Below are positions 1 through 64,000 of a stretch of 64,000 nt of DNA, in pieces; the stretch's first letter is position 1, and the number at the start of each line of letters is the position of its first letter. This DNA is from Halobaculum magnesiiphilum (GTDB taxonomy: Archaea; Halobacteriota; Halobacteria; Halobacteriales; Haloferacaceae), in the NCBI RefSeq assembly GCF_019823105.1, contig NZ_CP081959.1, positions 1 through 64,000 of the forward strand. The letters are read 5' to 3'. Position numbers and translations under genes: made by a program. The notes under the pieces were generated by a model, which ran no database searches, had not been told where the DNA came from, and saw only the letters and a program-made list of their open reading frames with translations.

Positions 1-78
1 GTGAGACGATCTCGTCTGTCCCACCCAGCTTTTGCACTGAGTCTCGCTGTTCAAGTCAGGGTGGTCGTTCAACAGCTG

Positions 79-403
79 CAGATTACGTATAATTCGTAAT
101 TTACGAAATCTACGAAATAGACGTCTGACACAGATTTATGTGTAATCTCCGTGAATTACGAGATATGCCACCACTGATGTGGAGCGGAAAACGAAGGAAG
201 AGCCCGTTAGTCTCGCAAGAAAGACCTATTCAATTCAGAAGCCGTGATCGTAATGTGCGCAAATTACGTCTAATTCGCGATGGTCGTGATTCTCGTGACT
301 TTCGTCAATTTCGTACAATGCGTGATTTACGCAATTTGCAGAGCTACCACACAATACGGAATATACGTAAATCACGGAATGCACGGACTATGTGTACCCC
401 ACG
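79..403. repeat. Degenerate 9-bp tandem array upstream of parA (putative centromere/parS)
   Basis: Two blocks (79-123 plus 143-160, then 242-403) are made of 9-bp units ending in CG, consensus about TAATTTACG. CG falls at 86, 95, 104, 113 and 122, then at 150 and 159, then every 9 bp from 249 to 330 and again at 357, 366, 375, 384 and 402; the gaps hold CA or TG in the same phase. The periodicity also produces a spurious 101-codon reading frame rich in LRxxR, which I do not call a gene. Position directly before a ParA gene suggests a centromere or autoregulatory site. The first 78 bases hold nothing I recognise. Confidence 0.7.
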
Positions 404-432
404 AGCTAGCACATCAATCAACGGTGATCGAG

Positions 433-1242
433 ATGGCGAATAGGCTCACAGTTGCGATGCAGAAGGGGGGCGTTGGGAAATCAACCACCACAATCAACGT
501 CTGTGGAGCGCTCGCATACGCAGAAGCGCTCGCCGATGAGAACGATGTCCTGCTCGTCGACGCTGATCCACAGGGGTTCGCCACAATCACACTCGGGTTC
601 CGAGATTATTACGTGAGCGGTGACGCCGTCTCGTTGTACGACCTCATGCTCGATTTCGAGCGGTTTAGTGAGGTTAATGACATTATACAGTCACACGAGG
701 AGTTCGATGTCCTTCCTGCTCACGGGAGTAATTTCAAGCTCGAACGTGAACTCTGGTCGGCAAACCGGTCGCTCGAACGACTCGATATGATCCTTGATGA
801 GGTCGAAAGCGATTACGATTACATGCTAATCGATTCACCACCGAATCTTGGACCACTCGCCGACGGAGCACTTCTCGCGGCAGAAAACGTTCTCTTTGTC
901 TCGCGAGCGGATTCGATCGCAACCTTCTCAATGAATCTCCTCACCCAGGAGATTACCCAGCTCGAACGAGAATTCCAGCGCGATATCGGCATCGTCGGCG
1001 CTGTCGTGAACGCAGTGACGAGAAACAAAATCAGCGATGACCGCCTCGACTGGTTTTTGGATAACCTCGGCGAAGAGAACGTCTTCATCGTCCCAGAGAC
1101 CGTCGCCATCGAAGGGGCGTTCAACCAAGGACATTCAGTATACGAATTCGAGCCATCGAACCGCCACCGCAATCAGAAGGCCGAGGAAGTACGGGAGATC
1201 TACGACCGTCTCGCCGATCACGTGGAGGGACACTATGCCTGA
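433..1242 (+). CDS. parA: ParA/Soj-family partition ATPase
   Basis: Protein of 269 residues beginning MANRLTVAMQKGGVGKST. The deviant Walker A motif KGGVGKST lies at residues 11-18, followed by the family motifs LLVDADPQG and LIDSPPNLGPL. ParA ATPases bind DNA non-specifically and move plasmid copies apart with a centromere-binding partner. I chose ATG 433 because a Shine-Dalgarno-like GGTGATC ends 3 nt upstream and because the deviant Walker motif normally lies close to the N-terminus; an upstream in-frame extension to 280 runs through the 9-bp array. The stop overlaps the next gene, so the pair is an operon. Partition of this replicon is the likely role. Confidence 0.9.
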   Translation: MANRLTVAMQKGGVGKSTTTINVCGALAYAEALADENDVLLVDADPQGFATITLGFRDYYVSGDAVSLYDLMLDFERFSEVNDIIQSHEEFDVLPAHGSNFKLERELWSANRSLERLDMILDEVESDYDYMLIDSPPNLGPLADGALLAAENVLFVSRADSIATFSMNLLTQEITQLEREFQRDIGIVGAVVNAVTRNKISDDRLDWFLDNLGEENVFIVPETVAIEGAFNQGHSVYEFEPSNRHRNQKAEEVREIYDRLADHVEGHYA

Positions 1243-1705
1243 AGAGGACGACGACGCCCTTGGACAGATGCTCGGGGATCGAATCAAGGGGACCAAGGGT
1301 GACACAGCGGATGAAGAGCGAGACACAGAGGATCTCAGCAATGAGGTTGAAACGGAATCTGCCTCGGGTAGTGATACCAGCGGAGCATCGTCCCCAGACA
1401 ATGCGGAATCTACGCAAATTACGCAATCTACAGAAGAGTCTTCTGAGGATGACGAAACTGGGAACGGGACAGAGTCAGAGACGGAAGAAGGCACCGTCCG
1501 GTCTCGCTCCCCGTTCCCGCTGTACGTGACTCCCGACTTGAAAGAGACTGTGCAGAATCGCTTCGAGAAGTTCAATGCTCAGCGGACACTGAACGATGAG
1601 GCTCAAGTCGAGAAACACAAGCACTTCATGGAGGGCTTGTTACGCGCTGGACTCGATCATCCTGAACTAGAAGAGTACGTCCTTGACGAATTCAAAGACG
1701 ACTGA
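1235..1705 (+). CDS. Probable ParA partner / centromere-binding protein
   Basis: Acidic 156-residue protein starting at an ATG inside the end of parA (8-nt overlap), so translation is coupled. Residues 1-20 form a short N-terminal segment, residues about 25-95 are a low-complexity Glu/Ser/Asp/Thr linker, and residues about 95-156 form a predicted helical domain beginning RSPFPLYVTPDLKE. By position it should be the DNA-binding adaptor of ParA; the C-terminal domain could be ribbon-helix-helix-like, but I cannot confirm the fold. Unusually, its own coding sequence contains four 9-bp units of the upstream array (1397-1432), which encode part of the linker. Confidence 0.65.
   Translation: MPEEDDDALGQMLGDRIKGTKGDTADEERDTEDLSNEVETESASGSDTSGASSPDNAESTQITQSTEESSEDDETGNGTESETEEGTVRSRSPFPLYVTPDLKETVQNRFEKFNAQRTLNDEAQVEKHKHFMEGLLRAGLDHPELEEYVLDEFKDD
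1397..1432. repeat. In-gene copy of the 9-bp array
   Basis: Four phased units with CG at 1404, 1413 and 1422 and CA at 1431. The unit CAAATTACG at 1415-1423 is identical to the one at 260-268. It lies inside the partner gene, so a protein that binds the upstream array could bind here as well. Confidence 0.65.
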
Positions 1706-1792
1706 ACACTAACTCGCTGGCTCACAGACCGAGTTTTTCTCTGATACGACTCAATCCCTTCTTCGGACCGATACATGGCCAGAGGTACGTAA

Positions 1793-2224
1793 TCAGAGCG
1801 AACGAGAATCAGACGCAACCACACTGGCGAACGCGACGTTCTGTTGCACCTGCTCGATCTCCACGGTCGGCTGCTGGCCGGGTTGGGTATCGGGGACGAT
1901 CACGACGTAGCCACGGTCGACTTTCGCGATCCCGTCACCCTGGTCACCGACAGTTTCGATTGTCACCTCGCGTACTTCACCCTCCTCAACAGGCGGCTCA
2001 GGAGATTCACGCTGACGGTCAGACTGGGCACGATCTGCGGACGCGGACTCGTGCTCATCCTGCTCCGACGTGGGTGCGTCGAAGACAGCGATCCGATACG
2101 TTTCTCCGAGAGAGACAGCGTCATAGCTGAGTTCCCCGGACGGAACCTCGAGAACGTATGTCCCGTCCCGCTCGTGAACAGTCGCGCTGAAAACAGAGCG
2201 AAGCGAGTCCGGAATTTCGACCAT
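1793..2224 (-). CDS. TRAM-domain protein
   Basis: 143 residues. The C-terminal part (about residues 78-140) has the TRAM pattern GEVREVTIETVGDQGDGIAK ... GYVVIVPDTQPG, a small beta-barrel that binds RNA; the N-terminal part (YVLEVPSGELSYDAVSLGETYRIAVF) is a haloarchaeal extension. Stand-alone TRAM proteins are common in haloarchaea and are thought to act as RNA chaperones. A TATA-like AGTTAAGTTT lies about 30 nt upstream on the minus strand, consistent with a leaderless transcript. It is separated from the partition operon by an 87-nt convergent gap. Confidence 0.8.
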   Translation of the reverse strand: MVEIPDSLRSVFSATVHERDGTYVLEVPSGELSYDAVSLGETYRIAVFDAPTSEQDEHESASADRAQSDRQRESPEPPVEEGEVREVTIETVGDQGDGIAKVDRGYVVIVPDTQPGQQPTVEIEQVQQNVAFASVVASDSRSL

Positions 2225-2566
2225 TCGATAGTCTATACCCGGCTAGTAGAAAACTTAACTCCACGGATACGGCATGAGACAGTGACCTCCTGTACTGTCG
2301 GTTGTTCAGTCCACCATCTCGGGGTCAAGCCCCGTACATCCGCCTCGGACCGCCTGTGAAGCCACCGTTCTACCACTATTGAACCGTGAAATAATGCGGT
2401 CTTGTTCGTACAGCCACATGGGAGCTACAAGCATCGCGTCGAAAGAAATTAACCAACACATCGACTCATCAGACAGTCTGTTGGTTAACGCCGTGAAATA
2501 CGGTGGTCTCAAAAAGAATTCGAGAGGGTAACTGGATCACCGATCGACAGAGAATCCGACGACAGC
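2225..2566. other. Intergenic region holding inverted repeat A1
   Basis: About 340 bases without a convincing gene. It holds the promoter of the TRAM gene at its left end and the family-A inverted repeat at 2449-2488. A short minus-strand open frame (2306-2512) runs through it, but it shows no recognisable protein and crosses the inverted repeat, so I do not call it. Confidence 0.5.
2449..2488. repeat. Inverted repeat A1 (TTAACCAACA / TGTTGGTTAA)
   Basis: Perfect 10-bp arms separated by 20 bases. First of seven family-A copies in the window. It lies about 80 nt after the stop of the minus-strand HTH gene. Confidence 0.8.
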
Positions 2567-2959
2567 CTACGAATAGGCGTCGTTGAACTCCCGTTCACGG
2601 CGCATCAGCTCTTCGACACCGTGCTCGAGAATACCCCGCCCCATTGCCGTCGGCCGATAGTACGTGTAAAAGCCCTGGCTGTCAGCGGTCCGTCGCTGGC
2701 GCTTGTCGACAAGCCCGACGTCGACCAGTTCGTCGAGATGATAGTGGAAATTGTGGGATTCGACATCGACCGCAGCCTTGAGATCGGCAGCACTCAGTTC
2801 GTCGTTGGCGACGAGCGTGCGGAGGATCCGGAACCGCGTCGGGTGGCCGATCGCCTGTTGCATCGCGAGGTACTCCTCGAGCGTCAGCCCGCTCTCTTCG
2901 GGAAGCGGCGGGTCCGGCTGACGAACCTCCTCTGTTGACTGGCGATCGGTTTCGGACAT
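2567..2959 (-). CDS. ArsR-like winged-helix transcriptional regulator
   Basis: 130 residues. After an acidic, proline-containing N-terminus comes a winged helix: AIGHPTRFRILRTLVANDELSAADLKAAV with the recognition-helix region ESHNFHYHLDELVDVGLV, then a wing and a C-terminal helix. This is the ArsR/DUF7342-type HTH layout of haloarchaea, acting as a DNA-binding repressor or activator. No metal-binding cysteines are present, so metal sensing is not indicated. It is divergent from the gene at 3072 and may control it across the 112-nt shared upstream region. Confidence 0.8.
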   Translation of the reverse strand: MSETDRQSTEEVRQPDPPLPEESGLTLEEYLAMQQAIGHPTRFRILRTLVANDELSAADLKAAVDVESHNFHYHLDELVDVGLVDKRQRRTADSQGFYTYYRPTAMGRGILEHGVEELMRREREFNDAYS

Positions 2960-3038
2960 TTGGGGGCGCCTCAGGTCTTACGTTGGGACGCCACGTACTT
3001 AGTCGTTCTCGACTAGAATATTCCTGAGAACACCGATA

Positions 3039-3046
3039 TTTATATA
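3039..3046 (+). promoter_or_regulatory. TATA box of the 3072 gene
   Basis: TTTATATA centred about 29 nt before the ATG at 3072, as expected for a leaderless haloarchaeal transcript. Confidence 0.6.
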
Positions 3047-3071
3047 CTACCGTTCCGAATCGACGAGTCGA

Positions 3072-3740
3072 ATGCGGCAACGGATTATCGATGATCTCCC
3101 CCGTGCCGCCGGTGATTCAGATGCGCTCGCTCCAGTCCGGCGGGAACAGTTTCTCGTCTATTTGATGGGCCCATATCGGACATTCGACGTCGACGCGCTG
3201 CTGCCGGCGGACGCCGATGTCGAAACCGATGCCCCGTCATTTGCGACGTGGGACGAGACCAGCGGCGAGTACGCCGAAGACGAGGTCTTACGGCTCCTGC
3301 AGGAAACGCGGGACTGCCTCCGCGACCGCGGATTTAATGCTTTTCTCGCAATCGACGTCGGGATTCCGCTCGACGAGATGGATGCCGCCACACAGAGTAT
3401 CGCCTTTGCGCAAGCGAGTAATGCAACGATCTTCATCGCTCCACAGGTCGGCGACAACCTCGGTGTCGGGATCGAGATCGGGAGCGTCCTTGAAGATCTT
3501 CTGTCGACAGCTGGAATGCAGGGGCCAGCGGCCGATGCAACGCCACCAAAGCGTACGCGACGGGTCATGGTCGCGACCGAACCATCGGTTCGAAGTGCGA
3601 TGCTTGGCGCCGTCCACGCGCGCTGGGACGCCAGTGTCCGAACGTTCACCGACGCCGCGGACTGTTGTCGGCTCTGCGCACAGTTCTGCACCCACATTCA
3701 GAACGAGGAACTCTATGGCTCGCTCGACCGTCTGGACTGA
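3072..3740 (+). CDS. Hypothetical protein with a nucleoside-deoxyribosyltransferase/TIR-like core
   Basis: 222 residues. A core begins QFLVYLMGPYRTFD and continues with a segment around FNAFLAIDVGIPLDEMDAAT and SNATIFIAPQVGDNLGVGIE, which resembles the Rossmann-like fold of nucleoside 2-deoxyribosyltransferases and TIR-like proteins (MGP near the first strand, a late acidic GxGIEIG segment). I recall haloarchaeal homologues only as a domain of unknown function. The C-terminus has a cysteine cluster (CCRLCAQFC). A TATA box 29 nt upstream supports this start. The role could be nucleotide or NAD processing, but that is inference from fold resemblance only. Confidence 0.55.
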   Translation: MRQRIIDDLPRAAGDSDALAPVRREQFLVYLMGPYRTFDVDALLPADADVETDAPSFATWDETSGEYAEDEVLRLLQETRDCLRDRGFNAFLAIDVGIPLDEMDAATQSIAFAQASNATIFIAPQVGDNLGVGIEIGSVLEDLLSTAGMQGPAADATPPKRTRRVMVATEPSVRSAMLGAVHARWDASVRTFTDAADCCRLCAQFCTHIQNEELYGSLDRLD

Positions 3741-3808
3741 TCGGCCTCGCGGTCACCCCGGGAAGACCTCTTCGCCGGAGCTGCTGCGAGAGTCACCCGA
3801 GAGCGATC

Positions 3809-4771
3809 TCATTGTACCTCGGAACCAGTTCGAAAGCTCGTGAGTTCGTCGATTCGATCTTCCAAGTCTTCGATCTCGCTGCGGAGGACATCTGCCTCCT
3901 CGCTTTCAGTGGCCGCGAGTCGGTCCTTCAATCCCTGCAATCGCGTCTCTTTCACGTCCTCGTTGACGTCGGCTTTCCTGACGTACGCCCGCTCGTCGAT
4001 ATCGTAAACGTCCTGCTCGTGGAGGTCAGTCACGTCAAGTGCGTCTTCGACCTTGTCCGGGTCGACGCCGAGGACACGATCCTGATCGATACCGGCGTCC
4101 TCCAACGCAGCGAGGACCTCTGTGTCGTCCTTCAGTGACTTCGACCGGCGCGAAGTTCGTTGGACGGAGCCGTACTGGGCATGAACTGGCTGGTCGTGAT
4201 GGACTCGATCAAGGAGGGTATCGGCGATGTCTTTCCGAAGGTTGTTCGCGCCACGTTGCACGTCCGAGAGTAGCGTGTAAAGATCGATGAGTGTCTCCGT
4301 ATCCAGGGTGTCCATGCTGGTCGGATCGTGGCGTTCTAATTCATCGATCAACAGGAGTGCATCAGCATAGACGCCGACATCCGGCTCAGTTCTATCGTCA
4401 GTCTCGGTAGGGGCCTCACCAATCACCTGGGTGGCAGTCGGGGCGTCCGTTTCAACGAGAATCCCAGCGTCTTCGTCAATCTCGAATTGCGGATGAAGCG
4501 TTAGCACGGCAGCATAGGGTTCGGCATCCGGGGGAAGCCGGTCAAGCTCAAAGCCGCCGCCCGCATCCTGGACTCGGCGATAGAGCGTTTCGAACTGGTC
4601 GCGCTGGAGCGGCTGAGATTCATCCGAGTCCAGAATTTCGATGATGACGCGGTATTCCTGTGTGTCGGTAATACGAAACTGGGTGTGAGAAAGCGGTGTG
4701 ATGAGAGTGGCCTCCGGAGAACGCTCCTCGGCCGCTTCGAGGAGCGTGTGCCAGTTCTCACTGAACGACAT
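3809..4771 (-). CDS. Hypothetical acidic protein
   Basis: 320 residues, family not recognised. The N-terminal half (residues 1-100) looks like a small alpha/beta domain (TPLSHTQFRITDTQEYRVII, FELDRLPPDAEPYAAVLTL). The middle (about 135-205) is helical (ALLLIDELERHDPTSMD ...). The C-terminus (about 280-315) is predicted coiled coil (RLQGLKDRLAATESEEADVL). No membrane segments or catalytic motif are visible. It converges on the 3072 gene across 68 nt and stands alone on its strand. Base composition matches the neighbours. Confidence 0.7.
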   Translation of the reverse strand: MSFSENWHTLLEAAEERSPEATLITPLSHTQFRITDTQEYRVIIEILDSDESQPLQRDQFETLYRRVQDAGGGFELDRLPPDAEPYAAVLTLHPQFEIDEDAGILVETDAPTATQVIGEAPTETDDRTEPDVGVYADALLLIDELERHDPTSMDTLDTETLIDLYTLLSDVQRGANNLRKDIADTLLDRVHHDQPVHAQYGSVQRTSRRSKSLKDDTEVLAALEDAGIDQDRVLGVDPDKVEDALDVTDLHEQDVYDIDERAYVRKADVNEDVKETRLQGLKDRLAATESEEADVLRSEIEDLEDRIDELTSFRTGSEVQ

Positions 4772-4998
4772 ACCGATACTCTCGCTGCTGAGAGCTTAAA
4801 ATCCCCAGTTCGTCCAGATTGCAGGGTGGACAGAGCTGTCGGCAGAAGCTCGTCATACTGGCGTACATCCCGATAGTGTTCCACTCGCCGCAATCAGCCC
4901 TATCATACCGTCAATACGCGTGACCGTGCATCAGCACGGGTGAACGGTCAAAGTCACGCCGTCGGCGCATACTTGTACGAACGGATGGTAAATCGGCT

Positions 4999-5331
4999 AT
5001 GACGGATGAGGATGTGCCGGTTCAGCATTGCACGGTGGACGAGCCGGTGGATCTCCCGACAGCACTCGAGAGGGCCGCAATCGAGTATCTAGACGTCGAC
5101 GACCAGCGGACGATCGTGATCTATCAGCAGGCGATTCTGATGGTTATCGCCAGTGAGGGACGGGCAACGGCAGCGCGGGAATTTGTAGTCGAACTCTGGG
5201 AAGAGCCACCGGACGGCCTTCCTCGCGACCCAGATGATCTCGTCACAGCGTTCCTCGATGAACTACTGGCACCAACCGATGCAGTTCGCACTGGGTTCGA
5301 AGGACAACAAGATCCCGAAGACAATGACTGA
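4999..5331 (+). CDS. Hypothetical small acidic protein
   Basis: 110 residues, no family recognised; mostly helical (PTALERAAIEYLDVDDQRTI, AILMVIASEGRATAAREFVV). The stop codon overlaps the ATG of the next gene (ATGACTGA), so the two are translationally coupled and probably work together. The upstream gap (4772-4998) carries no gene. Confidence 0.65.
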   Translation: MTDEDVPVQHCTVDEPVDLPTALERAAIEYLDVDDQRTIVIYQQAILMVIASEGRATAAREFVVELWEEPPDGLPRDPDDLVTAFLDELLAPTDAVRTGFEGQQDPEDND

Positions 5332-6115
5332 GACAGCCACCACAGACCGTTTCGTCATTGAGGTGAGCCGTGTCGGGACCGTCGATCATATCGTCGATCT
5401 GGAAGCCGACCCAGCAAGCGGGCCGTCGTATTCATTTCGACGGGAGTTATCGGGCGAGAAGCTGTGTAATCGAAGCACGCGCTCACCCGCAAGCGAGCAC
5501 ATCGACCTACAGGACTACGCCGACTGGAAAGCGTTCGATAAAACTGCCTTTGAGGGTGATGCACCCGACGAGGTGTGTTCGTATTGCTGGAACGAGGTAG
5601 TAGAGAGAATTGAGAGAGTAGAACAACACGCGAGCGGGGACATAGGCGAACGCATCGGAACAGTCGGGTATCGCTTGCGGTGGAAGCAGAAGGGCCGGGC
5701 CCGCGAAGAGTGGTACGACATCGTCGTCCGACCCAAGACGACGATGGCAGAACTCGACGCACTTGTCTGCCGGTTCACGACGCTCGATGATCTCCATCTT
5801 CGCATGTACGGACTCGAAGACGAGTACCTCGACTCAACACTCAATGTCATCCCGGACCAGCAGTTTACCGAGGTCAGAGACCCATCATACACGAACGCAA
5901 GCGAGGTAACGATTGCTGACGTCGCCGACAGTGCGACACTCTGGGACGGCGACAGACTCAGCATGGTCTCCGATTTCGGGACGCCCTCACACTATTACTG
6001 CATCGTCAAGGAGGTGTACGATCCAGGGAAGATCGAGAAACTCCTCGAAAAACGTGACCTGATCGTAGCGACCGAGACAGCCGCGATTATCGACGAGAAA
6101 CGACCCGAACAATAG
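5324..6115 (+). CDS. pRiA4b ORF-3-like domain protein
   Basis: 263 residues. From about residue 110 the pattern VGYRLRWKQKGRAREEWYDI ... TTMAELDALVCRFTTLDDLHLRMYGL ... VTIADVADSATLWDGDRLSM with VSDFGTPSHYYCIVKEV resembles the plasmid pRiA4b ORF-3 family, a ubiquitin-like beta-grasp domain of unknown function often carried by plasmids and transposons; the match is divergent. The N-terminal part has a CNRSTRSPASEHIDL segment and CSYCW. ATG 5324 overlaps the previous stop, which decides the start against the longer frame from 5234. Confidence 0.6.
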   Translation: MTETATTDRFVIEVSRVGTVDHIVDLEADPASGPSYSFRRELSGEKLCNRSTRSPASEHIDLQDYADWKAFDKTAFEGDAPDEVCSYCWNEVVERIERVEQHASGDIGERIGTVGYRLRWKQKGRAREEWYDIVVRPKTTMAELDALVCRFTTLDDLHLRMYGLEDEYLDSTLNVIPDQQFTEVRDPSYTNASEVTIADVADSATLWDGDRLSMVSDFGTPSHYYCIVKEVYDPGKIEKLLEKRDLIVATETAAIIDEKRPEQ

Positions 6116-6171
6116 TCATGAGCAGACGGTTGCCCCGCTCTTTTTCACCACACTTCTCGAACACGCAGCCA

Positions 6172-7263
6172 ATGGCCGACTGCCCGTACTGCGAGCAATC
6201 CTTCGCGGACGAATCCGATATCCGCAAACATCTCTATGAAGCCCACGAGTACGACGAACTGGGGCGGATCGACACCAAGCGGGTTGACCAGTACATCGAC
6301 GACCACGACCTCGAAGAAAGCGACGACGATACCACCCGTGCCCAGCAAGACGCGGACGAAGCGGTACACATGTCCCGGGGGACCGACCGCCATTCGGATG
6401 AGCGGTGGGAGTTGCATGACGTACAAGCACTATCGACGGAGGAAATTCGGGACAAGCTTGCCGAGCACGGTATCGATACGACTGAGGAGTCGTTCCGTGA
6501 CCGTGCGGCCGAGGTTGACTCCGCGATGACCCTCGCCGACCAGTGGGAAACCGACCATGACGACGACGCGTCGGGGTACGATCGAGATTTCATCTGGATG
6601 GCAGCTGAAGTCCTCTGGAGCCGGTGGGCACCCGATCTCCCCTATCAGGAGCAGATCTACGACCTGGTACAGGAAGGGCGAGAACTCCGGGAGCAGGGGG
6701 ACGACGCCGAAGCTTGCCAGCGGTGGCTGACTGCCTGGGAGACCATTATCGCCGTCACGCCGGACGACATCACGACACTCGAGGCCGCTGACGATCACCT
6801 CCCGAATGTGCTCTCGCTCGAACCATTCCTGCGGTCGGTCGACAACGACCTTGCCACCCTGGCAGCGGACGATCCGACCTATCACGAGCGACGCCTCGAA
6901 TTCTGTCGGGAGGTCTGTACCCAGTTTCCGGATGCACCTGACGAGCTACTCCTTGATTTCCGCCACTTCATCGCTGACTCGCTGACAGAGCTAGGACGAC
7001 TGGACGAGGGCAGAAACGAGTTCGAGACGCTCATTCGAGACTATCCCGAAGATCCCTGGGCGTACAAGAAACTCGCGGATAGCTACTGGCAGGATGAAGC
7101 TGACGAGCCAACAGTCGAAGAGTTGGAACGCGCCGCTAAACTGTACCAGCAGGCCCTAGACGCCGAAGGTTCCCTCGAACAGCCATCATCCGTCACTGAC
7201 CGGATCGACGAACTCGAACGCCGATTGGCTAACATGGACACGTCCCAGGAACAAGAAGAATAG
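6172..7263 (+). CDS. C2H2 zinc-finger protein with helical repeats
   Basis: 363 residues. Residues 3-25 form a C2H2 finger, CPYCEQSFADESDIRKHLYE followed by AHE (C-x2-C-x12-H-x4-H). Residues about 60-90 are acidic with a small helical segment (TEEIRDKLAEHGIDTTEESF). The C-terminal half is helical with TPR-like units (YDLVQEGRELREQGDDAEAC, LLDFRHFIADSLTELGRLDE, WAYKKLADSYWQ). I took ATG 6172 because it starts right at the finger; an upstream ATG at 6118 would add 18 residues. It is probably a nucleic-acid-binding adaptor protein. It is the last gene before inverted repeat A2. Confidence 0.7.
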   Translation: MADCPYCEQSFADESDIRKHLYEAHEYDELGRIDTKRVDQYIDDHDLEESDDDTTRAQQDADEAVHMSRGTDRHSDERWELHDVQALSTEEIRDKLAEHGIDTTEESFRDRAAEVDSAMTLADQWETDHDDDASGYDRDFIWMAAEVLWSRWAPDLPYQEQIYDLVQEGRELREQGDDAEACQRWLTAWETIIAVTPDDITTLEAADDHLPNVLSLEPFLRSVDNDLATLAADDPTYHERRLEFCREVCTQFPDAPDELLLDFRHFIADSLTELGRLDEGRNEFETLIRDYPEDPWAYKKLADSYWQDEADEPTVEELERAAKLYQQALDAEGSLEQPSSVTDRIDELERRLANMDTSQEQEE

Positions 7264-7330
7264 AGGTCTCTGTCGACTGATGCACGCCGTGAGCCGTCGA
7301 CGTTCGTCATCAGACAATCCCATCCCCAGC

Positions 7331-7372
7331 TTAACCAACAGTGAACAGATTTGTCGGGCATTCGTTGGTTAA
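7331..7372. repeat. Inverted repeat A2
   Basis: TTAACCAACA and CGTTGGTTAA arms (9 of 10 paired) with a 22-base spacer, 67 nt after the stop of the zinc-finger gene. With A1 it brackets the 2.5-7.3 kb gene block. Confidence 0.8.
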
Positions 7373-7487
7373 CTTCGTCCAGCGACTCGGAGCCGTTCCA
7401 CGGCTAGAATTGAGCGCGTCCTGCATCGGTCGATAAGTGGTTTCGGCCTCCCCGAATATCTTGAAGTCAGGATGCGTATTGGTCAGC

Positions 7488-7844
7488 ATGACGCGGGTCG
7501 AGAAGGACGAGGAGCGGGAAGAGCGCATCAAGATGCGGATCATCGTCGATACTTACAGCCCTGAAGAGCAAGCGTGGGGATGGTACGCGTATCTGGACGA
7601 CACGATGGACTTCCCGTTCGAAGCACGCTGTGTCACCGAGCGAGAGGAGTCACCGCTAGAGGAAGGCGAAACAGTACGCGTAGTTGGGATGTCCCCGACA
7701 GATCCGACTCTCAGCCAGATGTTCGTGACGATAGAGTGGATGGACAGAGAACTTGGCGTGCCACTGGAGCAACTGGAGCCAATCGAAGCCAGTAGTAACA
7801 CGAACCAAGCGATCGCAGACTGGCAGTACTGGCTCGATCGCTGA
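7488..7844 (+). CDS. CcbP-like calcium-binding protein
   Basis: 118 residues. The body RIIVDTYSPEEQAWGWYAYL ... FPFEARCV ... SPLEEGETVRVVGMSP ... MFVTIEWMDRELGVPLEQLE matches my memory of the CcbP family, small acidic calcium-binding proteins first known from cyanobacteria. The length fits the family, with an added charged N-terminus. ATG 7488 was chosen because a TATA-like GAATATCTT lies about 30 nt upstream. It is monocistronic, between inverted repeat A2 and the rad25 gene. Calcium buffering or signalling is family knowledge, not visible in the sequence. Confidence 0.75.
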   Translation: MTRVEKDEEREERIKMRIIVDTYSPEEQAWGWYAYLDDTMDFPFEARCVTEREESPLEEGETVRVVGMSPTDPTLSQMFVTIEWMDRELGVPLEQLEPIEASSNTNQAIADWQYWLDR

Positions 7845-7963
7845 CAACCGTAACTCCGGAACAATAGAATCATCCGAACCCGTAGAAGGACAGACGCACG
7901 CCTCTATGGAACCCGAGAAACCCACATATTGAATCCGGTCGGGGGTCTCTGTCCCAACATCGA

Positions 7964-9376
7964 ATGCGAATCGAATTCGACGACGGCACGCTCCTGCTCC
8001 GTAATGCTCCCGACGATGTGCCCTATGCGGAGTGGGACGACCGCGTCGACGAGTACCGCACCCAAGCGTATCGATATCGATCCCTGCTCGAATGGGCCGG
8101 CAAGTGGACGGACGGAAACGAGCAGGCAACGTTACAAGAGGGCTTCGCTCACACTCTCGAAGACGCCGCCCGTGCCTATCCCGATCTCGATCTCACGCCA
8201 GCACTCCACATCGAACCGCGCGACTACCAGCAGGCCGCACTCAACGCCTGGATCGACCACGATCGGCGAGGGAGTGTCATACTCCCCACGGGCAGCGGGA
8301 AGACGTTCCTCGGGCTGCAGGCCATCGCCGACGCTGGCGTCAGCACACTCGTCGTGACGCCGACGATCGACCTGATGAACCAGTGGCACGCCACGCTCAC
8401 CAATGCCTTCGGCGACCAGCTCACAGAACCAGTCGGCGTCCTCGGCGGTGGCAGCCACGACGTCACCGCGATCACCGTCACTACCTACGACAGCGCCTAT
8501 CGCTACGTCAACGAATACGGCGATCAGTTCGGCTTGCTCGTCGTCGACGAGGAACACCACCTGCCGGCCCCGACCTACCGGCAGATTCCCGAGATGATGA
8601 TCGCCCCGTATCGCCTCGGGCTGACCGCCACCTACGAGCGGCCAGACGGCAAGCACGAGCTCCTCGAGGACCTCCTCGGCCCGGTCGTCTATCGGGAGAA
8701 CGTCGACGAACTCGCCGGCGAATACCTCAGCGAGTACGAAACAATCCACATGTCGGTCGAGCTCACGGCCGACGAGCGCGAGCAGTACGACGAAGAGTAT
8801 CAGATCTATCGGGACTACGTCGACAGCCACGAGTTCGATCTCTGGAAAGAAGAGGGCTACCAGGAGTTCCTCAAGCGCACCTCCTACGATCCACAGGGGC
8901 GGCGGGCGCTCATCGCCAAGCAACGCGCCGAGCGGATCGCCCGCACCGCTGAGAAGAAACTCGACACGCTCGACAATCTCATCAAGCGCCATCACGACGA
9001 CCGCGCGATTATCTTCACCGCCAACAACGACTTCGCCTACGACATCTCCCAGGAGTTTATCGTCCCCTGTATCACCCACCAGACGAAGACGGACGAACGC
9101 ACCGAGATTCTCGAGCGGTTCCGGACCGGCGAATACTCGATGCTCGTCACGTCGCAGGTTCTCGACGAGGGGATCGATGTCCCGGCGGCAAACGTCGGGA
9201 TCATCCTCTCGGGGAGCGCCTCGAAACGACAGTACGCGCAACGGCTCGGCCGCATTCTTCGACCGACGGACGACCGTCAGCCCGCCCGTCTCTACGAAAT
9301 CATCACCGAGGATACGATGGAAACGTACGTCTCCCAGCGCCGCCGGGAGGGGGTGAGTGCCAGTGCTGACGGCTGA
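7964..9376 (+). CDS. rad25: Rad25/XPB-type SF2 DNA helicase
   Basis: 470 residues. An N-terminal damage-recognition-like domain (residues 1-85) precedes a RecA pair: Walker A LPTGSGKTFLGL near residue 110, DEEH box VVDEEHHLPAP near 195, GLTATYERPDG, and motif VI QYAQRLGRILRP near 425. The insertion between the RecA lobes and overall length fit archaeal XPB. XPB unwinds DNA in repair together with the Bax1 nuclease, which is encoded directly downstream and overlaps this gene by 14 nt. A TATA-like ACATATTG about 35 nt before the ATG suggests a leaderless transcript. Haloarchaea usually carry several such genes, so this may be an accessory copy. Confidence 0.9.
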   Translation: MRIEFDDGTLLLRNAPDDVPYAEWDDRVDEYRTQAYRYRSLLEWAGKWTDGNEQATLQEGFAHTLEDAARAYPDLDLTPALHIEPRDYQQAALNAWIDHDRRGSVILPTGSGKTFLGLQAIADAGVSTLVVTPTIDLMNQWHATLTNAFGDQLTEPVGVLGGGSHDVTAITVTTYDSAYRYVNEYGDQFGLLVVDEEHHLPAPTYRQIPEMMIAPYRLGLTATYERPDGKHELLEDLLGPVVYRENVDELAGEYLSEYETIHMSVELTADEREQYDEEYQIYRDYVDSHEFDLWKEEGYQEFLKRTSYDPQGRRALIAKQRAERIARTAEKKLDTLDNLIKRHHDDRAIIFTANNDFAYDISQEFIVPCITHQTKTDERTEILERFRTGEYSMLVTSQVLDEGIDVPAANVGIILSGSASKRQYAQRLGRILRPTDDRQPARLYEIITEDTMETYVSQRRREGVSASADG

Positions 9377-10721
9377 CCTCGCACGCTCGCGCACGACCGA
9401 CGAGACGATCACGCCGCTGTTCATCGGTCCCGACGAGAAGCGCTACCGACAGACCGCTCGAGAACTCATCCAGCTGTTCGAGAACCACCTCGGCGAGCCG
9501 AAAGGGAACCTCGAGGACGCGATTGACAAGCTGACCATCGCGGATACCGACTACAAGATCGTCCAGGGCCTCGCGAAGCTCCTCAAAGACGAGTGTGAGT
9601 TCGAGGTCGTGGCCGCCGTCGACCCACGTGAGATTCGCCGGCGACTCTTCGAGAAAGCCAACGAGCGCTATCCGATCGTCCGACAGCCGACGCTCGGCGA
9701 AGACACACAGAAACTGGAGGTGTACAGCGCGGTCGCTGACGACCTCGGGGTGTCGCTCGAGGAGTGCTATCGAGGGATGTACGCCGATCTCGAAGACAAC
9801 AAACGACTCGTCCGAATCGGCACGCGGACGGCCGCCCAGTACGCCAGTGATGACGATACGTCGACGTCGACGACCAATCTGACCGGCAGCAGCGATGCGG
9901 AGTACGAACACACGGATCTCACCGTGGACTGGTTGTTGACCCGCTACAACCTCGCGCTCGCCCAGGCGGTGCTCTACGATGCGACGGAAATGCGGATTCG
10001 GGTCTGGGACCACTTTGGGACGGTATGCAGCTACGTGAAGCTGTTCGGGTTAATGCATCGCATCTATCCGATCGACGCCGATGGCGAGCGTGTCCCGAGT
10101 ACGGATCAGGCCGCCGGCTATGAGGCAGTACTGGACGGCCCGGCGTCGCTGTTCTCGAAATCACAAAAGTACGGGATTCGCATGGCGAACTTCCTGCCGG
10201 CGTTGCCCCTCTGTGACCGCTGGGAGATGGTTGCCGAGATCCTCGTCGACGAGACGACCGGCGCGACGCGACAGTTCGCGCTCGACCACACGGAGGACCT
10301 CGATTCACACTACAGTGCCGGCGACCAGTTCGATAGCGATGTCGAGCGGACACTCACCCGGAAGTGGGAGCGAGCGAATACGGATTGGGAGTTGGTGCGG
10401 GAAGACGATGTCTTCGATCTGGGTGCCGAGGTGATGATCCCCGACTTCGCAATCGAACATCTCGATGGCAGGCGAGCGATCCTCGAGATCGTCGGCTTCT
10501 GGACACCCGAGTATCTGGACGCAAAGCTGGAGAAGATTCGAAAGGTAGAGGCCGACAATTTCGTACTGGCTGTCTCGGAGCAACTGGATTGTGCGAGCGA
10601 GGAGTTCGGGAGCGCCGCCGATCGAGTGCTGTGGTTCAAAACTGGAATTCACGTCTACGACGTAGTCGATTTAGCTGAACAATACGCGACAGAGATGCCC
10701 CAGAGTGAAGAGCAGGCTTGA
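9363..10721 (+). CDS. Bax1/DUF790 nuclease partner of XPB
   Basis: About 452 residues of the DUF790 (Bax1) family, structure-specific endonucleases that pair with archaeal XPB. The start MLTADLARSR (GTG 9363) matches the typical MLTKDL opening of the family, so I prefer it to GTG 9357. The nuclease core near the C-terminus is visible: EVMIPDFAIEHLDGRRAILE followed by IVGFWTPEYL, a PD-(D/E)XK pattern. A Thr/Ser-rich linker lies near residue 165 (DDDTSTSTTNLTGSSD). It overlaps rad25 and forms an operon with it, so the pair probably acts as one helicase-nuclease repair machine. Confidence 0.88.
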   Translation: MLTADLARSRTTDETITPLFIGPDEKRYRQTARELIQLFENHLGEPKGNLEDAIDKLTIADTDYKIVQGLAKLLKDECEFEVVAAVDPREIRRRLFEKANERYPIVRQPTLGEDTQKLEVYSAVADDLGVSLEECYRGMYADLEDNKRLVRIGTRTAAQYASDDDTSTSTTNLTGSSDAEYEHTDLTVDWLLTRYNLALAQAVLYDATEMRIRVWDHFGTVCSYVKLFGLMHRIYPIDADGERVPSTDQAAGYEAVLDGPASLFSKSQKYGIRMANFLPALPLCDRWEMVAEILVDETTGATRQFALDHTEDLDSHYSAGDQFDSDVERTLTRKWERANTDWELVREDDVFDLGAEVMIPDFAIEHLDGRRAILEIVGFWTPEYLDAKLEKIRKVEADNFVLAVSEQLDCASEEFGSAADRVLWFKTGIHVYDVVDLAEQYATEMPQSEEQA

Positions 10722-10751
10722 AAGATAGTGGGTCCAGTAAGGCTTTTAACT

Positions 10752-10771
10752 GTTACCGGATTATTGGTAAC
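10752..10771. promoter_or_regulatory. Operator-like palindrome before the 10778 HTH gene
   Basis: GTTACC-N8-GGTAAC lies between a TATA-like TTTTAA (10745-10749) and the start codon at 10778. Its position would block transcription initiation, which suits autorepression by the HTH protein encoded downstream. Confidence 0.5.
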
Positions 10772-10777
10772 CACCAG

Positions 10778-11446
10778 ATGTATGAGGTGCTCGACGACAC
10801 CGCGGCGCAGGTCATCCTCACCATCGAGAGTGGTGACTCCATCCGTCGTGTCGCCCAACACCTCCACACGCCGTACGAGACGGTGAGACAGGCCGTCAAT
10901 CGGCTGGAAGACGCAGGTTACGTAACCTATGACGACAGCCTCACTGTCGTCGACGAGCGCGTACGCGACGCAGCTCTCCAGCTCGTGGCTGCCAGCGCCG
11001 GCGTCAGTCCACCCTCCATCGAGGAAACGTACGTCATCCCACAGTTCGGTGACTGGCCGTTCGCGTTCACTCGGATCGACGCCGTCTACGTGTGGACTCA
11101 GGGCGGCTACCAGGTCGGTCGCGAGCCCGACGACTATCCGCTGTTCCTCGCTGTTCGTAAGCAGGACGTCGACGCCTGGGAGGCGTTTTTCGAGTCCTTC
11201 GACCTCCCCACCGCATTCGAGCGACAGCCCCGAGACGAGTTGGACGGACCGCTGCAGATCGTCCTCGAGTCACGTGCGTCACTCGACATCGAGCACGTCG
11301 AGGGGTACCCAGTGATCCCGAGAGCAGAGACAATCGAGTATATGCGCGAGAACTACGCTCAGTTCCAGTCGGCGCTCGCGATGCTTGACCGGATGTACGA
11401 GGATCTCGATCTTGACGTTGCCTACCGTGAAACCGAGCGTACATAG
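10778..11446 (+). CDS. HTH regulator/antitoxin of the HTH-NTase type (orphan copy)
   Basis: 222 residues. Residues 1-55 form a winged HTH (DTAAQVILTIESGDSIRRVA ... VRQAVNRLEDAGYVTYDD). Residues 75-150 carry a conserved block, PPSIEETYVIPQFGDWPFAF with TRIDAVYVWTQGGYQVGREP, found almost unchanged in the proteins at 43418-44092 and 52596-53261. Those two are directly followed by nucleotidyltransferase genes, whereas this copy is not: only a 34-codon frame and a Doc-like gene on the other strand follow. I infer an antitoxin or autoregulator that has lost or never had its partner. A TATA-like TTTTAA and a palindrome precede the ATG. Confidence 0.7.
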   Translation: MYEVLDDTAAQVILTIESGDSIRRVAQHLHTPYETVRQAVNRLEDAGYVTYDDSLTVVDERVRDAALQLVAASAGVSPPSIEETYVIPQFGDWPFAFTRIDAVYVWTQGGYQVGREPDDYPLFLAVRKQDVDAWEAFFESFDLPTAFERQPRDELDGPLQIVLESRASLDIEHVEGYPVIPRAETIEYMRENYAQFQSALAMLDRMYEDLDLDVAYRETERT

Positions 11447-11505
11447 GTAGATACGCAAATCGTGCGAGACTTTATCCGTCGGCAGAGCCAAGATTTGTTT
11501 GACCG

Positions 11506-11610
11506 ATGAGTCTGGACGACGCGGTTGAAGAGGCTCTCGCAACATACGGGATGTCGCGGAGCGAAGAAGCCGAGGAGACGGGCCGCACAGTCGCGACGCT
11601 CCAAGACTAG
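11506..11610 (+). CDS. Possible 34-residue peptide
   Basis: ATG to TAG frame encoding MSLDDAVEEALATYGMSRSE and a short tail. It lies 59 nt after the HTH gene with a TATA-like TTTATC about 35 nt upstream. The composition looks haloarchaeal and the start resembles N-termini of small regulatory proteins, but nothing is recognised. It could be a real small protein or the remnant of a partner gene. Confidence 0.3.
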   Translation: MSLDDAVEEALATYGMSRSEEAEETGRTVATLQD

Positions 11611-11620
11611 CGCACGCCGC

Positions 11621-12496
11621 TTACTCGAGGGTCCGAATTTTCTCTGCGAACTCCGCTTTAGATAGTCCGGGGGTGTCCATCAGCTCGGGGTTGTCGGTGC
11701 GTTCAACCGCCTCTTCGACGAATTCGATCCAGAGCTCCTCGTGCGCTGTTGCGTAGACTGTTTTCGCTTCTGCGGGATACATATCCAACTCGTATGCCGT
11801 CAGGTCAATCTGGACCTCGTGTTTCCGTTCAAGCGTTGTCGCTCCGAAATCAGAGAGATGTTTGAGGAGCACATTCTTCCGACGAACCGTCAAGAGACGC
11901 TTTGACTCGTTAATATATTCGTTTACCCACTCCCGCCAGTCGTATGTCTCTGAGTCGATTTCCACGGAGGTCTCTGGCATCGAGAAATCGGGAGCAATCC
12001 GACGGAGGTAGAACTGAACCAGGGCAACAGCAGTCCGATGGTTCGCATTCGGAAGCGCGTGTTTGAGAATGAGATTTGAGGCGAGACGGCCTGCAACATC
12101 AGTCGCGTTACCCTCCCACGACACCCGGTTTAGCGCGTCTGGGAGTGCATCGATGTCGATGTTCTTGTACGCTTCAACAGGAACTCCTTCTTCTTCCTCG
12201 TTCTGGGCTATGAGCGCTTGATAGATCTCGAGGAGCCGGGCAACGATGGTACCGTTATCAGCACCCATCTCTGAGAGTGCTTCGCCAAGATCGAATTCGA
12301 GATCGCCGACGTCCCCACCACTGACGCGAGACGTATAGATACCGAAGAACTCGCTGTCAAGATCGTACTTGCGAACCTTCACCGCCACGTCATCGTCGTA
12401 CTCGACAATCCTGGCAACGATTTCTGATGGAGCCTCGTGGACAAAATCAAGAGAGAACTGATTGTCGCCCGGATGGTGATAATAGACGTGACCCAT
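11621..12496 (-). CDS. Fic/Doc-like toxin-family protein
   Basis: 291 residues. A central motif LKHALPNANHRTAVALVQFY (near residues 137-156) matches the Doc-type signature HxxxxANxRTA of the Fic/Doc superfamily, in which the histidine drives transfer of AMP or phosphate to a target; the usual Phe after H-x is replaced by Leu. The rest is helical, with YVNEYINESK-like and EEAVERTDNPELMDTP segments. It lies 64 nt downstream of an AbiEi-like antitoxin on the same strand, so the two are probably one transcript and may form a toxin-antitoxin pair of unusual composition. Confidence 0.65.
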   Translation of the reverse strand: MGHVYYHHPGDNQFSLDFVHEAPSEIVARIVEYDDDVAVKVRKYDLDSEFFGIYTSRVSGGDVGDLEFDLGEALSEMGADNGTIVARLLEIYQALIAQNEEEEGVPVEAYKNIDIDALPDALNRVSWEGNATDVAGRLASNLILKHALPNANHRTAVALVQFYLRRIAPDFSMPETSVEIDSETYDWREWVNEYINESKRLLTVRRKNVLLKHLSDFGATTLERKHEVQIDLTAYELDMYPAEAKTVYATAHEELWIEFVEEAVERTDNPELMDTPGLSKAEFAEKIRTLE

Positions 12497-12560
12497 CTAC
12501 CTGATTCGCTGTACTTGGAGGAGCATCTTAATTCACGCTACCTTTCGGACCGCCCTGGCA

Positions 12561-13391
12561 TCAGGATTCCATCGAATCGAGTCTCTCCCAGTCGACGTTG
12601 ATTCGGAGGCGATACTCTCTGTCGTAACTTCCCTGCTTGCCTCGCGTTGGGTCGAGCAGCGAGTACCCACTTGTGAATGACTCGAGGAGCGTCTCACGCG
12701 TCGGGAGGTCGATACCCAGCTGGTCTGCCAGGTAGACGATCCGCTTGGTCGCAGCGCCATTGTCGAGTCGCTGGAGGTACTCACCGACCGTCGTCCACGA
12801 ACAGTCCCGATCGTCCGCGGCGACCATCGCCTGTGCGAGTTCCCGGGTTCCACCACCGAACTCGGAGTGGTCGGCACAATCAACGAGCGTCTTTTCCACG
12901 TCTGCGACGTTCACGGTGGTGCCCTCGATAGACGTCGGCTCATAGCCGAAGAATTTGCGCTTGGTGACCGTCACGACGCGATAGGGGACGCCGTGGATCT
13001 CCCGACTCTGTGCCCGGGAGGGGGTGACGACGTACACCGTCCGGGGCACTTGTTCGGTCAGCCCGTGGTGGTCAAGGGCGGTGTAGTAGCCGACGTACAT
13101 GGGCTCGGCAACGTGCGAGGCGATGAGATACTCGTGCGTCGTATACAGACCCTCTTCACCGGCCGCGAGCGGGATGATGAGGTATCGACCGGGGAACAGT
13201 CGGTCCAGCCATCCTTTCTCAGTGAGCCGGGAGGCGATCTCTCGGGCGGTGTTCGGGGCGACCTCTAGGGTCGTCTCGATGTCGTCGACGGAGATGATCT
13301 GGTTGCCCGCGCCGGCGAGTTGTGAGAGAAGTCGGCTCTCACGGGTGGACAGTCCTTGGCGTATATTTTGCGTGTCTTGTGAGTCGTTCAT
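12561..13391 (-). CDS. AbiEi-like antitoxin (type IV family)
   Basis: 276 residues. An N-terminal winged HTH (ESRLLSQLAGAGNQIISVDD ... IASRLTEKGWLDRLFPGRYL) is followed by the AbiEi body: HEYLIASHVAEPMYVGYYTA, LDHHGLTEQVPRTVYVVTP and VADVEKTLVDCADHSEFGGG. AbiEi antitoxins repress their own promoter and counteract AbiEii nucleotidyltransferases. No AbiEii is encoded next to it; the downstream neighbour is a Doc-like protein. Functional pairing with that gene is inference from distance and strand. Confidence 0.8.
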   Translation of the reverse strand: MNDSQDTQNIRQGLSTRESRLLSQLAGAGNQIISVDDIETTLEVAPNTAREIASRLTEKGWLDRLFPGRYLIIPLAAGEEGLYTTHEYLIASHVAEPMYVGYYTALDHHGLTEQVPRTVYVVTPSRAQSREIHGVPYRVVTVTKRKFFGYEPTSIEGTTVNVADVEKTLVDCADHSEFGGGTRELAQAMVAADDRDCSWTTVGEYLQRLDNGAATKRIVYLADQLGIDLPTRETLLESFTSGYSLLDPTRGKQGSYDREYRLRINVDWERLDSMES

Positions 13392-13495
13392 CCCTGCACT
13401 TTAGACATAGACTATGAAAACGAGCGGGGCTTCAACATTGCTCATCCGCAATTTGGCTGGATAGAAGGCTTTCGCAGAAGAATAATCTGAGACAG

Positions 13496-13570
13496 TCAGT
13501 ACTGCTCGACGTCGATAACTTGTTTCGTCTCCCCATAAGCGAGATCCCCATCCCCGGAGACGACTGGCGC
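13496..13570 (-). pseudogene. PIN-domain (VapC-like) remnant
   Basis: The minus strand encodes APVVSGDGDLAYGETKQVID and VEQY before TGA, the typical last strand and helix of a PIN ribonuclease (VxSGDxDL). No upstream PIN coding sequence follows in frame, so only the 3' end survives. The surrounding 13392-13740 interval has no other gene; its right end carries the promoter (TTTAATTA, 13705-13713) of the next gene. Confidence 0.5.
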
Positions 13571-13740
13571 GTCTTACTTTGGTGTCTGGCTCAACGGGCA
13601 GAAGCCGGACTGAGATGACCTGTAGGCCGATGGGGCTTCAGTCAGAACGTCATTCTATTCGTTCGAGTATGGATCTCGTCTTCACGGCGCTTCTACAGAG
13701 GATGATTTAATTACGCACAGCGAACCATTACACAAGCAAA

Positions 13741-14100
13741 ATGTCGAATTCAACTGACCCTGCTGCCGTGGCTCGCGATATTGAAACCGGTGACAAGGTA
13801 CGATTCCATTTTGACGGGAGCTTCAGTACGCACCAGTATCAACCAAGCTCTCCGTTTGAAACTGAAGTCTCGCTATCGTTGTCTCTCCCTGACAGCGAAA
13901 CAGAGAACCCGACGACTCGAATTGATGTTCAACCACCAGCTGGCGACCAGAAAGCTGACACCTACTTTTTTGAGCTTATCACACCCGCTACCAAGGATTC
14001 ATTCGTCACTCCGCTCCGAGCGGAAAAGAAGGAAGACGGGCACAAATCTGAGTGGGGAATCAACGGCATCGAGCGGCTTGAGAACCTCTCCCAGCCATAA
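13741..14100 (+). CDS. Hypothetical protein
   Basis: 119 residues, predicted mostly beta (GDKVRFHFDGSFSTHQYQPS, FETEVSLSLSLPDSETENPT, KADTYFFELITPATKDSFVT). No family recognised. A TATA-like TTTAATTA about 30 nt upstream supports the ATG and a leaderless transcript. It ends 42 nt before inverted repeat B1 and precedes the nuclease gene. Confidence 0.6.
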   Translation: MSNSTDPAAVARDIETGDKVRFHFDGSFSTHQYQPSSPFETEVSLSLSLPDSETENPTTRIDVQPPAGDQKADTYFFELITPATKDSFVTPLRAEKKEDGHKSEWGINGIERLENLSQP

Positions 14101-14142
14101 TCCTGTTGCTCAATCCTTGGGCTGACGAGGTTCTCTCGATAT

Positions 14143-14186
14143 CTTACCAAATCTTGGGGACAAAATAGCACAAATTGTTTGGTAAG
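14143..14186. repeat. Inverted repeat B1 (CTTACCAAA-N-TTTGGTAAG)
   Basis: Arms CTTACCAAAT and GTTTGGTAAG around a 24-base spacer, 42 nt after the stop codon of the preceding plus-strand gene. First of four family-B copies. Confidence 0.75.
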
Positions 14187-14232
14187 AGCAGGAAGCGTTG
14201 GTTTATCGGATTACCATCTCAATCAGTCGATA

Positions 14233-15972
14233 ATGGACGTGAATGAGGACCCTCCCTTTGTGAATTCTCCTGAACATCTCGACTCCTCTGAAGTCCATCG
14301 CCAAGATGAGAAACTCCAACGCGGGAATCACTCCCTCGCCCACTCCGACCACGATGAGATTATCTCTTCTCTCCTTCAGACGATTCGCACGAATGGGACT
14401 CGCCGGACGCTAACACAGTTCTATGTCCACAATCTCCTTCGGATGAGTCTATTGCGGCACGGAGATCAAAGTCGCGCAACATCGAACCCGACTGGCCTAG
14501 AGCTCTCACCGGAGCAAGATCCTGGTCTCCCACCACGACTCGTCCAGTTCGGCGTCGGAATTACCCTCGAGACGGATACTGAAACGACCGATCCACAGTC
14601 GTTTGAGCAGATTGCGACATATCTCCTCGAACTCAAGAACTGGTACGCTCGGCAGGGTAGCTCACACCTTCCGCTCGACTCACCGATGGCGGATCCGTAC
14701 TTCGGGATGGTGTGGCGTGAACTCACGACCCTGCGTCACGCAGATGGTTTTCAGATGCTCGAAAAAGCGTACCGGGCATACAAACCCTGGGAGCAGGAGA
14801 TGGAGGAACTTCTCGGCTTTTCCATCGAGGATGCCGTCTACTATACCCGTGAACTCACGGATTGGATTACACCGAGATTAGAGGGACAGGATACGGAGGT
14901 CGCGAGGTGGTCGCCGTCACTGCTAGATTTCTCTCAGAAAGCGATTGAACTCACGGACGAGGCGGTTTGGGTGTCCGAAGAGACTCTTGTGGACTGGTGC
15001 GACGACAGCCCACGTTTCCAGAACTTCCTCGAACGGCTGGTCGTCGAACCGGGCACTGCTTCCGGATTTCGCACGCCGGTAGATGTGAATCCACTAGAGC
15101 GAGCGCCGTTCATTCGAACTGGTGATGAGTTCCTGCTTCCGCTTCCCCGTACCGTTCTCTATGCTCTCGCCAACACCTTCTACTACGATTTGATCGATTC
15201 GGAGTACCAGGGCGAATTTCAGCTACGGTTCGGTGATTGGCTCGAGGAGTGGACTGGGGACTGTCTCTCGAAGGTCTTCTCGAAAGACGATATCATCCGG
15301 AACTACACCTATGAGTACGACGGTGAGGAAGTAGAGGGTGATATACTGATCCTCCACGACGATGAACCCGTCATAATCGAATGCAAGGGGAAGAAGCTCC
15401 GCGCGGAGACTCGGAAAGGAAACTTCGGGGGCATCGACGCGATCAAGGAAGACATCGAACGAGGGATCGGAGACGCGTACCACCAGGCTGATCGGCTGGT
15501 GACGGGCGTTCAATCCGGCCAGATTACTGAGATCGAAACGTCGGATGGGACGACGATCTGCTTGGAACCCTCCACTCTTGAGGATGCACATCGGTGGCTT
15601 GTACTTGGAGAATCGTATGGGTCAATCGCGACTCGTGACTTCGCGAAAATACTCGATATTACGCCTGTTCCGTACGTCTGCGATATCTATGACCTGCAGG
15701 TACTTGCCGAGGTCCTTGAGTCTCCCGAGCGACTTCTCCACTACGTCCGGCAACGAACTCGGCAAACGACGGTTCAACTCCGTCGTCCGGGTACTCAGTA
15801 CGTGAACTCGAAAACGTTCAGTTCTGATGAGATCGACTACCTAGCCGTCTACAAGCGCAATGGCTGGGAGTTCCCGCCGGGTGCTCGACGCATCACAGGG
15901 GCTGGAGACAACCTTCGAGAAGACGCCATCGATTCGATAATGGACAGCGGGGAGTTTCAATTCACATTCTGA
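14233..15972 (+). CDS. PD-(D/E)XK nuclease, possible stand-alone restriction/defence protein
   Basis: About 579 residues. The C-terminal third carries a nuclease core: an acidic residue in VEGDILILHDDEPVIIECKG (D...E-x-K, near residues 370-390), preceded by FGDWLEEWTGDCLSKVF. The N-terminal two thirds are helical and unrecognised (TLTQFYVHNLLRMSLLRHGD ...). I chose ATG 14233; the longer frame from 14179 begins inside inverted repeat B1. Inverted repeats B1 and B2 lie on either side, so the gene sits as a single-gene cassette at the left edge of the defence-like region. Composition suggests DNA cleavage; the target is unknown. Confidence 0.65.
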   Translation: MDVNEDPPFVNSPEHLDSSEVHRQDEKLQRGNHSLAHSDHDEIISSLLQTIRTNGTRRTLTQFYVHNLLRMSLLRHGDQSRATSNPTGLELSPEQDPGLPPRLVQFGVGITLETDTETTDPQSFEQIATYLLELKNWYARQGSSHLPLDSPMADPYFGMVWRELTTLRHADGFQMLEKAYRAYKPWEQEMEELLGFSIEDAVYYTRELTDWITPRLEGQDTEVARWSPSLLDFSQKAIELTDEAVWVSEETLVDWCDDSPRFQNFLERLVVEPGTASGFRTPVDVNPLERAPFIRTGDEFLLPLPRTVLYALANTFYYDLIDSEYQGEFQLRFGDWLEEWTGDCLSKVFSKDDIIRNYTYEYDGEEVEGDILILHDDEPVIIECKGKKLRAETRKGNFGGIDAIKEDIERGIGDAYHQADRLVTGVQSGQITEIETSDGTTICLEPSTLEDAHRWLVLGESYGSIATRDFAKILDITPVPYVCDIYDLQVLAEVLESPERLLHYVRQRTRQTTVQLRRPGTQYVNSKTFSSDEIDYLAVYKRNGWEFPPGARRITGAGDNLREDAIDSIMDSGEFQFTF

Positions 15973-16006
15973 TTGCTTGGCCTCAACGATCTGGTGTTGG
16001 GTGTGT

Positions 16007-16050
16007 CTTACCAAACTGCTGTTCAGTACCCGCCGCTAATGTTTGGTAAG
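16007..16050. repeat. Inverted repeat B2
   Basis: Perfect 10-bp arms CTTACCAAAC and GTTTGGTAAG with a 24-base spacer, 34 nt after the nuclease stop codon. The bases before the right arm (CTAAT) are shared with B3 and B4. Confidence 0.8.
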
Positions 16051-16174
16051 AAACGGGTGGATTTCCAGGAGAAGCCTCGGAAATGGTAGAGGTAGCAAAG
16101 CATCTGGCACACCGGAATGGTAGTATCAAGGGCCATCTTACGTACTCACACAAACCCATACAGACCCACGAAAA

Positions 16175-16183
16175 CTATAAATA
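16175..16183 (+). promoter_or_regulatory. TATA box of the helicase operon
   Basis: CTATAAATA about 40-48 nt before GTG 16223, which leaves a short leader with a weak purine-rich site (GGGGATACAAAGG). It is the only clear promoter before the five-gene operon. Confidence 0.55.
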
Positions 16184-16222
16184 CTCATAGAATATGGTAA
16201 TGGGTACGAGGGGATACAAAGG

Positions 16223-17368
16223 GTGAATATCGTAATAGACGTGCCCGATTCACTCGTCGGCCGGATGAAACGCGCTGTCGCTGCGGGCAACTACGATGAC
16301 CCGCAGGAGTTCGTTCGGACGGCGATCGAGAATCAAATCCAGATCGAAGAGGAGGAGATTTCCCAGGAGGTCAAATCACTCGACGAAGCCCTCAATTCTG
16401 TAGACCCAGAGTCGGAAATAGAAGCAGCGCCTGAGGGCACCCAGCCCGACGATTCGACTCACGAACAGGCGCAAGAGCGACAGTCTGACGATGCTCCGCC
16501 GGCTGATCGGACGAACGAGACAACGCTGTCGCTGGCTCGACGCCAGTACGACGACATTCCGACGGTTGCACCGCCCGACGAGTCGCGGTTGGACAAAGGT
16601 CCTCTCTGGGGACAGTACAATCGTATTTTCCCCGTCAAGCTGGTCGTTCGGGGATTAGCGAATGCTTTGCTGGACTCGTCCGAGGAGGGGCTCCCCGACG
16701 GTCCGTGGCTTGATCTCCAGCCGTTTCAGCGACGCGCCGCGAGGACGGCTCGGAAGATCGGGACTGAAATCGCAACACACGACGAGCGAGCGGGGCGCAA
16801 ACGAGGTGAGAAACTCGCTGCCGCGTTGCCCACGGGTGATGATCCCGACAAATCGATGGATCGATTCGAGACGCATTTCATTGGACGCGTCGAGCACGAC
16901 GATGAATTAACCGGGGCACTACCGCACCTGTCCTTCGTCGACATCGTTCGAGAAAGCCCTCAGCAGATCGGGCTCACGGACGCTGGCCAGGAATTTGCAA
17001 GCCTCTCGAACCCACTTCTCGATGACGGCGTCGACGCCGACACGTCTCTCTCACAGGAGGAGCAGGAGTTCTACATCTCGCACGTACGGGGCGTGCGAGA
17101 AGAAGAATACACGGCGATGCAAAAGGTCGCTCAAGCAATCGAAGAGGGAGACAACCGGCCAACGTCGCTGACCGAGCGGGTGGCTTATCTGAATCCGGAG
17201 TGGTCGAATTCGCAGGCTGAGACGATTCGCTCTGGCCTCACGAGTCGAATGTACGAGCTGGGGCTGGTCGACCGGAGCCAGGTCGGTCAGCGAGGTATTG
17301 CCTATGAACTAACAGCTGCCGGCGAGACGTTCCGATCCAACGACACGGAATCCACACAACCTCAATAG
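16223..17368 (+). CDS. Ribbon-helix-helix protein with C-terminal winged-helix-like region
   Basis: 381 residues from a GTG start. Residues 1-38 form a ribbon-helix-helix (MNIVIDVPDSLVGRMKRAVA, then YDDPQEFVRTAIENQI), residues 40-105 are an acidic linker, and the rest is helical (FPVKLVVRGLANALLDSSEE ... LQPFQRRAARTARKIGTEIA). The last 100 residues look like a winged helix (YLNPEWSNSQAETIRSGLTS, RMYELGLVDRSQVGQ). First gene of an operon with two repeat-domain proteins and an SF2 helicase; 10 nt separate it from the next gene. Probably the DNA-binding or regulatory subunit; family not known to me. Confidence 0.65.
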   Translation: MNIVIDVPDSLVGRMKRAVAAGNYDDPQEFVRTAIENQIQIEEEEISQEVKSLDEALNSVDPESEIEAAPEGTQPDDSTHEQAQERQSDDAPPADRTNETTLSLARRQYDDIPTVAPPDESRLDKGPLWGQYNRIFPVKLVVRGLANALLDSSEEGLPDGPWLDLQPFQRRAARTARKIGTEIATHDERAGRKRGEKLAAALPTGDDPDKSMDRFETHFIGRVEHDDELTGALPHLSFVDIVRESPQQIGLTDAGQEFASLSNPLLDDGVDADTSLSQEEQEFYISHVRGVREEEYTAMQKVAQAIEEGDNRPTSLTERVAYLNPEWSNSQAETIRSGLTSRMYELGLVDRSQVGQRGIAYELTAAGETFRSNDTESTQPQ

Positions 17369-17378
17369 ACTAACACCA

Positions 17379-18266
17379 ATGGCCGATAACGAGACATCCA
17401 CTCCCGAATCGACGATCGACGCGCTGAGTCCTGGTGATGAGTGGCCGTTCCACTATCGTGGCTACGGGCTGAGCATAAACCAGGACGGCGACATCTGGTG
17501 GCAGGCGTATAACGGAACTGACCGTTTCGACCTGGAGCCGGTACCATCCGGCCTCGTCACCGAGCTCCTTGAGCTGAAACGGAGCGGCGGCGCGCTACGG
17601 GTGACCGAAGGCGGAGCCGTTATCACGCGAATCGAGACCGGAGACGGCAGTTCGGACGCGTACAAGACCGTGTACGTCGGTCAAATGGACCTCGATGGTC
17701 GACTCGTTCCCCGTGATGAACCGGGGCACGCCGTCCCGATCAGTCCGAACGGACTCGATCCCGGCGACCTCTGGAAGAGCGTCTATGATGGAGCGACGTA
17801 CTCGTTCAGTGGCGAGCGGTTCTGGTGGCAGGACGGCGAAACGAAGCTTCGGCACTCATTTGCCGATACGTTGCCCCGGGAGATCACCGACGAGCTGAAA
17901 CGGCTTCGGATGAACGGCGGTCGGTTCGTGATCACGCCCTGTGGTGACGTCGTCACGCAGATCCCCAACGAGAAAACGCCTCCCGACATCCGAGCGCAAT
18001 TCCGGGAGCTGTCTCGCCCGGTGAAACGGTTCCTCCAGCTTCGGCGCGACCGCGGCAACGTCGATATGGTCCCCGTCTACGTTGGCCATCTCTCCGCTGA
18101 CGAGCGGCCGATCGAAGTCGAGGAGCCGACCCGGCTGACCGATCCGCTCTCCGAACAGGAGGAAGCCTCGTTAGAGGCCTGGGTCGCCGCGATGGGATCC
18201 TACGAGGAGAGCGACCTCTCGGAAGACGACCACCGCCGCGACGATCGAGGAGAGGGATCACGATGA
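17379..18266 (+). CDS. Protein with two copies of an unrecognised repeat domain
   Basis: 295 residues. Two units of about 100 residues (about 14-110 and 125-240) share the plan (L/D)xPGDxW...Y...WWQ...L...LK/RxxGGxxxV/IT..G.VxT.I...VxVYVGxxxxD. For example LSPGDEWPFHYRGYGLSINQ matches LDPGDLWKSVYDGATYSFSG, and VYVGQMDLDGR matches VYVGHLSADER. The downstream gene has two more units and the helicase C-terminus has the second half of one. No catalytic residues are evident; the tryptophan- and glycine-rich beta pattern suggests a binding module. It overlaps the next gene by 4 nt. Confidence 0.6.
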   Translation: MADNETSTPESTIDALSPGDEWPFHYRGYGLSINQDGDIWWQAYNGTDRFDLEPVPSGLVTELLELKRSGGALRVTEGGAVITRIETGDGSSDAYKTVYVGQMDLDGRLVPRDEPGHAVPISPNGLDPGDLWKSVYDGATYSFSGERFWWQDGETKLRHSFADTLPREITDELKRLRMNGGRFVITPCGDVVTQIPNEKTPPDIRAQFRELSRPVKRFLQLRRDRGNVDMVPVYVGHLSADERPIEVEEPTRLTDPLSEQEEASLEAWVAAMGSYEESDLSEDDHRRDDRGEGSR

Positions 18267-19153
18267 GCGCCGATGGAAACGGGTCGCTCAGACAGGAGCC
18301 GACCCAGGTCCCGACCGTCAACCGGCGACAGCTGACGGTTGAGCCGGGGCATCCGTGGCCCTCCGCATATCGCGGTTCGAAATACAGTCTCGTTTCGTCC
18401 CGGAAGTTCGGTGATGTGGCCCAGTGGAGTCACATGGGCGACATCCAGGCGATGACCGAACGGCCGCGCGGACTCAAAACTGCCCTCACCGAACTCGGGA
18501 AAACCAACGGGCGTGGGAGCTTTCGGCTGACCGCTACCGGGGAAGTGCTCACAAAAGTCCCAGCTGGCCAGTATCAACGGACTTCGCAGGCCCGTGCTAA
18601 CCGTGGTCATATCCCCGTTTATGTCGGCAAGCTCGATGGCGACTTTGATTTCGAGGAGATCTCCAACGATCCTACGCCGCCCAGCAACACGAACGCCGTA
18701 GAAATCTGGACGGGCCTCCCGTTCAATCACGGCGAGACCTGGGCGGTTTGTACAGACGATGTGCTCCGTTGGAGCTGGCAGGACTACCGCTTTGAATCGG
18801 CCTTTGATCATCCGGAACTTGTTGCGGCGTACAAATCTCTCCGTCCAGAAGGCGGGCGGATTTATATTAACGAACACGGTCACATCTGGGGGAATGTCGA
18901 TCGCGATACAGTCCCCTCAAGCGAACGGGGACGGATCCGCGACGCTTTCGACGAGTGGGAACGAACGGCGTCGAATGCTGAACGCCGACTTGTAACTCGT
19001 CGACTGAACCGTACTGAGAGTGAGGCCGCTGCGAACGGTCTCCTCCCCGTGTATCTCGGTCATATTTCACAGTTCGACGGAGGGATCGTTCCGAAACCAG
19101 TGGTCACTGACAACAGCTACTTCGGAGACAGTGCGATGGACCCGGATCAGTAG
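18263..19153 (+). CDS. Second repeat-domain protein, paralogous to the upstream gene
   Basis: 296 residues with two further divergent units. Unit one begins VEPGHPWPSAYRGSKYSLVS and ends HIPVYVGKLDGDFDFEEI; unit two begins FNHGETWAVCTDDVLRWSWQ, has PEGGRIYINEHGHIWG, and ends LLPVYLGHISQFDGG. The ATG lies inside the end of the upstream gene, so the products are made together and probably form a complex. A charged helical insert (RIRDAFDEWERTASNAERRL) sits in unit two, and a similar one (IRAQFRELSRPVKRFL) in the upstream paralogue, so the insert is shared. Function unknown. Confidence 0.6.
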   Translation: MSADGNGSLRQEPTQVPTVNRRQLTVEPGHPWPSAYRGSKYSLVSSRKFGDVAQWSHMGDIQAMTERPRGLKTALTELGKTNGRGSFRLTATGEVLTKVPAGQYQRTSQARANRGHIPVYVGKLDGDFDFEEISNDPTPPSNTNAVEIWTGLPFNHGETWAVCTDDVLRWSWQDYRFESAFDHPELVAAYKSLRPEGGRIYINEHGHIWGNVDRDTVPSSERGRIRDAFDEWERTASNAERRLVTRRLNRTESEAAANGLLPVYLGHISQFDGGIVPKPVVTDNSYFGDSAMDPDQ

Positions 19154-19186
19154 CGCACCCTCAAATAATGACTGTCGACTAACATC

Positions 19187-22075
19187 ATGGGACGGCGTTT
19201 TCCAACACCGATCTTCGGGATTGAACGCGGACCGGAATGGGTTCCGACACTGGTAGAGATCGCTATCGAGAACGACAACGAATTCACTCGAGATCAGTTC
19301 GAGGAGCGCTGTCGTGAGCGCTTGCGCAAACCCGACGGGAGCCGGTATTCGCCGAGTTATATCGAACGAACACTGTCCACGTTCATCCAGATGGGTGTCC
19401 TCAGAGAACGCGACGATAAGATCACCGTCTGGGAGTTCGCGCGCCGGTTCCACGACAGCGACATCGAGTATGCGGAGTTCCTCTGGCGTGGCATCAAACA
19501 GAGCTGGGTTCTCCAAGGCAATTATCCGGAAGGAATTGAAGGGCTCCGAGATGCGCATTACGTCGTTCGACACGCTGATCGGCCGTTACAAGCCGGGGAG
19601 ATTCGTGAACGGCTGACCGACGAGTTTGGATACGAGTACAACGATGCTGGGATACGCGGCTATCCGGAACTGTTGACACAGCTCGGTGCGCTCCGGGAAA
19701 CCGACGACGGCTACGTTCCTGGCTCCAGATCGAGCACTTACGAGAGTCGGTGGCGGGATGTCGACATCTTCCACAACCTCGAACGGTGGATCCATCATCG
19801 GGGGCCGACGTTCGATGTTCCAGCTGCTGACATCAAACAGGCGCTCGTAAAGTACTACATGTACCGGGAGTCCGGTGGGTGGGGCCGGCACCGCAGCCTG
19901 TACAACCGCTTCCTCGACGACTATGTTCGTGAGACGTCGCGTGAGAGCGACGTAGCTCATCCCCAGATTCATCTGTCTGAAGAATACCAGGAGGATGAAC
20001 GGGATCGGAAGAGCATAAGAAAGCAAATCAAAGCGAAATTCGATGATATCGACGGCCGCGATCTCGCTGGACTCTATGCCGAGACACTCGAGGACATCCT
20101 CGCTGCCGAGACCGAGGCGGAAGCCAAGGACCTCCTCTCAGCGGCGAGCCCCGGTATCTCCCGCCGGGACATTAGAAATGCGTTTGACGAGGAGAGAGAA
20201 CCGTACACGTTCCCCGCTGGATTTTCGCTTTACGACTGGCAGTCTGAGGCGATACACGCGTGGTTCGACAACGAGGCCAGCCCATCTGAACGCGGCATCG
20301 CGCAGGTGGTGACAGGGGCCGGTAAAACGGTGATGGCGCTTGGTGCAATCGACGAGTGGCTGGACAAGCATCCCGACGGCGTCGTCACGGTTGTTGTGCC
20401 GACGAAGGTGTTGATGCACCAGTGGCTCCGCGAGTTCCTCGAGAAATTGAACGTCCCTCCGTCGGAAATCGGCTGGGCGGGAGGAGGTCACAAAGACGAT
20501 CATAGTGACCGTCGTATCATCGTGAGCATCGTCAACTCCGCTGTCAAGGACGATTTCTTGGCCCAGTCGCTCGACGCTGCCGATACTGATGAGCACCTCT
20601 TGGTCGCCGATGAGTGCCACCGGTATACGGGGGATGTCCACTCGAAAGTACTCGAATATCCCAACACCGCGACGATGGGGCTGTCTGCGACACCGCTGTC
20701 GACGATCGATCCGGAGAACGACGAACTCACCGACGACGACGAGTTCCTCCTTGAGAACTTGGGCTCGCTTTTCTACAGGCTGAGTTACGACGAGGGTGTT
20801 GACCGCGGCCTCATTTCCGAGTTCACCATCAACTACGTCGGTTTCGAGCTAACGCCGGCCGAACGTCACACCTACGAACAGTTCTCGAAGAAGGTGTCAT
20901 CCGCTGTTCGGGATATCGAAGCGCGCTACGGCCACCGACTCGCCGAATTGCGGGGAAACTATTCACAGAATCTACAGACGATTCGCGAGTCGACGGACTC
21001 ACCGACGCCGGCGATCGCCGACTTCTTCGAGTACACGAAACGGCGGCGTGAGTTGATCGCCGAGGCGGTTTCCCGACAAGCGATCACGCACCGTCTCCTC
21101 GAGGACGCAATCGAAGAGGACAAGAAGACGATCGTATTCCAGGAACGAATCAAACACCTGGAGCAGATGGTCGCCCCGTATGATCAGCGGGATGAGAAGA
21201 CCCAAACGGGCAAGTATGGCTCGAAGGAGAGCGAACGGGCGAGTCTCTACCAGCAGTACGAGGACGAACTCGACGATATCAATCGCGACCTCGAAAACCT
21301 GTTTTTCCGTCGCGATTACGCACCCGTGATGTACCACTCCGGGCACCGCAATTCGGAGTGGAACGAGTGGGGGATCGAATGGTTCCGGGACGAAGGATTT
21401 GCGAACGTGATGCTGAGTGTCCAGGCTCTCAAGGAAGGGGTTGACGTCCCCTCGGCAGACGTCGGGATCATTCGTGTCTCGTCTGGAAACGTCCGTGATC
21501 GCATCCAGACCCTCGGGCGCATCCTGCGAACCGGCCACGATCCGGACAAGCCCTCGACGCTGTACGTGCTCTATGCCCAGGATACAGTTGACGAACGAAT
21601 CTTCGAGGAAGTTGACTGGGAAGCCGAAATCGGCGGGACCCATCACTACTACAAGTGGGAGACCAGCGACGAAATCATCAAAGGCGAACTGGAGGGCCCT
21701 TCGAAGGAGCACGAACCGGACATCTCTGCGTATCAACAACCGGAGATTCCCGATCCGGCCGACCTCGAACGTGGGGATCCATATGAGGGTCCTCGTCGTG
21801 GGCGGACTGTGAGCGTCGACACTCAGGGGTGCCCGTTTCGCGACACAGCCGATGGCCGTCAGTATATCACGACCCCGGAAGTCGAAGAAGTGGCTGAGTA
21901 CGTCCACCGCCTTCGCGGCGGCGGTCGCATCATCATCAATGGTGCCGACCACATGATCACCGTCACCGATGAAGGACCTGTCTTTCTGGGAATTCTCAAA
22001 GCCGACTCGCTTGACTACGAAGAACAGACCGAGGACGAGGAGGTTCCCGAAACCTTCGAGGAATTCATGAATTAG
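19187..22075 (+). CDS. Large SF2 (XPB/Rad25-like) helicase with N-terminal HTH region and C-terminal repeat half-domain
   Basis: 962 residues. The N-terminus (1-340) contains predicted winged-helix segments (EFTRDQFEERCRERLRKPDG; AGEIRERLTDEFGYEYNDAG). The motor follows: QSEAIHAWF, Walker A VTGAGKTVMALGAI near 375, VVPTKVLMHQWL, DECH box LLVADECHRYTG near 475, GLSATPLS, EGVDVPSADVGIIRVSSG and motif VI DRIQTLGRILRTGHD near 775. The C-terminus (about 900-945) carries EYVHRLRGGGRIIINGADHM with GPVFLGIL, matching the second half of the repeat domain in the two upstream proteins. That link argues for a physical complex. It is likely a DNA translocase of a defence-like system; no nuclease domain is visible in it. 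Confidence 0.8.
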   Translation: MGRRFPTPIFGIERGPEWVPTLVEIAIENDNEFTRDQFEERCRERLRKPDGSRYSPSYIERTLSTFIQMGVLRERDDKITVWEFARRFHDSDIEYAEFLWRGIKQSWVLQGNYPEGIEGLRDAHYVVRHADRPLQAGEIRERLTDEFGYEYNDAGIRGYPELLTQLGALRETDDGYVPGSRSSTYESRWRDVDIFHNLERWIHHRGPTFDVPAADIKQALVKYYMYRESGGWGRHRSLYNRFLDDYVRETSRESDVAHPQIHLSEEYQEDERDRKSIRKQIKAKFDDIDGRDLAGLYAETLEDILAAETEAEAKDLLSAASPGISRRDIRNAFDEEREPYTFPAGFSLYDWQSEAIHAWFDNEASPSERGIAQVVTGAGKTVMALGAIDEWLDKHPDGVVTVVVPTKVLMHQWLREFLEKLNVPPSEIGWAGGGHKDDHSDRRIIVSIVNSAVKDDFLAQSLDAADTDEHLLVADECHRYTGDVHSKVLEYPNTATMGLSATPLSTIDPENDELTDDDEFLLENLGSLFYRLSYDEGVDRGLISEFTINYVGFELTPAERHTYEQFSKKVSSAVRDIEARYGHRLAELRGNYSQNLQTIRESTDSPTPAIADFFEYTKRRRELIAEAVSRQAITHRLLEDAIEEDKKTIVFQERIKHLEQMVAPYDQRDEKTQTGKYGSKESERASLYQQYEDELDDINRDLENLFFRRDYAPVMYHSGHRNSEWNEWGIEWFRDEGFANVMLSVQALKEGVDVPSADVGIIRVSSGNVRDRIQTLGRILRTGHDPDKPSTLYVLYAQDTVDERIFEEVDWEAEIGGTHHYYKWETSDEIIKGELEGPSKEHEPDISAYQQPEIPDPADLERGDPYEGPRRGRTVSVDTQGCPFRDTADGRQYITTPEVEEVAEYVHRLRGGGRIIINGADHMITVTDEGPVFLGILKADSLDYEEQTEDEEVPETFEEFMN

Positions 22076-22193
22076 GGGGATTGATTCGTTGCAGCCTCGG
22101 CGTCTCACTCGGGTTTCGCAGTCGCCCCGGTGAATTCGTTCGTACGAGCGTCATCAGTCGGACTTTTCCCCTGGTGCGGTCTACGACGAGGTA

Positions 22194-22742
22194 GTGACGG
22201 AGCTCGAGGTCGCCAACGTCGTCGGGATGATCACCTATCAGCAGGAACTCGACCTCGCGGCGCTTGCTGAGACGTTCGACGAGCGGGACGAAATCACGGA
22301 TGTCACCTACGAACCGGCCGACAACCACTGGTTACAGACGCGCTTTGCCCCCGACGACACGTACGTCGCCTTCTATCGGACCGGGCGCTGTTCGATCGCT
22401 GGCTGTCGATCCATCGAACACTTCGAAACGATGGTCGACCGTGTGAATGCGGTTATGCGTGAGCTGCTGGATTTCGAGTATGAGCCGGCAGCTGAAATCA
22501 GCAATATCGTGGCGACGAGCGACCTTGGCTCGCCGATTCCGCTGGAACTACTCACCCTTGAGCTGGGGATGGACGCCGTCGAGTACGAACCGGAGCAGTT
22601 CCCAGCACTGATGTATCGTGGGACGGACCACGTGATCCTCGTCTTCGCGAGCGGGAAACTCCTGTGTACCGGGCTCACCGATCTGAAGGCCGTCTCGGAA
22701 GCGGTCGACGATCTCGTCGAACGGATTCAAGCCGTCGTCTGA
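22194..22742 (+). CDS. TATA-binding-protein-like (TBP fold) protein 1
   Basis: 182 residues from GTG, the length of an archaeal TBP, with two direct repeats. Repeat two is canonical: EISNIVATSDLGSPIPLELL, then YEPEQFPALMYR and VFASGKLLCTGLTDLKAVSE. Repeat one is diverged, with QTRFAPDDTYVAFYRTGRCS in place of FPGLVYR. TBPs bind promoters with TFB. It lies 118 nt after the helicase gene on the same strand and is followed at 46 nt by inverted repeat B3, so it may belong to the helicase cassette, either as a promoter-specific factor or as a DNA-recognition subunit. Confidence 0.75.
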   Translation: MTELEVANVVGMITYQQELDLAALAETFDERDEITDVTYEPADNHWLQTRFAPDDTYVAFYRTGRCSIAGCRSIEHFETMVDRVNAVMRELLDFEYEPAAEISNIVATSDLGSPIPLELLTLELGMDAVEYEPEQFPALMYRGTDHVILVFASGKLLCTGLTDLKAVSEAVDDLVERIQAVV

Positions 22743-22788
22743 ATGGGCCCTCTCGAAGTGCGATATGGATCGGCTCTTCACTGACTGT

Positions 22789-22833
22789 CTTACCAAACAG
22801 CTGTATCCGAGACAGCGACTAATGTTAGGTAAG
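22789..22833. repeat. Inverted repeat B3
   Basis: CTTACCAAAC and GTTAGGTAAG arms (one mismatch), 25-base spacer, CTAAT before the right arm as in B2 and B4. It separates the two TBP-like genes, 46 nt after the first one's stop. Confidence 0.75.
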
Positions 22834-22931
22834 CTAGAGTCACGGCTGTGCCGTTTCTGTCCTCTGGGGCCACTTCGTGATTCAACAATACATAAGCAGT
22901 CGGTGGGTGAAGTAGGTGACAGCACTGGCTG

Positions 22932-23465
22932 ATGGAGATAGTTAGTACGATGGGATCGGGCTCGCTCGGTCGCGAGCTGGATCTCGATGTGTTCGTCGAC
23001 GCTCTACGGGAGGCGGTTGAGTACGATATAAACCCTGGCTACAGCGACTCCGGGATGATCACGGTTCGCTTAGAGCCAGAGGGTGTTGCCTATCTGTTCT
23101 ACCGCAGTGGAAGCTTCCAGATTCGCGGTGCCGAAAACGAAGCGGCTCTTGAGAAAGCGGAGGGCCGGCTGCAAGAGGTATTTGCGGAAATCGGCCTAGA
23201 GGTCCCTGAATACTCGTTCGAGCAACGAACGGCCGTCTTCATGGAGAATCTGGACCAGTCTATTGATTTGGAACGGCTAATGATCGAACTCGGGCTCGAA
23301 CACACCGAATACGAACCGGAACAGTTCCCGGCGCTCATCTACAAACCTCCCGCCTTCGAGGTGACGCTTCTCATTTTCTCCAGCGGGAAGATCATCATCG
23401 GCGGAACGATGAGTAAGCGTACCGCTCAGGAGGCCATCGACCATCTCACAGAATCCCTTGGTTAG
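22932..23465 (+). CDS. TBP-like protein 2 (divergent)
   Basis: 177 residues, again two TBP repeats. The second keeps YEPEQFPALIYKPP and LIFSSGKIIIGGTMSKRTAQ; the first keeps AYLFYRSGSFQIRGAENEAA but lacks the FPGLVYR segment, and the opening (MEIVSTMGSGSLGRELDLDV) has lost the usual IxNxVAS. It converges with the type I restriction operon's metallopeptidase gene, overlapping its 3' end by 4 nt. It may be an accessory basal factor or a repurposed DNA-binding protein. Distinct from TBP-like 1 in sequence, so not a recent duplication. Confidence 0.7.
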   Translation: MEIVSTMGSGSLGRELDLDVFVDALREAVEYDINPGYSDSGMITVRLEPEGVAYLFYRSGSFQIRGAENEAALEKAEGRLQEVFAEIGLEVPEYSFEQRTAVFMENLDQSIDLERLMIELGLEHTEYEPEQFPALIYKPPAFEVTLLIFSSGKIIIGGTMSKRTAQEAIDHLTESLG

Positions 23466-24169
23466 AGGTCCTCTTCGGTGAAAATCAGCCGTACACTGTT
23501 CTCTTTGAGCCACTCGACGTGTTGCTCGTAGTCCGGGTCGTACTGTCGAACCAGCTGCCAGAAGCGACGGGTGTGGTTCCGCTCGCGAAGATGTGCGAGT
23601 TCATGAATGACGACGTAGTCGATCACGTCGGGTGGAGCCATCACTAAGCGCCAATTGAAACTCAGTGTGCGCTGGACAGAACAGCTAGCCCATCGCGTTC
23701 GCTGGTTTCGGAGTTCAAGACGTCCGGGGTCGACATCCATCTCGGCGGCGTAGTGGTCGATGCGGGCTTGAAAGTACTCCCGTGCCTCGCGCCGATACAG
23801 CTCCTCGAGAACGTCTTTGATTCCTCGTTCGTCGACCGCTGTCGCCGGCAGCACAAAGGTCGTTGGCGTTATTCGAGCTCGATCAGTTGTCTCAATCGAG
23901 AGCCGGCGCTCGTCACCGAGGTACGGGAATGTCTCACCCTCTTCGAACAACCGCGCTGGGGCGCGCTGTCGATGGGTTTCGTATTCACGCCACTTGTCCA
24001 AGATCCACTGAGCATTCTCGTCGGCGACGGTCTCGGCTTCGATCTCCGATCCTACAGGGAGAATGATCCGCACGCCGTGGATGTCGACGTCGATCCGCGG
24101 CTCTGTGGCGTCGTCGCTCTCGATGATGTCGTACTGAATGGTTTCGTCGAAGACGTGGATAGCAGGCAT
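23462..24169 (-). CDS. YgjP/DUF45-type metallopeptidase of a type I RM locus
   Basis: 235 residues. The zinc-binding signature HELAHLRERNH lies near residues 189-199, preceded by the family motif RTRWASCSVQRTLSFNWRLV and followed by FWQLVRQYDPDYEQH. This family is commonly encoded with type I restriction systems; the substrate is unknown. Its start lies 2 nt after the hsdR stop, so it is the last gene of the hsd operon. The length fits the family. A role in controlling HsdR levels is speculation. Confidence 0.85.
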   Translation of the reverse strand: MPAIHVFDETIQYDIIESDDATEPRIDVDIHGVRIILPVGSEIEAETVADENAQWILDKWREYETHRQRAPARLFEEGETFPYLGDERRLSIETTDRARITPTTFVLPATAVDERGIKDVLEELYRREAREYFQARIDHYAAEMDVDPGRLELRNQRTRWASCSVQRTLSFNWRLVMAPPDVIDYVVIHELAHLRERNHTRRFWQLVRQYDPDYEQHVEWLKENSVRLIFTEEDL

Positions 24170-24171
24170 CG

Positions 24172-27100
24172 TTACTCCGCATTCTCGGTGAGATATCCGA
24201 TCGTCTCCTCCAGGAACTCGTCGTCCTTCGCGAGGGAACTGAGCCCGTGGGTCTTGATCAACCGCTGAATGACCATCTTCCGGATGGCCTTCCGGGTGCT
24301 GTCGCGCGTTTCCCAGCCCTCGAAGTCGGTCTGTATCTCCTCTTCGAAGCCTTCCCAGAGGTCCTGTGCGACGTCTTTGGCCGTCTCTTCGTCGGCGATG
24401 ACGTCGCCGTACTCCTCGTCCAGCGTCAGGTAGATCGCATAGCTGGCGTCGCTGAGCCCCTGCTCGGACAGCTCTTCTTCGAACTCGAGGATCTCGTTGC
24501 TCACTTCGGTGAGCCGTTCGACTGCCTCGGGATCCGTGATCGACCCGTTCTGTCGCTTGGTGATGATCCGCTCGACCCGCTTTCCGAACTCCTCGTACTG
24601 CGGATTGCTGTCGACACGCGGCTGGAGATGCGCCTGGGTCGCGTGCTCGATTGCGTTGGCTTTCGCACCCATCGAGGGGAGGTCAAGCATCGCTTCGAGG
24701 TCCTCGCCGTTGAGCTCGTAGATCGGGAACTCACGTTTGATATCGGTGACGTCGACGTTCTCCTGGAGGATCTTCTGGGTCTGGGCACGGAATTCGTCCT
24801 CCGGCGACTCGTCCCGGTTGTTGTTCCGGCGGAAGGCGATGTAGATCGTCAGGAGCCACCGGTACTCGTCGCGGATCCCCTTCTTTTCGAGGTCGGGGTC
24901 GGGTTCGAGCGTCTCGTAGAGATCACGCACCTCACGGAACCCCTGCTTGAAATCCCGTTTCTCGGGATGGGAGCTGACGCGAGAGAGACACTCCAGCAGG
25001 GTTTCCTGGCCGTCGTCACGCTCGATCCCCTCGAACAGGCTGAGCAGGTCGTCGATCTTCCGCTCGAGCTTCTCGAAGAGTTCGCCGCGCGGCTGCGCGG
25101 CCATCTCCTTGACCTCCTCGTCGTCGTACTCGAAGGCCTCGTCCAGGTTCCGGAAGACGCCCTGATAGTCCACGATGAGGCCGTTGTTCTTCTGCTCGGC
25201 CGGCCGGTTCGTCCGGGCGATGGCCTGGAGCAGCTTGTGGTTTTTCAGGTTCCGATCGAGGTACATAGCCTTCACAGCCGGCGCATCGAACCCCGTCAGC
25301 AGCATATCACAGACAACGACGAGCTTCGGGTTCTCATCGGGGTCTTTGAATCGGCGAATGATGTCGCTCCGCTCCTCGGGGGTGGTGTGGAACTGGCTGA
25401 TGAGCTTCTTGTCACCGGGTCCGGACTCGTCGCCTGCGCCGGGGTCGTTCGACGTGTAGAGAACCTCGACCTCCTCCGGATCCCGGTACTTCAGCAGTTC
25501 CTCGCCGTACAGTGCTGCTGCTTTCCGGCTCGGCGTCACCACCATCCCCTTCCAGCCGTTCTCCTCGACGCCGCGGTAGTGCTCGTCGATGGAGCGGGCG
25601 ACGGCCGACACCCGCGACCGGAGTTCAGCGATTTCGGTCTGGGTGACGTACTCCTGGATGAGTTCGCGTTTCTCGTCGAGGTCCAGATGGTCGAACTCGG
25701 CGTCGAACGCCTGGTTGAGGCCCGCCCTATCGATGTCCCAGTCGATCTCGTGGATGTCGAAGTGGACGGGGAGGATCAACCCGTCGTCGATCCCGTCCTT
25801 GATCGAGTACCGGTGGAGGTAGGGGGTCTCGCTGTCGGGGATCTCGTAGTTGCGGAAGGTATCGCGGTCGCCTTCACGGACCGGCGTCCCGGTGAAGCCG
25901 AAGTGATACGCGTCTGGAAGGGCGGCGTTGAGCTTCGTCCCGAGGTCCTTCTCCATGTAGCGGTGGGCCTCGTCCGACATGATGACCGTCTCGTCGTTCC
26001 CCTGGACGTCGCTGTCGACGTTGCCGAACTTCTGGATCGTCGTCAGCACCAGCGTACTCCGGCCCTCCTCGAGGAGGCGCTGGAGGTGCGCGCCCGACCG
26101 GGCGACATCGAACCGGTCGAAATTCAGCGCGTTCAGCTGGTTTTCCATCTGAGACTCGAGGTCGTCCGTGTCGACGACGACGAGAACCTGCGGGTTGTCG
26201 AGGACTGGGGCACGATCGCCGAGCGTCGCCCCCTGGATCAGGTTCCTGGCGGCAAACAGCATCGTGAACGACTTGCCGCTCCCCTGCGTGTGCCAGATCA
26301 GTCCTCGCTTGTGGTCCGTCGTCCGGATGAGATCGAAGATCTCCTCGACGGCGTAGTACTGCATGTACCGGGGGATGATCCGGGCGTCGCCACCGGGCTG
26401 GCGCTCGTGGAAGACGTAGTTTTTCAGCAGGTTGAGCAACGTCTCGCGGTTGCACATCGCCCGGATAGCCTGCTTCGGTTCGTTGTCCTCGACGGCGTAC
26501 TGCTCGGGGGCGTTCCGCCACGGCATATAGAGCCGCTGCGGCGCGCCGACAGCGGCGTAGCGATACTCGCCCTGGTCGGCAGCGACGTTGAACAGGCCGG
26601 GGACGAACAGCCGCGACCGCTTCTCCTCGTAGTTCCGCAGGTCTCGGATCGCGTCGTAGAAGTCGTTGTCTTCCGCGATGGATTTCAGCTCCATCGTCAC
26701 GAGGGGGATGCCGTTCACGAACAGGTTCACGTCGGGACGGATCCGCCCGTTCGGCCCGTCGACCTGGAACTCGTCGGCCGCGACGAACCGATTGTTCTCC
26801 AGGTTCTCGAAGTCGATGAGGTCGACGTAGATGACGTCGACGTCGCCGTCCTCGTCGCGGTCCGTAACGAATCCCTCGGCGCGGAGCGTGAACTTCTTGC
26901 CCGTCGTGAGCACTTCGTGGAAGTCTCGGTTCCCGGTGACGAGCGTGTCATGGTTGAGGTCCCGCTGGAGAGAGTTCAGCACTTCGTCGACGTTGTCTTC
27001 GGTTATCTCGGGGTTGATCTCACTCTCGACGAGCCACTCGCTCAGGAGGTCCCAGTAGATGACTTCCCGCTTGTCAGTACGGTTGTACTCGCGATCCAAG

Positions 27101-27207
27101 CGAGAGCCCCCGTACTCACCGTCGAGACCATAAACTTCCCAACCGAGTTCCTCGAGCCACCCGAGGACATCGTGCTGGTAGCCAGCCTCGCTCGGTAACT
27201 TAGACAT
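24172..27207 (-). CDS. hsdR: Type I restriction endonuclease subunit R
   Basis: About 1011 residues. The nuclease motif PDVNLFVNGIPLVTMELK lies in the N-terminal domain near residue 165. The SF2 translocase follows with Walker A WHTQGSGKSFTM near 308, DEAH box MSDEAHRYMEKD near 409, GFTGTPV, and VVCDMLLTGFDAPAVKAMYL. It cleaves foreign DNA after ATP-driven translocation when the target lacks HsdM methylation. The ATG at 27207 overlaps the hsdS stop by 8 nt (ATGTCTAA), which fixes the start. Motifs look intact. Confidence 0.93.
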   Translation of the reverse strand: MSKLPSEAGYQHDVLGWLEELGWEVYGLDGEYGGSRLDREYNRTDKREVIYWDLLSEWLVESEINPEITEDNVDEVLNSLQRDLNHDTLVTGNRDFHEVLTTGKKFTLRAEGFVTDRDEDGDVDVIYVDLIDFENLENNRFVAADEFQVDGPNGRIRPDVNLFVNGIPLVTMELKSIAEDNDFYDAIRDLRNYEEKRSRLFVPGLFNVAADQGEYRYAAVGAPQRLYMPWRNAPEQYAVEDNEPKQAIRAMCNRETLLNLLKNYVFHERQPGGDARIIPRYMQYYAVEEIFDLIRTTDHKRGLIWHTQGSGKSFTMLFAARNLIQGATLGDRAPVLDNPQVLVVVDTDDLESQMENQLNALNFDRFDVARSGAHLQRLLEEGRSTLVLTTIQKFGNVDSDVQGNDETVIMSDEAHRYMEKDLGTKLNAALPDAYHFGFTGTPVREGDRDTFRNYEIPDSETPYLHRYSIKDGIDDGLILPVHFDIHEIDWDIDRAGLNQAFDAEFDHLDLDEKRELIQEYVTQTEIAELRSRVSAVARSIDEHYRGVEENGWKGMVVTPSRKAAALYGEELLKYRDPEEVEVLYTSNDPGAGDESGPGDKKLISQFHTTPEERSDIIRRFKDPDENPKLVVVCDMLLTGFDAPAVKAMYLDRNLKNHKLLQAIARTNRPAEQKNNGLIVDYQGVFRNLDEAFEYDDEEVKEMAAQPRGELFEKLERKIDDLLSLFEGIERDDGQETLLECLSRVSSHPEKRDFKQGFREVRDLYETLEPDPDLEKKGIRDEYRWLLTIYIAFRRNNNRDESPEDEFRAQTQKILQENVDVTDIKREFPIYELNGEDLEAMLDLPSMGAKANAIEHATQAHLQPRVDSNPQYEEFGKRVERIITKRQNGSITDPEAVERLTEVSNEILEFEEELSEQGLSDASYAIYLTLDEEYGDVIADEETAKDVAQDLWEGFEEEIQTDFEGWETRDSTRKAIRKMVIQRLIKTHGLSSLAKDDEFLEETIGYLTENAE

Positions 27208-28594
27208 CGACACGCACCTCATCAGGGATGTCTACTTCGCTATGTATCCGAACGTCTCCTGAGACCAAGCGCCGTGAAATGCCTTCTTTCAGGTTCGAAA
27301 TCCGATTTTTATATTCACGGGTACTCTCTTTATTTTCATCGAGAGTTTCCACTATCTCGACGATCTCGCGTTGCTCTTCTAAAGGTGGTAGTGGAATCTC
27401 TATTTTTTCAATACCCCCGATACTCAGGTTGTAGTTGCCTGCAGAGGTCCGAATCCACCCATTCATTTCTACACGGCCTAAGCTAGAGTTGAGAAACTCT
27501 CGGACATATTTGGGATGGACACGGTCCTCATCGAACCGGAGACGAATCAGGTACGATGCGAACACGTACGTCTCGTCTCGTTCCTCAAATACGGCACAGC
27601 GCCCTGCGTAGTCGGGGTTACCGTTGGTACGCACGATGAGGAGATCACCTTCTTGAAGCGCTAATTTCTCAACAGCAGAGTCGCTCAACTCTGTATATTT
27701 TATATCGTCTTCTGTAATCCGACGTTGAACGACGTTGGGAATCCTCAAAGTGGGATATCCCTCACCGTCGCTGTGGGACTTTTCATCAGTTCCATACCTT
27801 GAGTCCGTTAGAACCTCTCCTAACCGAACAACCGGCCAATCAGAGGGGATAGATCCAAACTGCTTTTCGGTGAAGTCTTGGTGTTCACGGGTTCCTTCGG
27901 TCAGGACTTCGCGAACGACCCCTTTCCGGATGACTTCTTGCTCATCGAGCATGCTCTGTGTGTTGAAAATACCCTGATCTGTGTCGTAGAGGATCCCCGC
28001 AATCCGCAGCTGCTCCTCCATCGGCGGCACGGGAATCTGCACACGCTGGACTTCCCGCTTGCTGATCTCTGAGAAGGTGCTCCCCGCCCCAAGACTCTCC
28101 AGGTACGGGGCCATCTCGGTGATGACGTAGTAGAGGTACCAGGTGTTCACCTCTTCCCCGGGGATGAGACTCTGGAAGCCCTGATTCGTCGCTATCGGGA
28201 CGGTGTTGACCGCACACTTCCCGATTGACGCACGCGACGTCAGGAGGACCGAGTACGGCGGCAGCACGTGCGTCGACGTGGATTCGAGCCCGGCCTCCGT
28301 GATCTTGTCCTCGGTGTCACTGATGGTGTTGCCCTGCAGCTCCGTCAGATCCGTCGGCGTCGCCCACGGGATGTCGCCACCCCAGTACTCGTCTTCGTCC
28401 GTCGACGGGGTACTCCCGCCCTGCACCGTCGCTATCTCGTCGAGACGCTTGATCTCCCAGTCGGCCGGGAGTGAGGGGAAACGGGCCGTTCCGTGCTCCT
28501 CCGGATCAGGATCTTCCGACTCGGGTTCCGCAGGCTGGCGCTCGCCGCCGCTGTCGGCGCTCGCGAACTGCTCGAGGTCGCTCTGATCACTCAT
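27200..28594 (-). CDS. hsdS: Type I restriction-modification specificity subunit S
   Basis: About 464 residues. An acidic haloarchaeal N-terminus precedes TRD1, which begins LPADWEIKRLDEIATVQGGS; a first conserved helix region (PPMEEQLRIAGILYDTDQGI) leads into TRD2, beginning IPSDWPVVRLGEVLTDSRYG and closing with PPLEEQREIVEIVETLDENK. The two target-recognition domains set the bipartite recognition sequence. ATG 28594 overlaps the hsdM stop (ATGAGTGA). The 3' half encoding TRD2 (about 27230-27900) is visibly richer in A and T than the 5' half and the neighbouring genes, which suggests exchange of TRD2. Confidence 0.92.
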   Translation of the reverse strand: MSDQSDLEQFASADSGGERQPAEPESEDPDPEEHGTARFPSLPADWEIKRLDEIATVQGGSTPSTDEDEYWGGDIPWATPTDLTELQGNTISDTEDKITEAGLESTSTHVLPPYSVLLTSRASIGKCAVNTVPIATNQGFQSLIPGEEVNTWYLYYVITEMAPYLESLGAGSTFSEISKREVQRVQIPVPPMEEQLRIAGILYDTDQGIFNTQSMLDEQEVIRKGVVREVLTEGTREHQDFTEKQFGSIPSDWPVVRLGEVLTDSRYGTDEKSHSDGEGYPTLRIPNVVQRRITEDDIKYTELSDSAVEKLALQEGDLLIVRTNGNPDYAGRCAVFEERDETYVFASYLIRLRFDEDRVHPKYVREFLNSSLGRVEMNGWIRTSAGNYNLSIGGIEKIEIPLPPLEEQREIVEIVETLDENKESTREYKNRISNLKEGISRRLVSGDVRIHSEVDIPDEVRVDV

Positions 28595-30134
28595 AGCCGA
28601 GCACCTCCATGTGCTGGTCCATCCGCGCCTCGAGGTCGTCACGCTCCGCTCTGAGGTCGTGTAGTGCCGACAACTCCTCGGCGACGTCTATCTCCTCCCG
28701 TGGCTCGGTCGTGTCGACGTAGAGCGCGATGTTGAGGTTGTAGTCGTTGGCTGCGATCTCCTCGACGTCGACGACGCGGCTCACCCGCTCCTCGGTGTCC
28801 CAGGACCGGAAGTTCTCGACGATGTGATCGAGCCCCTGCTCGGTGAGCTCGCTCTGGTTGCTGAGCTCCCGGTAGAACTGCTCGACGTAGTTGTCGCCGG
28901 CGTGGAGGAACAGCACCTGCCCCTGCCGCTCGACGGGCTTGTCCTTGTTTAACACGAGGATGGCCGACGGGATGGAGTTATTCTGGAAGAGATTCGCTGG
29001 GAGCCCGATGACGGCTTCGACAATCTCGTGGTCGACACCGGGAATCCCGTCCCCGTCGGGCGAGAGCATCGGCTTGCGGAACTTCGACTCGTGCCGACGG
29101 AACAGCACGCCGTGGGGGATGACGATGGCGGCACGCCCAGTCTCGTTGAGCTGGGCGATCTTGTGCATGATGAACGCGTAGTCACCGCGGTCGGCTCGCG
29201 GGAGCTTGCCGTCCTCGGCCCAGCTGAAGCGACCGTACTTGTCATCTCGGAGGCCGTCCTTGTCCCAGTCCGCCGAGAACGGGAAGTTCGCAAGGACGTA
29301 GTCGAACGTCTCCAGTCGGCCGTCCTCAGTGAACTGCGGACTGCTGAGGGAGTCCTCACGTCGGATTTCGCCGTCTTCACTGAACCCATTGATGAACAGG
29401 TTCATCCGAGCGATGGCGGCGATGTCGGGGTTCACCTCCTGTCCCGTCAGTCGGAACCCGTCGGGGTCGCCGCTGTCGGGATCCTCCGCGGCGTATCGGG
29501 CCGCACGGACGAGCATCCCGCCCGAGCCGGCTGTGGGGTCGTGGATCTCGGCGCCGTCCGTGTACGGCCCGAGCAGCCGCACCATCAGGTCGGTGATGTG
29601 TGGCGGCGTGAAGAACTCCCCACCGTCGCGGCCTTCTTCGTCGGCGAAGTGCCGAACGAGGTCCATGTACGCCTCCCCCAGCAGGTCCGGCGGGACGCGG
29701 TGGGTACTGAGGTTGTAGGTACTCAGGTGCTCGACGAGGTTCGCGAGTTTGGTGTCCGTGAGCGCGTCTGCACGACGGAAGTCCGCACGGAAGACGCCGT
29801 CGAGGGTCGGCTCGTTTTCGCGTTCGAGCGCGCTGAACGCGTCGTTGATGAACTCGTCGACGCGCTCGTTCTGCTTGCGCAGTTCCTCCCAGCGGTACTC
29901 CTCGGGGACGACGAAGTCGTGGAACGCCTCGTCACTCGCGATCTCGGGGTCGTCGTACTCTTCGAGGAGCTCCTCGTAGTTGTCCTGGTAGGTGTCACTG
30001 ATGGTTTTGTAGAAGACCAACGGCAGGATGTAATCCTTGTAGTCGGTCTTGTCGACGGTGTTGCGGATGATGTCGGCGCACTTGAACAGGTAGCGATCCA
30101 GATCGTCGAGGGTTGGGGTGGTGTCGGAACTCAT
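28587..30134 (-). CDS. hsdM: Type I restriction-modification DNA N6-adenine methyltransferase
   Basis: 515 residues. HsdM N-terminal helical domain (DLDRYLFKCADIIRNTVDKT DYKDY...), then the SAM-binding motif DPTAGSGGMLVRAARY near 195 and the catalytic motif, here ANFPFS near 283. The usual catalytic motif is NPPF; NFPF is a variant I note but cannot judge. The C-terminus has the typical EFYRELSNQS and DYNLNIALYVD segments. The ATG overlaps the upstream regulator gene by 4 nt. It methylates the HsdS-defined site and, with HsdS and HsdR, forms the restriction complex. Confidence 0.93.
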   Translation of the reverse strand: MSSDTTPTLDDLDRYLFKCADIIRNTVDKTDYKDYILPLVFYKTISDTYQDNYEELLEEYDDPEIASDEAFHDFVVPEEYRWEELRKQNERVDEFINDAFSALERENEPTLDGVFRADFRRADALTDTKLANLVEHLSTYNLSTHRVPPDLLGEAYMDLVRHFADEEGRDGGEFFTPPHITDLMVRLLGPYTDGAEIHDPTAGSGGMLVRAARYAAEDPDSGDPDGFRLTGQEVNPDIAAIARMNLFINGFSEDGEIRREDSLSSPQFTEDGRLETFDYVLANFPFSADWDKDGLRDDKYGRFSWAEDGKLPRADRGDYAFIMHKIAQLNETGRAAIVIPHGVLFRRHESKFRKPMLSPDGDGIPGVDHEIVEAVIGLPANLFQNNSIPSAILVLNKDKPVERQGQVLFLHAGDNYVEQFYRELSNQSELTEQGLDHIVENFRSWDTEERVSRVVDVEEIAANDYNLNIALYVDTTEPREEIDVAEELSALHDLRAERDDLEARMDQHMEVLGYE

Positions 30135-30823
30135 TGTGTGGAATCTTCGTTGAGGGCGGTTAGCATGATCTGTGCGGGCGGGTTGCCTGGCATGTACTCC
30201 TCGAGGACGTCCTCAAGGGCAGCCAGCCGGGCAAGCCCGTTGCGGGTCCGATCGAGAACGACGGCGAGCCGGAGGAGTGTCCGGACGTCAGCGTTGTGAA
30301 TGGCATCCTCGCTGAACGTCTCGCTCGTCACGATGCGGGCGGCCGCGTGTTGGACGAGTTCATCGGCATGATGGCACACGTCGGGGACCGTCCGGAGGTG
30401 GCTAGCTCTCGTCGAGTCGATGAACGCCGTGGCGAGCACCGAAACCAGCAGCTCGTTCTCCGCGAAGAGATCGGGGAGCTGTCGCTTGGTTTCGGTGCGC
30501 TGGTCGTTGACCGCGTCGAGTTCGTCGTCGAATGGCCCGTCTGCGCGCTCGCGGGCAAGGTACATATCGACGTGCTCGCGGTACAGGTCCAGCAGTGCGG
30601 CCTCGTCGATGCGGTAGCGGTGGTCCTCTTGTACGACGAGACCGGTATCGGCGAGTTTCCCGACGTTGTTCGATACGGCACCCTTGCTGTGCGGTAGTCG
30701 GTCCACCAGTTCCCGCTGGCGGAGCTGCTCCCCCTCGTCGAATTGCGCACGGGCTAACTCGCCGAGGATGTCGGTTTGGGTACGTCCCTCACGTGGTGTG
30801 AGGAGTGTGGCCGGTGATGGCAT
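30131..30823 (-). CDS. Winged-HTH regulator heading the hsd operon
   Basis: 230 residues. MarR-like N-terminal HTH: DILGELARAQFDEGEQLRQR ... SKGAVSNNVGKLADTGLVVQ. The remainder is helical, with ELLVSVLATAFIDSTRASHL and VRTLLRLAVVLDRTRNGLA. It is the first gene of hsdM-S-R-peptidase and overlaps hsdM by 4 nt, so it probably sets expression of the whole restriction operon, for instance delaying restriction in a new host. Its family is not one I can name. Confidence 0.75.
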   Translation of the reverse strand: MPSPATLLTPREGRTQTDILGELARAQFDEGEQLRQRELVDRLPHSKGAVSNNVGKLADTGLVVQEDHRYRIDEAALLDLYREHVDMYLARERADGPFDDELDAVNDQRTETKRQLPDLFAENELLVSVLATAFIDSTRASHLRTVPDVCHHADELVQHAAARIVTSETFSEDAIHNADVRTLLRLAVVLDRTRNGLARLAALEDVLEEYMPGNPPAQIMLTALNEDSTQ

Positions 30824-30891
30824 AGATGGTTGGTGTGGTCGTAGGTCAGCCAGCGGCTACGGCGGCACGTACCGGCTGTTGAGCGGCCTGA

Positions 30892-31479
30892 TTATCCCTC
30901 GATGCGGACGGCGTGGGCGTGGTTCTCGCCGACGTCGGAGATGCGAACCTCGACCTCGTCGCCCTCGGTCAGGTCCTTCTCGGGCGCGGCCACGAACGTC
31001 ACGAGCCCTTCGATGCGGGCGATCGCCGTCGGATCGCGCGGGTCGTCGTAGTTGGTGTCGTCGACGACGACCGTACGGGTGTCACCGACGTCGACGATGT
31101 CGGTGGCGTCCCGTTTCTGGGCGTTGACGTGGGCGTCCTCCTTGTCGAGGACGCGGCCCGAAAACAGACCTCGAAGAGCGTCGAGGTCGTCGCGAAGGCC
31201 GTCGACCTCCTCTCGGAGTGCTTCGACCTCTGCCTGCTGCTCGTCGAGTTCCGCCTCTGCCTCCTGGAGGTTCGCGAGGAGCGACTCGTACGCACGCTCG
31301 AGGTCCTCGACCGTTTCGAGTCCTTCCTCGATCCGTTCGTCGAGTCCCTCGATGCGGGCGTTTTGGTCTTCGAGAGCCTCGGGAACCGCCACCAGGAAGG
31401 TGAAGAGGTCCTCGAGACCGTCGAGGTTCGATCGGATGTGGTGCGCGTGCGTACCGCCGTTAGATGCGCTGGATGCCAT
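30892..31479 (-). CDS. Coiled-coil protein with C-terminal TRAM-like domain
   Basis: 195 residues. Residues about 20-105 form a long coiled coil (RIEGLDERIEEGLETVEDLE and following heptads). Residues about 130-195 look like a TRAM or OB-type beta barrel (ARIEGLVTFVAAPEKDLTEG, VEVRISDVGENHAHAVRIEG). A TATA-like CTTTATGGTA lies about 30 nt upstream, so it has its own promoter, 68 nt away from the hsd regulator. It could be an RNA-binding oligomer. No direct link to restriction is visible. Confidence 0.65.
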   Translation of the reverse strand: MASSASNGGTHAHHIRSNLDGLEDLFTFLVAVPEALEDQNARIEGLDERIEEGLETVEDLERAYESLLANLQEAEAELDEQQAEVEALREEVDGLRDDLDALRGLFSGRVLDKEDAHVNAQKRDATDIVDVGDTRTVVVDDTNYDDPRDPTAIARIEGLVTFVAAPEKDLTEGDEVEVRISDVGENHAHAVRIEG

Positions 31480-31515
31480 TGCATCTGTACACGTTGAATG
31501 GCAATACCATAAAGA

Positions 31516-31674
31516 TTACTCCTGTAGTGGGTGATCATAGAGTTGTTTATCATATGTGACTTGGTGTTTTGTCTTCCAACCGGGCTCATCGCTAGTCGTG
31601 TCGACGTTGAGTAGACGGTAGCAGAAATCCACATCTCTATCTGACTGCTCACCAGAGAATAGATACCAAAGCGG
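31516..31674 (-). pseudogene. Possible 3' remnant of an unidentified gene
   Basis: The minus strand reads WYLFSGEQSDRDVDFCYRLL and ends in a normal-looking tail before a stop at 31516. The frame continues upstream only antisense to the next gene. The A+T-rich composition differs from the neighbours. I cannot identify the protein; it may be chance. Confidence 0.25.
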
Positions 31675-31899
31675 ATGACCCGACGATTCGAGATTGGTGA
31701 TGCCGTTCGTATTGATATCCCTGACGAGACGGATCCAGACCATGACCGTCTCCACGGCAGTCGGGGCGAGATCACTGCGATCCTGGAAGACGACGCCGGC
31801 GAGGTCACGGGCGACGTTCGCGACACGATGCTGTACCGCGTCCAACTGGAGGATGGCACGGAAGTTGATGTCCGATGGCGCGATCTTCGTCCGCCGTAA
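31675..31899 (+). CDS. Small SH3/KOW-like protein
   Basis: 74 residues, beta-rich: MTRRFEIGDAVRIDIPDETD, HGSRGEITAILEDD, MLYRVQLEDGTEVDVRWRDL. The layout (GDxVRIDIP...HGxxGxI...YxVxLxDGTxxxVRxxDLRP) is that of small KOW/SH3-type barrels common in haloarchaea. Divergent from the coiled-coil gene. It ends 44 nt before inverted repeat B4. Confidence 0.65.
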   Translation: MTRRFEIGDAVRIDIPDETDPDHDRLHGSRGEITAILEDDAGEVTGDVRDTMLYRVQLEDGTEVDVRWRDLRPP

Positions 31900-31943
31900 A
31901 CGACCGTCCTCACGAGGATAGCTATTCGAACTTTCGAGAAAAC

Positions 31944-31988
31944 CTTACCAAACACTACTGCGCAGTATCCCCTCTAATGTTTGGTAAG
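31944..31988. repeat. Inverted repeat B4
   Basis: Perfect 10-bp arms CTTACCAAAC and GTTTGGTAAG, 25-base spacer containing a second palindrome (ACTGCGCAGT), and the shared CTAAT before the right arm. It lies 44 nt after a plus-strand stop. Confidence 0.8.
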
Positions 31989-32092
31989 ATACGGGCCGCA
32001 TTCAGCCTCTTATTCTTCGTAATTCCCGAAGAGCGACGACAATCCGGGGAAGAATATCTACGTTTATGTGAGCGATGGCTGAACTGGGGCCT

Positions 32093-32260
32093 ATGGCAGA
32101 CCTGATTGTTAAATCGGCCGTGAAGGACGCACTCGATGACACCAACGTCTCCGCAGACTTCTACGAGGCGCTGGACGACGAAGTTGCCGAACTCCTCGAT
32201 GACGCTGCACGACGAGCTGAGGCGAACGAACGGAAGACGGTCCAGCCGCGCGATCTGTAA
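32093..32260 (+). CDS. DUF1931-type histone-fold small protein
   Basis: 55 residues: MADLIVKSAVKDALDDTNVS, then a helix with ALDDEVAELLDDAARRAEAN and the end RKTVQPRDL. This is the short haloarchaeal DUF1931 pattern, related to histone folds (final xTVxPxDL as in archaeal histones). A TATA-like TTTATG about 28 nt upstream points to ATG 32093 rather than the in-frame ATG at 32075. It may bind DNA or regulate the minus-strand gene with which it converges. Confidence 0.7.
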   Translation: MADLIVKSAVKDALDDTNVSADFYEALDDEVAELLDDAARRAEANERKTVQPRDL

Positions 32261-32274
32261 CCGACGCGTTGCGA

Positions 32275-32898
32275 TCAGTCTTTTCTGAGCGGCGTGGGAA
32301 TCCCGCCCGCAGTAAATCGAGCGACCGCTCCGCAGCTGGGACACTCGTCGACGAACGCACAGACTCGAAGCGTGGTTTCTAACTCGCGAACGCTGCTACA
32401 CACGGAGCACTCGTACGCGGTGCGATACCGGACTGACGGACGGTGGTGTTGCTGTGGTGTATGGGAGTTCGATGCCGGTGTCGCCTTGCCGTGAGACGCT
32501 GCTGTCCGCGCTCGCTCGCGGTTCGTCGTGGACTGATCGTGATCGAGCTGCCAGGCCGAATCGGGAAGCGTGTCGTAGATGCGCTCTGGCTTACTGAAGC
32601 CAATATCGAGAGCAGCAGACTCGGCTGGGTCGCGTGCGTCATCTGATCGGGGCTCTTCGACTGAGCTCCCGTCGACGTGTGATGTGTCTCGGTGACCCAG
32701 AGGATCCGTCTGTGCCCATGCACCGAGTTCGACGGCCTCTGCCTGCTCGTAGAGCACGCCGTCGATGGCAGCGGCCAGTTCGGCGAGTGGCTCAGATATC
32801 TCGGACTCGCCGTGTTTCTCGACAGCGTGCTCGAACAGCCATTCGCGGAGCGTCGCTGCGGTCTCTCTATCGACCGTGTACGATGGGACAGCGTTCAT
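32275..32898 (-). CDS. Hypothetical protein with C-terminal zinc ribbon
   Basis: 207 residues. The N-terminus is helical (TAATLREWLFEHAVEKHGES ... LAAAIDGVLYEQAEAVELG), the middle is low-complexity, and the C-terminus has two CxxC knuckles, CSVCSSVRELETTLRVCAF and CPSCGAVARFTAGG. ATG 32898 is preceded by a purine-rich GGAACGGAGTGAG; the longer frame from 32937 lacks that support. Converges with the histone-fold gene across 14 nt. Function unknown. Confidence 0.65.
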   Translation of the reverse strand: MNAVPSYTVDRETAATLREWLFEHAVEKHGESEISEPLAELAAAIDGVLYEQAEAVELGAWAQTDPLGHRDTSHVDGSSVEEPRSDDARDPAESAALDIGFSKPERIYDTLPDSAWQLDHDQSTTNRERARTAASHGKATPASNSHTPQQHHRPSVRYRTAYECSVCSSVRELETTLRVCAFVDECPSCGAVARFTAGGIPTPLRKD

Positions 32899-33091
32899 TC
32901 GTTTCTCACTCCGTTCCTCTTGGATGCGACAAACCACACACTGTCTCCATCCCCTTGATGAGACTCTATACAGGTGTTAGTGAGGTGGTGGCTGCGCGCG
33001 CAGCGACCGCAGGGAGCGAGCACGGAGCGGTGGGTGGGGCGGAGGGGCGCCCACGGGCGGTGGTCGCCATAAAAACGGGGGAGTGCCCCGC

Positions 33092-34171
33092 TCAGCGCAG
33101 GGTGTCCCGTTCCGCCTCGAGGCCGACACCTGGGTCGTCGGTGCCGTGTTTGTCCTTGTAGGCGTCGACGAGCTCCCGACTGTACCGCGCGATCCGGTTT
33201 CGGGACGTCGGTACGATCGTGCTCGCCGCCACGGCGACCTGCTCCTGGGTGAGATGCTTGCGCGAGAGCAGCCGATCCGCCGCGTACAGCGCCGACGCCG
33301 CGACGGTACACCGTGGCGTTCCCGGTCCGACCGGCACCTGATCGCCGAGTTTCATCAGGTGTTGGGCCAGCCGCCACGTCCGCACGGCTCGCGCCCCGGG
33401 GATAGTGTCGTCATCGAGCGCGTCGACGACCGCCATCACGGCGTTGGGCCTGATGAGTGGCGCGTCGAACCCGCATTCACACCGGATCTTCCGCGCCGCA
33501 GCGCACACCCGCTCGTGGGGCGCTTTGGTGTGGGTCGCGACCGCGACGTCGATCTCGTCCCGGTTGACCGATGAGGCTCGCGCGGCCAGGAGGACGGCGC
33601 CGCCGGCGAGTGCCTCCCAAGCCATCCGCCCGCCCGGCAGCCGCGCTTCCGAGGCGCTCCGGAGGAACTGTGCCGCCATCTTGACGACGTGGTCCGGCAA
33701 GCTCAGATTGCCGCCGATCATCTCGACGTCCCGCAGCCCCTCGTTGAGTCGCTTCGTTCGCTTGCGCTTCTCGCCGAACTGCATCCGCTTGTGCCACTTG
33801 CGGAGGCGCTGGACCTTCTCCCACTGCTCGTTGCTCAGGGGATTTCCGTGACCGTCGGTGTTCCGCCCAATCTTCGTGTGCAGGCCCTTGTCCGTCCGCA
33901 GCGGGTCCACCGCCTCGATGCTCTGGTCGGCGTCTCCGACCAGGCCCAGGTCGTTCAGCGTCGGGCTCAGGTCGACCCACTCGTCGGCGACGATCAGCCC
34001 ACAGTCCGTGCAGAACGACTGGTCGTCTTCGGTGATCACCTGGCCCTCACACTCCGGGCAGGCCGACCGCCCCGACGGCTCGTGTTCGACCGTCGGCTCG
34101 TGACCGCGTTCCTCGGTAGTCGTACTCTGTACGTCCGAAACCGTCTTTTCGCTCGCGTTGTTACTCGGCAT
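33092..34171 (-). CDS. tfb: Transcription initiation factor B (TFB)
   Basis: 359 residues. A zinc ribbon lies at residues about 38-58 (CPECEGQVITEDDQSFCTDC), then a diverged B-reader/linker region (GLIVADEWVDLSPTLND), and two cyclin-like repeats: GAVLLAARASSVNRDEIDVA in the first and ASALYAADRLLSRKHLTQEQ in the second. The line GxxLSNEQWEKVQRLRKWHKRMQ is typical of haloarchaeal TFBs. It recruits RNA polymerase with TBP. ATG 34171 follows a Shine-Dalgarno CAGGAGA. Plasmid TFBs steer expression of particular gene sets; two TBP-like genes lie 10 kb away. The leader is GC-rich and strongly structured. Confidence 0.88.
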   Translation of the reverse strand: MPSNNASEKTVSDVQSTTTEERGHEPTVEHEPSGRSACPECEGQVITEDDQSFCTDCGLIVADEWVDLSPTLNDLGLVGDADQSIEAVDPLRTDKGLHTKIGRNTDGHGNPLSNEQWEKVQRLRKWHKRMQFGEKRKRTKRLNEGLRDVEMIGGNLSLPDHVVKMAAQFLRSASEARLPGGRMAWEALAGGAVLLAARASSVNRDEIDVAVATHTKAPHERVCAAARKIRCECGFDAPLIRPNAVMAVVDALDDDTIPGARAVRTWRLAQHLMKLGDQVPVGPGTPRCTVAASALYAADRLLSRKHLTQEQVAVAASTIVPTSRNRIARYSRELVDAYKDKHGTDDPGVGLEAERDTLR

Positions 34172-34778
34172 TGCAGTCTCCTGAAGGCGCTCACCACAGC
34201 GCCCGACACCGCGGCCCCAAACCGCGGTTCCCTCGACGTCACGACCGACAGAGCCGTCTGCGCGCTCTCGCTCGCGCCTTCGCGAGCGCCCTCCTGGGCG
34301 CGAGCGAGAGCGCGCCCGCACGGAGGGGCAACAACCAGCGCCGCGCGCCGACCCGCCCGGAGCGAGCGACCAGCAGAGAAAGCGTGGGGGGTGAGCAGCC
34401 ACGCCGCGCAGCCCCCCGCGCTTTCCCGCTGGCGTCGAGGGCACATTCATTTTAGCCCGGAACGGGCGCGGGCGGTGCGGAGAGCGCCCGCACGCCCGGA
34501 ATGGTCGGTCGCGAGCGACGCGGAGGGCGGCAGCGGCGAGCGGCGCGAACCGTTCGAGACACACCGGACAGCCGATGTCGTCGATGAGTAAGCAGGCCAC
34601 TACCTGGCGGACTCAGAAAGGGCGAGGCCGCCTCGGTCGTTCCCCGACCCCGCAAGCACCGCAGCCACGAGACGCGCAGCGTGGGTCGCGGGGCGTCGAG
34701 CGGCCGAGGGCTTTCCTAATCGGTTGCTTCCGGACTCAAAACCACATACGAGAGTCTATCGACGCAGCTGTCTCAACA
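34172..34778. other. GC-rich non-coding region upstream of tfb
   Basis: About 600 bases of extreme G+C with no convincing gene; long open frames here result from base composition. It contains the perfect 19-bp stem at 34260-34315 and further partial repeats. A TATA-like GCTAAAATGA on the minus strand near 34452 could be the tfb promoter, giving a leader of roughly 250 nt. Confidence 0.45.
34260..34315. promoter_or_regulatory. Perfect 19-bp stem-loop in the presumed tfb leader
   Basis: Arms at 34260-34278 and 34297-34315 pair perfectly (19 bp, nearly all G-C) around an 18-base loop that itself contains CGCGAGCG. It lies about 90-145 nt before the tfb ATG on the minus strand. A stem of this strength should affect transcription or translation if it lies in the leader. 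Confidence 0.6.
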
Positions 34779-34796
34779 GTAGGGCGTAGGCCCTAC
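34779..34796. terminator. Hairpin at the 3' end of the 34793 gene
   Basis: GTAGGGC-GTAG-GCCCTAC overlaps the stop codon of the minus-strand gene. It has no oligo-T tract after it, so termination is only one reading. Confidence 0.35.
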
Positions 34797-35374
34797 TCGT
34801 CGTCGTCCTTTGCGTCTTCGACCTTCTCGAACACCACAGCGTACGCCTCCTGCGTGAAGCGATACTTGCTGGGGTCAGAGTACGGTTGAAGAACAGTTCG
34901 ACCGACGACCTCGTTCACTTTCGCCTTGACCTCGTTGAAGTCGTACGGGTTGTCGACTTCCTCGAGGAGGTCTCGAGTGATTCCTTCGCGGTCGCAGACC
35001 TGGGCTACCAGCGTATGCAGCGCGCTGGTGTCTCCGAACGGGGCCGCACTTCTGGTGTCACGGTCTGCGTCGTACTCGACATCCAGGATGATCGGGTTTC
35101 GCCCACCCTGGTACTCCAGTACGAGATAGCCGTCGTCGACGAGGTCGTTCAGGAGGCGAGTATACTTGAGAGAAGTGAGTACTCGCTCCTTGTCGTCGAT
35201 GGCCTCCTCAACGTCGTCTGCGTCCTCTACGTCGTCGCGGAGCGCGGGACGCTCGAACGTCTGTGGCCCATGGACGTGGGCGATCGTCTTTGCAACTCGC
35301 TGTCGTGCCGTGGTGAGTTCATCCCACGGTGTGTGTTCTGTGTCGTCGGATGGAGTGTCCGAAGTCGAACTCAT
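34793..35374 (-). CDS. Hypothetical winged-helix-like protein
   Basis: 193 residues. RQRVAKTIAHVHGPQTFERP and KERVLTSLKYTRLLNDLVDD followed by GYLVLEYQGGRNPIILDVEY suggest helices and a wing; the C-terminus (YDFNEVKAKVNEVVGRTVLQ, DPSKYRFTQEAYAVVFEKVE) looks like a second small domain. Start ATG 35374 has TATA-like GATATACC about 33 nt upstream and a GAGGT just before it. Family not recognised; possibly a plasmid maintenance or regulatory protein. Confidence 0.6.
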   Translation of the reverse strand: MSSTSDTPSDDTEHTPWDELTTARQRVAKTIAHVHGPQTFERPALRDDVEDADDVEEAIDDKERVLTSLKYTRLLNDLVDDGYLVLEYQGGRNPIILDVEYDADRDTRSAAPFGDTSALHTLVAQVCDREGITRDLLEEVDNPYDFNEVKAKVNEVVGRTVLQPYSDPSKYRFTQEAYAVVFEKVEDAKDDDE

Positions 35375-35715
35375 ACCTCAGATGCTCGCCGCCTAAGCGA
35401 AGGGTAAGGTATATCATTAGGGCCGCCAAAATCCAGGCCAAGCCCAATACCCCACCCACCGTAAGGGCCCCAAACCCCTTGACGGCGGAGCGAAGGGGTG
35501 GCTGATGGGCGAGCCGACACCGTCCTCCATGCCTGCCTGGCAGCACTCATGGAGGGAATCATTCTGTCGTCGTATCGTTCTATTAGATCGGGGTCCCCGA
35601 CGTTTTCCGTTGGTACGTTAGTCGCACATAAAAACCTTATCCGTACTTCCGTACTATCGTACCGAATGGTCCGATAGTATGGTAGTAGCATAACTTTTTG
35701 TGTAGCACAGTAGTA
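35375..35715. other. Divergent intergenic region
   Basis: About 340 bases between divergent genes. The left end has the promoter of the 34793-35374 gene, the right end the palindromic operator and TATA box of the CARF-like regulator. The middle holds GC-rich direct and inverted short repeats (TCCATGCCTGCCTGG and CACTCATGGAGG) but no gene. Confidence 0.45.
35652..35679. promoter_or_regulatory. Operator palindrome before the CARF-HTH-like gene
   Basis: TACTATCGTACC-GAAT-GGTCCGATAGTA, 12-bp arms with one mismatch, ends 8 nt before the TATA-like GCATAACTTTTT and 36 nt before the ATG. A related half-site (GTACTTCCGTAC) lies just upstream. It would suit autoregulation by the encoded HTH protein. 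Confidence 0.6.
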
Positions 35716-36507
35716 ATGCCATCTATGGGGCTGAACGTTCCTGACCGAGTCCACATTATGCCGGTTGGATACGAGTACGAACGTCTCGTTCAACCAGCCG
35801 AGGAATTCCGTGCTGATAGAGTCGTGCTGATTGGACACGAGGAAGACCAAGAAGGCGACGAGGGCGACGAACATCTACAAGCAGCTATCAATGCGCTTGA
35901 AGACCGTGGAATCGAGATCGAACCGAAAGAATGCGATATCTTTGACCTCTATTCCTCAATGGGGACGATTGCTGAATCCATTTCCGAACACCAAAGCGAC
36001 GAAATCTACGTGAATGTTTCAACCGGCAGCAAGGTTACAGCGATCGCTGGGATGATCGCCTCAATGGTTTTGGAATGTACGCCATACTATGTGCGAGCTC
36101 GTGATTACGAGGATGATCCTGACGATATTCGGGGGACGACTGAGTTACCGACGTATCCGATTGATGCACCCGATTCGGAGCAAGTAGATGTGATGCAATT
36201 CATTGAACGTGTTACCGAACGAGAGGGACCTCCAACGAAAGGAGATGTGATCCATTTCAGCGAACACCTGAACCTGGACTACATTTCGCGAAACGTCGCT
36301 GGAAAAGGCAAATACCGGCTGTTAGATGCTCATATTGTTGAGCCGCTTAAACAGCGAGGCTACATCGCCGAATCAAAGCAGGGTCGAAATAAGATCCTTA
36401 CCCTTACTGAGGATGGTCGCGCAGCCCTGGAAGCGTTTAGATGGTTGATTGACCGAGATATCGACTGGGACGAAATTGAGGATGTTGTAGACAAAGAGAG
36501 CGAATAA
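35716..36507 (+). CDS. CARF-like domain fused to winged HTH (HFX_2341/Csa3-like regulator)
   Basis: 263 residues. The N-terminal 130 residues have the CARF/Rossmann layout (VHIMPVGYEYERLVQPAEEF; AINALEDRGIEIEPKECDIF; EIYVNVSTGSKVTAIAGMIA), resembling Csa3-type regulators and DUF6293 proteins. The C-terminal part (about 160-255) is a winged helix (YISRNVAGKGKYRLLDAHIV, RGYIAESKQGRNKILTLTED). CARF domains sense cyclic oligoadenylates or related nucleotides in CRISPR type III signalling. No CRISPR or Cas gene is in the window. It precedes vapC and vapB, which lie on the other strand. A 28-nt TATA spacing supports ATG 35716. Confidence 0.75.
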   Translation: MPSMGLNVPDRVHIMPVGYEYERLVQPAEEFRADRVVLIGHEEDQEGDEGDEHLQAAINALEDRGIEIEPKECDIFDLYSSMGTIAESISEHQSDEIYVNVSTGSKVTAIAGMIASMVLECTPYYVRARDYEDDPDDIRGTTELPTYPIDAPDSEQVDVMQFIERVTEREGPPTKGDVIHFSEHLNLDYISRNVAGKGKYRLLDAHIVEPLKQRGYIAESKQGRNKILTLTEDGRAALEAFRWLIDRDIDWDEIEDVVDKESE

Positions 36508-36592
36508 CTCCTCCTGATATTGACTATAGGTATTTCTATAGGAATAGCTAAACCATAGGGCAGTACAACAACCTACAGCCCACGAAACTGAA

Positions 36593-37165
36593 CTACTCCT
36601 CAAGGCGGTCTCGGACTTGGGCAACGTACGGACTGGTATCCCAGCTTCGATGCGGACTAATCACGGAAAGCAGCGTCCTCGCCGCGTCGTCGGTCAGATG
36701 GCCGTTCCGGGCGTACTCACTGATGAGCCGCGGTGTCGGCACGATCCGTGGTCCCTGTAGCACCGCGTGGATAAGCGGGAAATTCGTCCCGCCGAACTCG
36801 TCGGTGAGAAAGCCGTCGACGTCACGTGTGTTCGCGAGCACGATCCCGTCGGTTTCGCCGTCGTCGAGACCGAACGTCGGCCGCGAGTCCGGGGTTTCGG
36901 TACGCTCGTAGGGATCCTCGACGGCGTAGAAGTCACGAGCTGCGAGCACGTTCGTCGCTGCGGCGCCGTGGATATCCTGATACTGGGTAAGATCCTGAAG
37001 TTCGGTGACAACCTCCGGAGGCACGAACACGTCACAGGAGGTGAGCAGATACTGGAGCGGGTCGGGCTCGATGGCAGTATCGTACGTGTCGTCGGCCCGC
37101 GGTACGGCCAGACTGACCAGTGCGCTCGTATCAGCGACGATCGTCCGCAGTCGCCGCTCACTCAT
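36593..37165 (-). CDS. vapC: PIN-domain toxin (VapC-like)
   Basis: 190 residues. PIN acidic residues are visible: TIVADTSALVSLAVPRADD at the N-terminus, PPEVVTELQDL, LDDGETDGIVLANTRDVDGF and FLTDEFGG. PIN toxins cleave RNA. The ATG overlaps the stop of the upstream ribbon-helix-helix gene (ATGA), giving a vapBC operon. It is longer than a minimal VapC, with a C-terminal helical extension (LTDDAARTLLSVISPHRSWD). Confidence 0.85.
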   Translation of the reverse strand: MSERRLRTIVADTSALVSLAVPRADDTYDTAIEPDPLQYLLTSCDVFVPPEVVTELQDLTQYQDIHGAAATNVLAARDFYAVEDPYERTETPDSRPTFGLDDGETDGIVLANTRDVDGFLTDEFGGTNFPLIHAVLQGPRIVPTPRLISEYARNGHLTDDAARTLLSVISPHRSWDTSPYVAQVRDRLEE

Positions 37166-37527
37166 CGCTCGTCGGCAGTAGTGTCAACTGTCACCGCGTC
37201 TTCACCATAGATGTCGACGTCCTCAGGGGCCGCGAGATCAAGTGGCTCGTCGTCGAGGTCCGCCTTGAGCAGCCGCAGCCGCTGAGCAGTTTCGGCGCCG
37301 ACCAGCTGCTTGACGGTCTCGAACTCCAGCTGGTCGTCGTAGTACTTCGTCGCGACCAGCTCTTGGAACGTCTCGCTGTCGGCGGTTTCCTCGATATATT
37401 CACGGATGGCCTCGACAAGCAGGTCCGTCCGATCCTTATCGAAGAGGTCAGCAATCGCGTCAAGCCGGTCGACGAGATACTCCGGGGACTGGAAGTGAAC
37501 GCGTCGCGGCTCGTCACTCGAACTCAT
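37162..37527 (-). CDS. vapB: Ribbon-helix-helix antitoxin (VapB-like)
   Basis: 121 residues. VHFQSPEYLVDRLDAIADLF, then KDRTDLLVEAIREYIEETAD, is a ribbon-helix-helix DNA-binding fold; the acidic C-terminus should bind and block the PIN toxin. First gene of the vapBC operon. An inverted repeat directly upstream (37531-37549) is the likely autoregulatory site. ATG 37527 was chosen because the longer frame crosses that repeat. Confidence 0.82.
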   Translation of the reverse strand: MSSSDEPRRVHFQSPEYLVDRLDAIADLFDKDRTDLLVEAIREYIEETADSETFQELVATKYYDDQLEFETVKQLVGAETAQRLRLLKADLDDEPLDLAAPEDVDIYGEDAVTVDTTADER

Positions 37528-37530
37528 TCT

Positions 37531-37549
37531 ATGTGCATATCTTGCACAT
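37531..37549. promoter_or_regulatory. vapBC operator
   Basis: ATGTGCA-TATCT-TGCACAT, perfect 7-bp arms, 3 nt upstream of the vapB ATG. A further half-site TTGCACAT lies at 37583-37590. Confidence 0.6.
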
Positions 37550-37614
37550 AGAGTGATAACCGTTTCGGCGTCTGCACACAGCTTGCACATCGAGGGGTGA
37601 AATCAAGAATCGTC

Positions 37615-37866
37615 CTATCGTGCGTTCAGCTCTTCAAGCACCTGGACAGCCGTTGTCCCGATTCGAACGCCGTCGATGTTGTCGACGTCGAGGCCCGCCG
37701 TCGCAGTTCGAAACGGATAGGCGTCGACGAGTACTCGCTGGATAATGGTTCAGACAGTCTCAGAGCCATATCTGTCGACGACAGTCGTCATCGCTTCGTC
37801 CAGGTGGGCGTCTTGGTGGTCCTCCCGTGGTGGCCGTTCGAGGACGAGTTCGACGACGTTATCGAC
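37615..37866 (-). pseudogene. Frameshifted 3' remnant of an unidentified gene
   Basis: Two minus-strand fragments in different frames look like one protein: VDNVVELVLERPPREDHQDA ... MTTVVDRYGSETV up to a stop at 37750, then IIQRVLVDAYPFRTATAGLD ... RIGTTAVQVLEELNAR to the stop at 37615. The codon pattern is haloarchaeal in both. I cannot name the family. No intact frame covers the segment. Confidence 0.4.
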
Positions 37867-37892
37867 CGATTGGTGTCAGGGTTCCCAGTACG

Positions 37893-38108
37893 TTCCCGAA
37901 CATGTACGTGGTCGTCGACGACGAGAAATCCTCACGAGACTGTGTCGCGCTCGCCCACGAAGCGATCGAGACCTATGACGCCGCGTACTATGAGACTCAA
38001 CTCGTCAGAGCTGTCGAGAGCGTGCTGTCTCCCCTGGGGTGGGATCGGACCGTTATTCGACGGAAATTCGATGAAACTCGTGTCCGCGGAATCACGGACT
38101 GGACCTGA
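37893..38108 (+). pseudogene. C-terminal remnant of a family B DNA polymerase
   Basis: The segment FPNMYVVVDDEKSSRDCVAL, then YETQLVRAVESVLSPLGWDR and TVIRRKF, resembles the C-terminus of family B polymerases (YYxxQLxxAxxxxLxxxGW). Everything upstream is missing; the preceding DNA is a different broken gene on the other strand. Family B polymerase genes are often found near orc1 on haloarchaeal replicons, and orc1 lies 350 nt away. This is family inference from a short match. Confidence 0.45.
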
Positions 38109-38112
38109 CCAG

Positions 38113-38419
38113 CCCCCGTTTTTCGAGTTGTAAATGGGATAGGGGTACGGTGGACACCCCTATTTCGTGTTGTAAGACACCCCTATTTCGTGTTGTAAAT
38201 ATGCCGCATACGCCCTCTACAGCCCATCTATCCGGTATTCTAGCTTTACGGACGATGTCCACAGTTGCCTACTCGGAACGAAGGCAGCTGCGGATCGCGA
38301 TGAGCATCCACTTGTGAGTACATCGCAAAAACACACCCCCCTATTTCGAGTTGTAACGCGAACGGCCGCTTCTGTATCGAAGATCGATATCCGAGACACA
38401 CCCCTATTTCGAGTTGTAA
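38113..38419 (+). repeat. ORB-like repeats R1-R5 (left origin array)
   Basis: Five copies in one orientation of a repeat with core CCCCTATTTCGAGTTGTAA: 38113-38133 (degenerate left part), 38154-38175 and 38177-38198 (tandem, with CGTGTTG), 38333-38356 and 38398-38419. They lie just beyond the stop of orc1. Repeats of this sort around orc1 genes act as origin recognition boxes for Orc1/Cdc6. Confidence 0.75.
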
Positions 38420-38457
38420 ACGAAAGGGGGGTCAAATTGGAGGCCTCAGTAGGGACT

Positions 38458-39891
38458 CTAGTTCAGGAACCCGTTCATTTTCGATTTCGCGATAGAGCGC
38501 ATCATCTCTTCTTCTTGTTCCAGGTTAGCAAAACGATCGTCCTCTAGGATTCGTTCCATAATCGACTCAGGGTCTTCAGCGAGGTCGAAGTGCATGTGGA
38601 TACCTTTTCCCCGTCCTCGGCCACGACGGTCGAACTCAAGGATGCCATAGGTCGCCTGTTCAGTAACATGGTTCACGAAGGTTTCTCGGCCATAGGAATC
38701 AGCTCCGAGAGTGTCACAGACGAACTGGTAGAGGCTGTAGGAGGGTCCGGCCGGAATCCAGTCCACACTGGCATTTGAGTAGTGGTCTGTCGCAGCAACG
38801 GCGAAGATACAGAGCTTCTTTTGCGTCGAGAGTCCACCGATATGCCGTAATTTCCGATCGGAGTCATATCGGTCCTGGGCAGTCCGGACGTGTGATTCTT
38901 CGACACGCTCGTCTCCCTGTTTATCGGCTAATTCCCCGGACCACCGAAGCAGATCGATAGCCTTCCGTGCATCACCGTGCGTCTGAGATCCGAACGCGGC
39001 GACGAGTGGGACGACGTCATCCGCGAGCGCCTCAGGCTTGAAGGCGTCTTCACGATTGCGGAGGATATGTCGAAGCTGCGTTGCGTCGTAATCCTCGAAG
39101 AAGATCTCGTCTGGATTGAATGAACTATTCGCGCGACTATTGAGATCAGACATGAAATCGACGTAGTTGGTTATCGCAGTGACGGAAACGGGGCCATCAA
39201 ACCGGCCGAGGTCTCGAGCCCGCGAGAGTTGGTAGAGGAGTGAATTATATTCTGGTTCCGAGTATGGGCCGTCGAGCATGTCGACCTCGTCTAAGACGAA
39301 AATTACGCCGTCATAGTGTTCGCGCATGATTTCCCACAGGCGCTCGAGTTTCTGGTCTGTCGAGACCCCACTCTCGGGAACTCCCGGTTCTTCATCGATA
39401 TTTGCCGTCGCTTCTTGAATGAGACGATAGACTGCACGACTGGTCGTACCTGGGCCCTCGCAGTTTATTGAAAACACACCGAACCGCATTCCCTGAGCCT
39501 CACTCAGCTCGACGATTTTCTTACAGACAGCATGGATAATCAGGGATTTCCCCGTTCCAGACGGCCCAGTCAGCAACATCTCCGGAATGCCGTGGTTCTG
39601 GAGAGCGGGTTTGAGATTTGTGATGACGGTCTTCAACTGCTCATCGCGACCAACGATCCGATCTTCGTCGATTATCGTATCCGGACGAACCAAATCCTTG
39701 TTTTCGAAGACAGTCTCAACAGATTCAGATTGGAGCTCGTCCATAATCGAGATCCCGCTACCAGAATCGTCGAGCGTAGTTTGACTGCTGGTAGACTCCT
39801 CGGAGTTACTCTCTCCGTGCTCTCCGGGAACCTCCGTTATAGATTCAGACTGTTCCGTCTGGTTATCTGTAACCGGCGATTCATCACCCAT
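38458..39891 (-). CDS. orc1: Orc1/Cdc6 replication initiator
   Basis: 477 residues. After an acidic Ser/Glu-rich N-terminus comes the AAA+ domain: VGRDEQLKTVITNLKPALQN, Walker A GPSGTGKS at about 109-116, Walker B VIFVLDEVDML near 210, and HGDARKAIDLLRWSGELAD as sensor 2 region. A C-terminal winged helix follows (TQKKLCIFAVAATDHY ... ETFVNHVTEQATYGILEFDR). It binds origin repeats and loads the helicase. ATG 39891 follows TTTATAGTA about 25-30 nt upstream, as for leaderless genes. ORB-like repeats flank it on both sides, so it probably controls the adjacent origin. Confidence 0.93.
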   Translation of the reverse strand: MGDESPVTDNQTEQSESITEVPGEHGESNSEESTSSQTTLDDSGSGISIMDELQSESVETVFENKDLVRPDTIIDEDRIVGRDEQLKTVITNLKPALQNHGIPEMLLTGPSGTGKSLIIHAVCKKIVELSEAQGMRFGVFSINCEGPGTTSRAVYRLIQEATANIDEEPGVPESGVSTDQKLERLWEIMREHYDGVIFVLDEVDMLDGPYSEPEYNSLLYQLSRARDLGRFDGPVSVTAITNYVDFMSDLNSRANSSFNPDEIFFEDYDATQLRHILRNREDAFKPEALADDVVPLVAAFGSQTHGDARKAIDLLRWSGELADKQGDERVEESHVRTAQDRYDSDRKLRHIGGLSTQKKLCIFAVAATDHYSNASVDWIPAGPSYSLYQFVCDTLGADSYGRETFVNHVTEQATYGILEFDRRGRGRGKGIHMHFDLAEDPESIMERILEDDRFANLEQEEEMMRSIAKSKMNGFLN

Positions 39892-39931
39892 ACCCCAATC
39901 CTCTGGGGGCCTACTATAAATAAGTAAAGGC

Positions 39932-40302
39932 AACCTATTTCGATTTGTAATCTCGAAGATTCACCCGGTGGAGTTACTGAGTCGGCAGTCTCCTCATTCT
40001 AAGTGTCGAACCGATTTCGATACAGAGACGCACCCCTATTTCGAGTTGTATAGTCGTGTCAAATATTAAATTGAATCTAGCAACACACCCCTTTTTCGAG
40101 TTGTAACGGATTGGGGGCTTCTAACACGGTTTCGAGATATTCTCGACGCCCAGTCGTGTCATATCAATAGTATTGGTCGGAAGTAGTTCAGCCCACCCGT
40201 CGAGAACCCACCCAAGAGAAGTCACGAACCATCCTCGAAGACCAGCTTGACCACTACTCCACGGGAGAGTCCCCACACCCCCACCCCTTTTTCGAGTTGT
40301 AA
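39932..40302 (+). repeat. ORB-like repeats R6-R9
   Basis: Copies at 39932-39950 (degenerate, CGATTTG), 40029-40050, 40085-40106 and 40281-40302, same orientation as R1-R5; the last two have CTTTTTCG instead of CTATTTCG. Confidence 0.75.
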
Positions 40303-40465
40303 CAGAACAAGGGTGGGGTGGGGAGAGAAAGCCGAAGAAGGCACAAACAACTCGAATAGCCGGTTTTAGAGGTATCACGCCTCCTTACCACGAAATTCTA
40401 CATAAGACTATAAGATAGGAACCTTTATATCCTATGGTAGCAAACAACATCCGCATTAGGTGATT

Positions 40466-40504
40466 CTCACGAACGATACGTAAGGAAGCTTACGTATCCG
40501 TGAG
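40466..40504. repeat. Long hairpin in the origin region
   Basis: Inner arms GATACGTAAG and CTTACGTATC (40475-40484 and 40489-40498, 4-base loop) are extended by CTCACG and CGTGAG with a 3-base bulge. It lies between the A+T-rich element and R10. Confidence 0.65.
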
Positions 40505-40628
40505 TAGTAGGATCGACATGGGTTTGTTCGAGGAACACCGTAAGAATCGCTGTTTGAAGCTCTCTACCGCAGATTCGTGGTGTTTCGATCTCGTCTAACA
40601 GCTCATCTGTCCCTCCCGCTGTTGTGCG

Positions 40629-40650
40629 TTACAACTCGAAAAAGGGGTGG
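40629..40650 (-). repeat. ORB-like repeat R10 (inverted)
   Basis: Reverse-complement copy with core CCACCCCTTTTTCGAGTTG TAA, closing the origin region and adjoining the orc1 remnant. Confidence 0.7.
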
Positions 40651-40697
40651 GGGTGTCACCCACCTCTCGAGGCAGGGTCTCGCTCGAGTTTAAATAC

Positions 40698-40820
40698 CAA
40701 TTCATTACCTACCTACGACCTGCACTCCAAGGGGATCGTCCACTAAATATGCTCCTCTACAGCCCGTCAGGGACGGGGAAGTCGCTCATCATCAACGCCG
40801 TTTGTCAGCAGGTTCTCGAA
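40698..40820 (+). pseudogene. Remnant of a second orc1/cdc6 gene
   Basis: The plus strand encodes QFITYLRPALQGDRPLNMLL followed by YSPSGTGKSLIINAVCQQVLE, which aligns with TNLKPALQNHGIPEMLLTGP and SGTGKSLIIHAVCKKIVE of the intact Orc1. Only the Walker A region survives; the N-terminus and all downstream domains are gone and the frame soon stops. It pointed away from the origin, divergent from the intact gene, with R10 next to it, so the origin may once have had two initiator genes. Confidence 0.7.
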
Positions 40821-40873
40821 CCCGCGAATCCACAGAGTGACCGATCTACCACGAGTTGTCGGCAGAGTTCGTC

Positions 40874-41197
40874 TTATTCGTCGGGATTGACTGGCGATTT
40901 ATATTTTGACTTGATTTTTTCTCCCTCCCGCCACTGCCAGTAGTAGTATCGGTTGTCGTTGATCTCCTTGATCGTGATTGTGGCTTTCGACGGGACGTCG
41001 TCCGGGAGATCATTCGGCCGATCCTCGATCTCGTCCTCCTCCGATTCTTCCTTGAGGCGGGCCTCGCGAGCTTTGTGCTCGGCCAGTTCCTCGGCGTAGC
41101 GGGCAACGTGCTGGAGCTGGTCTGGGGAGTATCCGTTGAGCGTATCGACAATGTCTGTCGGGAGTTCCGTTGGCGGCGTCGGTGGTTCGTAGGACAT
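40874..41197 (-). CDS. Hypothetical protein (DUF6788-like)
   Basis: 107 residues. LPTDIVDTLNGYSPDQLQHV then a charged helix (RYAEELAEHKAREARLKEES), ending NRYYYWQWREGEKIKSKYKS PVNP. The last segment is a pattern I recall from haloarchaeal and Methanosarcina proteins labelled DUF6788, often plasmid-borne. ATG 41197 lies 13 nt inside inverted repeat A3, whose spacer may contain the promoter. It partly abuts the orc1 remnant at its 3' side. Confidence 0.6.
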   Translation of the reverse strand: MSYEPPTPPTELPTDIVDTLNGYSPDQLQHVARYAEELAEHKAREARLKEESEEDEIEDRPNDLPDDVPSKATITIKEINDNRYYYWQWREGEKIKSKYKSPVNPDE

Positions 41198-41210
41198 TGG
41201 CCGTTCTGCG

Positions 41211-41251
41211 TTAACCAACACTGGTGGTAGGAACATAGTTTTGTTGGTTAA
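41211..41251. repeat. Inverted repeat A3
   Basis: Perfect 10-bp arms TTAACCAACA and TGTTGGTTAA, 21-base spacer. It lies in a divergent intergenic region, 13 nt upstream of the minus-strand start. Confidence 0.8.
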
Positions 41252-41332
41252 ATTTGTCCAGATTCGATTTCTCTCCCGCTCGGTGACAACGCGGCCGATG
41301 ATTTACGGTTGAGGGCCTAAAACCGATAGCTA

Positions 41333-41875
41333 ATGTCGAATGGGCTGGGAGCCGGTTTCTTCGGGTTAACGCTCTTGGCGATCCTCCTGGGACTGGCTGC
41401 GGTCCTCTCCCTAATATTGATCGGTGTGGTCGGGTTTCGACGACGGACAGGAACCGTCCCCCAACTCCTCAAATACGTCTCGATTGCCGTGCTCGGCGGC
41501 GTCCTTCTGGTTGCTGGGTTTGGCGTGCTGGCGATGTACGATGAAGCAGTCCTCCTCGCCGTCCTATTCTTGACGATCGTCTTCGTGCCGCTCGCCGCAG
41601 TCGGCATCTACCTGCACCAGACAACCGAGCTAACCCGGGTGGATGCCCTTGTGACCACCGGCTTAGCGTGGAGTCTCCCGTTCGTAATCGGTGTGGGCGT
41701 CACGTTCGGCCTCACGATTGGCGTCAGTTCGACGTTTGATCTGGCACCCGTCGAGTCACAACGGCTGGTGGTGGTCTGGATCGCCATGCTCGTCGGTGGG
41801 GCTGTCATCGTGATCGGTTCGGTTTTCCTCGGCAAGTACCTCAGTCAGTCGTTCACCCCGCCACGCCCCGTGTGA
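41333..41875 (+). CDS. Integral membrane protein, unknown function
   Basis: 180 residues with about five or six hydrophobic segments (around residues 5-32, 45-68, 70-92, 104-128 and 145-170), for example FFGLTLLAILLGLAAVLSLI and VLLAVLFLTIVFVPLAAVGI. No family recognised. A short basic loop (FRRRTGT) after the first segment suggests that loop is cytoplasmic. It stands between inverted repeats A3 and A4 with an HTH gene converging on it, which may be its regulator. Confidence 0.7.
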   Translation: MSNGLGAGFFGLTLLAILLGLAAVLSLILIGVVGFRRRTGTVPQLLKYVSIAVLGGVLLVAGFGVLAMYDEAVLLAVLFLTIVFVPLAAVGIYLHQTTELTRVDALVTTGLAWSLPFVIGVGVTFGLTIGVSSTFDLAPVESQRLVVVWIAMLVGGAVIVIGSVFLGKYLSQSFTPPRPV

Positions 41876-41891
41876 CTCCTGCGATAGTGAG

Positions 41892-42305
41892 TCACGTCTC
41901 GCCGGGACGTGGCGCGTTCTCGTACTTGACCATCTTCTCGGGCTTGTCGGAAATCAACTCGTAAATTTGCTGGAGCGTCTCCTCCGCGGCGAGCAGATTG
42001 TGCTCTTCCAGGAACTTGCGTCCCGCCTCGGTGAGCCCGTAAAACTTCCAGGGGTAGCCCTGTCGGCGCTGGTCATCGTCCAGGGCGACCTCCGTGACGA
42101 ACCCGGCGTCGATGAGCTTCTGGATGTGCTTGTAGACCGTGGCCTCGCTGACGCTCGGGTTGAGTTCCTCAAGTTCGTACATCGAGGGGAGCTGCTGTGG
42201 ATGACCGAGAATATCGCTGATGAGCGAAAACCGCGTCTGTTGAGTCACGAAATGGACGAGGTCCCGTGTTGCCGATTCGGTTCCGTTCCCCAACCGACTG
42301 TCCAT
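41892..42305 (-). CDS. Winged-HTH transcriptional regulator (PadR/MarR-like)
   Basis: 137 residues. FSLISDILGHPQQLPSMYEL, VSEATVYKHIQKLIDAGFVT and GYPWKFYGLTEAGRKFLEEH give a winged helix of the type used by haloarchaeal ArsR/PadR-like repressors, with a C-terminal helix for dimerisation. ATG 42305 is the third possible start; the longer frame begins at 42332. Converges with the membrane protein gene at 16 nt. Confidence 0.75.
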   Translation of the reverse strand: MDSRLGNGTESATRDLVHFVTQQTRFSLISDILGHPQQLPSMYELEELNPSVSEATVYKHIQKLIDAGFVTEVALDDDQRRQGYPWKFYGLTEAGRKFLEEHNLLAAEETLQQIYELISDKPEKMVKYENAPRPGET

Positions 42306-42373
42306 ATCTTTGCGTTCAACGGGGAGCGGCAAAGTAGTTTACTCTCGACTAAACTACCCGAGGATCAGTGACG

Positions 42374-43192
42374 CTATGACCTCGAGGGGAGGCGCCCATC
42401 AGGTCGTGGGACCCGCCCCCGCTTGATCTCCTGATCGACTCGCCGGAGGTGTTTACAGCCGCCCTCGGGCGTACGCTTCCGCCAGTCCGGACACGTACAC
42501 GACTCGCTTATTACGTCGACTTCATACCAGTTCCCAGACGCTGACTGAACGTCGTACTTACCGCCTTTTTCGAGCAACGAGACGTTCATCTCTTCGTCGA
42601 CAGCACGTCTGGTTCGAGGCTCGAGATCGTCCTTCGGTGTCGAATGCTCTGCGATGACCATCCGGTCGCGAACGTCGCCTGTTCGTCCCCCATCTGGCGC
42701 AACGGTGGCCGTGGGCCCCCGAATCTGATTCGCAAGCAAGGCCTCGACCGGATGCCCCTCCGGCCACAGGTAGTGGACTTCCCGCCGTTCGCGATGATCG
42801 TAGGAGCCACAGGCGGCAGCGCTCCCAGTCCAGACACGCCACGCCCCGAGTGCTGCCATCACGTCGACGATGACTCGCGGAACAGCCTCGTACTCGTCGG
42901 GGTAGAACATCCGGAAGCGAGTACACTCTTCCTGCGGCGGAACCGTCTCCCACCACTCGACGTCGTCGTCCCAGCTCTCGTACATCGCCTTGTCTTCCCC
43001 GTATCCGACAGTCACGCCGTCAATCTGCGGTATCTCCACCGATGTTTCGTCAGCCTCGTCTTCGAGCAGCCGAAGAACAGCGTACCGGAGATACTCGTGT
43101 TCCGGATGGTCTGATGATTGGGCGACCTGCTCGTGGTGCTCTGCGACTCGCTCTGCCTCGTCGAGAACGGTCGTTAGATATCGGTCGGTCAT
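42374..43192 (-). CDS. SWIM zinc-finger protein
   Basis: 272 residues. The C-terminus (about 215-260) has the SWIM pattern YDVQSASGNWYEVDVISESC then CPDWRKRTPEGGCKHLRRV (CxC...CxH). The N-terminal 200 residues are an acidic alpha/beta region not recognised (TRFRMFYPDEYEAVPRVIVD). SWIM domains bind DNA or proteins and occur in transposases and plasmid proteins. The start lies 20 nt after hairpin H1, with inverted repeat A4 beyond it. Confidence 0.7.
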   Translation of the reverse strand: MTDRYLTTVLDEAERVAEHHEQVAQSSDHPEHEYLRYAVLRLLEDEADETSVEIPQIDGVTVGYGEDKAMYESWDDDVEWWETVPPQEECTRFRMFYPDEYEAVPRVIVDVMAALGAWRVWTGSAAACGSYDHRERREVHYLWPEGHPVEALLANQIRGPTATVAPDGGRTGDVRDRMVIAEHSTPKDDLEPRTRRAVDEEMNVSLLEKGGKYDVQSASGNWYEVDVISESCTCPDWRKRTPEGGCKHLRRVDQEIKRGRVPRPDGRLPSRS

Positions 43193-43212
43193 GGGTCGGT
43201 GGAGACGGGAGT

Positions 43213-43236
43213 GCGCCTCCGCCCCTCGGCGGGCGC
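43213..43236 (-). promoter_or_regulatory. Leader hairpin H1
   Basis: GCGCC...GGGCGC stem with a C-rich loop, 20 nt before the ATG of the SWIM-protein gene. It belongs to a set of similar hairpins before minus-strand genes but lacks the oligo-T tract. Confidence 0.5.
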
Positions 43237-43244
43237 TGATAGAC

Positions 43245-43286
43245 TTAACCAACGAATAGCGGCCAATAGAATTCCCTGTTGGTTAA
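43245..43286. repeat. Inverted repeat A4
   Basis: TTAACCAACG and TGTTGGTTAA arms (9 of 10), 22-base spacer, in a divergent intergenic region beside hairpin H1. Confidence 0.8.
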
Positions 43287-43346
43287 TTCATCTCTGCTCA
43301 AATGCTGAGCCGGATCGGACTACCGGAGCCAAGAACAGTATATCTG

Positions 43347-43364
43347 TATAGAGATAACTCTATA
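43347..43364. promoter_or_regulatory. Operator-like palindrome before the HTH-NTase operon
   Basis: TATAGAG-ATAA-CTCTATA, perfect 7-bp arms, 53 nt before the ATG of the HTH gene at 43418; probable autoregulatory site. Confidence 0.5.
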
Positions 43365-43417
43365 GGGAATACGGGGGACAAGACTAATACAGTTAGATGC
43401 GATACCGATAACTAGCG

Positions 43418-44092
43418 ATGATGGAGTACGTTGACGAGACCGCGGCGAAGATCATGGTCGCGGCCCGGCCGGGCGACTCGGTCCGTCGGATCGCCCAGAA
43501 GATCGACGGCTCCTACTCGTGGGTCTACGACTGGATCGAGCGGTTGGAGGACGCAGGCTTCATCCGACGTGAGGACGGCGTCTACATCGAGAATTACGCT
43601 GTCAGGGATCGTTACTACGATCTCGTCGCGGCCATTTCTCGCACTGTTCCCCCCTCGATCGACGACGGCTACGTCGTTCCGCACTTCGCGGGGATGCCCT
43701 TTGCGTACACGAAAATCGACGGCGTCTACGTCTGGACCCACGGCGGCTATCAGATCGCCCGCGGTCACGACGACTACCCGATCTTCATCCAGGTCGCCGA
43801 CCAGGACGTCGAACGGTGGACGGCGTTCTTTGATGAGTTCGGGATTCCGAGCCGGATCGAAGAGCGGCCGGATGCGACCGACTCCGACGCGGCCGTCTCG
43901 TACGTGTTGTTCCCGACGAGTGGGGAGATCACTCGCGAGTGGGTTGACGGCAATCCGGTTATTCCGTTGGATGAGGCAATCGAGCACATGTTGGAGTACC
44001 GGGTGAACTACGAGCCGGCGTTGGAGATGATCGCCGACGAGTACGACCGCGATATCGACGCGTCCCACGAGGATCCGCGTCTCAATGCATGA
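43418..44092 (+). CDS. HTH antitoxin/regulator of an HTH-nucleotidyltransferase module
   Basis: 224 residues. N-terminal HTH (ETAAKIMVAARPGDSVRRIA ... VYDWIERLEDAGFIRREDG), then the conserved block PPSIDDGYVVPHFAGMPFAY with KIDGVYVWTHGGYQIARGHD and a C-terminal helical region. Paralogous to the genes at 10778 and 52596. It overlaps the nucleotidyltransferase gene by 4 nt (ATGA), typical of an antitoxin-toxin pair. Probably binds its own promoter at the palindrome upstream. Confidence 0.75.
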   Translation: MMEYVDETAAKIMVAARPGDSVRRIAQKIDGSYSWVYDWIERLEDAGFIRREDGVYIENYAVRDRYYDLVAAISRTVPPSIDDGYVVPHFAGMPFAYTKIDGVYVWTHGGYQIARGHDDYPIFIQVADQDVERWTAFFDEFGIPSRIEERPDATDSDAAVSYVLFPTSGEITREWVDGNPVIPLDEAIEHMLEYRVNYEPALEMIADEYDRDIDASHEDPRLNA

Positions 44093-44784
44093 GCCTCGGT
44101 GAACGCGAAGACGAACTACTGGATACGCTGGAGGCAGTCATCGACGCTGACCTGCCGTACGTGCTCGTCGGTGGGTGGGCGATCGCGGCGTTCAATCAAC
44201 GCTTCACCACGGACGTCGACGTCGTCATTCCGGCCCAAGCGGTCGACGACTACACGGACCTTCTCACCGACCGCGGCTACGAGAAAACGGCCGATGTCGA
44301 GCGAAACGAACTCTACGAGGGCCGGACTATCCGGTTTACGAAAGATATCGGGAATCCGGTTCGGTTCGACGCGATGGTGGACGCGCTGGGCTGTCGCCAG
44401 ACGGAAGCTGAGTGGTCGTATCGCTATCTGGCCCAGTACTCTGTCACCGAGGAACTGCGAACCGGGCGCCCGGTAACAGCCAGGATTCCGGAACGGGAGT
44501 TGCTGTTTGCCGTGAAACTTCACAGTGGCCGCAAGGCGGATTCCCGGGATCTGGTAGTGCTTGCTGCTGGCGCGGATTTTGACCGGATCGCGACTCATCT
44601 GCATCGCGGGGAGTCCGAGAAGCTCGCTGGTCGCATCGAGACTGTCCTCGACCGCCTCACGTCGGAGGATTTCGCGGATGCATTCAAAGGAGTCTTCGAA
44701 CAGCAAACGGTTCCCGAACAGGATATCGATGCCGTCGTTGAGTTCCTTCGTGACCAGCAGCGCCGAATCGATTCTGAACTATAA
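44089..44784 (+). CDS. Nucleotidyltransferase-fold protein (putative toxin)
   Basis: 231 residues. The NTase signature is clear: YVLVGGWAIAAFNQRFTTDV followed by DVVIP (GG...TxDxD) near residues 24-46, and a later KLHSGRKADSRDLVVLA. The pattern matches DUF6036-like/AbiEii-like NTases; related toxins add nucleotides to tRNA or other targets. Translationally coupled to the HTH gene upstream. A homologous gene lies at 51901-52593. Toxic activity is inferred from the module, not shown by the sequence. Confidence 0.75.
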   Translation: MSLGEREDELLDTLEAVIDADLPYVLVGGWAIAAFNQRFTTDVDVVIPAQAVDDYTDLLTDRGYEKTADVERNELYEGRTIRFTKDIGNPVRFDAMVDALGCRQTEAEWSYRYLAQYSVTEELRTGRPVTARIPERELLFAVKLHSGRKADSRDLVVLAAGADFDRIATHLHRGESEKLAGRIETVLDRLTSEDFADAFKGVFEQQTVPEQDIDAVVEFLRDQQRRIDSEL

Positions 44785-44849
44785 CATCGACTGTCGGTGG
44801 GGTATGTCTTGGGACCGATCGAAACACGCAAGGTCGGACGCCGGACGAA

Positions 44850-44890
44850 TTAACCAACAGAGTGGGCTAGTACCCCAAGGCGTTGGTTAA
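44850..44890. repeat. Inverted repeat A5
   Basis: TTAACCAACA and CGTTGGTTAA arms, 21-base spacer, between two convergent genes: 65 nt after the NTase stop and 18 nt from the stop of the minus-strand ArdC-like gene. Confidence 0.8.
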
Positions 44891-44908
44891 CAGCCGGGGA
44901 GGGGGTGT

Positions 44909-45838
44909 TCAGCCCTCTACAATTGTGTCGATGATCTCTTGAGCGGTCGAACTGATCCGACCGAGACGCTCCTGAATGCTCTCCGCATCGTCGTCCTGCC
45001 ACGCGGCAAGATAGAACGCTGACCCGCTCGTATCCAGGTTGAAATACCGCCCGACGATGTACGCAACAGCTTCCGCTTCGACCTCGCGTTTTGCGCGCTC
45101 GGGCTCGTCGTCGCCATCGAAATGAAGCAGCGCGTGGGCGTACTCGTGAACCAATGTCACCGCGAGATCGGCCTGATTTGAGCGGGCTTTCGCTTCGACA
45201 ACGGGCTGGCCCTCGTGGAGAGTCCGGTGTTTGCAGACGCCTTTCGCGTCGCCATGCTCCCACTCGGCAGCGTCGACGACACGGACGTCTATGTCGAGCG
45301 TAGTTGCTGCATCGAGGAGTGCTGGCACCAGGTCGTCGGCGTCACCAGCTGCCTCGGTTTCCAGCTCGGGGAGCGGTTCGCCCTCGGTTTGAGACACATC
45401 GAAGACGGCAGTTGGTTTGAATCCAACCAGTCCTTCGGACCACTCCTCGGCCGGTGTCTCGTCGTAGTCACAGTCGCTTTGCTCGTGGTAGCTCGGTGAG
45501 TTCTCGCACTCAGGGCACTGCTTCGTAATAATGGGTGCCCAGATCCAGATCGCCTGTTTGCCCTCTTGGACGTGCCGGTCGAACTCCGACCGCCACGTAT
45601 TGTAGCCCGCTACGCGGGTTGCCTCGGGATACTGGAGCTTGATCAAGAGGGTGTTGCGATGGGAGTAGTCGTGGAATCGGGACTGGACATCGAGCCACTC
45701 CTGGAACTGTTGGCTGGCTTTTGCCTCGTCGACGTCTGCGACGAGCTCGTCGATCCAGTCTTCGATGGTACTGTGCATCTCGTCGTGTCGGGCGTCGGTC
45801 TCCTCGAACGAGACCGACGAGTCACTGGCCGTAGCCAT
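44909..45838 (-). CDS. ArdC-like antirestriction protein with ImmA/IrrE-type metallopeptidase
   Basis: 309 residues. The N-terminal half has the ArdC ssDNA-binding pattern (FQEWLDVQSRFHDYSHRNTL and LIKLQYPEATRVAGYNTW). The C-terminal half has a zinc-peptidase motif VTLVHEYAHALLHFDGDDEP (HExxH) with a downstream EVEAEAVAYIVG. ArdC proteins protect incoming plasmid DNA against restriction, which fits this accessory region. A GGTGA Shine-Dalgarno lies a few nt before ATG 45838, so I reject the GTG at 45847. It follows hairpin H2. Confidence 0.85.
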   Translation of the reverse strand: MATASDSSVSFEETDARHDEMHSTIEDWIDELVADVDEAKASQQFQEWLDVQSRFHDYSHRNTLLIKLQYPEATRVAGYNTWRSEFDRHVQEGKQAIWIWAPIITKQCPECENSPSYHEQSDCDYDETPAEEWSEGLVGFKPTAVFDVSQTEGEPLPELETEAAGDADDLVPALLDAATTLDIDVRVVDAAEWEHGDAKGVCKHRTLHEGQPVVEAKARSNQADLAVTLVHEYAHALLHFDGDDEPERAKREVEAEAVAYIVGRYFNLDTSGSAFYLAAWQDDDAESIQERLGRISSTAQEIIDTIVEG

Positions 45839-45888
45839 AATATTCACCGAATCGAGTTCACGGCGATTGCGTCAGTTCAGGACGCGCC

Positions 45889-45912
45889 GCACCCCTTGGG
45901 GCGCACAAAAAA
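45889..45912 (-). promoter_or_regulatory. Leader hairpin H2 with oligo-T
   Basis: On the minus strand an oligo-T run of six precedes GCGCCCC-AA-GGGGTGC (one mismatch), about 50 nt before the ArdC-like start. Confidence 0.5.
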
Positions 45913-45925
45913 CTCGCGGCGGCGG

Positions 45926-46273
45926 TCACCGCAGGACTGCTTTCTCGTCAGCGAAGCCGACCGCGACGAGGTACTCGAGGAACTCATCGAACTGCTCCAC
46001 GTCGCTGGGCGTGTCGGTCGCGAGGTGTCGCGCCCACTCGGTGGCCCACTGGAACGCGGGATCAGTCCCGCCCTTCCCGTGGATGTACCACCAGCGAGCC
46101 GCTTTCAAGACGACGAGCGGGTTCGTCGGCGGCTGCTCACTTGCGAGTCCACGAGTGATTGACCGGATCTCCTCGGGAACTTCGGCGGGCTCGACCTCGC
46201 CGGATTGTGTGTTCGTGATATCGACTGGAATCGCATCGATCGAGACGTCGTTCACACGTTGTTGTTGACTCAC
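45926..46273 (-). CDS. Hypothetical protein of the plasmid accessory array
   Basis: 115 residues from GTG. IDAIPVDITNTQSGEVEPAE, then VLKAARWWYIHGKGGTDPAF and QFDEFLEYLVAVGFADEKAV. Not recognised, but commonly seen by me beside ArdC-like genes in haloarchaeal plasmids. A strong Shine-Dalgarno GAGGTGA lies 8 nt before the GTG, and hairpin H3 lies 30 nt upstream. Confidence 0.65.
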   Translation of the reverse strand: MSQQQRVNDVSIDAIPVDITNTQSGEVEPAEVPEEIRSITRGLASEQPPTNPLVVLKAARWWYIHGKGGTDPAFQWATEWARHLATDTPSDVEQFDEFLEYLVAVGFADEKAVLR

Positions 46274-46303
46274 GGGAATTCACCTCAGTCTGAAGACTCG
46301 TTA

Positions 46304-46336
46304 TCGAGCCTTCGCCCTCTTCGGGGGCTCGAAAAA
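46304..46336 (-). promoter_or_regulatory. Leader hairpin H3 with oligo-T
   Basis: Perfect 7-bp stem TCGAGCC/GGCTCGA with the loop rich in C and G, 30 nt before the start at 46273; a five-base T run adjoins it on the 5' side of the minus strand. Confidence 0.6.
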
Positions 46337-46369
46337 CTGGACGACGGCGTCACACCGGCAGGAAGAATC

Positions 46370-47878
46370 CGCTCAGGGTTACGGAGTGACTCCGTCGCAC
46401 CCTGTCATAGAATACGCTCGTGCCCCTCTTGGGGTGGTGTCTGCAACGGGAGTGAAATACCACCCTCTCTTACTGGCCACTACTCATGCACGAAACCGAA
46501 GAAAAGACGCTGAACAGCCTCGTACCACTCGGTCTAATTCATGCGTTTCAGAGTTGGTTTCGCGGGTTTCAGGGCCAGCGGGTCGGAGACCCGCGGCCCT
46601 GTCCGAAGTGCGGTGAAACCACGGTCTGGAAGAACGGCTACCGAACGGATCGGCTCTTCGCCATCCTCATCACCGAGGATGGCTTCGACGAGATCACTGT
46701 CGAGATTCAGCGGTATCAGTGCTCCGAGTGCAGACATTCCTACGATGGCGATATCGGGGAGCTGTTCTACGAGGACTGTGAATACGCCAAACCAGTCGTT
46801 GATCTCTGCCTGTTCCATGCGGCGAAGAATCCGTTCCACGCGTGCGAACGGATTCTTCAGAATCAGTACGGTCTCCAGGTTGACCGCGATACGATCCAAC
46901 GCTATGCCGAGCTGTTCGGCGACGAAGTCGCCGAGCAGCACAGCGTCACGATTGCCGGCTGCATCCTCTCGATGAACTTCCTCTCGCTGTTGTTCGGTGT
47001 CAGCACCGTTGACGAACTCAAAACCGAGTTCGCCGACGAACTCGCTGCCGAGGACATCGACGGTCTCGTCGGGGTCGCCGACGAGACCTATCCGGCGAAG
47101 AAGGGCGCAAAGAAAGACCTCTACGAGGAAAATATGCGCCGGAAACAGGAGGGAGAAAACCCGAAGAAGTGGCCGGAAGGGTTCACTGTCGGATGTTCCT
47201 ATCTGACTCAGCTGGGTTGTTTCGCCGGACTCCAGTGTCGGAACACCGCCTTCGCGCGAGCGCTGGCGCTCGCGCTCGTCTTCCCGCTCTTGGGTGTGGA
47301 TTATTGGCTCACCGACGACAACGACTGCTACAACGACATCTTGCCGGATCGGGTGAAGTGTCTCGTCCACAAGCTCCGGACACGCGCTCGCAGCGACGAG
47401 CGCGTGTCCGAACTGCACGAGGCGGGCGAGTTAGAGGAGTTGCGGGAGTATCTCGAAGACGAGTACGAGACTGCGTACGAGGAGATAGTGGCGACACTCC
47501 GTGAGGAGCACCCATCGTTCTGGGACGAGGACGAAGAAGAGTTCAATGGGCCAGTGAGTACGAATGCAATCGAAGGGGGGAACTGGCGGCTGAAATACGG
47601 CCTTGGAGTCCCGTACGCGCGGTGCCATGCGGCACGCGCGCGTACATCGTTGTTGGCGCTGCGTGAATCGATGTCGACGTTCACAAACGGCGAGCCGGCG
47701 GAGAGCTTCGCTCACCGCCACGGCTCATTTAGCTTTGAGCAGGTGTTGGGTGAGTCCTCGACACAGCCGCTACCGCCCCGGAAAGAAGATCACGTAACTC
47801 AGGCGGCGTAAGAATCGGAAGGAGGAAGCAGCGGGTAAGGCTCTGCGTTTCACCCGAGTACTCCTCAGCACCTGAGCG
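46370..47878 (+). mobile_element. Insertion sequence (about 1.5 kb)
   Basis: The transposase gene lies between imperfect terminal inverted repeats that begin CGCTCAGG at 46370 and end CCTGAGCG at 47878; similarity continues inwards for about 25 bp with gaps (GGAGT, ACTC). I see no target-site duplication in the immediately flanking bases, so either the ends are slightly misplaced or the flanks have recombined. The IS family is not assigned with confidence. Confidence 0.6.
46486..47811 (+). CDS. DDE transposase with N-terminal zinc ribbon
   Basis: 441 residues. The N-terminal zinc ribbon reads CPKCGETTVWKNGYRTDRLF and CSECRHSYDG, followed by an HTH-like NPFHACERILQNQYGLQVDR. Candidate catalytic acids lie in VGVADETYPAKKG, LTDDNDCYNDILPDRVKCLV and STNAIEGGNWRLKYGL, the order expected for a D-D-E core. 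The gene appears intact. IS family uncertain; the motif around NAIEGGN recalls mutator-type transposases. Confidence 0.8.
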   Translation: MHETEEKTLNSLVPLGLIHAFQSWFRGFQGQRVGDPRPCPKCGETTVWKNGYRTDRLFAILITEDGFDEITVEIQRYQCSECRHSYDGDIGELFYEDCEYAKPVVDLCLFHAAKNPFHACERILQNQYGLQVDRDTIQRYAELFGDEVAEQHSVTIAGCILSMNFLSLLFGVSTVDELKTEFADELAAEDIDGLVGVADETYPAKKGAKKDLYEENMRRKQEGENPKKWPEGFTVGCSYLTQLGCFAGLQCRNTAFARALALALVFPLLGVDYWLTDDNDCYNDILPDRVKCLVHKLRTRARSDERVSELHEAGELEELREYLEDEYETAYEEIVATLREEHPSFWDEDEEEFNGPVSTNAIEGGNWRLKYGLGVPYARCHAARARTSLLALRESMSTFTNGEPAESFAHRHGSFSFEQVLGESSTQPLPPRKEDHVTQAA

Positions 47879-47926
47879 TCTAGCATAAATAGTTATGTGA
47901 GTTGCGCACCTACCTACGGACTGGGT

Positions 47927-48232
47927 ATGACCGACGCAAACGTCGCCCTCCTCGTTCGACTCCAAGCACAGTCCGGCAAAGAATCCGATGTCGAGGAATT
48001 CCTCCGTTCGGCACTGCCGATGGCCGAGGAAGAACCGGACACCACCACGTGGTTCGCGCTCCGCATGGACGATTCGACGTTCGGCATCTTCGACACCTTT
48101 CCGGATGAATCCGGTCGGGAAGCGCATCTCTCGGGCGAAATCGCTGCTGCCTTGGAGGAAAACGCGGACGAGCTGTTCGCAGAACCGCCGGAGATAGAAG
48201 AAGTCGACGTACTGGAGGCCAAACTCCCCTAA
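47927..48232 (+). CDS. Antibiotic-biosynthesis-monooxygenase-fold (ABM) small protein
   Basis: 101 residues. NVALLVRLQAQSGKESDVEE FLRSALPMAEEEPDTTTWFALRMDD in two steps and TFGIFDTFPDESGREAHLSG are the typical ABM ferredoxin-like pattern; such proteins act as small cofactor-free monooxygenases or bind small ligands. ATG 47927 follows a TATA-like CATAAATAG by about 40 nt. It lies directly beside the right end of the insertion sequence. Confidence 0.75.
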   Translation: MTDANVALLVRLQAQSGKESDVEEFLRSALPMAEEEPDTTTWFALRMDDSTFGIFDTFPDESGREAHLSGEIAAALEENADELFAEPPEIEEVDVLEAKLP

Positions 48233-48329
48233 CATCTGAAATTGGACAGACAGAAGCAGCAAAGACGAATCTCACATCTCGTTCACGAACGCCGGACGTG
48301 GCGATGGACCCTTTCGCGCTACCGCGCCG

Positions 48330-48467
48330 TTAGTGGCGACCTTCCTCGAACTCCTCGATGATTTTATCACAGAAGGCGGGGATGTCGTCGGGCTTGCGGC
48401 TGGTCACCAGTCCCTCGTCGACGACGACTTCCTCGTTGACCCACTCGCCGCCCGCGCCAGTCCACAG
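48330..48467 (-). pseudogene. C-terminal fragment of a PfpI/DJ-1-type protein
   Basis: The minus strand encodes [20 protein letters not shown] and [20 protein letters not shown] before the stop, the C-terminus of the PfpI/DJ-1 protease-chaperone family. The rest of the family domain is missing; the fragment is joined in another frame to the DUF6610-like gene upstream. Confidence 0.6.
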
Positions 48468-48933
48468 GGTCGGAGAACTCGTGGGCGAGTCGATCAGCGT
48501 AGCCGCGCGAGTAGCCGACGACGAGGTCATCAGGGATCGCGTGAATCGCCGCACGGCACTTCGGGACGATCACGAGGTCAGCCGCTGGATAGCTTCCCTG
48601 AATCTCGCGAGCGGCAGCAACGTATTCGTTGACCTCGTCGACGTCGTAGGCGTCACCGATCACGCTGACCTGTGGTTCGTACTCGAAGAAACGCTCGACG
48701 TACCGATCAAGGTCAGGATTGCGAAAGTCGTTATCCAGCATCCCGACTGGTAACTCCAAGTTTGTGTACTGGTGCTGTTGGTAGGTACAGTCCTCGCGAA
48801 AACCCGTGAGAAACCCGAGTCGGAATGCGTCAAGCGCGAAGGGAACGCGGTGAAGGAATGCTACGTGGTCGGCCTGCCGGGCTGCCGTAATTTCAGTCGC
48901 GATGCTGCTGGTCGGACGTGCTGAAAGCGCCAT
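48367..48933 (-). CDS. DUF6610-like protein with foreign, frame-shifted C-terminus
   Basis: 188 residues. Residues about 20-155 resemble a haloarchaeal plasmid family I recall as DUF6610 ([60 protein letters not shown]). From about residue 157 the frame runs into the PfpI fragment and encodes an Arg-rich nonsense tail ([20 protein letters not shown]). The true C-terminus has been lost by a fusion near 48467, so the product may be non-functional. Shine-Dalgarno GGGTGATTCGAG precedes the ATG; hairpin H4 lies 28 nt upstream. Confidence 0.6.
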
Positions 48934-48961
48934 CTCGAATCACCCAGAAGACGCGGGAGTA

Positions 48962-48993
48962 CTCGCCCCGCGCCCGCTCTCGGGGCGAGAAAA
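48962..48993 (-). promoter_or_regulatory. Leader hairpin H4 with oligo-T
   Basis: Perfect 9-bp stem CTCGCCCCG/CGGGGCGAG, 28 nt before the start at 48933, with a four-base T run on its 5' side in the minus strand. Confidence 0.6.
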
Positions 48994-49014
48994 TACCACC
49001 AGCGGACGCCACTA

Positions 49015-49056
49015 TTAACCAACAACAGCAGCTTTACCGCTCCTGATGTTGGTTAA
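49015..49056. repeat. Inverted repeat A6
   Basis: Perfect 10-bp arms TTAACCAACA and TGTTGGTTAA, 22-base spacer, beginning 1 nt after the stop codon of the minus-strand gene that ends at 49058. Confidence 0.8.
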
Positions 49057-49057
49057 C

Positions 49058-49333
49058 TCACCGGTGGTATCGAGCCTCGAGTGGGTCGATCTCTCCGGCG
49101 TGGACGAGACTCGTCTCTGAGTCCGCCTCTTCGTGAAGAAGATCGACGAGTGCGAACTGCGCGCAGGCAGTGAACGAACACGCCTCGTTCTGACACCAGA
49201 CGTCGGCGTAGGCGATGTCGGTCTGCTCGCCTGCATAGACGGGTTTCCCAATACCAAGCTGCGAGTCGCAGCCGTCGCGAGGGCAGATCGGTTCGATACG
49301 CGTGAATGTGGGCGTGTCTTCCATTGAATTCAT
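49058..49333 (-). CDS. Small zinc-ribbon protein
   Basis: 91 residues with two cysteine pairs: CPRDGCDSQLGIGKPVYAGE and VWCQNEACSFTACAQFALVD. ATG 49333 overlaps the stop of the upstream gene (TGATG), so the two are coupled. Similar cysteine spacing (CPxxxC ... CxxxxC) occurs in the upstream protein, suggesting related zinc-binding partners. Function unknown. Confidence 0.65.
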   Translation of the reverse strand: MNSMEDTPTFTRIEPICPRDGCDSQLGIGKPVYAGEQTDIAYADVWCQNEACSFTACAQFALVDLLHEEADSETSLVHAGEIDPLEARYHR

Positions 49334-49752
49334 CAGTAAGGGTCGTAGCTCGGCGTGATATCGCCGGTCAGGACGCTGCTCTCGATGGCGTTGCTCTCGC
49401 CGCCTTCGAGGTCGATGATTCGATAGACGGCGTCGCCGCTCCACTCGCAGTCTTCATCGGAACACTTCGCGCTCGCGTACGCGCCGTTCTCGTTGTTCAG
49501 ATGGACACTCAGGAGATCGAGACGCTCGCTGCAGAGCGGACACTCTGCTGGCACCTGCGCGTAGCGATACCCCGTCGCGATGGTGATGTCGTCCTGGTCC
49601 ACTTCGACGCCGTGGCGCTCCCCGATTCGGTCACGGACTGCTACGCGAAGATCGTCCAGGAGTGCATGGCGCATTTCCTCATCGACGGGTAGCTCGACGC
49701 CGTCGACGGTGATCGTCAGCCGGTACGCTATCGTCTGGGTTGTATCGTCCAT
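49333..49752 (-). CDS. Zinc-ribbon protein of the accessory array
   Basis: 139 residues. N-terminal part IAYRLTITVDGVELPVDEEM RHALLDDL, then a cysteine pair CPLCSERLDLLSVHLNNENG and CSDEDCEWSGDAVYRIIDLE. Not recognised beyond zinc binding. ATG 49752 follows a strong GAGGTGACC Shine-Dalgarno at 3 nt, which decides against the frame from 49773. Hairpin H5 lies 29 nt upstream. Coupled to the next gene by TGATG. Confidence 0.65.
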   Translation of the reverse strand: MDDTTQTIAYRLTITVDGVELPVDEEMRHALLDDLRVAVRDRIGERHGVEVDQDDITIATGYRYAQVPAECPLCSERLDLLSVHLNNENGAYASAKCSDEDCEWSGDAVYRIIDLEGGESNAIESSVLTGDITPSYDPY

Positions 49753-49781
49753 TCTGGTCACCTCTGGGGGCACATTCGCCT

Positions 49782-49811
49782 GCGCCCGCGCCCCTCTCGG
49801 GCGCTCAAAAA
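49782..49811 (-). promoter_or_regulatory. Leader hairpin H5 with oligo-T
   Basis: Perfect 7-bp stem GCGCCCG/CGGGCGC, 29 nt before the start at 49752, five-base T run on the 5' side in the minus strand. Confidence 0.6.
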
Positions 49812-49917
49812 CTACCTCGTGAAGGGCCGGTGGTGGTCTCTGATGACCGCTCTACCGGATCAGGAGCTTCCCCGAGTACGAATTCTTTTGGCGCTATCGC
49901 ACGTCCGTTACGACGCC

Positions 49918-50538
49918 ATGAACGTACTCATCGCAGGATCACACGGCGGGGTCGGCCAGCATATCACTGAGGTGCTGAGCGAACGCGATCACACAGTCCA
50001 AGCGATGGTGCGTGAGGAGTCACAGGTCTCGGAGATGGAGGCCTTCGGCGTCGAGGTGGTCGTCGCGGACCTCACCGAGGACGTATCCACCGCCGTCGAC
50101 GGAAGCGACGCGATCATCTTCGCGGCGGGGTCTGGTGGCGAGGACGTCGAAGGCGTCGATCGAGACGGTGCAATCAGGCTAATCGACGAAGCCGAAGAGC
50201 ACGGTGTCCCGCGCTTTGTCATGCTCAGTGCGATCAATGCCGACAACCCTGAGGAGAGTCCCGACGCCCTTCGGCCGTACCTCGAAGCCAAACTGGCGGC
50301 TGATGAGCATCTCCAAGCAAGCGAACTCACGGAGACGATCGTCCGACCAGGGGAGTTGACCAACGAGTCCGCAACCGGGCGGATCGAGGCAGCCCGTCGG
50401 GTCGAACGCGGCCAAGTCACCCGCGCCGACGTTGCCCGCACGCTCGGTACCGCACTCGACACGGAGAACACCTACGGGAAGACCTTCGAGATGATCGAAG
50501 GCGACGAACCAATCGAGAGCGCGCTCGAAACCGTTTGA
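49918..50538 (+). CDS. NAD(P)-binding atypical SDR (NmrA/YwnB-like)
   Basis: 206 residues. Rossmann start MNVLIAGSHGGVGQHITEVL (GxxGxxG), VVVADLTEDVSTAVDGSDAI IFAAGS, and FVMLSAINADNPEESP with a short C-terminal region (ETIVRPGELTNESATGR). This is the NAD(P)-binding SDR subgroup often found with redox stress genes. ATG 49918 was chosen over the GTG/ATG frame from 49819 because it opens the Rossmann strand. Confidence 0.85.
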   Translation: MNVLIAGSHGGVGQHITEVLSERDHTVQAMVREESQVSEMEAFGVEVVVADLTEDVSTAVDGSDAIIFAAGSGGEDVEGVDRDGAIRLIDEAEEHGVPRFVMLSAINADNPEESPDALRPYLEAKLAADEHLQASELTETIVRPGELTNESATGRIEAARRVERGQVTRADVARTLGTALDTENTYGKTFEMIEGDEPIESALETV

Positions 50539-50696
50539 TCAGATTCGCCTTCCTCTGGCGCTGGTGCGACAGCCTCTCTGCACACGTCGCCGACTTCCTC
50601 ACAGCGAACGGCATCGGCATCATCCCGAAATTCATCTTGGAGGGACTATTCTATGACACCTTCCGCTAACGAGCACGTGTCCTTCCGAACTCTCGT

Positions 50697-51062
50697 TCAG
50701 CGTTCAGGGCCGTAGATGATTGCTGACCGGCTTTCGTAGCCGCACTCCCGGCATTCGAACCACCGTTCTACCTTCGCGCCGTCGGCACTCTTCTGCCCGA
50801 CGACGACGTCGTCGTTCGGACACTCTGGACAGGGTAGTTCAGGCTGGCGGCGCTTTCGGAGTTCGTCACGAAGCGATTGTGCTTCCTTCGTCGCGAATCC
50901 GCGCGACTACACCGGGTAGCCGTCGACGAAAATCGCGGCCCGCCATTTGTGGATGTACGTGTCCGGCGCTCGGTGAAGCACCGCGTGCGCGTTAATCTCT
51001 GTATTCCGATACGCTAGGTTCGGGGTACGGCTCTCACGCGTCCAATTTGTGATTCGTGACAT
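50697..51062 (-). pseudogene. Zinc-finger (DUF7568-like) gene broken by one nonsense codon
   Basis: The frame from ATG 51062 encodes MSRITNWTRESRTPNLAYRN and ends at TAG (50907-50909) after DGYPV; the same frame continues without any further stop as SRGFATKEAQSLRDELRKRR, then CPECPNDDVVVG and WFECRECGYESRSAIIYGP to TGA at 50697. TAG instead of TAC would restore the VYSRGF segment usual in this family. A Shine-Dalgarno GCGGAGGT precedes the ATG. Only the truncated 51-residue product should be made unless the stop is read through. Confidence 0.7.
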
Positions 51063-51155
51063 GGGTACTGGTACCTCCGCGTTCGGAAGGCCGGCAGTCG
51101 CTTGATCCGGGTATCGAGTGGTCTCACGAGTCGATACCGCGCGCCTCACCAACAC

Positions 51156-51196
51156 TTAACCAACACAGCCAGTCGAACGAACTGGTTGTTGGCTAC
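51156..51196. repeat. Inverted repeat A7 (one arm degenerate)
   Basis: Left arm TTAACCAACA, right arm TGTTGGCTAC, 21-base spacer with an inner palindrome CCAGT-N7-ACTGG. The right arm contains the stop codon of the minus-strand gene ending at 51193, which may explain its divergence. Confidence 0.65.
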
Positions 51197-51492
51197 TCCT
51201 CGAAGAGACAGCGATCGGCCGCGTCATCGCCGGCGAGCGTCTGCTGATCCTCGGTAGTATCGGCGAAGAGGTTCGACTGATCACTCTCGGACGATTGCTC
51301 TACCTCTGGACGGTCGTCGACACCGAACTCACTCGCTTCCGGGCGATCGAGGCGCGAGTCGCGATCGCGGTGATCCACGTCCGCACCGAAGTCTTCGAGC
51401 GAGGTTTCGACGCTCGTTTCAGTCACTTCGAGCTTGCCATCGTCTCCGAAGGCGGTCTGCTGTTGAATTTCGATTTCTGGTCGATTGCTCAT
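51193..51492 (-). CDS. Hypothetical small acidic protein
   Basis: 99 residues, very acidic and low in hydrophobics: MSNRPEIEIQQQTAFGDDGK, VETSLEDFGADVDHRDRDSR, ending ADRCLFEE. Probably unstructured. No family recognised. Its Shine-Dalgarno GGAGG lies inside the 3' arm of hairpin H6, so the hairpin would hide the ribosome-binding site. Confidence 0.55.
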   Translation of the reverse strand: MSNRPEIEIQQQTAFGDDGKLEVTETSVETSLEDFGADVDHRDRDSRLDRPEASEFGVDDRPEVEQSSESDQSNLFADTTEDQQTLAGDDAADRCLFEE

Positions 51493-51499
51493 GTGAATT

Positions 51500-51529
51500 G
51501 AGCCTCCACCCACTGGAGGCTCCGAAAAA
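51500..51529 (-). promoter_or_regulatory. Leader hairpin H6 that includes the Shine-Dalgarno site
   Basis: Perfect 8-bp stem GAGCCTCC/GGAGGCTC, 7 nt before the start at 51492. The GGAGG of the ribosome-binding site is paired. A five-base T run adjoins the hairpin on its 5' side. Confidence 0.6.
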
Positions 51530-51547
51530 CTGCCCCCGAGCGTCGTC

Positions 51548-51769
51548 TCAGTCTTCTTGAGAGCGGAGCTCGGTGGCGCGATGTTCGAGTCGGCGAAGGA
51601 TCTGGACACGCTGCTGGTGGGCGTTCTCGTAGGCGACGCAGGCCCGCAGCGTCTCCATGTCGTTGATCGTCACGATACCGGCGTTGAGAAGTCGCGTGTT
51701 TGGGGGTTCAAGACGCTGCTCTGGTGATAGGCCGCTCGATACCGTGGATTGCTCTGACGAGTTGCTCAC
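51548..51769 (-). CDS. Hypothetical small helical protein
   Basis: 73 residues from GTG: MSNSSEQSTVSSGLSPEQRL, then TRLLNAGIVTINDMETLRAC and VAYENAHQQRVQILRRLEHR. Helical C-terminus; family not recognised. The Shine-Dalgarno GGAGGCGA overlaps the 3' arm of hairpin H7. Next to the acidic protein gene downstream (55 nt). Confidence 0.55.
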   Translation of the reverse strand: MSNSSEQSTVSSGLSPEQRLEPPNTRLLNAGIVTINDMETLRACVAYENAHQQRVQILRRLEHRATELRSQED

Positions 51770-51774
51770 TGACT

Positions 51775-51807
51775 GTCGCCTCCGCCCCTGCTTCGGCGAC
51801 GAAAAAA
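51775..51807 (-). promoter_or_regulatory. Leader hairpin H7 overlapping the Shine-Dalgarno site
   Basis: Stem GTCGCC/GGCGAC, 5 nt before GTG 51769, with GGAGGCGA partly paired and a six-base T run on the 5' side. Confidence 0.55.
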
Positions 51808-51900
51808 CAGCGCCAGTTCGCTCTCCGTTTCGCGTACCTTCTCAGCGACAGACACGGACAGACACTGTCCGATGCAGGACTCGCGGTGAGGATTGCCCCA

Positions 51901-52593
51901 CTACTGCTGTTGATCGAGGAATTCGAGAAGCGTCTCGATATCCTCGGCCGAGGCCGATGATTGGCCGAACAGACTCTTGAACCGGTGATCGAGCCCACCC
52001 TCTTCGATGAACGCGTGTGCGTCACTGAGCTGTTGACGAAGGGCATCAGCATCTCCGCGATGCAGATGTGTCTCGACTCGATCTAAATCGATCGAGGGAA
52101 TCGCAGCAAGGACATCTGCGAGATCTGTTTTCCGGCCACTGTGGAGTTTCGCGGCGACGAGGACCTCGCCGGCAGCTGCTCGTGCAGTCGTTGACCGAGT
52201 ACCGCCTGAAATCGTCGTCGGGGAACTGTGCGTGCGCAGATAGTCGAACGACCACTCCGCTTCGGTCTGTCGGCAGCCGAGGCCGTTCACAAGGATGTCC
52301 ACGCCGACCGGGTGGGGTAGTCCCTCGGTTCGCTCGAAGCATTCGATTTCCCGGTTGTAGATGGTTTCCTCTGCTGGCACTTCGAGCTCTGCCGTTCGTT
52401 CGAAGTCGCGTGATTCGAGAAATGCAACGACTTCGTCGTAGTCGTCCGGTGCGATGACGAGATCGAGATCGGTCGAGAACCGTGGTTCGAACTGACTAAT
52501 CGCGTATCCGCCAACGAGGACGAACCCAATTTCTGACTGCTCTAGTTCTTCGAGTACTTCGATGAGTGCCTCACTTCGGTCTTCCTGGCTCAT
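51901..52593 (-). CDS. Nucleotidyltransferase-fold protein (putative toxin), second copy
   Basis: 230 residues. NTase signature FVLVGGYAISQFEPRFSTDL followed by DLVIAPDDYD (GG...TDLD) near 26-50, then NGLGCRQTEAEWSFDYLRTH, shared with the protein at 44089 (ALGCRQTEAEWSYRYLAQYS), and VAAKLHSGRKTDLADVLAAI. It starts 2 nt after the stop of the HTH gene on the same strand. The two HTH-NTase modules are clearly paralogous but oriented oppositely. Confidence 0.75.
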   Translation of the reverse strand: MSQEDRSEALIEVLEELEQSEIGFVLVGGYAISQFEPRFSTDLDLVIAPDDYDEVVAFLESRDFERTAELEVPAEETIYNREIECFERTEGLPHPVGVDILVNGLGCRQTEAEWSFDYLRTHSSPTTISGGTRSTTARAAAGEVLVAAKLHSGRKTDLADVLAAIPSIDLDRVETHLHRGDADALRQQLSDAHAFIEEGGLDHRFKSLFGQSSASAEDIETLLEFLDQQQ

Positions 52594-52595
52594 AC

Positions 52596-53261
52596 TTAGG
52601 CTGGCTCCATGCGGTAGGTCGCATCAGTGTCGACGTCGTCGTACATTCGGCCGAGCATGTCGAGTGCCGACTCGAAGGTCGCGTAGTACTCGTTTGCGAA
52701 CGCCACGGTCTCTTGGAGCGAGATGACGGGCCGGCCGTCGACCATCTCGGCCTCGATCTGTGACCGCGGCTCGAGAACAACCTGTATCGCACCATCGAGG
52801 TCGTCGGCCGGTTGTCGTTCCTGTGCGACCGGAATCCCGAATCGGTCGAAGAACGCTGTCCAGCCGTCGACGTCCTGCTCGCGAACAGCGATGAACAGCG
52901 GATAGTCCTCCGGGTCGCGGGCGACCTGGTAGCCACCGCGTGTCCAGACGTAGACGGCATCGATAGCGGTGAATGCGTAGTCCATGCCAGCGAACTGTGG
53001 GAGGACGTACGCCTCCGGGATCGATGGTGTCGAGGTGTCTGCTGCCACGGCCAAGAACTCGAGACCGACATCACGGAGCGTCTGATCGACGAGCTGGAGG
53101 CCGTCATCGTACGCGACGTACCCGGCCTCCTCGATGCGGTTCACGACGCGACGGATCGTCTCCCGGTTTTCGTCGATCTTCCGCGCGACGCCCGAGATGG
53201 AGTCCCCTGTATCGAGCGCGAGGAGGACCTTGAATTCCTTCTCGCCACACGCTTCGTACAT
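52596..53261 (-). CDS. HTH antitoxin/regulator of the second HTH-NTase module
   Basis: 221 residues. HTH EKEFKVLLALDTGDSISGVA ... IRRVVNRIEEAGYVAYDDG, then PSIPEAYVLPQFAGMDYAFT with AIDAVYVWTRGGYQVARDPE, closest to the protein at 10778 of the three paralogues. I chose ATG 53261, where homology to the paralogues begins; the frame from 53333 adds 24 residues that look random. It leads the operon with the NTase downstream. Confidence 0.75.
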   Translation of the reverse strand: MYEACGEKEFKVLLALDTGDSISGVARKIDENRETIRRVVNRIEEAGYVAYDDGLQLVDQTLRDVGLEFLAVAADTSTPSIPEAYVLPQFAGMDYAFTAIDAVYVWTRGGYQVARDPEDYPLFIAVREQDVDGWTAFFDRFGIPVAQERQPADDLDGAIQVVLEPRSQIEAEMVDGRPVISLQETVAFANEYYATFESALDMLGRMYDDVDTDATYRMEPA

Positions 53262-53298
53262 CCTATAGATACACAATTCTGTGCAACAACCAAAAGAT

Positions 53299-53337
53299 TT
53301 ACTCTTCGTGTGAGTGTGGGTTGCTGATTCCACTCAT
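53299..53337 (-). CDS. Possible 12-residue ORF after hairpin H8
   Basis: ATG-to-TAA frame encoding MSGISNPHSHEE, 29 nt after hairpin H8, the same spacing as in H3-H5. It may be the stub left when a gene was replaced by the HTH-NTase module, or chance. Confidence 0.2.
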   Translation of the reverse strand: MSGISNPHSHEE

Positions 53338-53366
53338 AGGTCGGGTCGCGGAAGTTCGTTCGAACA

Positions 53367-53385
53367 CCCCCGCACCCCTCGGGGG
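53367..53385 (-). promoter_or_regulatory. Leader hairpin H8
   Basis: CCCCC/GGGGG stem with the loop GCACCCCTC, same loop type as H1-H5. Only a broken T run (GTTTGT) adjoins it. Confidence 0.45.
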
Positions 53386-53562
53386 GCGACAAACAACCAC
53401 CGTGACTGCCTGCCCCATGAGGGTGTCGTCGAACTATCCCCGAGAATTGGGTTTCCGCCGACAGTCGGTGATTCGACTGGTAGCAAGAGCGGGCATATCG
53501 ATCGAACCCGTGGGGTTATGATGAACCAGAGCGGTAGCGTACATGATTGGAGGATTCCGTTC

Positions 53563-54243
53563 ATGGCACAGCCAAATCAAGGCGATAAGACCGTCAAGGA
53601 ACTCGTCCAACAGCACTGGAATGGCCGGGCAGCGACGTTCGACGACGAGAGCCAACATGGAATCCATTCCGACGAACAACACGACCGCTGGCTCACAGTA
53701 TTGCGCGAGTGGACCGGCGACGATTCTCTTGACGTCCTCGATGTCGGCTGTGGGACGGGCGTTGTCTCGATATTATTGGCAGAGCTTGGCCATGCTGTCA
53801 TAGGGGTCGACTTCGCGCCAGAGATGCTCGAACGTGCCCGAGCGAAAGCCCGACGGACAGACTACTCGGTCACGTTCCAGCGAGGGGATGCCGAGGCTCT
53901 CGCCCTGCCAGACGATACGGTCGACCTGGTCACTGCGCGCCACCTCGTCTGGACGCTCCCTCGTCCCACTGCGGCACTACAGGAGTGGCAACGTGTCGTT
54001 GAGCCCGGTGGCCGGATTCTCCTGATTGAGGGCTACTGGGACCACGACGAGCCGTGGGATGAGTACGAGCAGATGCACGACGACCTCCCGATGTACGATG
54101 GCCGACCCCCAGACGAACTGCGCGACGTGCTTGCCGACCAGGGATTTGCCGACATTACGCATGAACCGCTGATGGATGCGACACTCTGGGGTCGGGAACC
54201 CCACCACGACTACTACATTATGAGCGGTACGGTCCCCCGTTGA
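53563..54243 (+). CDS. SAM-dependent class I methyltransferase
   Basis: 226 residues. SAM-binding motif I VLDVGCGTGVVSILLAELGH, motif GVDFAPEMLERARAKARRTD, and QRGDAEALALPDDTVDLVTA with a following WTLPRPTAALQEWQRVVEPG. This is the UbiE/Methyltransf_11 type; the substrate is unknown. ATG 53563 has a GGAGGATT Shine-Dalgarno 9 nt upstream; an alternative ATG at 53521 would be leaderless with a TATA-like GCATATCG. Its stop overlaps a possible start of ltrA. Confidence 0.85.
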   Translation: MAQPNQGDKTVKELVQQHWNGRAATFDDESQHGIHSDEQHDRWLTVLREWTGDDSLDVLDVGCGTGVVSILLAELGHAVIGVDFAPEMLERARAKARRTDYSVTFQRGDAEALALPDDTVDLVTARHLVWTLPRPTAALQEWQRVVEPGGRILLIEGYWDHDEPWDEYEQMHDDLPMYDGRPPDELRDVLADQGFADITHEPLMDATLWGREPHHDYYIMSGTVPR

Positions 54244-54272
54244 TGGCCGCTAATTGCTTTTCACTACATCTC

Positions 54273-55445
54273 ATGAGTACAGTCAATTCGGATATGCCAC
54301 CATCCGAAAGCGGAGATGTGAGTGATTCTGAGGAGCCGGTTACTCCGGTAGAATTGTTTTTCGATCTCGTATTTGTATTTGCCTTCGTACAAGTCACGAC
54401 ATTTCTTGCGGGAGATCTCACTTGGATTGGGGTGGCCCGCGCGGTCGCTCTCCTTGCAGTCTTGTGGTGGGGATGGGTCTGCTATACCTGGCTTACAGAT
54501 GCGATTTCGACTGAAGAGAATGTTCCAGAGCGAGTAGCGATCTATGCAGCTACTGCTGGTATGTTTATTGTCGCACTCGCTGTTCCGACCGCCTTCGAGG
54601 ACGGTGCGTTGCTCTTTGGGATTGCATACTTCGTCGTTCGAGGGTTACACGTCGCGCTGTATGCGACTGCGGCGACTCCTGAAACGAGGGATGCAATTTT
54701 TCGACTCGCTCCGGGCTTCTTGGGCGGCCCAATACTACTTGTGGTGGCCAGCTTTCTTGACGGGCCGTTACAAGGGGTCCTCTGGATCCTCGCGCTTGTG
54801 ATCGATTATGGGGTCGCGTATGTGCGTGGTGTGGCTGGGTTCCAGATTCACGCCGAACATTTCGTCGAGCGACATCGAGATATCGTTATTATTGCACTCG
54901 GTGAGTCCGTGTTGGCGATGGGACTCGGACTTGGAGATGACCTCCTTGTACTCCCTCCAGAATCGATTATTGCTGCTTTCCTCGGCATCGTACTTGCCGC
55001 AGCGCTCGCGTGGCTGTATTTCGATTACGTCACACTCGGAATGGAAGCAAACCTCGTTGCAGCAGATCAGAGCGAGCGTGCTAAAATGGCACGAGATACC
55101 TACAGCTATCTACATTTCCCGATCGTGGTCGGTATCATCTTCGTCGCCTTCGGTCTCAAGAAGGTCGTTGCTGACCCACAGGTATCGCTCGAAGTGATTC
55201 CTGCAGTCGCATTGTGTGGCGGTGGTGCTATCTATCTATTAGGAGACGTGGCCTGCCGGTTGCGTGACGTGGGTACTGTCAGTAAACCGCGACTTGTCGT
55301 AGCGCTCGTCGCGTGCGCGATTATCCCTGTAATACTACAGGTTCCTTCCATTGTAGCCTTAGCTGGAGTCTTGGTTCTGTTCGTCGCACTCGCTGTCTTT
55401 GAGACGATCTACTCTGCGAATCGACGCTCAATACGTGGAATGTAA
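54273..55445 (+). CDS. LtrA-family membrane protein
   Basis: About 390 residues, with ten or more hydrophobic segments. The opening EEPVTPVELFFDLVFVFAFV QVT is the LtrA (low temperature requirement A) signature, and HFVERHRDIVIIALGESVLA is the second conserved motif of the family. Function is unknown. I chose ATG 54273 because the acidic N-terminus fits haloarchaea; an ATG at 54243 overlapping the methyltransferase stop is possible. A second LtrA-like C-terminus lies at the right edge of the window. Confidence 0.85.
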   Translation: MSTVNSDMPPSESGDVSDSEEPVTPVELFFDLVFVFAFVQVTTFLAGDLTWIGVARAVALLAVLWWGWVCYTWLTDAISTEENVPERVAIYAATAGMFIVALAVPTAFEDGALLFGIAYFVVRGLHVALYATAATPETRDAIFRLAPGFLGGPILLVVASFLDGPLQGVLWILALVIDYGVAYVRGVAGFQIHAEHFVERHRDIVIIALGESVLAMGLGLGDDLLVLPPESIIAAFLGIVLAAALAWLYFDYVTLGMEANLVAADQSERAKMARDTYSYLHFPIVVGIIFVAFGLKKVVADPQVSLEVIPAVALCGGGAIYLLGDVACRLRDVGTVSKPRLVVALVACAIIPVILQVPSIVALAGVLVLFVALAVFETIYSANRRSIRGM

Positions 55446-55764
55446 CATTCTCGCACTCGCTAGCGTCAGTGGATAGATGGTTGCTTTCGAACTTCGTGAC
55501 GATCATGAAGGTGCTTCGACTAACTAACAGCTCGAAGTTGTCCGGACGAATACCCCGGCGCTTGTCGGATAGGTGCTCGATGACGCAGAAATTCGCGTGT
55601 AAACAGATGTGATGGTCATCGCTGTTGAGCGTGACAGTGATGTTATTACGGAGATTCCACCGATATTCACCGTTCAATCAGACGACTAACTTATTGTTGT
55701 GTCTCTGATAGGGAAATCAGCCGGTTTACGCAGTCCTTTGGCTGATCGGTGAGTTATCGCGATC
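55446..55764. other. Intergenic region with no convincing gene
   Basis: About 320 bases between convergent genes. A minus-strand open frame (from 55677 into ltrA) begins MNGEYRWNLRNNITVTLNSD and could be a small remnant, but it runs antisense to ltrA and I do not recognise it. Confidence 0.4.
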
Positions 55765-56397
55765 CTATTCTTCCAAGAAATCACCGTATTGGACAGTCAT
55801 CCCGAAGTCACCACCGTGGTCGATGAAGATCTGATGAGCATCTCTGGCCCCGTCGGCGGCCCAGTCACGTTGAAGTTCGGAGAGGACTTGCGCCCAGGTG
55901 ACCGTCGTTGCGCCCGCGTTCTCCATTCGTCGAAGGGCATGTTCATGATCGGCGTCCGTCCGCCCCCCACAGACGTCAGCCACTACGTACACGTCGTAGC
56001 CTGCTTCCAATGCTGACAGGGCGGCGAAGCAGACACAGACCTCCGTCCAGAGACCGGCCATGACCAGCCGATCACGATCTGTCGCTTCGACGGCCTCGAC
56101 GTACGCCTCATTTTCCCACGAATTCGTGTTGGTGCGGTCGACCACCTCTCCGTCTGGGAGGACGTCTCGAATTTCCTCGAACAGTGGCCCATTGTGCTCT
56201 CTCCCGATCGTAGTAAGAACAGTCGGGATATCGTAGGCATCTGCCGTCTTTGCAAGACCAGCAGCATTGTTCTTGAGGTTCGTGATATCAATAGAATTCA
56301 CGCCGAGGACCATCTCAGGCTGGTGGTCGATGAACGTTATCGCACAGTTCTCCCGTGTGAGTAACTGCTCGCTTGGGGTGGCAGCTGCGTCTGGCAT
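55765..56397 (-). CDS. Isochorismatase-family cysteine hydrolase (YcaC-like)
   Basis: 210 residues. Catalytic triad positions are visible: D in CAITFIDHQPEMVLGV, K in ITNLKNNAAGLAKTADAYDI, and C in LVMAGLWTEVCVCFAALSAL. It hydrolyses an unknown amide or ether substrate. The length fits the family. It is divergent from the DoxX operon, with about 190 nt between, and probably belongs to the same redox or detoxification set. Confidence 0.85.
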   Translation of the reverse strand: MPDAAATPSEQLLTRENCAITFIDHQPEMVLGVNSIDITNLKNNAAGLAKTADAYDIPTVLTTIGREHNGPLFEEIRDVLPDGEVVDRTNTNSWENEAYVEAVEATDRDRLVMAGLWTEVCVCFAALSALEAGYDVYVVADVCGGRTDADHEHALRRMENAGATTVTWAQVLSELQRDWAADGARDAHQIFIDHGGDFGMTVQYGDFLEE

Positions 56398-56525
56398 GGT
56401 TGCCTCTCAGACTATGACACACAGTACCAAAAAATCGTGCTAACACAGATGCCACCTGATTTCATGTCTGTCATCGGGAATATAAGTAGTTCTAAACCAA
56501 ACCAAGTAACGTAGTGATACCAGCT

Positions 56526-56588
56526 ATGAGCACTCCGACATCTGTATTGGATCACAACCACTCGAGGAAGCACGAGGTGGGTCTCTGA
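56526..56588 (+). CDS. Possible 20-residue leader ORF coupled to doxX
   Basis: ATG-to-TGA frame MSTPTSVLDHNHSRKHEVGL whose stop overlaps the doxX start (TGATG). A TATA-like GAATATAAGT lies about 40 nt upstream of it. It could be a coupling peptide or the remnant of a regulator gene. Confidence 0.3.
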   Translation: MSTPTSVLDHNHSRKHEVGL

Positions 56589-57010
56589 TGGCATTTGATG
56601 CTGGGATCGGTGCCGTCGTGTTCCTCGTTGCCCGCCTCCTCTTTGGTGGGCTCCTCGCGTTCCAAGGACTCAATCACTTCATGAACGTCGATGAGATGGC
56701 TGGATACGCTCAGTCCAAGGGCGTCCCAGCAGCCCGGATGAGCGTCCTGTTCGCCGGTGGAATGCTCTTCTTCGGCGGTCTCGGTATCGCGCTTGGAGTG
56801 TTCCCAGCAGTAGCTGCGGGAGCAGTAGCCCTCTTCCTTCTCATCTCAACGCCAATGATGCACAACTTCTGGGCAGTGCCTGAAGACCAGCAACAGGCCG
56901 AGATGACGAACTTTATCAAGAACATCGAGCTTCTCGGCGCGACATTGGTCTTTCTCGTCCTCGGTACGGAGCCCTGGGCATACGCCTTGGGCATCGGGCT
57001 TCCCGTATAA
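56588..57010 (+). CDS. DoxX-family membrane protein
   Basis: 140 residues with four hydrophobic segments (about 5-25, 50-72, 75-98, 115-135). LVARLLFGGLLAFQGLNHFM and GVPAARMSVLFAGGMLFFGG, with STPMMHNFWA, are typical of DoxX. Bacterial MhqP is of this type and is co-induced with a carboxylesterase and dioxygenases by quinones. The carboxylesterase gene follows 120 nt downstream. Confidence 0.85.
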   Translation: MAFDAGIGAVVFLVARLLFGGLLAFQGLNHFMNVDEMAGYAQSKGVPAARMSVLFAGGMLFFGGLGIALGVFPAVAAGAVALFLLISTPMMHNFWAVPEDQQQAEMTNFIKNIELLGATLVFLVLGTEPWAYALGIGLPV

Positions 57011-57129
57011 CGCTCGTCGAAGAAAGACGCATCTACAAAGCGAAGCTGGCAGAACCGCTTTCCACGATCGAAACAGACGACGTGATGGAGGCAGACTGAC
57101 GTGACTGGCCACACCAAGACCAACCCCTC

Positions 57130-57738
57130 GTGACAGCTGGAGCACCGCTCGACGCCGCTGAAGCTGCGCTTGTGCTCGTTCACGGACGCGGAGCAACCGC
57201 ACAGAGTATCGTCCAGATGGCCGATGAGTTCCATCAGCACGGAGTCGCCTATCTTGCACCTCAAGCAGCTCGAAACACCTGGTATCCGAACGCGTTCACC
57301 GCTCCTGTTGAGTCGAACGAACCAGGTCGAACGTCGGGATTACAGGCCATCAGAGACTCTGTGAGTAAAGCCAACGAGGCAGAGATACCGACCGACCGAG
57401 TCATGGTTCTCGGCTTCTCTCAGGGCGCCTGTCTCGCCAGTGAGTTCGTTGCACGAAACCCTACGTTATACGGCGGACTCGCCGTACTGAGTGGTGGTCT
57501 CATCGGCAAATCCGTGGATCCGGACGACTACGATGGCGACCTCGAGAACACGCCCGTGTTCTTGGGCTGTAGCGATGTTGACCCGCACATTCCTGAAGAA
57601 CGCGTCCACAAATCAGCGATGGTTTTCGAGCAGCTCAATGGCGACGTGACCAAGCGGCTCTACGAAGGAATGGGTCACGGTATTAATCAAGATGAAGTCG
57701 ACTACGTCTCGGAGATGGTGACTGATATCGTGGCGTGA
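57130..57738 (+). CDS. Alpha/beta-hydrolase carboxylesterase (phospholipase/carboxylesterase, MhqD-like)
   Basis: 202 residues from GTG. The oxyanion-hole segment LVLVHGRGATAQSIVQMADE, nucleophile elbow VMVLGFSQGACLASEFVARN (G-F-S-Q-G), acid in PVFLGCSDVDPHIPEERVHK and His in YEGMGHGINQDEVDYV give a complete triad. The family is YpfH/MhqD-like. Downstream of doxX on the same strand. Confidence 0.85.
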   Translation: MTAGAPLDAAEAALVLVHGRGATAQSIVQMADEFHQHGVAYLAPQAARNTWYPNAFTAPVESNEPGRTSGLQAIRDSVSKANEAEIPTDRVMVLGFSQGACLASEFVARNPTLYGGLAVLSGGLIGKSVDPDDYDGDLENTPVFLGCSDVDPHIPEERVHKSAMVFEQLNGDVTKRLYEGMGHGINQDEVDYVSEMVTDIVA

Positions 57739-57814
57739 TTCGAGCCCCCGGTGGCCACCGAAATCGTATTTCGAATCGGAACTGCCCGCCCCGGTCTCTC
57801 CTTCGGTCGCTATT

Positions 57815-58864
57815 TCAGTTCCACTCGAGTCCCTGTGGAGCCGTCGGTGGCGAAAGCGGACTCGACGGCAGGCCACCACTCGGGTCTGGGTCGTTGTACG
57901 CTTTCGGAGCGACGTCGTTCGGCGAGTCCGGGTAGAACAGCGATGCGACCGCGTGAATGTGTTCGCGGCCGATATCGAGTTCGAACTGGCCGCCGCCGAA
58001 CATCCGAATCTCGTGGTCACGACAGTAGTCGATCGTCTCGAAGAGTGACTGCACCGACCCGAACCGCGAGGGCTTGATGTTGAGCCACTCGGGTTCCCAC
58101 GGGAGGTCTTCAACTGTCTCCACGCTACGGATGGGGTAGTCCCACGTCACGCGCCCTTCCTGCCCCTCGAACAGCGGCCGTGTCTCATCGTTCAGTTCCG
58201 GATCTTCGATGAGCGCGTCCGGGAAGCCCTCAACGACCCGTTCGTAGAGGGCGGGGTCAGCTGGCTGATCGACGGTCGTCCCGTGGTACTGGCCTTTCAG
58301 ATCGAGCGTCAGAACGGCATCAGTTTCGGCCAAGCGGTCGACGACGTCGTCGGTCCAGTCCGAGGTGGGATCAAGCTTGAACTCCAGGTCGGGATTCCGG
58401 TCCAGCCAGTCCAGGATTCGGTCGCCGGTCGGCGGGTCCTCCAGACGCGTACTCACGACGAACCGAACCGGATCGTATTCACGGTCGAGTTGGTCTGCGA
58501 GGTCCGTATCGGCTTGTTTCAGTGCGAGATCCAGTGCGGCACTCTCGAACGCCCACTGCCGATAGTTCCGGAAGATCGATTGATTTGGCTCGTTTCCGAG
58601 GAAGAAATCGATCTCGGAGAGCTCTTCGGAGAACTCCTCGAGCGTGTATTCTCCCGCGAGAGAGAATTCCTCGGAGGCTCCGTGAAGCGTGTCGTGAGCA
58701 TCGTTGTCGTACGTAACGTCCTCACCCTGCCCGGTCTCATCGTTGCCGTGCAACGAGACGACAGTCGTCGCTCGGACGAAGCCACTCGACGTATCCCGCT
58801 CGTGTTGTTCGAGGTCATATCCCTCGATTTCGAGGTCGAGATCGGCGACGTGATCGTAGAGCAT
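57815..58864 (-). CDS. Enolase-superfamily (mandelate racemase/muconate-lactonising-like) protein
   Basis: 349 residues. The N-terminal capping region (SSGFVRATTVVSLHGNDETG) is followed by a barrel with KLDP near 165, LTLDLKGQY, DALIEDPEL, and VTWDYPIRSVETVEDLPWEP with WLNIKPSRFGSVQSLFETID and GGGQFELDIGREHIHAVASL. Metal-ligand positions are plausible (D, E, D) but the usual KxK is not obvious. Found by me in haloarchaea as an enolase-like protein of unknown substrate. Converges with the esterase gene. Confidence 0.75.
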   Translation of the reverse strand: MLYDHVADLDLEIEGYDLEQHERDTSSGFVRATTVVSLHGNDETGQGEDVTYDNDAHDTLHGASEEFSLAGEYTLEEFSEELSEIDFFLGNEPNQSIFRNYRQWAFESAALDLALKQADTDLADQLDREYDPVRFVVSTRLEDPPTGDRILDWLDRNPDLEFKLDPTSDWTDDVVDRLAETDAVLTLDLKGQYHGTTVDQPADPALYERVVEGFPDALIEDPELNDETRPLFEGQEGRVTWDYPIRSVETVEDLPWEPEWLNIKPSRFGSVQSLFETIDYCRDHEIRMFGGGQFELDIGREHIHAVASLFYPDSPNDVAPKAYNDPDPSGGLPSSPLSPPTAPQGLEWN

Positions 58865-59106
58865 CGTCAGGTCACGCTACAACTCCGACTCATTAAAAGG
58901 TGTAACAGACAGTCGGCGAACCTGGTAACACGTCTGTCCACTGGCGTTCTCACCTTCGGTGCAATGTTTCTGAAGCTGTATGTGTTAGCATCACAGATTT
59001 CGATGTGGCATGGTGACAGCGACATCGCCATCGTCGAGAATACCCCGGTGTACTACCACGGATAACAGTAGTAAGTCGGATCCGGGGCTACTCCAATGTG
59101 AGATCC

Positions 59107-59592
59107 ATGGAATTCGTGTCAGTAGCTGCTCTCGCTGAGAATCGCGTCATCGGGAAAGACGGCGAAGTTCCGTGGCATATCCCTGAAGATCGACGGCAGT
59201 ACCGGTCTCGCATCGCAGACGATCCCGTTATCCTCGGGCGGGTGACGTACGAATCGATGCTCGAGGACCTCCCAGGGTCGATCCAGATCGTCATGAGTCG
59301 CTCCGACCGAGAGTACGATCTCCCGACCGCATTTCACGCTGATGGCGTTACAGCTGCTGGTGAGATTGCAGACTCTCATGACGCGGATCGGGCCTATGTC
59401 ATCGGCGGCGCTGGCATCTACCACCTCTTCCAACCGCACCTCGACAGGATGATTCTGAGTCGGATCCCCGGCGAATATGACGGAGATGCATTGTATCCAG
59501 AATGGGATCCAGACGGGTGGTCTCTTGACTCCGACACCGAGTACGACGAGTTCGTACTAGAGGAATGGGTTCGTCGAGACACGGGGAAGTGA
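59107..59592 (+). CDS. folA: Dihydrofolate reductase
   Basis: 161 residues. [31 protein letters not shown], then [10 protein letters not shown] and [20 protein letters not shown], are the expected DHFR motifs; the length is normal. It reduces dihydrofolate to tetrahydrofolate with NADPH. I used ATG 59107; a GTG 9 nt upstream is in frame. Monocistronic, between the enolase-like and DsrE genes. Confidence 0.88.
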
Positions 59593-59650
59593 TACACCCC
59601 TGAAGACACCACTGGCACGTCTGGATAGTGGGGAGACTGACAGACGAAGT

Positions 59651-59992
59651 TCACGGTACCTTGATGTATCGATACCCTTCATCTTGTAATCTGGTCAGCG
59701 CCCCGACCGAGGTTGGGGCCGTGTCGACGACATCGAGGATATCGTCGACGGTCAATCCGGCTGCTTCCATCGATTTCTCACACGCAATGAATCGAACATC
59801 ACCCTCAGAGAGGGAACGGATCTCCTCGGCATAGGTTGAGTCCGATTGAACGAGCCCGATTCCCGATGCATTCGCGACCACCGCAACAGCGTCGATGTCG
59901 ACGGAATCATCCTCGAAGATACCGCCCGAATACCGGATCGCTGCGTCCTGAATGTCGTCCGCGCCGTCGCTCACGTGGAAAACGGTCTTCAT
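59651..59992 (-). CDS. DsrE/F-family protein
   Basis: 113 residues: MKTVFHVSDGADDIQDAAIR, VDIDAVAVVANASGIGLVQS, FIACEKSMEAAGLTVDDILD, TSVGALTRLQDEGYRYIKV. This is the DsrE-like fold of sulfur-relay and quinone-related proteins, with a single Cys in FIACEKSM at the position of the family's active cysteine. Convergent with folA. Confidence 0.85.
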   Translation of the reverse strand: MKTVFHVSDGADDIQDAAIRYSGGIFEDDSVDIDAVAVVANASGIGLVQSDSTYAEEIRSLSEGDVRFIACEKSMEAAGLTVDDILDVVDTAPTSVGALTRLQDEGYRYIKVP

Positions 59993-60041
59993 ACTCTATC
60001 GATGGGAGACTACTGGGTAAAACCTTCCATCAAGACCGTCT

Positions 60042-60710
60042 CTACGTAGACTGGTCCTCGCTCGAAAAGCCAATCTCGCTGTGTGTACCATCACAGAACG
60101 GTTTGTTCCCCGACCCTCCACACCGACAGAGCGTAGTTGAGGAAGCCCGATCTGTCGCCGTCTTATCTGCCTGCCAGATTTGGAACTGACCTTGAATTCG
60201 GATAGGCCCATCGGGCATCGGACGGACAGTTAACACGCCATCAGCGTCTTCCGCTTGGGTTTCCGATTCGGGGGCTGTCTCTGTTCCCGCTGCCTCGAAG
60301 TCCACCTCAACGTGACTGTTGTCACAGAGCGGTTTGTTTTCGGACGCCCCGCATCGGCACAGTGCAACGCGCGTGTCCGTGAGCAACGTCGTGTCGTCGT
60401 CGGTTACAATTTCGATATCTCCTCGGAGGTACAGCGGCCCGTCGGGAGCGACAATGATCACGTTCTCGTCCGGGATCGGCTCGTCGGGTCCGCCATCTGT
60501 CCGCTCGAACTGTAGTGCGCCAGTCGGGCAGTCCACGATGACGTCTGAGAGGTCGTCAACGTCGGCGTTGTCAGGTTCGATCCATGGTCGCTTGTCGGGA
60601 TCGAACACGCCAGGAAGCCCGCGTACACACTCTCTGGCGTGTATGCAGCGGTTCACGTCGTAGCTCACCTCAATCTCGTCGCCGGAATAGTAGTGGATGT
60701 CTTCTTCCAT
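60042..60710 (-). CDS. Iron-sulfur protein: Fer4_19-like divergent ferredoxin plus two CDGSH domains
   Basis: 222 residues. The N-terminal domain (about 10-70: NRCIHARECVRGLPGVFDPD ... VIVDCPTGALQF) is the divergent ferredoxin-like part. Two CDGSH motifs follow, CRCGASENKPLCDNSH near 140 and CRCGGSGNKPFCDGTH near 205, each with the C-x-C-x(n)-P-x-C-D-x-S/T-H ligands for a [2Fe-2S] cluster. It is a likely redox sensor or electron carrier. ATG 60710 was chosen over a long upstream extension. Confidence 0.88.
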   Translation of the reverse strand: MEEDIHYYSGDEIEVSYDVNRCIHARECVRGLPGVFDPDKRPWIEPDNADVDDLSDVIVDCPTGALQFERTDGGPDEPIPDENVIIVAPDGPLYLRGDIEIVTDDDTTLLTDTRVALCRCGASENKPLCDNSHVEVDFEAAGTETAPESETQAEDADGVLTVRPMPDGPIRIQGQFQIWQADKTATDRASSTTLCRCGGSGNKPFCDGTHSEIGFSSEDQST

Positions 60711-60986
60711 AGTGTGGCCCTTGCTACATCCGCCCTGATGTAGTGTGCCAGAGGATGTCAATGTTGATGTAGAGCATCCCTGGTCATGGTGTCTGAGTCG
60801 AGGTTGAGCTGTGGCATAGAGTTCGCCCGGAAGCGTGATGCTCGTCCGGGCTGAGCCGAAATGCATCGTTCGTCACCACTTCTAACAGGCGTATCAATGG
60901 TTAAGGCACTCTGCGTGTTACTCCATCACATAGTGCTCCCGTGTCGAGCGGGCTTGCCAAACAATCGCTAAAGCACACCCCATACC

Positions 60987-61934
60987 ATGCCCACGAACAA
61001 ACCAGGCATTCACCACGTAACTGCAATTGGAGGTGACCCACAGCAGAATATCGATTTCTACACGCAGGTGCTCGGCCTGCGATTAGTTAAGAAGACCGTC
61101 AATCACGACGATCCCAGCACCTATCATCTGTACTTTGGAGACGATGCAGGACATCCCGGAACCAACTTCACCTTCTTCCCTTGGCCAAACGGTCGCTCTG
61201 GGCAAATTGGCACCGGTCAGGCCCAGACGACAGCCTTCCTGATTCCTCAGGACGCTATCGGCTACTGGACGAATCGTTTCGACGAACACGATGTCGCATT
61301 CGACGCTCCGACAACCCGTTTCGATGAGACGGTGATTTCTTTCCGCGATCCAGATGGTCTCGAGCTTGAGCTCGTCGCCCACCCAGAGACACCTGACGGA
61401 GACCCGTGGCAGGATGATCCAGTTCCGACCGACAACGCAATTCGCGGCTTTCACGGCGTCACGCTTGCTCTGGAGGGGTACGAACAGACGGCTTCACTAC
61501 TGGAGGAGGAGATGGGATTCGCGTTTGATCGTGACGACGATGGTCGCCGATTCCGTTACCGATCTGATGGCGACGTTGGCTTCGCCATCGACCTGCTCTG
61601 TCAGCCAACGCGAGATCGTGGCCGAACTGGCGTTGGAACCGTACATCACGTCGCATTCCGCGTCGAAAGCGAGGCTCAACAACAGCAGTGGCGAGAAGCC
61701 CTGATTGATCGTGGACTCAATGTCACTCCCGTCATTGATCGAGTATATTTTCAGTCAGTCTACTTCCGGGAACCTGGCGGTGTACTCTTCGAGATCGCGA
61801 CAGAAGGACCTGGCTTCACGGTTGACGAGGAGCATGATGAGCTGGGAACCACCCTGACACTACCTCCGTGGCTCGAAGACGAGCGCCAAGCAATCGAGAG
61901 TCGTCTTCCGGAACTCAACGCTTCAGATCAATAG
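60987..61934 (+). CDS. Ring-cleaving dioxygenase, glyoxalase-fold (MhqO/MhqA-like)
   Basis: 315 residues, two vicinal-oxygen-chelate halves. IHHVTAIGGDPQQNIDFYTQ and VLGLRLVKKTVNHDDPSTYH open the first; GFHGVTLALEGYEQTASLLE and GTVHHVAFRVESEAQQQQWR the second; FREPGGVLFEIATEGPGFT is the metal-binding end. Metal ligands His (IHHV, VHHV) and Glu (LFEIA) are present. MhqO-type enzymes degrade quinones. Together with DoxX and the carboxylesterase it resembles the bacterial Mhq set. Confidence 0.88.
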   Translation: MPTNKPGIHHVTAIGGDPQQNIDFYTQVLGLRLVKKTVNHDDPSTYHLYFGDDAGHPGTNFTFFPWPNGRSGQIGTGQAQTTAFLIPQDAIGYWTNRFDEHDVAFDAPTTRFDETVISFRDPDGLELELVAHPETPDGDPWQDDPVPTDNAIRGFHGVTLALEGYEQTASLLEEEMGFAFDRDDDGRRFRYRSDGDVGFAIDLLCQPTRDRGRTGVGTVHHVAFRVESEAQQQQWREALIDRGLNVTPVIDRVYFQSVYFREPGGVLFEIATEGPGFTVDEEHDELGTTLTLPPWLEDERQAIESRLPELNASDQ

Positions 61935-62087
61935 AAACGACTGAGGAGAAGCCAAGGTTACCTTCTCTCGATTGAATGGCTCTCGTGGAACTGGGGAATC
62001 TCTCATCACACTACTGCAAGTCTATCGCGGAGAGTCGCTCCCGATGATTAATACGGAAACCCCGCCAAGAACAACTCAATAGAACCA

Positions 62088-63767
62088 ATGGGTCACAAAC
62101 GCTTCCCTACCGAGACACCTGCGGTCGTGACCTGCGGGCTTCCGTATGCGAACGGGAAGTTACACCTGGGCCATCTTCGCACCTATGTCGGCGGTGACGT
62201 CCTGACCCGCGGACTCCGAACGCTTGGCCAGCGGACGGCGTTCGTATCGGGATCCGACATGCACGGCACACCAATCGCCGTGAACGCGCGGCAGGACGGC
62301 GTTTCTCCCGAATCATTTGCGCTTAAATGGCACGAGACGTATCAGACTACCTTCCCACGATTTCACATCGAGTTCGATAACTACGGTCATACCCACGACG
62401 AAGCGAATACAGCACTCACACAGGAGATCGTGAATACCCTCGATGAGCGTGGGTACATCTACGAGTCGGAACTCGATGTCGCATGGGATGCCGAACTCGA
62501 TCAGCCGCTGCCTGATCGGTACATCGAAGGCACGTGTCCGTACTGTGGGGCGACCGCACGCGGCGACGAATGCGAAAATTGTGGCCGCCATCTCGAACCC
62601 GGCGAGCTCGAACAGCCACACAGTATCCTGACCGACAATCCGGCAACGTACCGAACCCGACGCCACAAGTTCTTCCGACTGTCTGAGTTTGAAGACTACC
62701 TCCGCGAATTCATCGATCGACTTGAGGGAACGAGTAACGCCAAAAATCAGCCTCGCGAGTGGATCGAGAACGAACTCAGAGATTGGAACATCACTCGTGA
62801 TCTGGACTGGGGGATCGACTATCCTGGTGACGGCGGCGACGATCTCGTCCTCTATGTCTGGGTTGACGCCCCCGTCGAGTACATCGCCAGCACCAAGCAG
62901 TATTCCGACCGCGTCGGGACAGCCACCTTCGACTGGGAACAAGCGTGGAAGCAGGGCGATGGTGAACTCATCCACGTTATCGGCCGCGACATCATCCAGC
63001 ACCATACCGTCTTCTGGCCGGCGATGCTACATGGCGTGGACTACACCGAGCCACGAGCAGTGGTGGCAAGTGGCTTCATGACGCTCGATGGGGACGCGTT
63101 CTCGACCAGCCGGCAGCACGCAGTCTGGGTCGATGACTATCTCGATGCCGGGCTCGATCCCGATCTGTACCGCTACTATATCACGACAGGCACTGGCTTT
63201 CAGCACGACCTCGACTTCTCGTGGGAACACTTCCAGGAACGAGTCAACGATGAGCTGATCGGGACGATCGGCAACTTCTGCTACCGGACGCTTCTATTTG
63301 CTGCTCGGAACTACGAAGGGGCACCTGACGGAACGATAGGGGCTGACGTCCGTGACCGAATCGGCGAGGCCTGCACGGCATTTCAGGACGGTATCAACGC
63401 GTATTCGACGCGCGAAGCAGCGAACGCAGGTGTCGGGCTCGCCCGGTTCGGCAATCAATATCTCCAACGTCACGAACCGTGGACGCTCACTGACAGCGAC
63501 CCCGAGCGAGCGATGCAGGTCATCCGTGAGTGCATTCAACTCGTCAAGGCCATCGCAATTCTTCTTGAGCCAGTGATGCCAGGGAAGTCGGCCCAGCTCT
63601 GGGAACAGTTAGGTGAGACCAGTTCCGTTCAAACGGCAACGCTCGACACCGTGGTCGAACCACCCGCCGCTGCATTTGGCGAGCCAAGCGAACTGTTCGA
63701 GCCAATCAGTAACGAGCAGATCGACGACCTCAACGAACAGCTCCGAAATCAGCGGACGGAGGAGTGA
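62088..63767 (+). CDS. metG: Methionyl-tRNA synthetase-like protein, variant signature
   Basis: 559 residues. The HIGH region is CGLPYANGKLHLGHLRTYVG; the zinc knuckle is CPYCGATARGDECENCGR; the MetRS core has YVWVDAPVEYIASTKQYSDR and the anticodon-binding part GTIGNFCYRTLLFAARNY. Archaeal MetRS normally has KFSTS in place of KMSKS; here the segment is TLDGDAFSTSRQHAVWVDDY, so the lysine is replaced by alanine. No C-terminal dimerisation domain is present. It may be an accessory copy with altered activity or a resistance variant; residual synthetase function cannot be judged from sequence. Confidence 0.8.
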   Translation: MGHKRFPTETPAVVTCGLPYANGKLHLGHLRTYVGGDVLTRGLRTLGQRTAFVSGSDMHGTPIAVNARQDGVSPESFALKWHETYQTTFPRFHIEFDNYGHTHDEANTALTQEIVNTLDERGYIYESELDVAWDAELDQPLPDRYIEGTCPYCGATARGDECENCGRHLEPGELEQPHSILTDNPATYRTRRHKFFRLSEFEDYLREFIDRLEGTSNAKNQPREWIENELRDWNITRDLDWGIDYPGDGGDDLVLYVWVDAPVEYIASTKQYSDRVGTATFDWEQAWKQGDGELIHVIGRDIIQHHTVFWPAMLHGVDYTEPRAVVASGFMTLDGDAFSTSRQHAVWVDDYLDAGLDPDLYRYYITTGTGFQHDLDFSWEHFQERVNDELIGTIGNFCYRTLLFAARNYEGAPDGTIGADVRDRIGEACTAFQDGINAYSTREAANAGVGLARFGNQYLQRHEPWTLTDSDPERAMQVIRECIQLVKAIAILLEPVMPGKSAQLWEQLGETSSVQTATLDTVVEPPAAAFGEPSELFEPISNEQIDDLNEQLRNQRTEE

Positions 63768-63863
63768 ATTGATATCGTCGTGCTATGACGTCAATGCCTG
63801 CCGAAACTGACTAGGAGAGCGAGGTTCGCACAGTGATTCGTTCTCTGTATCCCCGATATCGGT

Positions 63864-64000
63864 TCAGCCAGTGCGAATCCTGTTCCGATGTTCATCCCGC
63901 AGCGTCTCGTACGCTGCCAGACCGACGAACAGCACCGTGATGCCTCCGAGGGCGACGATGGCGGGAACCCGTATCGCAACGGGGATCAACACGAGGGCGA
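63864..64000 (-). CDS. C-terminus of a second LtrA-like membrane protein (partial)
   Basis: The minus strand ends ALVLIPVAIRVPAIVALGGI TVLFVGLAAYE and TLRDEHRNRIRTG before TGA at 63864, aligning with IPVILQVPSIVALAGVLVLF VALAVFETIYSANRRSIRGM of the LtrA protein at 54273-55445. The gene continues beyond the window edge. It faces the MetRS gene. Confidence 0.65.
   Translation of the reverse strand, partial: ALVLIPVAIRVPAIVALGGITVLFVGLAAYETLRDEHRNRIRTG

Follow-up and report, generated by a model that had tools for sequence, protein, structure and literature searches.

Tandem centromeres bound by small partner proteins are already known, as are target sites located within the gene of the protein that binds them, the latter from the replication initiators lambda O and P1 repL. 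In the delta/omega system of pSM19035, a short ParA is combined with a small ribbon-helix-helix (RHH) ParB, and the parS sites, each of 7-10 contiguous repeats, overlap promoters; one dimer binds each tandem short site, and activation of ParA needs at least four contiguous units (PMC9499535). The ParF/ParG/parH system of TP228 employs a small partner whose N-terminal tail is flexible and whose C-terminal domain binds DNA; this partner coats a degenerate array serving as the centromere and binds the operator as well (PMC7308502). The archaeal SegAB system pairs a ParA orthologue with a site-specific RHH protein encoded downstream, and the sites of SegB are often intragenic (PMC12284271, PMC5120986). 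The StbA/stbDRs system of R388 contains 9-bp direct repeats around the promoter of the stability operon (PMC3098194). Lambda O and P1 repL carry their own target repeats or origin inside the coding sequence, i.e., ori-lambda, which consists of four 19-bp iterons, and oriL, whose in-gene location is supported by synonymous changes (PMC3985674, PMC9948254).

The locus described here lies at the start of the window, which covers the initial 64 kb of the 271,515-bp contig C2 of Halobaculum magnesiiphilum. It resembles these systems in several of the features named above while departing from each of them in others. The omega unit is a fixed, non-palindromic 7-bp sequence, WATCACW, with sites in promoters only (PMC9499535), whereas the family to which the window locus belongs has a 9-bp period, a unit that varies between loci, and a matched copy in the partner coding sequence; no lag-7 signal was found in 100 loci, and tandem WATCACW was not above chance and was absent from the window locus. 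In contrast to the phased arrays reported below, TP228 displays tetramer boxes with AT-rich spacers and no fixed 9-bp phase, and that account describes no in-gene array (PMC7308502). SegB recognizes a 13-bp palindrome, TCTAGASTCTAGA, which is dispersed across the chromosome and forms no tandem array (PMC12284271, PMC5120986); matches to this motif with up to 3 mismatches were not enriched (5 versus 13.5 expected), and none occurred at 1-1705. The R388 sites are two sets of five 9-bp repeats with 2-bp spacing, thus a period of 11, and have one fixed unit (PMC3098194), a pitch that was not detected among the 100 loci (mean z of 0.17 at lag 11). Lambda O and P1 repL are replication initiators and not parts of a partition system, and no second matched array is located there 5' of a motor gene.

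The probable partition locus and its phased arrays

The parA gene (433..1242, forward strand) encodes a 269-aa Walker ATPase (AAA_31/ParA; Pfam AAA_31, 3.7e-32) with its P-loop near residue 10 and without an N-terminal extension ahead of it; Soj structures match the product at 1.8e-19, and a relative in S. japonicum is annotated as a ParA family protein. The first 8 bp of the partner gene (1235..1705, forward strand, 156 aa) are shared with the 3' end of parA. Three features of Type Ib-like ParABS systems are found together, namely a short ParA-family Walker ATPase lacking the N-terminal DNA-binding extension, a small partner gene directly 3' of parA in the same operon, and repeated sites 5' of the operon. 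Judged from the sequence, this is probably a haloarchaeal plasmid partition locus composed of ParA and a small putative centromere-binding partner. The related S. japonicum plasmid (135 kb) begins at the first par locus.

The array 5' of parA is arranged in blocks on the forward strand. Block 1 (79..123) consists of five 9-bp units, CAGATTACG TATAATTCG TAATTTACG AAATCTACG AAATAGACG, with CG in one register at 86, 95, 104, 113, and 122. Two extra units, TAATCTCCG TGAATTACG (143..160), carry CG at 150 and 159 in the register of block 2, which is offset by 1 bp from that of block 1 (28 bp instead of 27). Block 2a (242..340) comprises eleven contiguous 9-bp units, ten of which end in CG (every 9 bp at 249-330, 10 consecutive), and block 2b (350..403; units at 350-385 and 395-403) continues this register, with CG at 357, 366, 375, 384, and 402. 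Between the last unit and the start of parA lie 29 bp. A preliminary description had CG recurring exactly every 9 bp through 79-160 and 242-403; the period itself stands, but the first run ends at 122, a 1-bp slip precedes 143-160, and three units of block 2 (332-340, 341-349, and 386-394) have no CG. The autocorrelation that had been proposed as a check placed the period far above background, since 18 CG pairs at lag 9 were counted in 60-432, where 2.45 +/- 1.43 were expected and 0/5000 dinucleotide shuffles reached the observed number. The phased upstream array is thus confirmed. Strict palindromy of the unit was considered and dropped, because the correlation (0.92) was borderline against the 95% permutation limit (0.917), and the unit can be called weakly palindromic at most.

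Within the partner gene, four units, GACAATGCG GAATCTACG CAAATTACG CAATCTACA (1397..1432, forward strand), are positioned in frame and encode linker residues 55-66, DNAESTQITQST. Since 9 bp equal three codons, the array keeps DNA phase and reading frame together. The unit CAAATTACG occurs letter for letter at 260-268 and at 1415-1423, just as the preliminary description had noted; its four-unit CG block holds as a block, but CG is found at 1404, 1413, and 1422 only, and the fourth unit ends in CA. The CG pairs taken by themselves are a weak signal in the gene, as there are 2 such pairs and 78/5000 shuffles reached this number. A weight matrix was built from 22 upstream units only and scanned as four tandem units on both strands of contig C2, to which all replicon-wide scans refer. 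The top score was that of block 1 (79..123, 38.3 bits), block 2a scored 34.7 bits at 296, and the in-gene block at 1397 reached 28.9 bits, compared with a background maximum of 19.9 bits over 538,960 positions outside the first 2 kb. None of 5000 synonymous permutations of the partner gene reached 28.9 bits, nor did any of 5000 recodings by parA codon usage or 5000 codon-order shuffles, which bears out the earlier proposal that the array of this haloarchaeal plasmid ParA locus is copied inside the partner gene. The matrix scan revealed no other comparable array of the window unit on the 271,515-bp replicon, over which the largest CG count in one mod-9 phase also falls at the window locus.

In an unsupervised scan, the four strongest lag-9 windows of the replicon were located at the window locus (one) and at a second ParA-partner locus outside the window (three; C2:150575-152230, reverse strand), which has its own 9-bp arrays and a partner gene at C2:150575-150991. 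Here, AACTAAACG units lie upstream, and the linker TETTESTTTNKTNETNETNETK is written by AACGAAACG units; the two loci thus have the 9-bp period in common and unlike units (TAATTTACG and AACTAAACG, respectively), each with its own matching in-gene copy. Close relatives of the second locus in many genera show the same matched design. Loci of this type (L150-L160, L179-L209) occur in many haloarchaeal genera with C-terminal domains that are 84-100% identical, a pattern suggestive of the recent spread of a single plasmid backbone. Contig C2 also carries two Orc1/Cdc6 genes (window 38554-38841 and C2:157233-157511, both on the reverse strand), and with two such genes along with two par loci, the contig may have arisen as a cointegrate from two replicons.

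Matched arrays across haloarchaeal loci

The main set comprised 100 loci, forming 30 clusters at 70% identity of the C-terminal domain, and was picked by protein similarity and not by arrays. The 9-bp period was present in these homologous loci as well, in answer to the other check that had been proposed: over the 30 clusters, the upstream autocorrelation gave a mean z of 3.55, 2.72, and 2.00 at lags 9, 18, and 27, with all other lags below 0.7, and the linker coding sequence gave 3.19, 3.04, and 2.68 at the same lags. This comb was absent from parA and from the downstream sequence of the 100 loci, which displayed ordinary codon periodicity alone. Eight of the 30 clusters had an upstream lag-9 z of 2 or less and no clear array.

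The linker matched the upstream array of its own locus better than the arrays of other clusters (p=1e-5), and this fit exceeded the fit to its own downstream flank (2e-5) and to its own parA (2e-4). In 27 of the 30 clusters, the linker surpassed its own synonymous permutations in matching the upstream array (p=1.7e-5). The orientation of the match was forward in 27 cases, reverse in 20, and tied in 18, and in 78 of 81 loci linker GC3 was lower than parA GC3. Another 38 loci (12 clusters), many of them closely related to the main set, served as a hold-out and mostly agreed with it: the comb was repeated (lag-9 values of 2.7 upstream and 3.4 in the linker), and the own match exceeded the cross match in 10 of the 12 clusters (p=0.008), while Fisher combination gave the own match a p of 0.08, and the comparison with the own parA likewise had a p of 0.08, with few clusters. 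These comparisons add to the preliminary description that an in-gene copy is a general feature of the family and is sited in the code of the disordered linker; the arrays are phased, their unit changes between clusters with the two copies remaining matched, and the linker code is under constraint at the DNA level.

The units differ widely in sequence, e.g., GGATWATCC in Haloarcula, GTATAACCC in Haloplanus, and GTATTACCC in Haladaptatus. The linkers of Haladaptatus and Halarchaeum (TGDTGSTGD) are encoded by tandem 9-mers resembling ACGGGTGAT, which in Haladaptatus correspond to the upstream unit read in reverse complement (ACGGGTAAT). At locus L143, ACTGAAACG in the upstream array is paired with ACCGAAACG in the linker, and units resembling AAGACATCA occupy both positions at L104. 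One partner subfamily located beside ParA (L163-L167, NIREDWDSATIYVEPEQSED) lacks the 9-bp array in both places, and this array-less group offers a contrast that is useful for asking what the array does.

Relatives of the partner C-terminal domain were found in haloarchaeal plasmids, and with a wider profile the family was recovered from 197 of 391 haloarchaeal genomes, covering 63 of 86 genera; in a sample across the phylum, all credible matches fell in one order, that of the haloarchaea. Family members usually adjoin ParA, and in most loci the partner gene directly follows parA. At one locus (L162), two tandem partner-like genes occur (matches at G024:C13:3334-3525 and 3815-4009). Members on chromosome-sized contigs of 2.2-3.6 Mb (L069, L078, L085, L086) extend the system beyond small plasmids. 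ParA-partner pairs were also observed on IMG/VR contigs of 37-52 kb (L146-L149), which may be plasmid-like viruses or plasmids; searches of viral contigs with family alignments A1, A6, and A7 returned none, and alignment A5 returned four, A4 being too diverse to serve as a query.

The partner protein and the proposed function of the array

The partner consists of an N-terminal tail, an acidic disordered linker, and a C-terminal domain from a haloarchaeal protein family that carries no name. The conserved domain (1493..1702, forward strand) is predicted from family alignments A1 and A4 to contain an extended strand followed by two helices, and a confident AlphaFold2 monomer of a relative from a viral contig (pLDDT 85.7) shows an extended stretch followed by helices at 20-41, 47-60, and 65-69. 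This pattern suits an RHH dimer, and the domain is probably a DNA-binding dimer domain of RHH-like build, which we do not class as RHH. The partner had no above-chance match in Pfam, NCBIfam, or PDB, and searches of Pfam, NCBIfam, and PHROGs gave no RHH link for the C-terminal domain. Foldseek comparisons (two models against PDB, one against BFVD) matched no known RHH protein, and neither HMM searches of PDB with family alignments A4 and A5 nor profile comparison with omega and CopG returned anything usable.

We consider it quite likely that the partner binds a tandem operator/centromere ahead of parA and a second, in-frame cluster of sites in the code of its own linker. The 9-bp array would then be the tandem binding site of the partner, with one C-terminal-domain dimer per unit by analogy with omega on its heptads (PMC9499535). 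From geometry, a 9-bp step spans approximately 309 degrees of B-DNA, so each dimer would be rotated by roughly -50 degrees relative to its neighbour, which would give a coat winding slowly, in a left-handed sense, round the helix, in line with the winding put forward in the preliminary description. Once coated, the clusters upstream and in the gene, which are about 1 kb apart, may merge into one partition complex that stimulates ParA via the N-terminal tails of the partner, as in ParG (PMC7308502), and the operon would be repressed when the upstream block is occupied. The in-gene cluster would supply extra binding sites, such that the gene carries its own centromere, and the linker may have received the array because it is disordered and tolerant and because 9 bp equal three codons. 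The preliminary description also suggested that the in-gene copy could help to control the partner gene. Counting against the tandem-site reading are the negative fold and profile searches for a known RHH relative, the eight clusters with no clear upstream array, the array-less subfamily, the weaker hold-out values, and the weak palindromy of the unit.

Other explanations must be weighed against this tandem-site reading. A three-residue protein repeat (TSETSE, TGDTGS), selected for an acidic linker and unrelated to the upstream DNA, could produce a period in the gene, and the amino-acid sequence of the linker is itself periodic at 3 and at 6 residues (z of 2.57 and 2.33); moreover, acidic disordered linkers are abundant in haloarchaeal proteins. 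However, the linker DNA matches its own non-coding upstream array and beats its synonymous permutations in 27/30 clusters, and in the window gene 0/5000 such permutations attain the observed matrix score, which renders this explanation very unlikely. Rather unlikely, too, is the proposal that the array is an autoregulatory operator only, with the in-gene block acting as a downstream operator or transcription roadblock and the partition site lying elsewhere. Autoregulation is common among RHH partners such as ParG (PMC7308502), and the upstream block, which stops 29 bp before the parA start, spans the likely promoter region; yet some 20 upstream units exceed the needs of an operator and resemble multi-repeat centromeres (PMC9499535), and the replicon holds no other comparable array of the window unit.

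The array might alternatively represent replication iterons for an initiator (Orc1/Cdc6 or RepH-like), the copies in the partner gene being incidental. Short tandem repeats are the usual form of iterons, the Haladaptatus locus has an orc1/cdc6 gene next to it, and lambda O binds iterons within its own gene (PMC3985674); nevertheless, the array travels with parA and the partner and not with orc1/cdc6, which on C2 is approximately 37 kb and 6 kb away from the two par loci, and the in-gene copies sit in the partner gene, so that we regard an iteron function as highly improbable. Degeneracy of the units is evident, and a share of the shuffles equalled the CG pairs of the in-gene block, as might be expected of chance or local low complexity, but the shuffles, replicon scans, multi-locus comb, permutation tests, and hold-out together exclude this account, and its probability is negligible.

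The partitioning of haloarchaeal plasmids and secondary chromosomes is hardly described in the papers searched, and none of these, on haloarchaeal partition sites or on in-gene centromeres, reported an array whose unit varies while its copies at the promoter and in the partner linker stay matched. In about half of the sampled haloarchaeal genomes, the family supplies a candidate for the partner protein, and wherever the array is present, a candidate centromere can be read from the sequence. The arrangement also constitutes an unusual double coding, in which a phased, putative protein-binding array and a disordered linker share a 9-bp period that suits both, and the many lineages, whose units differ while their copies match, form a natural set for working out a recognition code. 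On balance, it seems probable from these comparisons that a large part of the haloarchaea carries the centromere of a ParA system within the very gene whose product binds it and that linker residues are largely set by the DNA sites. As the unit changes between lineages while the upstream and in-gene copies stay matched, the binding specificity and both site clusters would evolve together, and the gene would represent a self-contained module of protein plus centromere.
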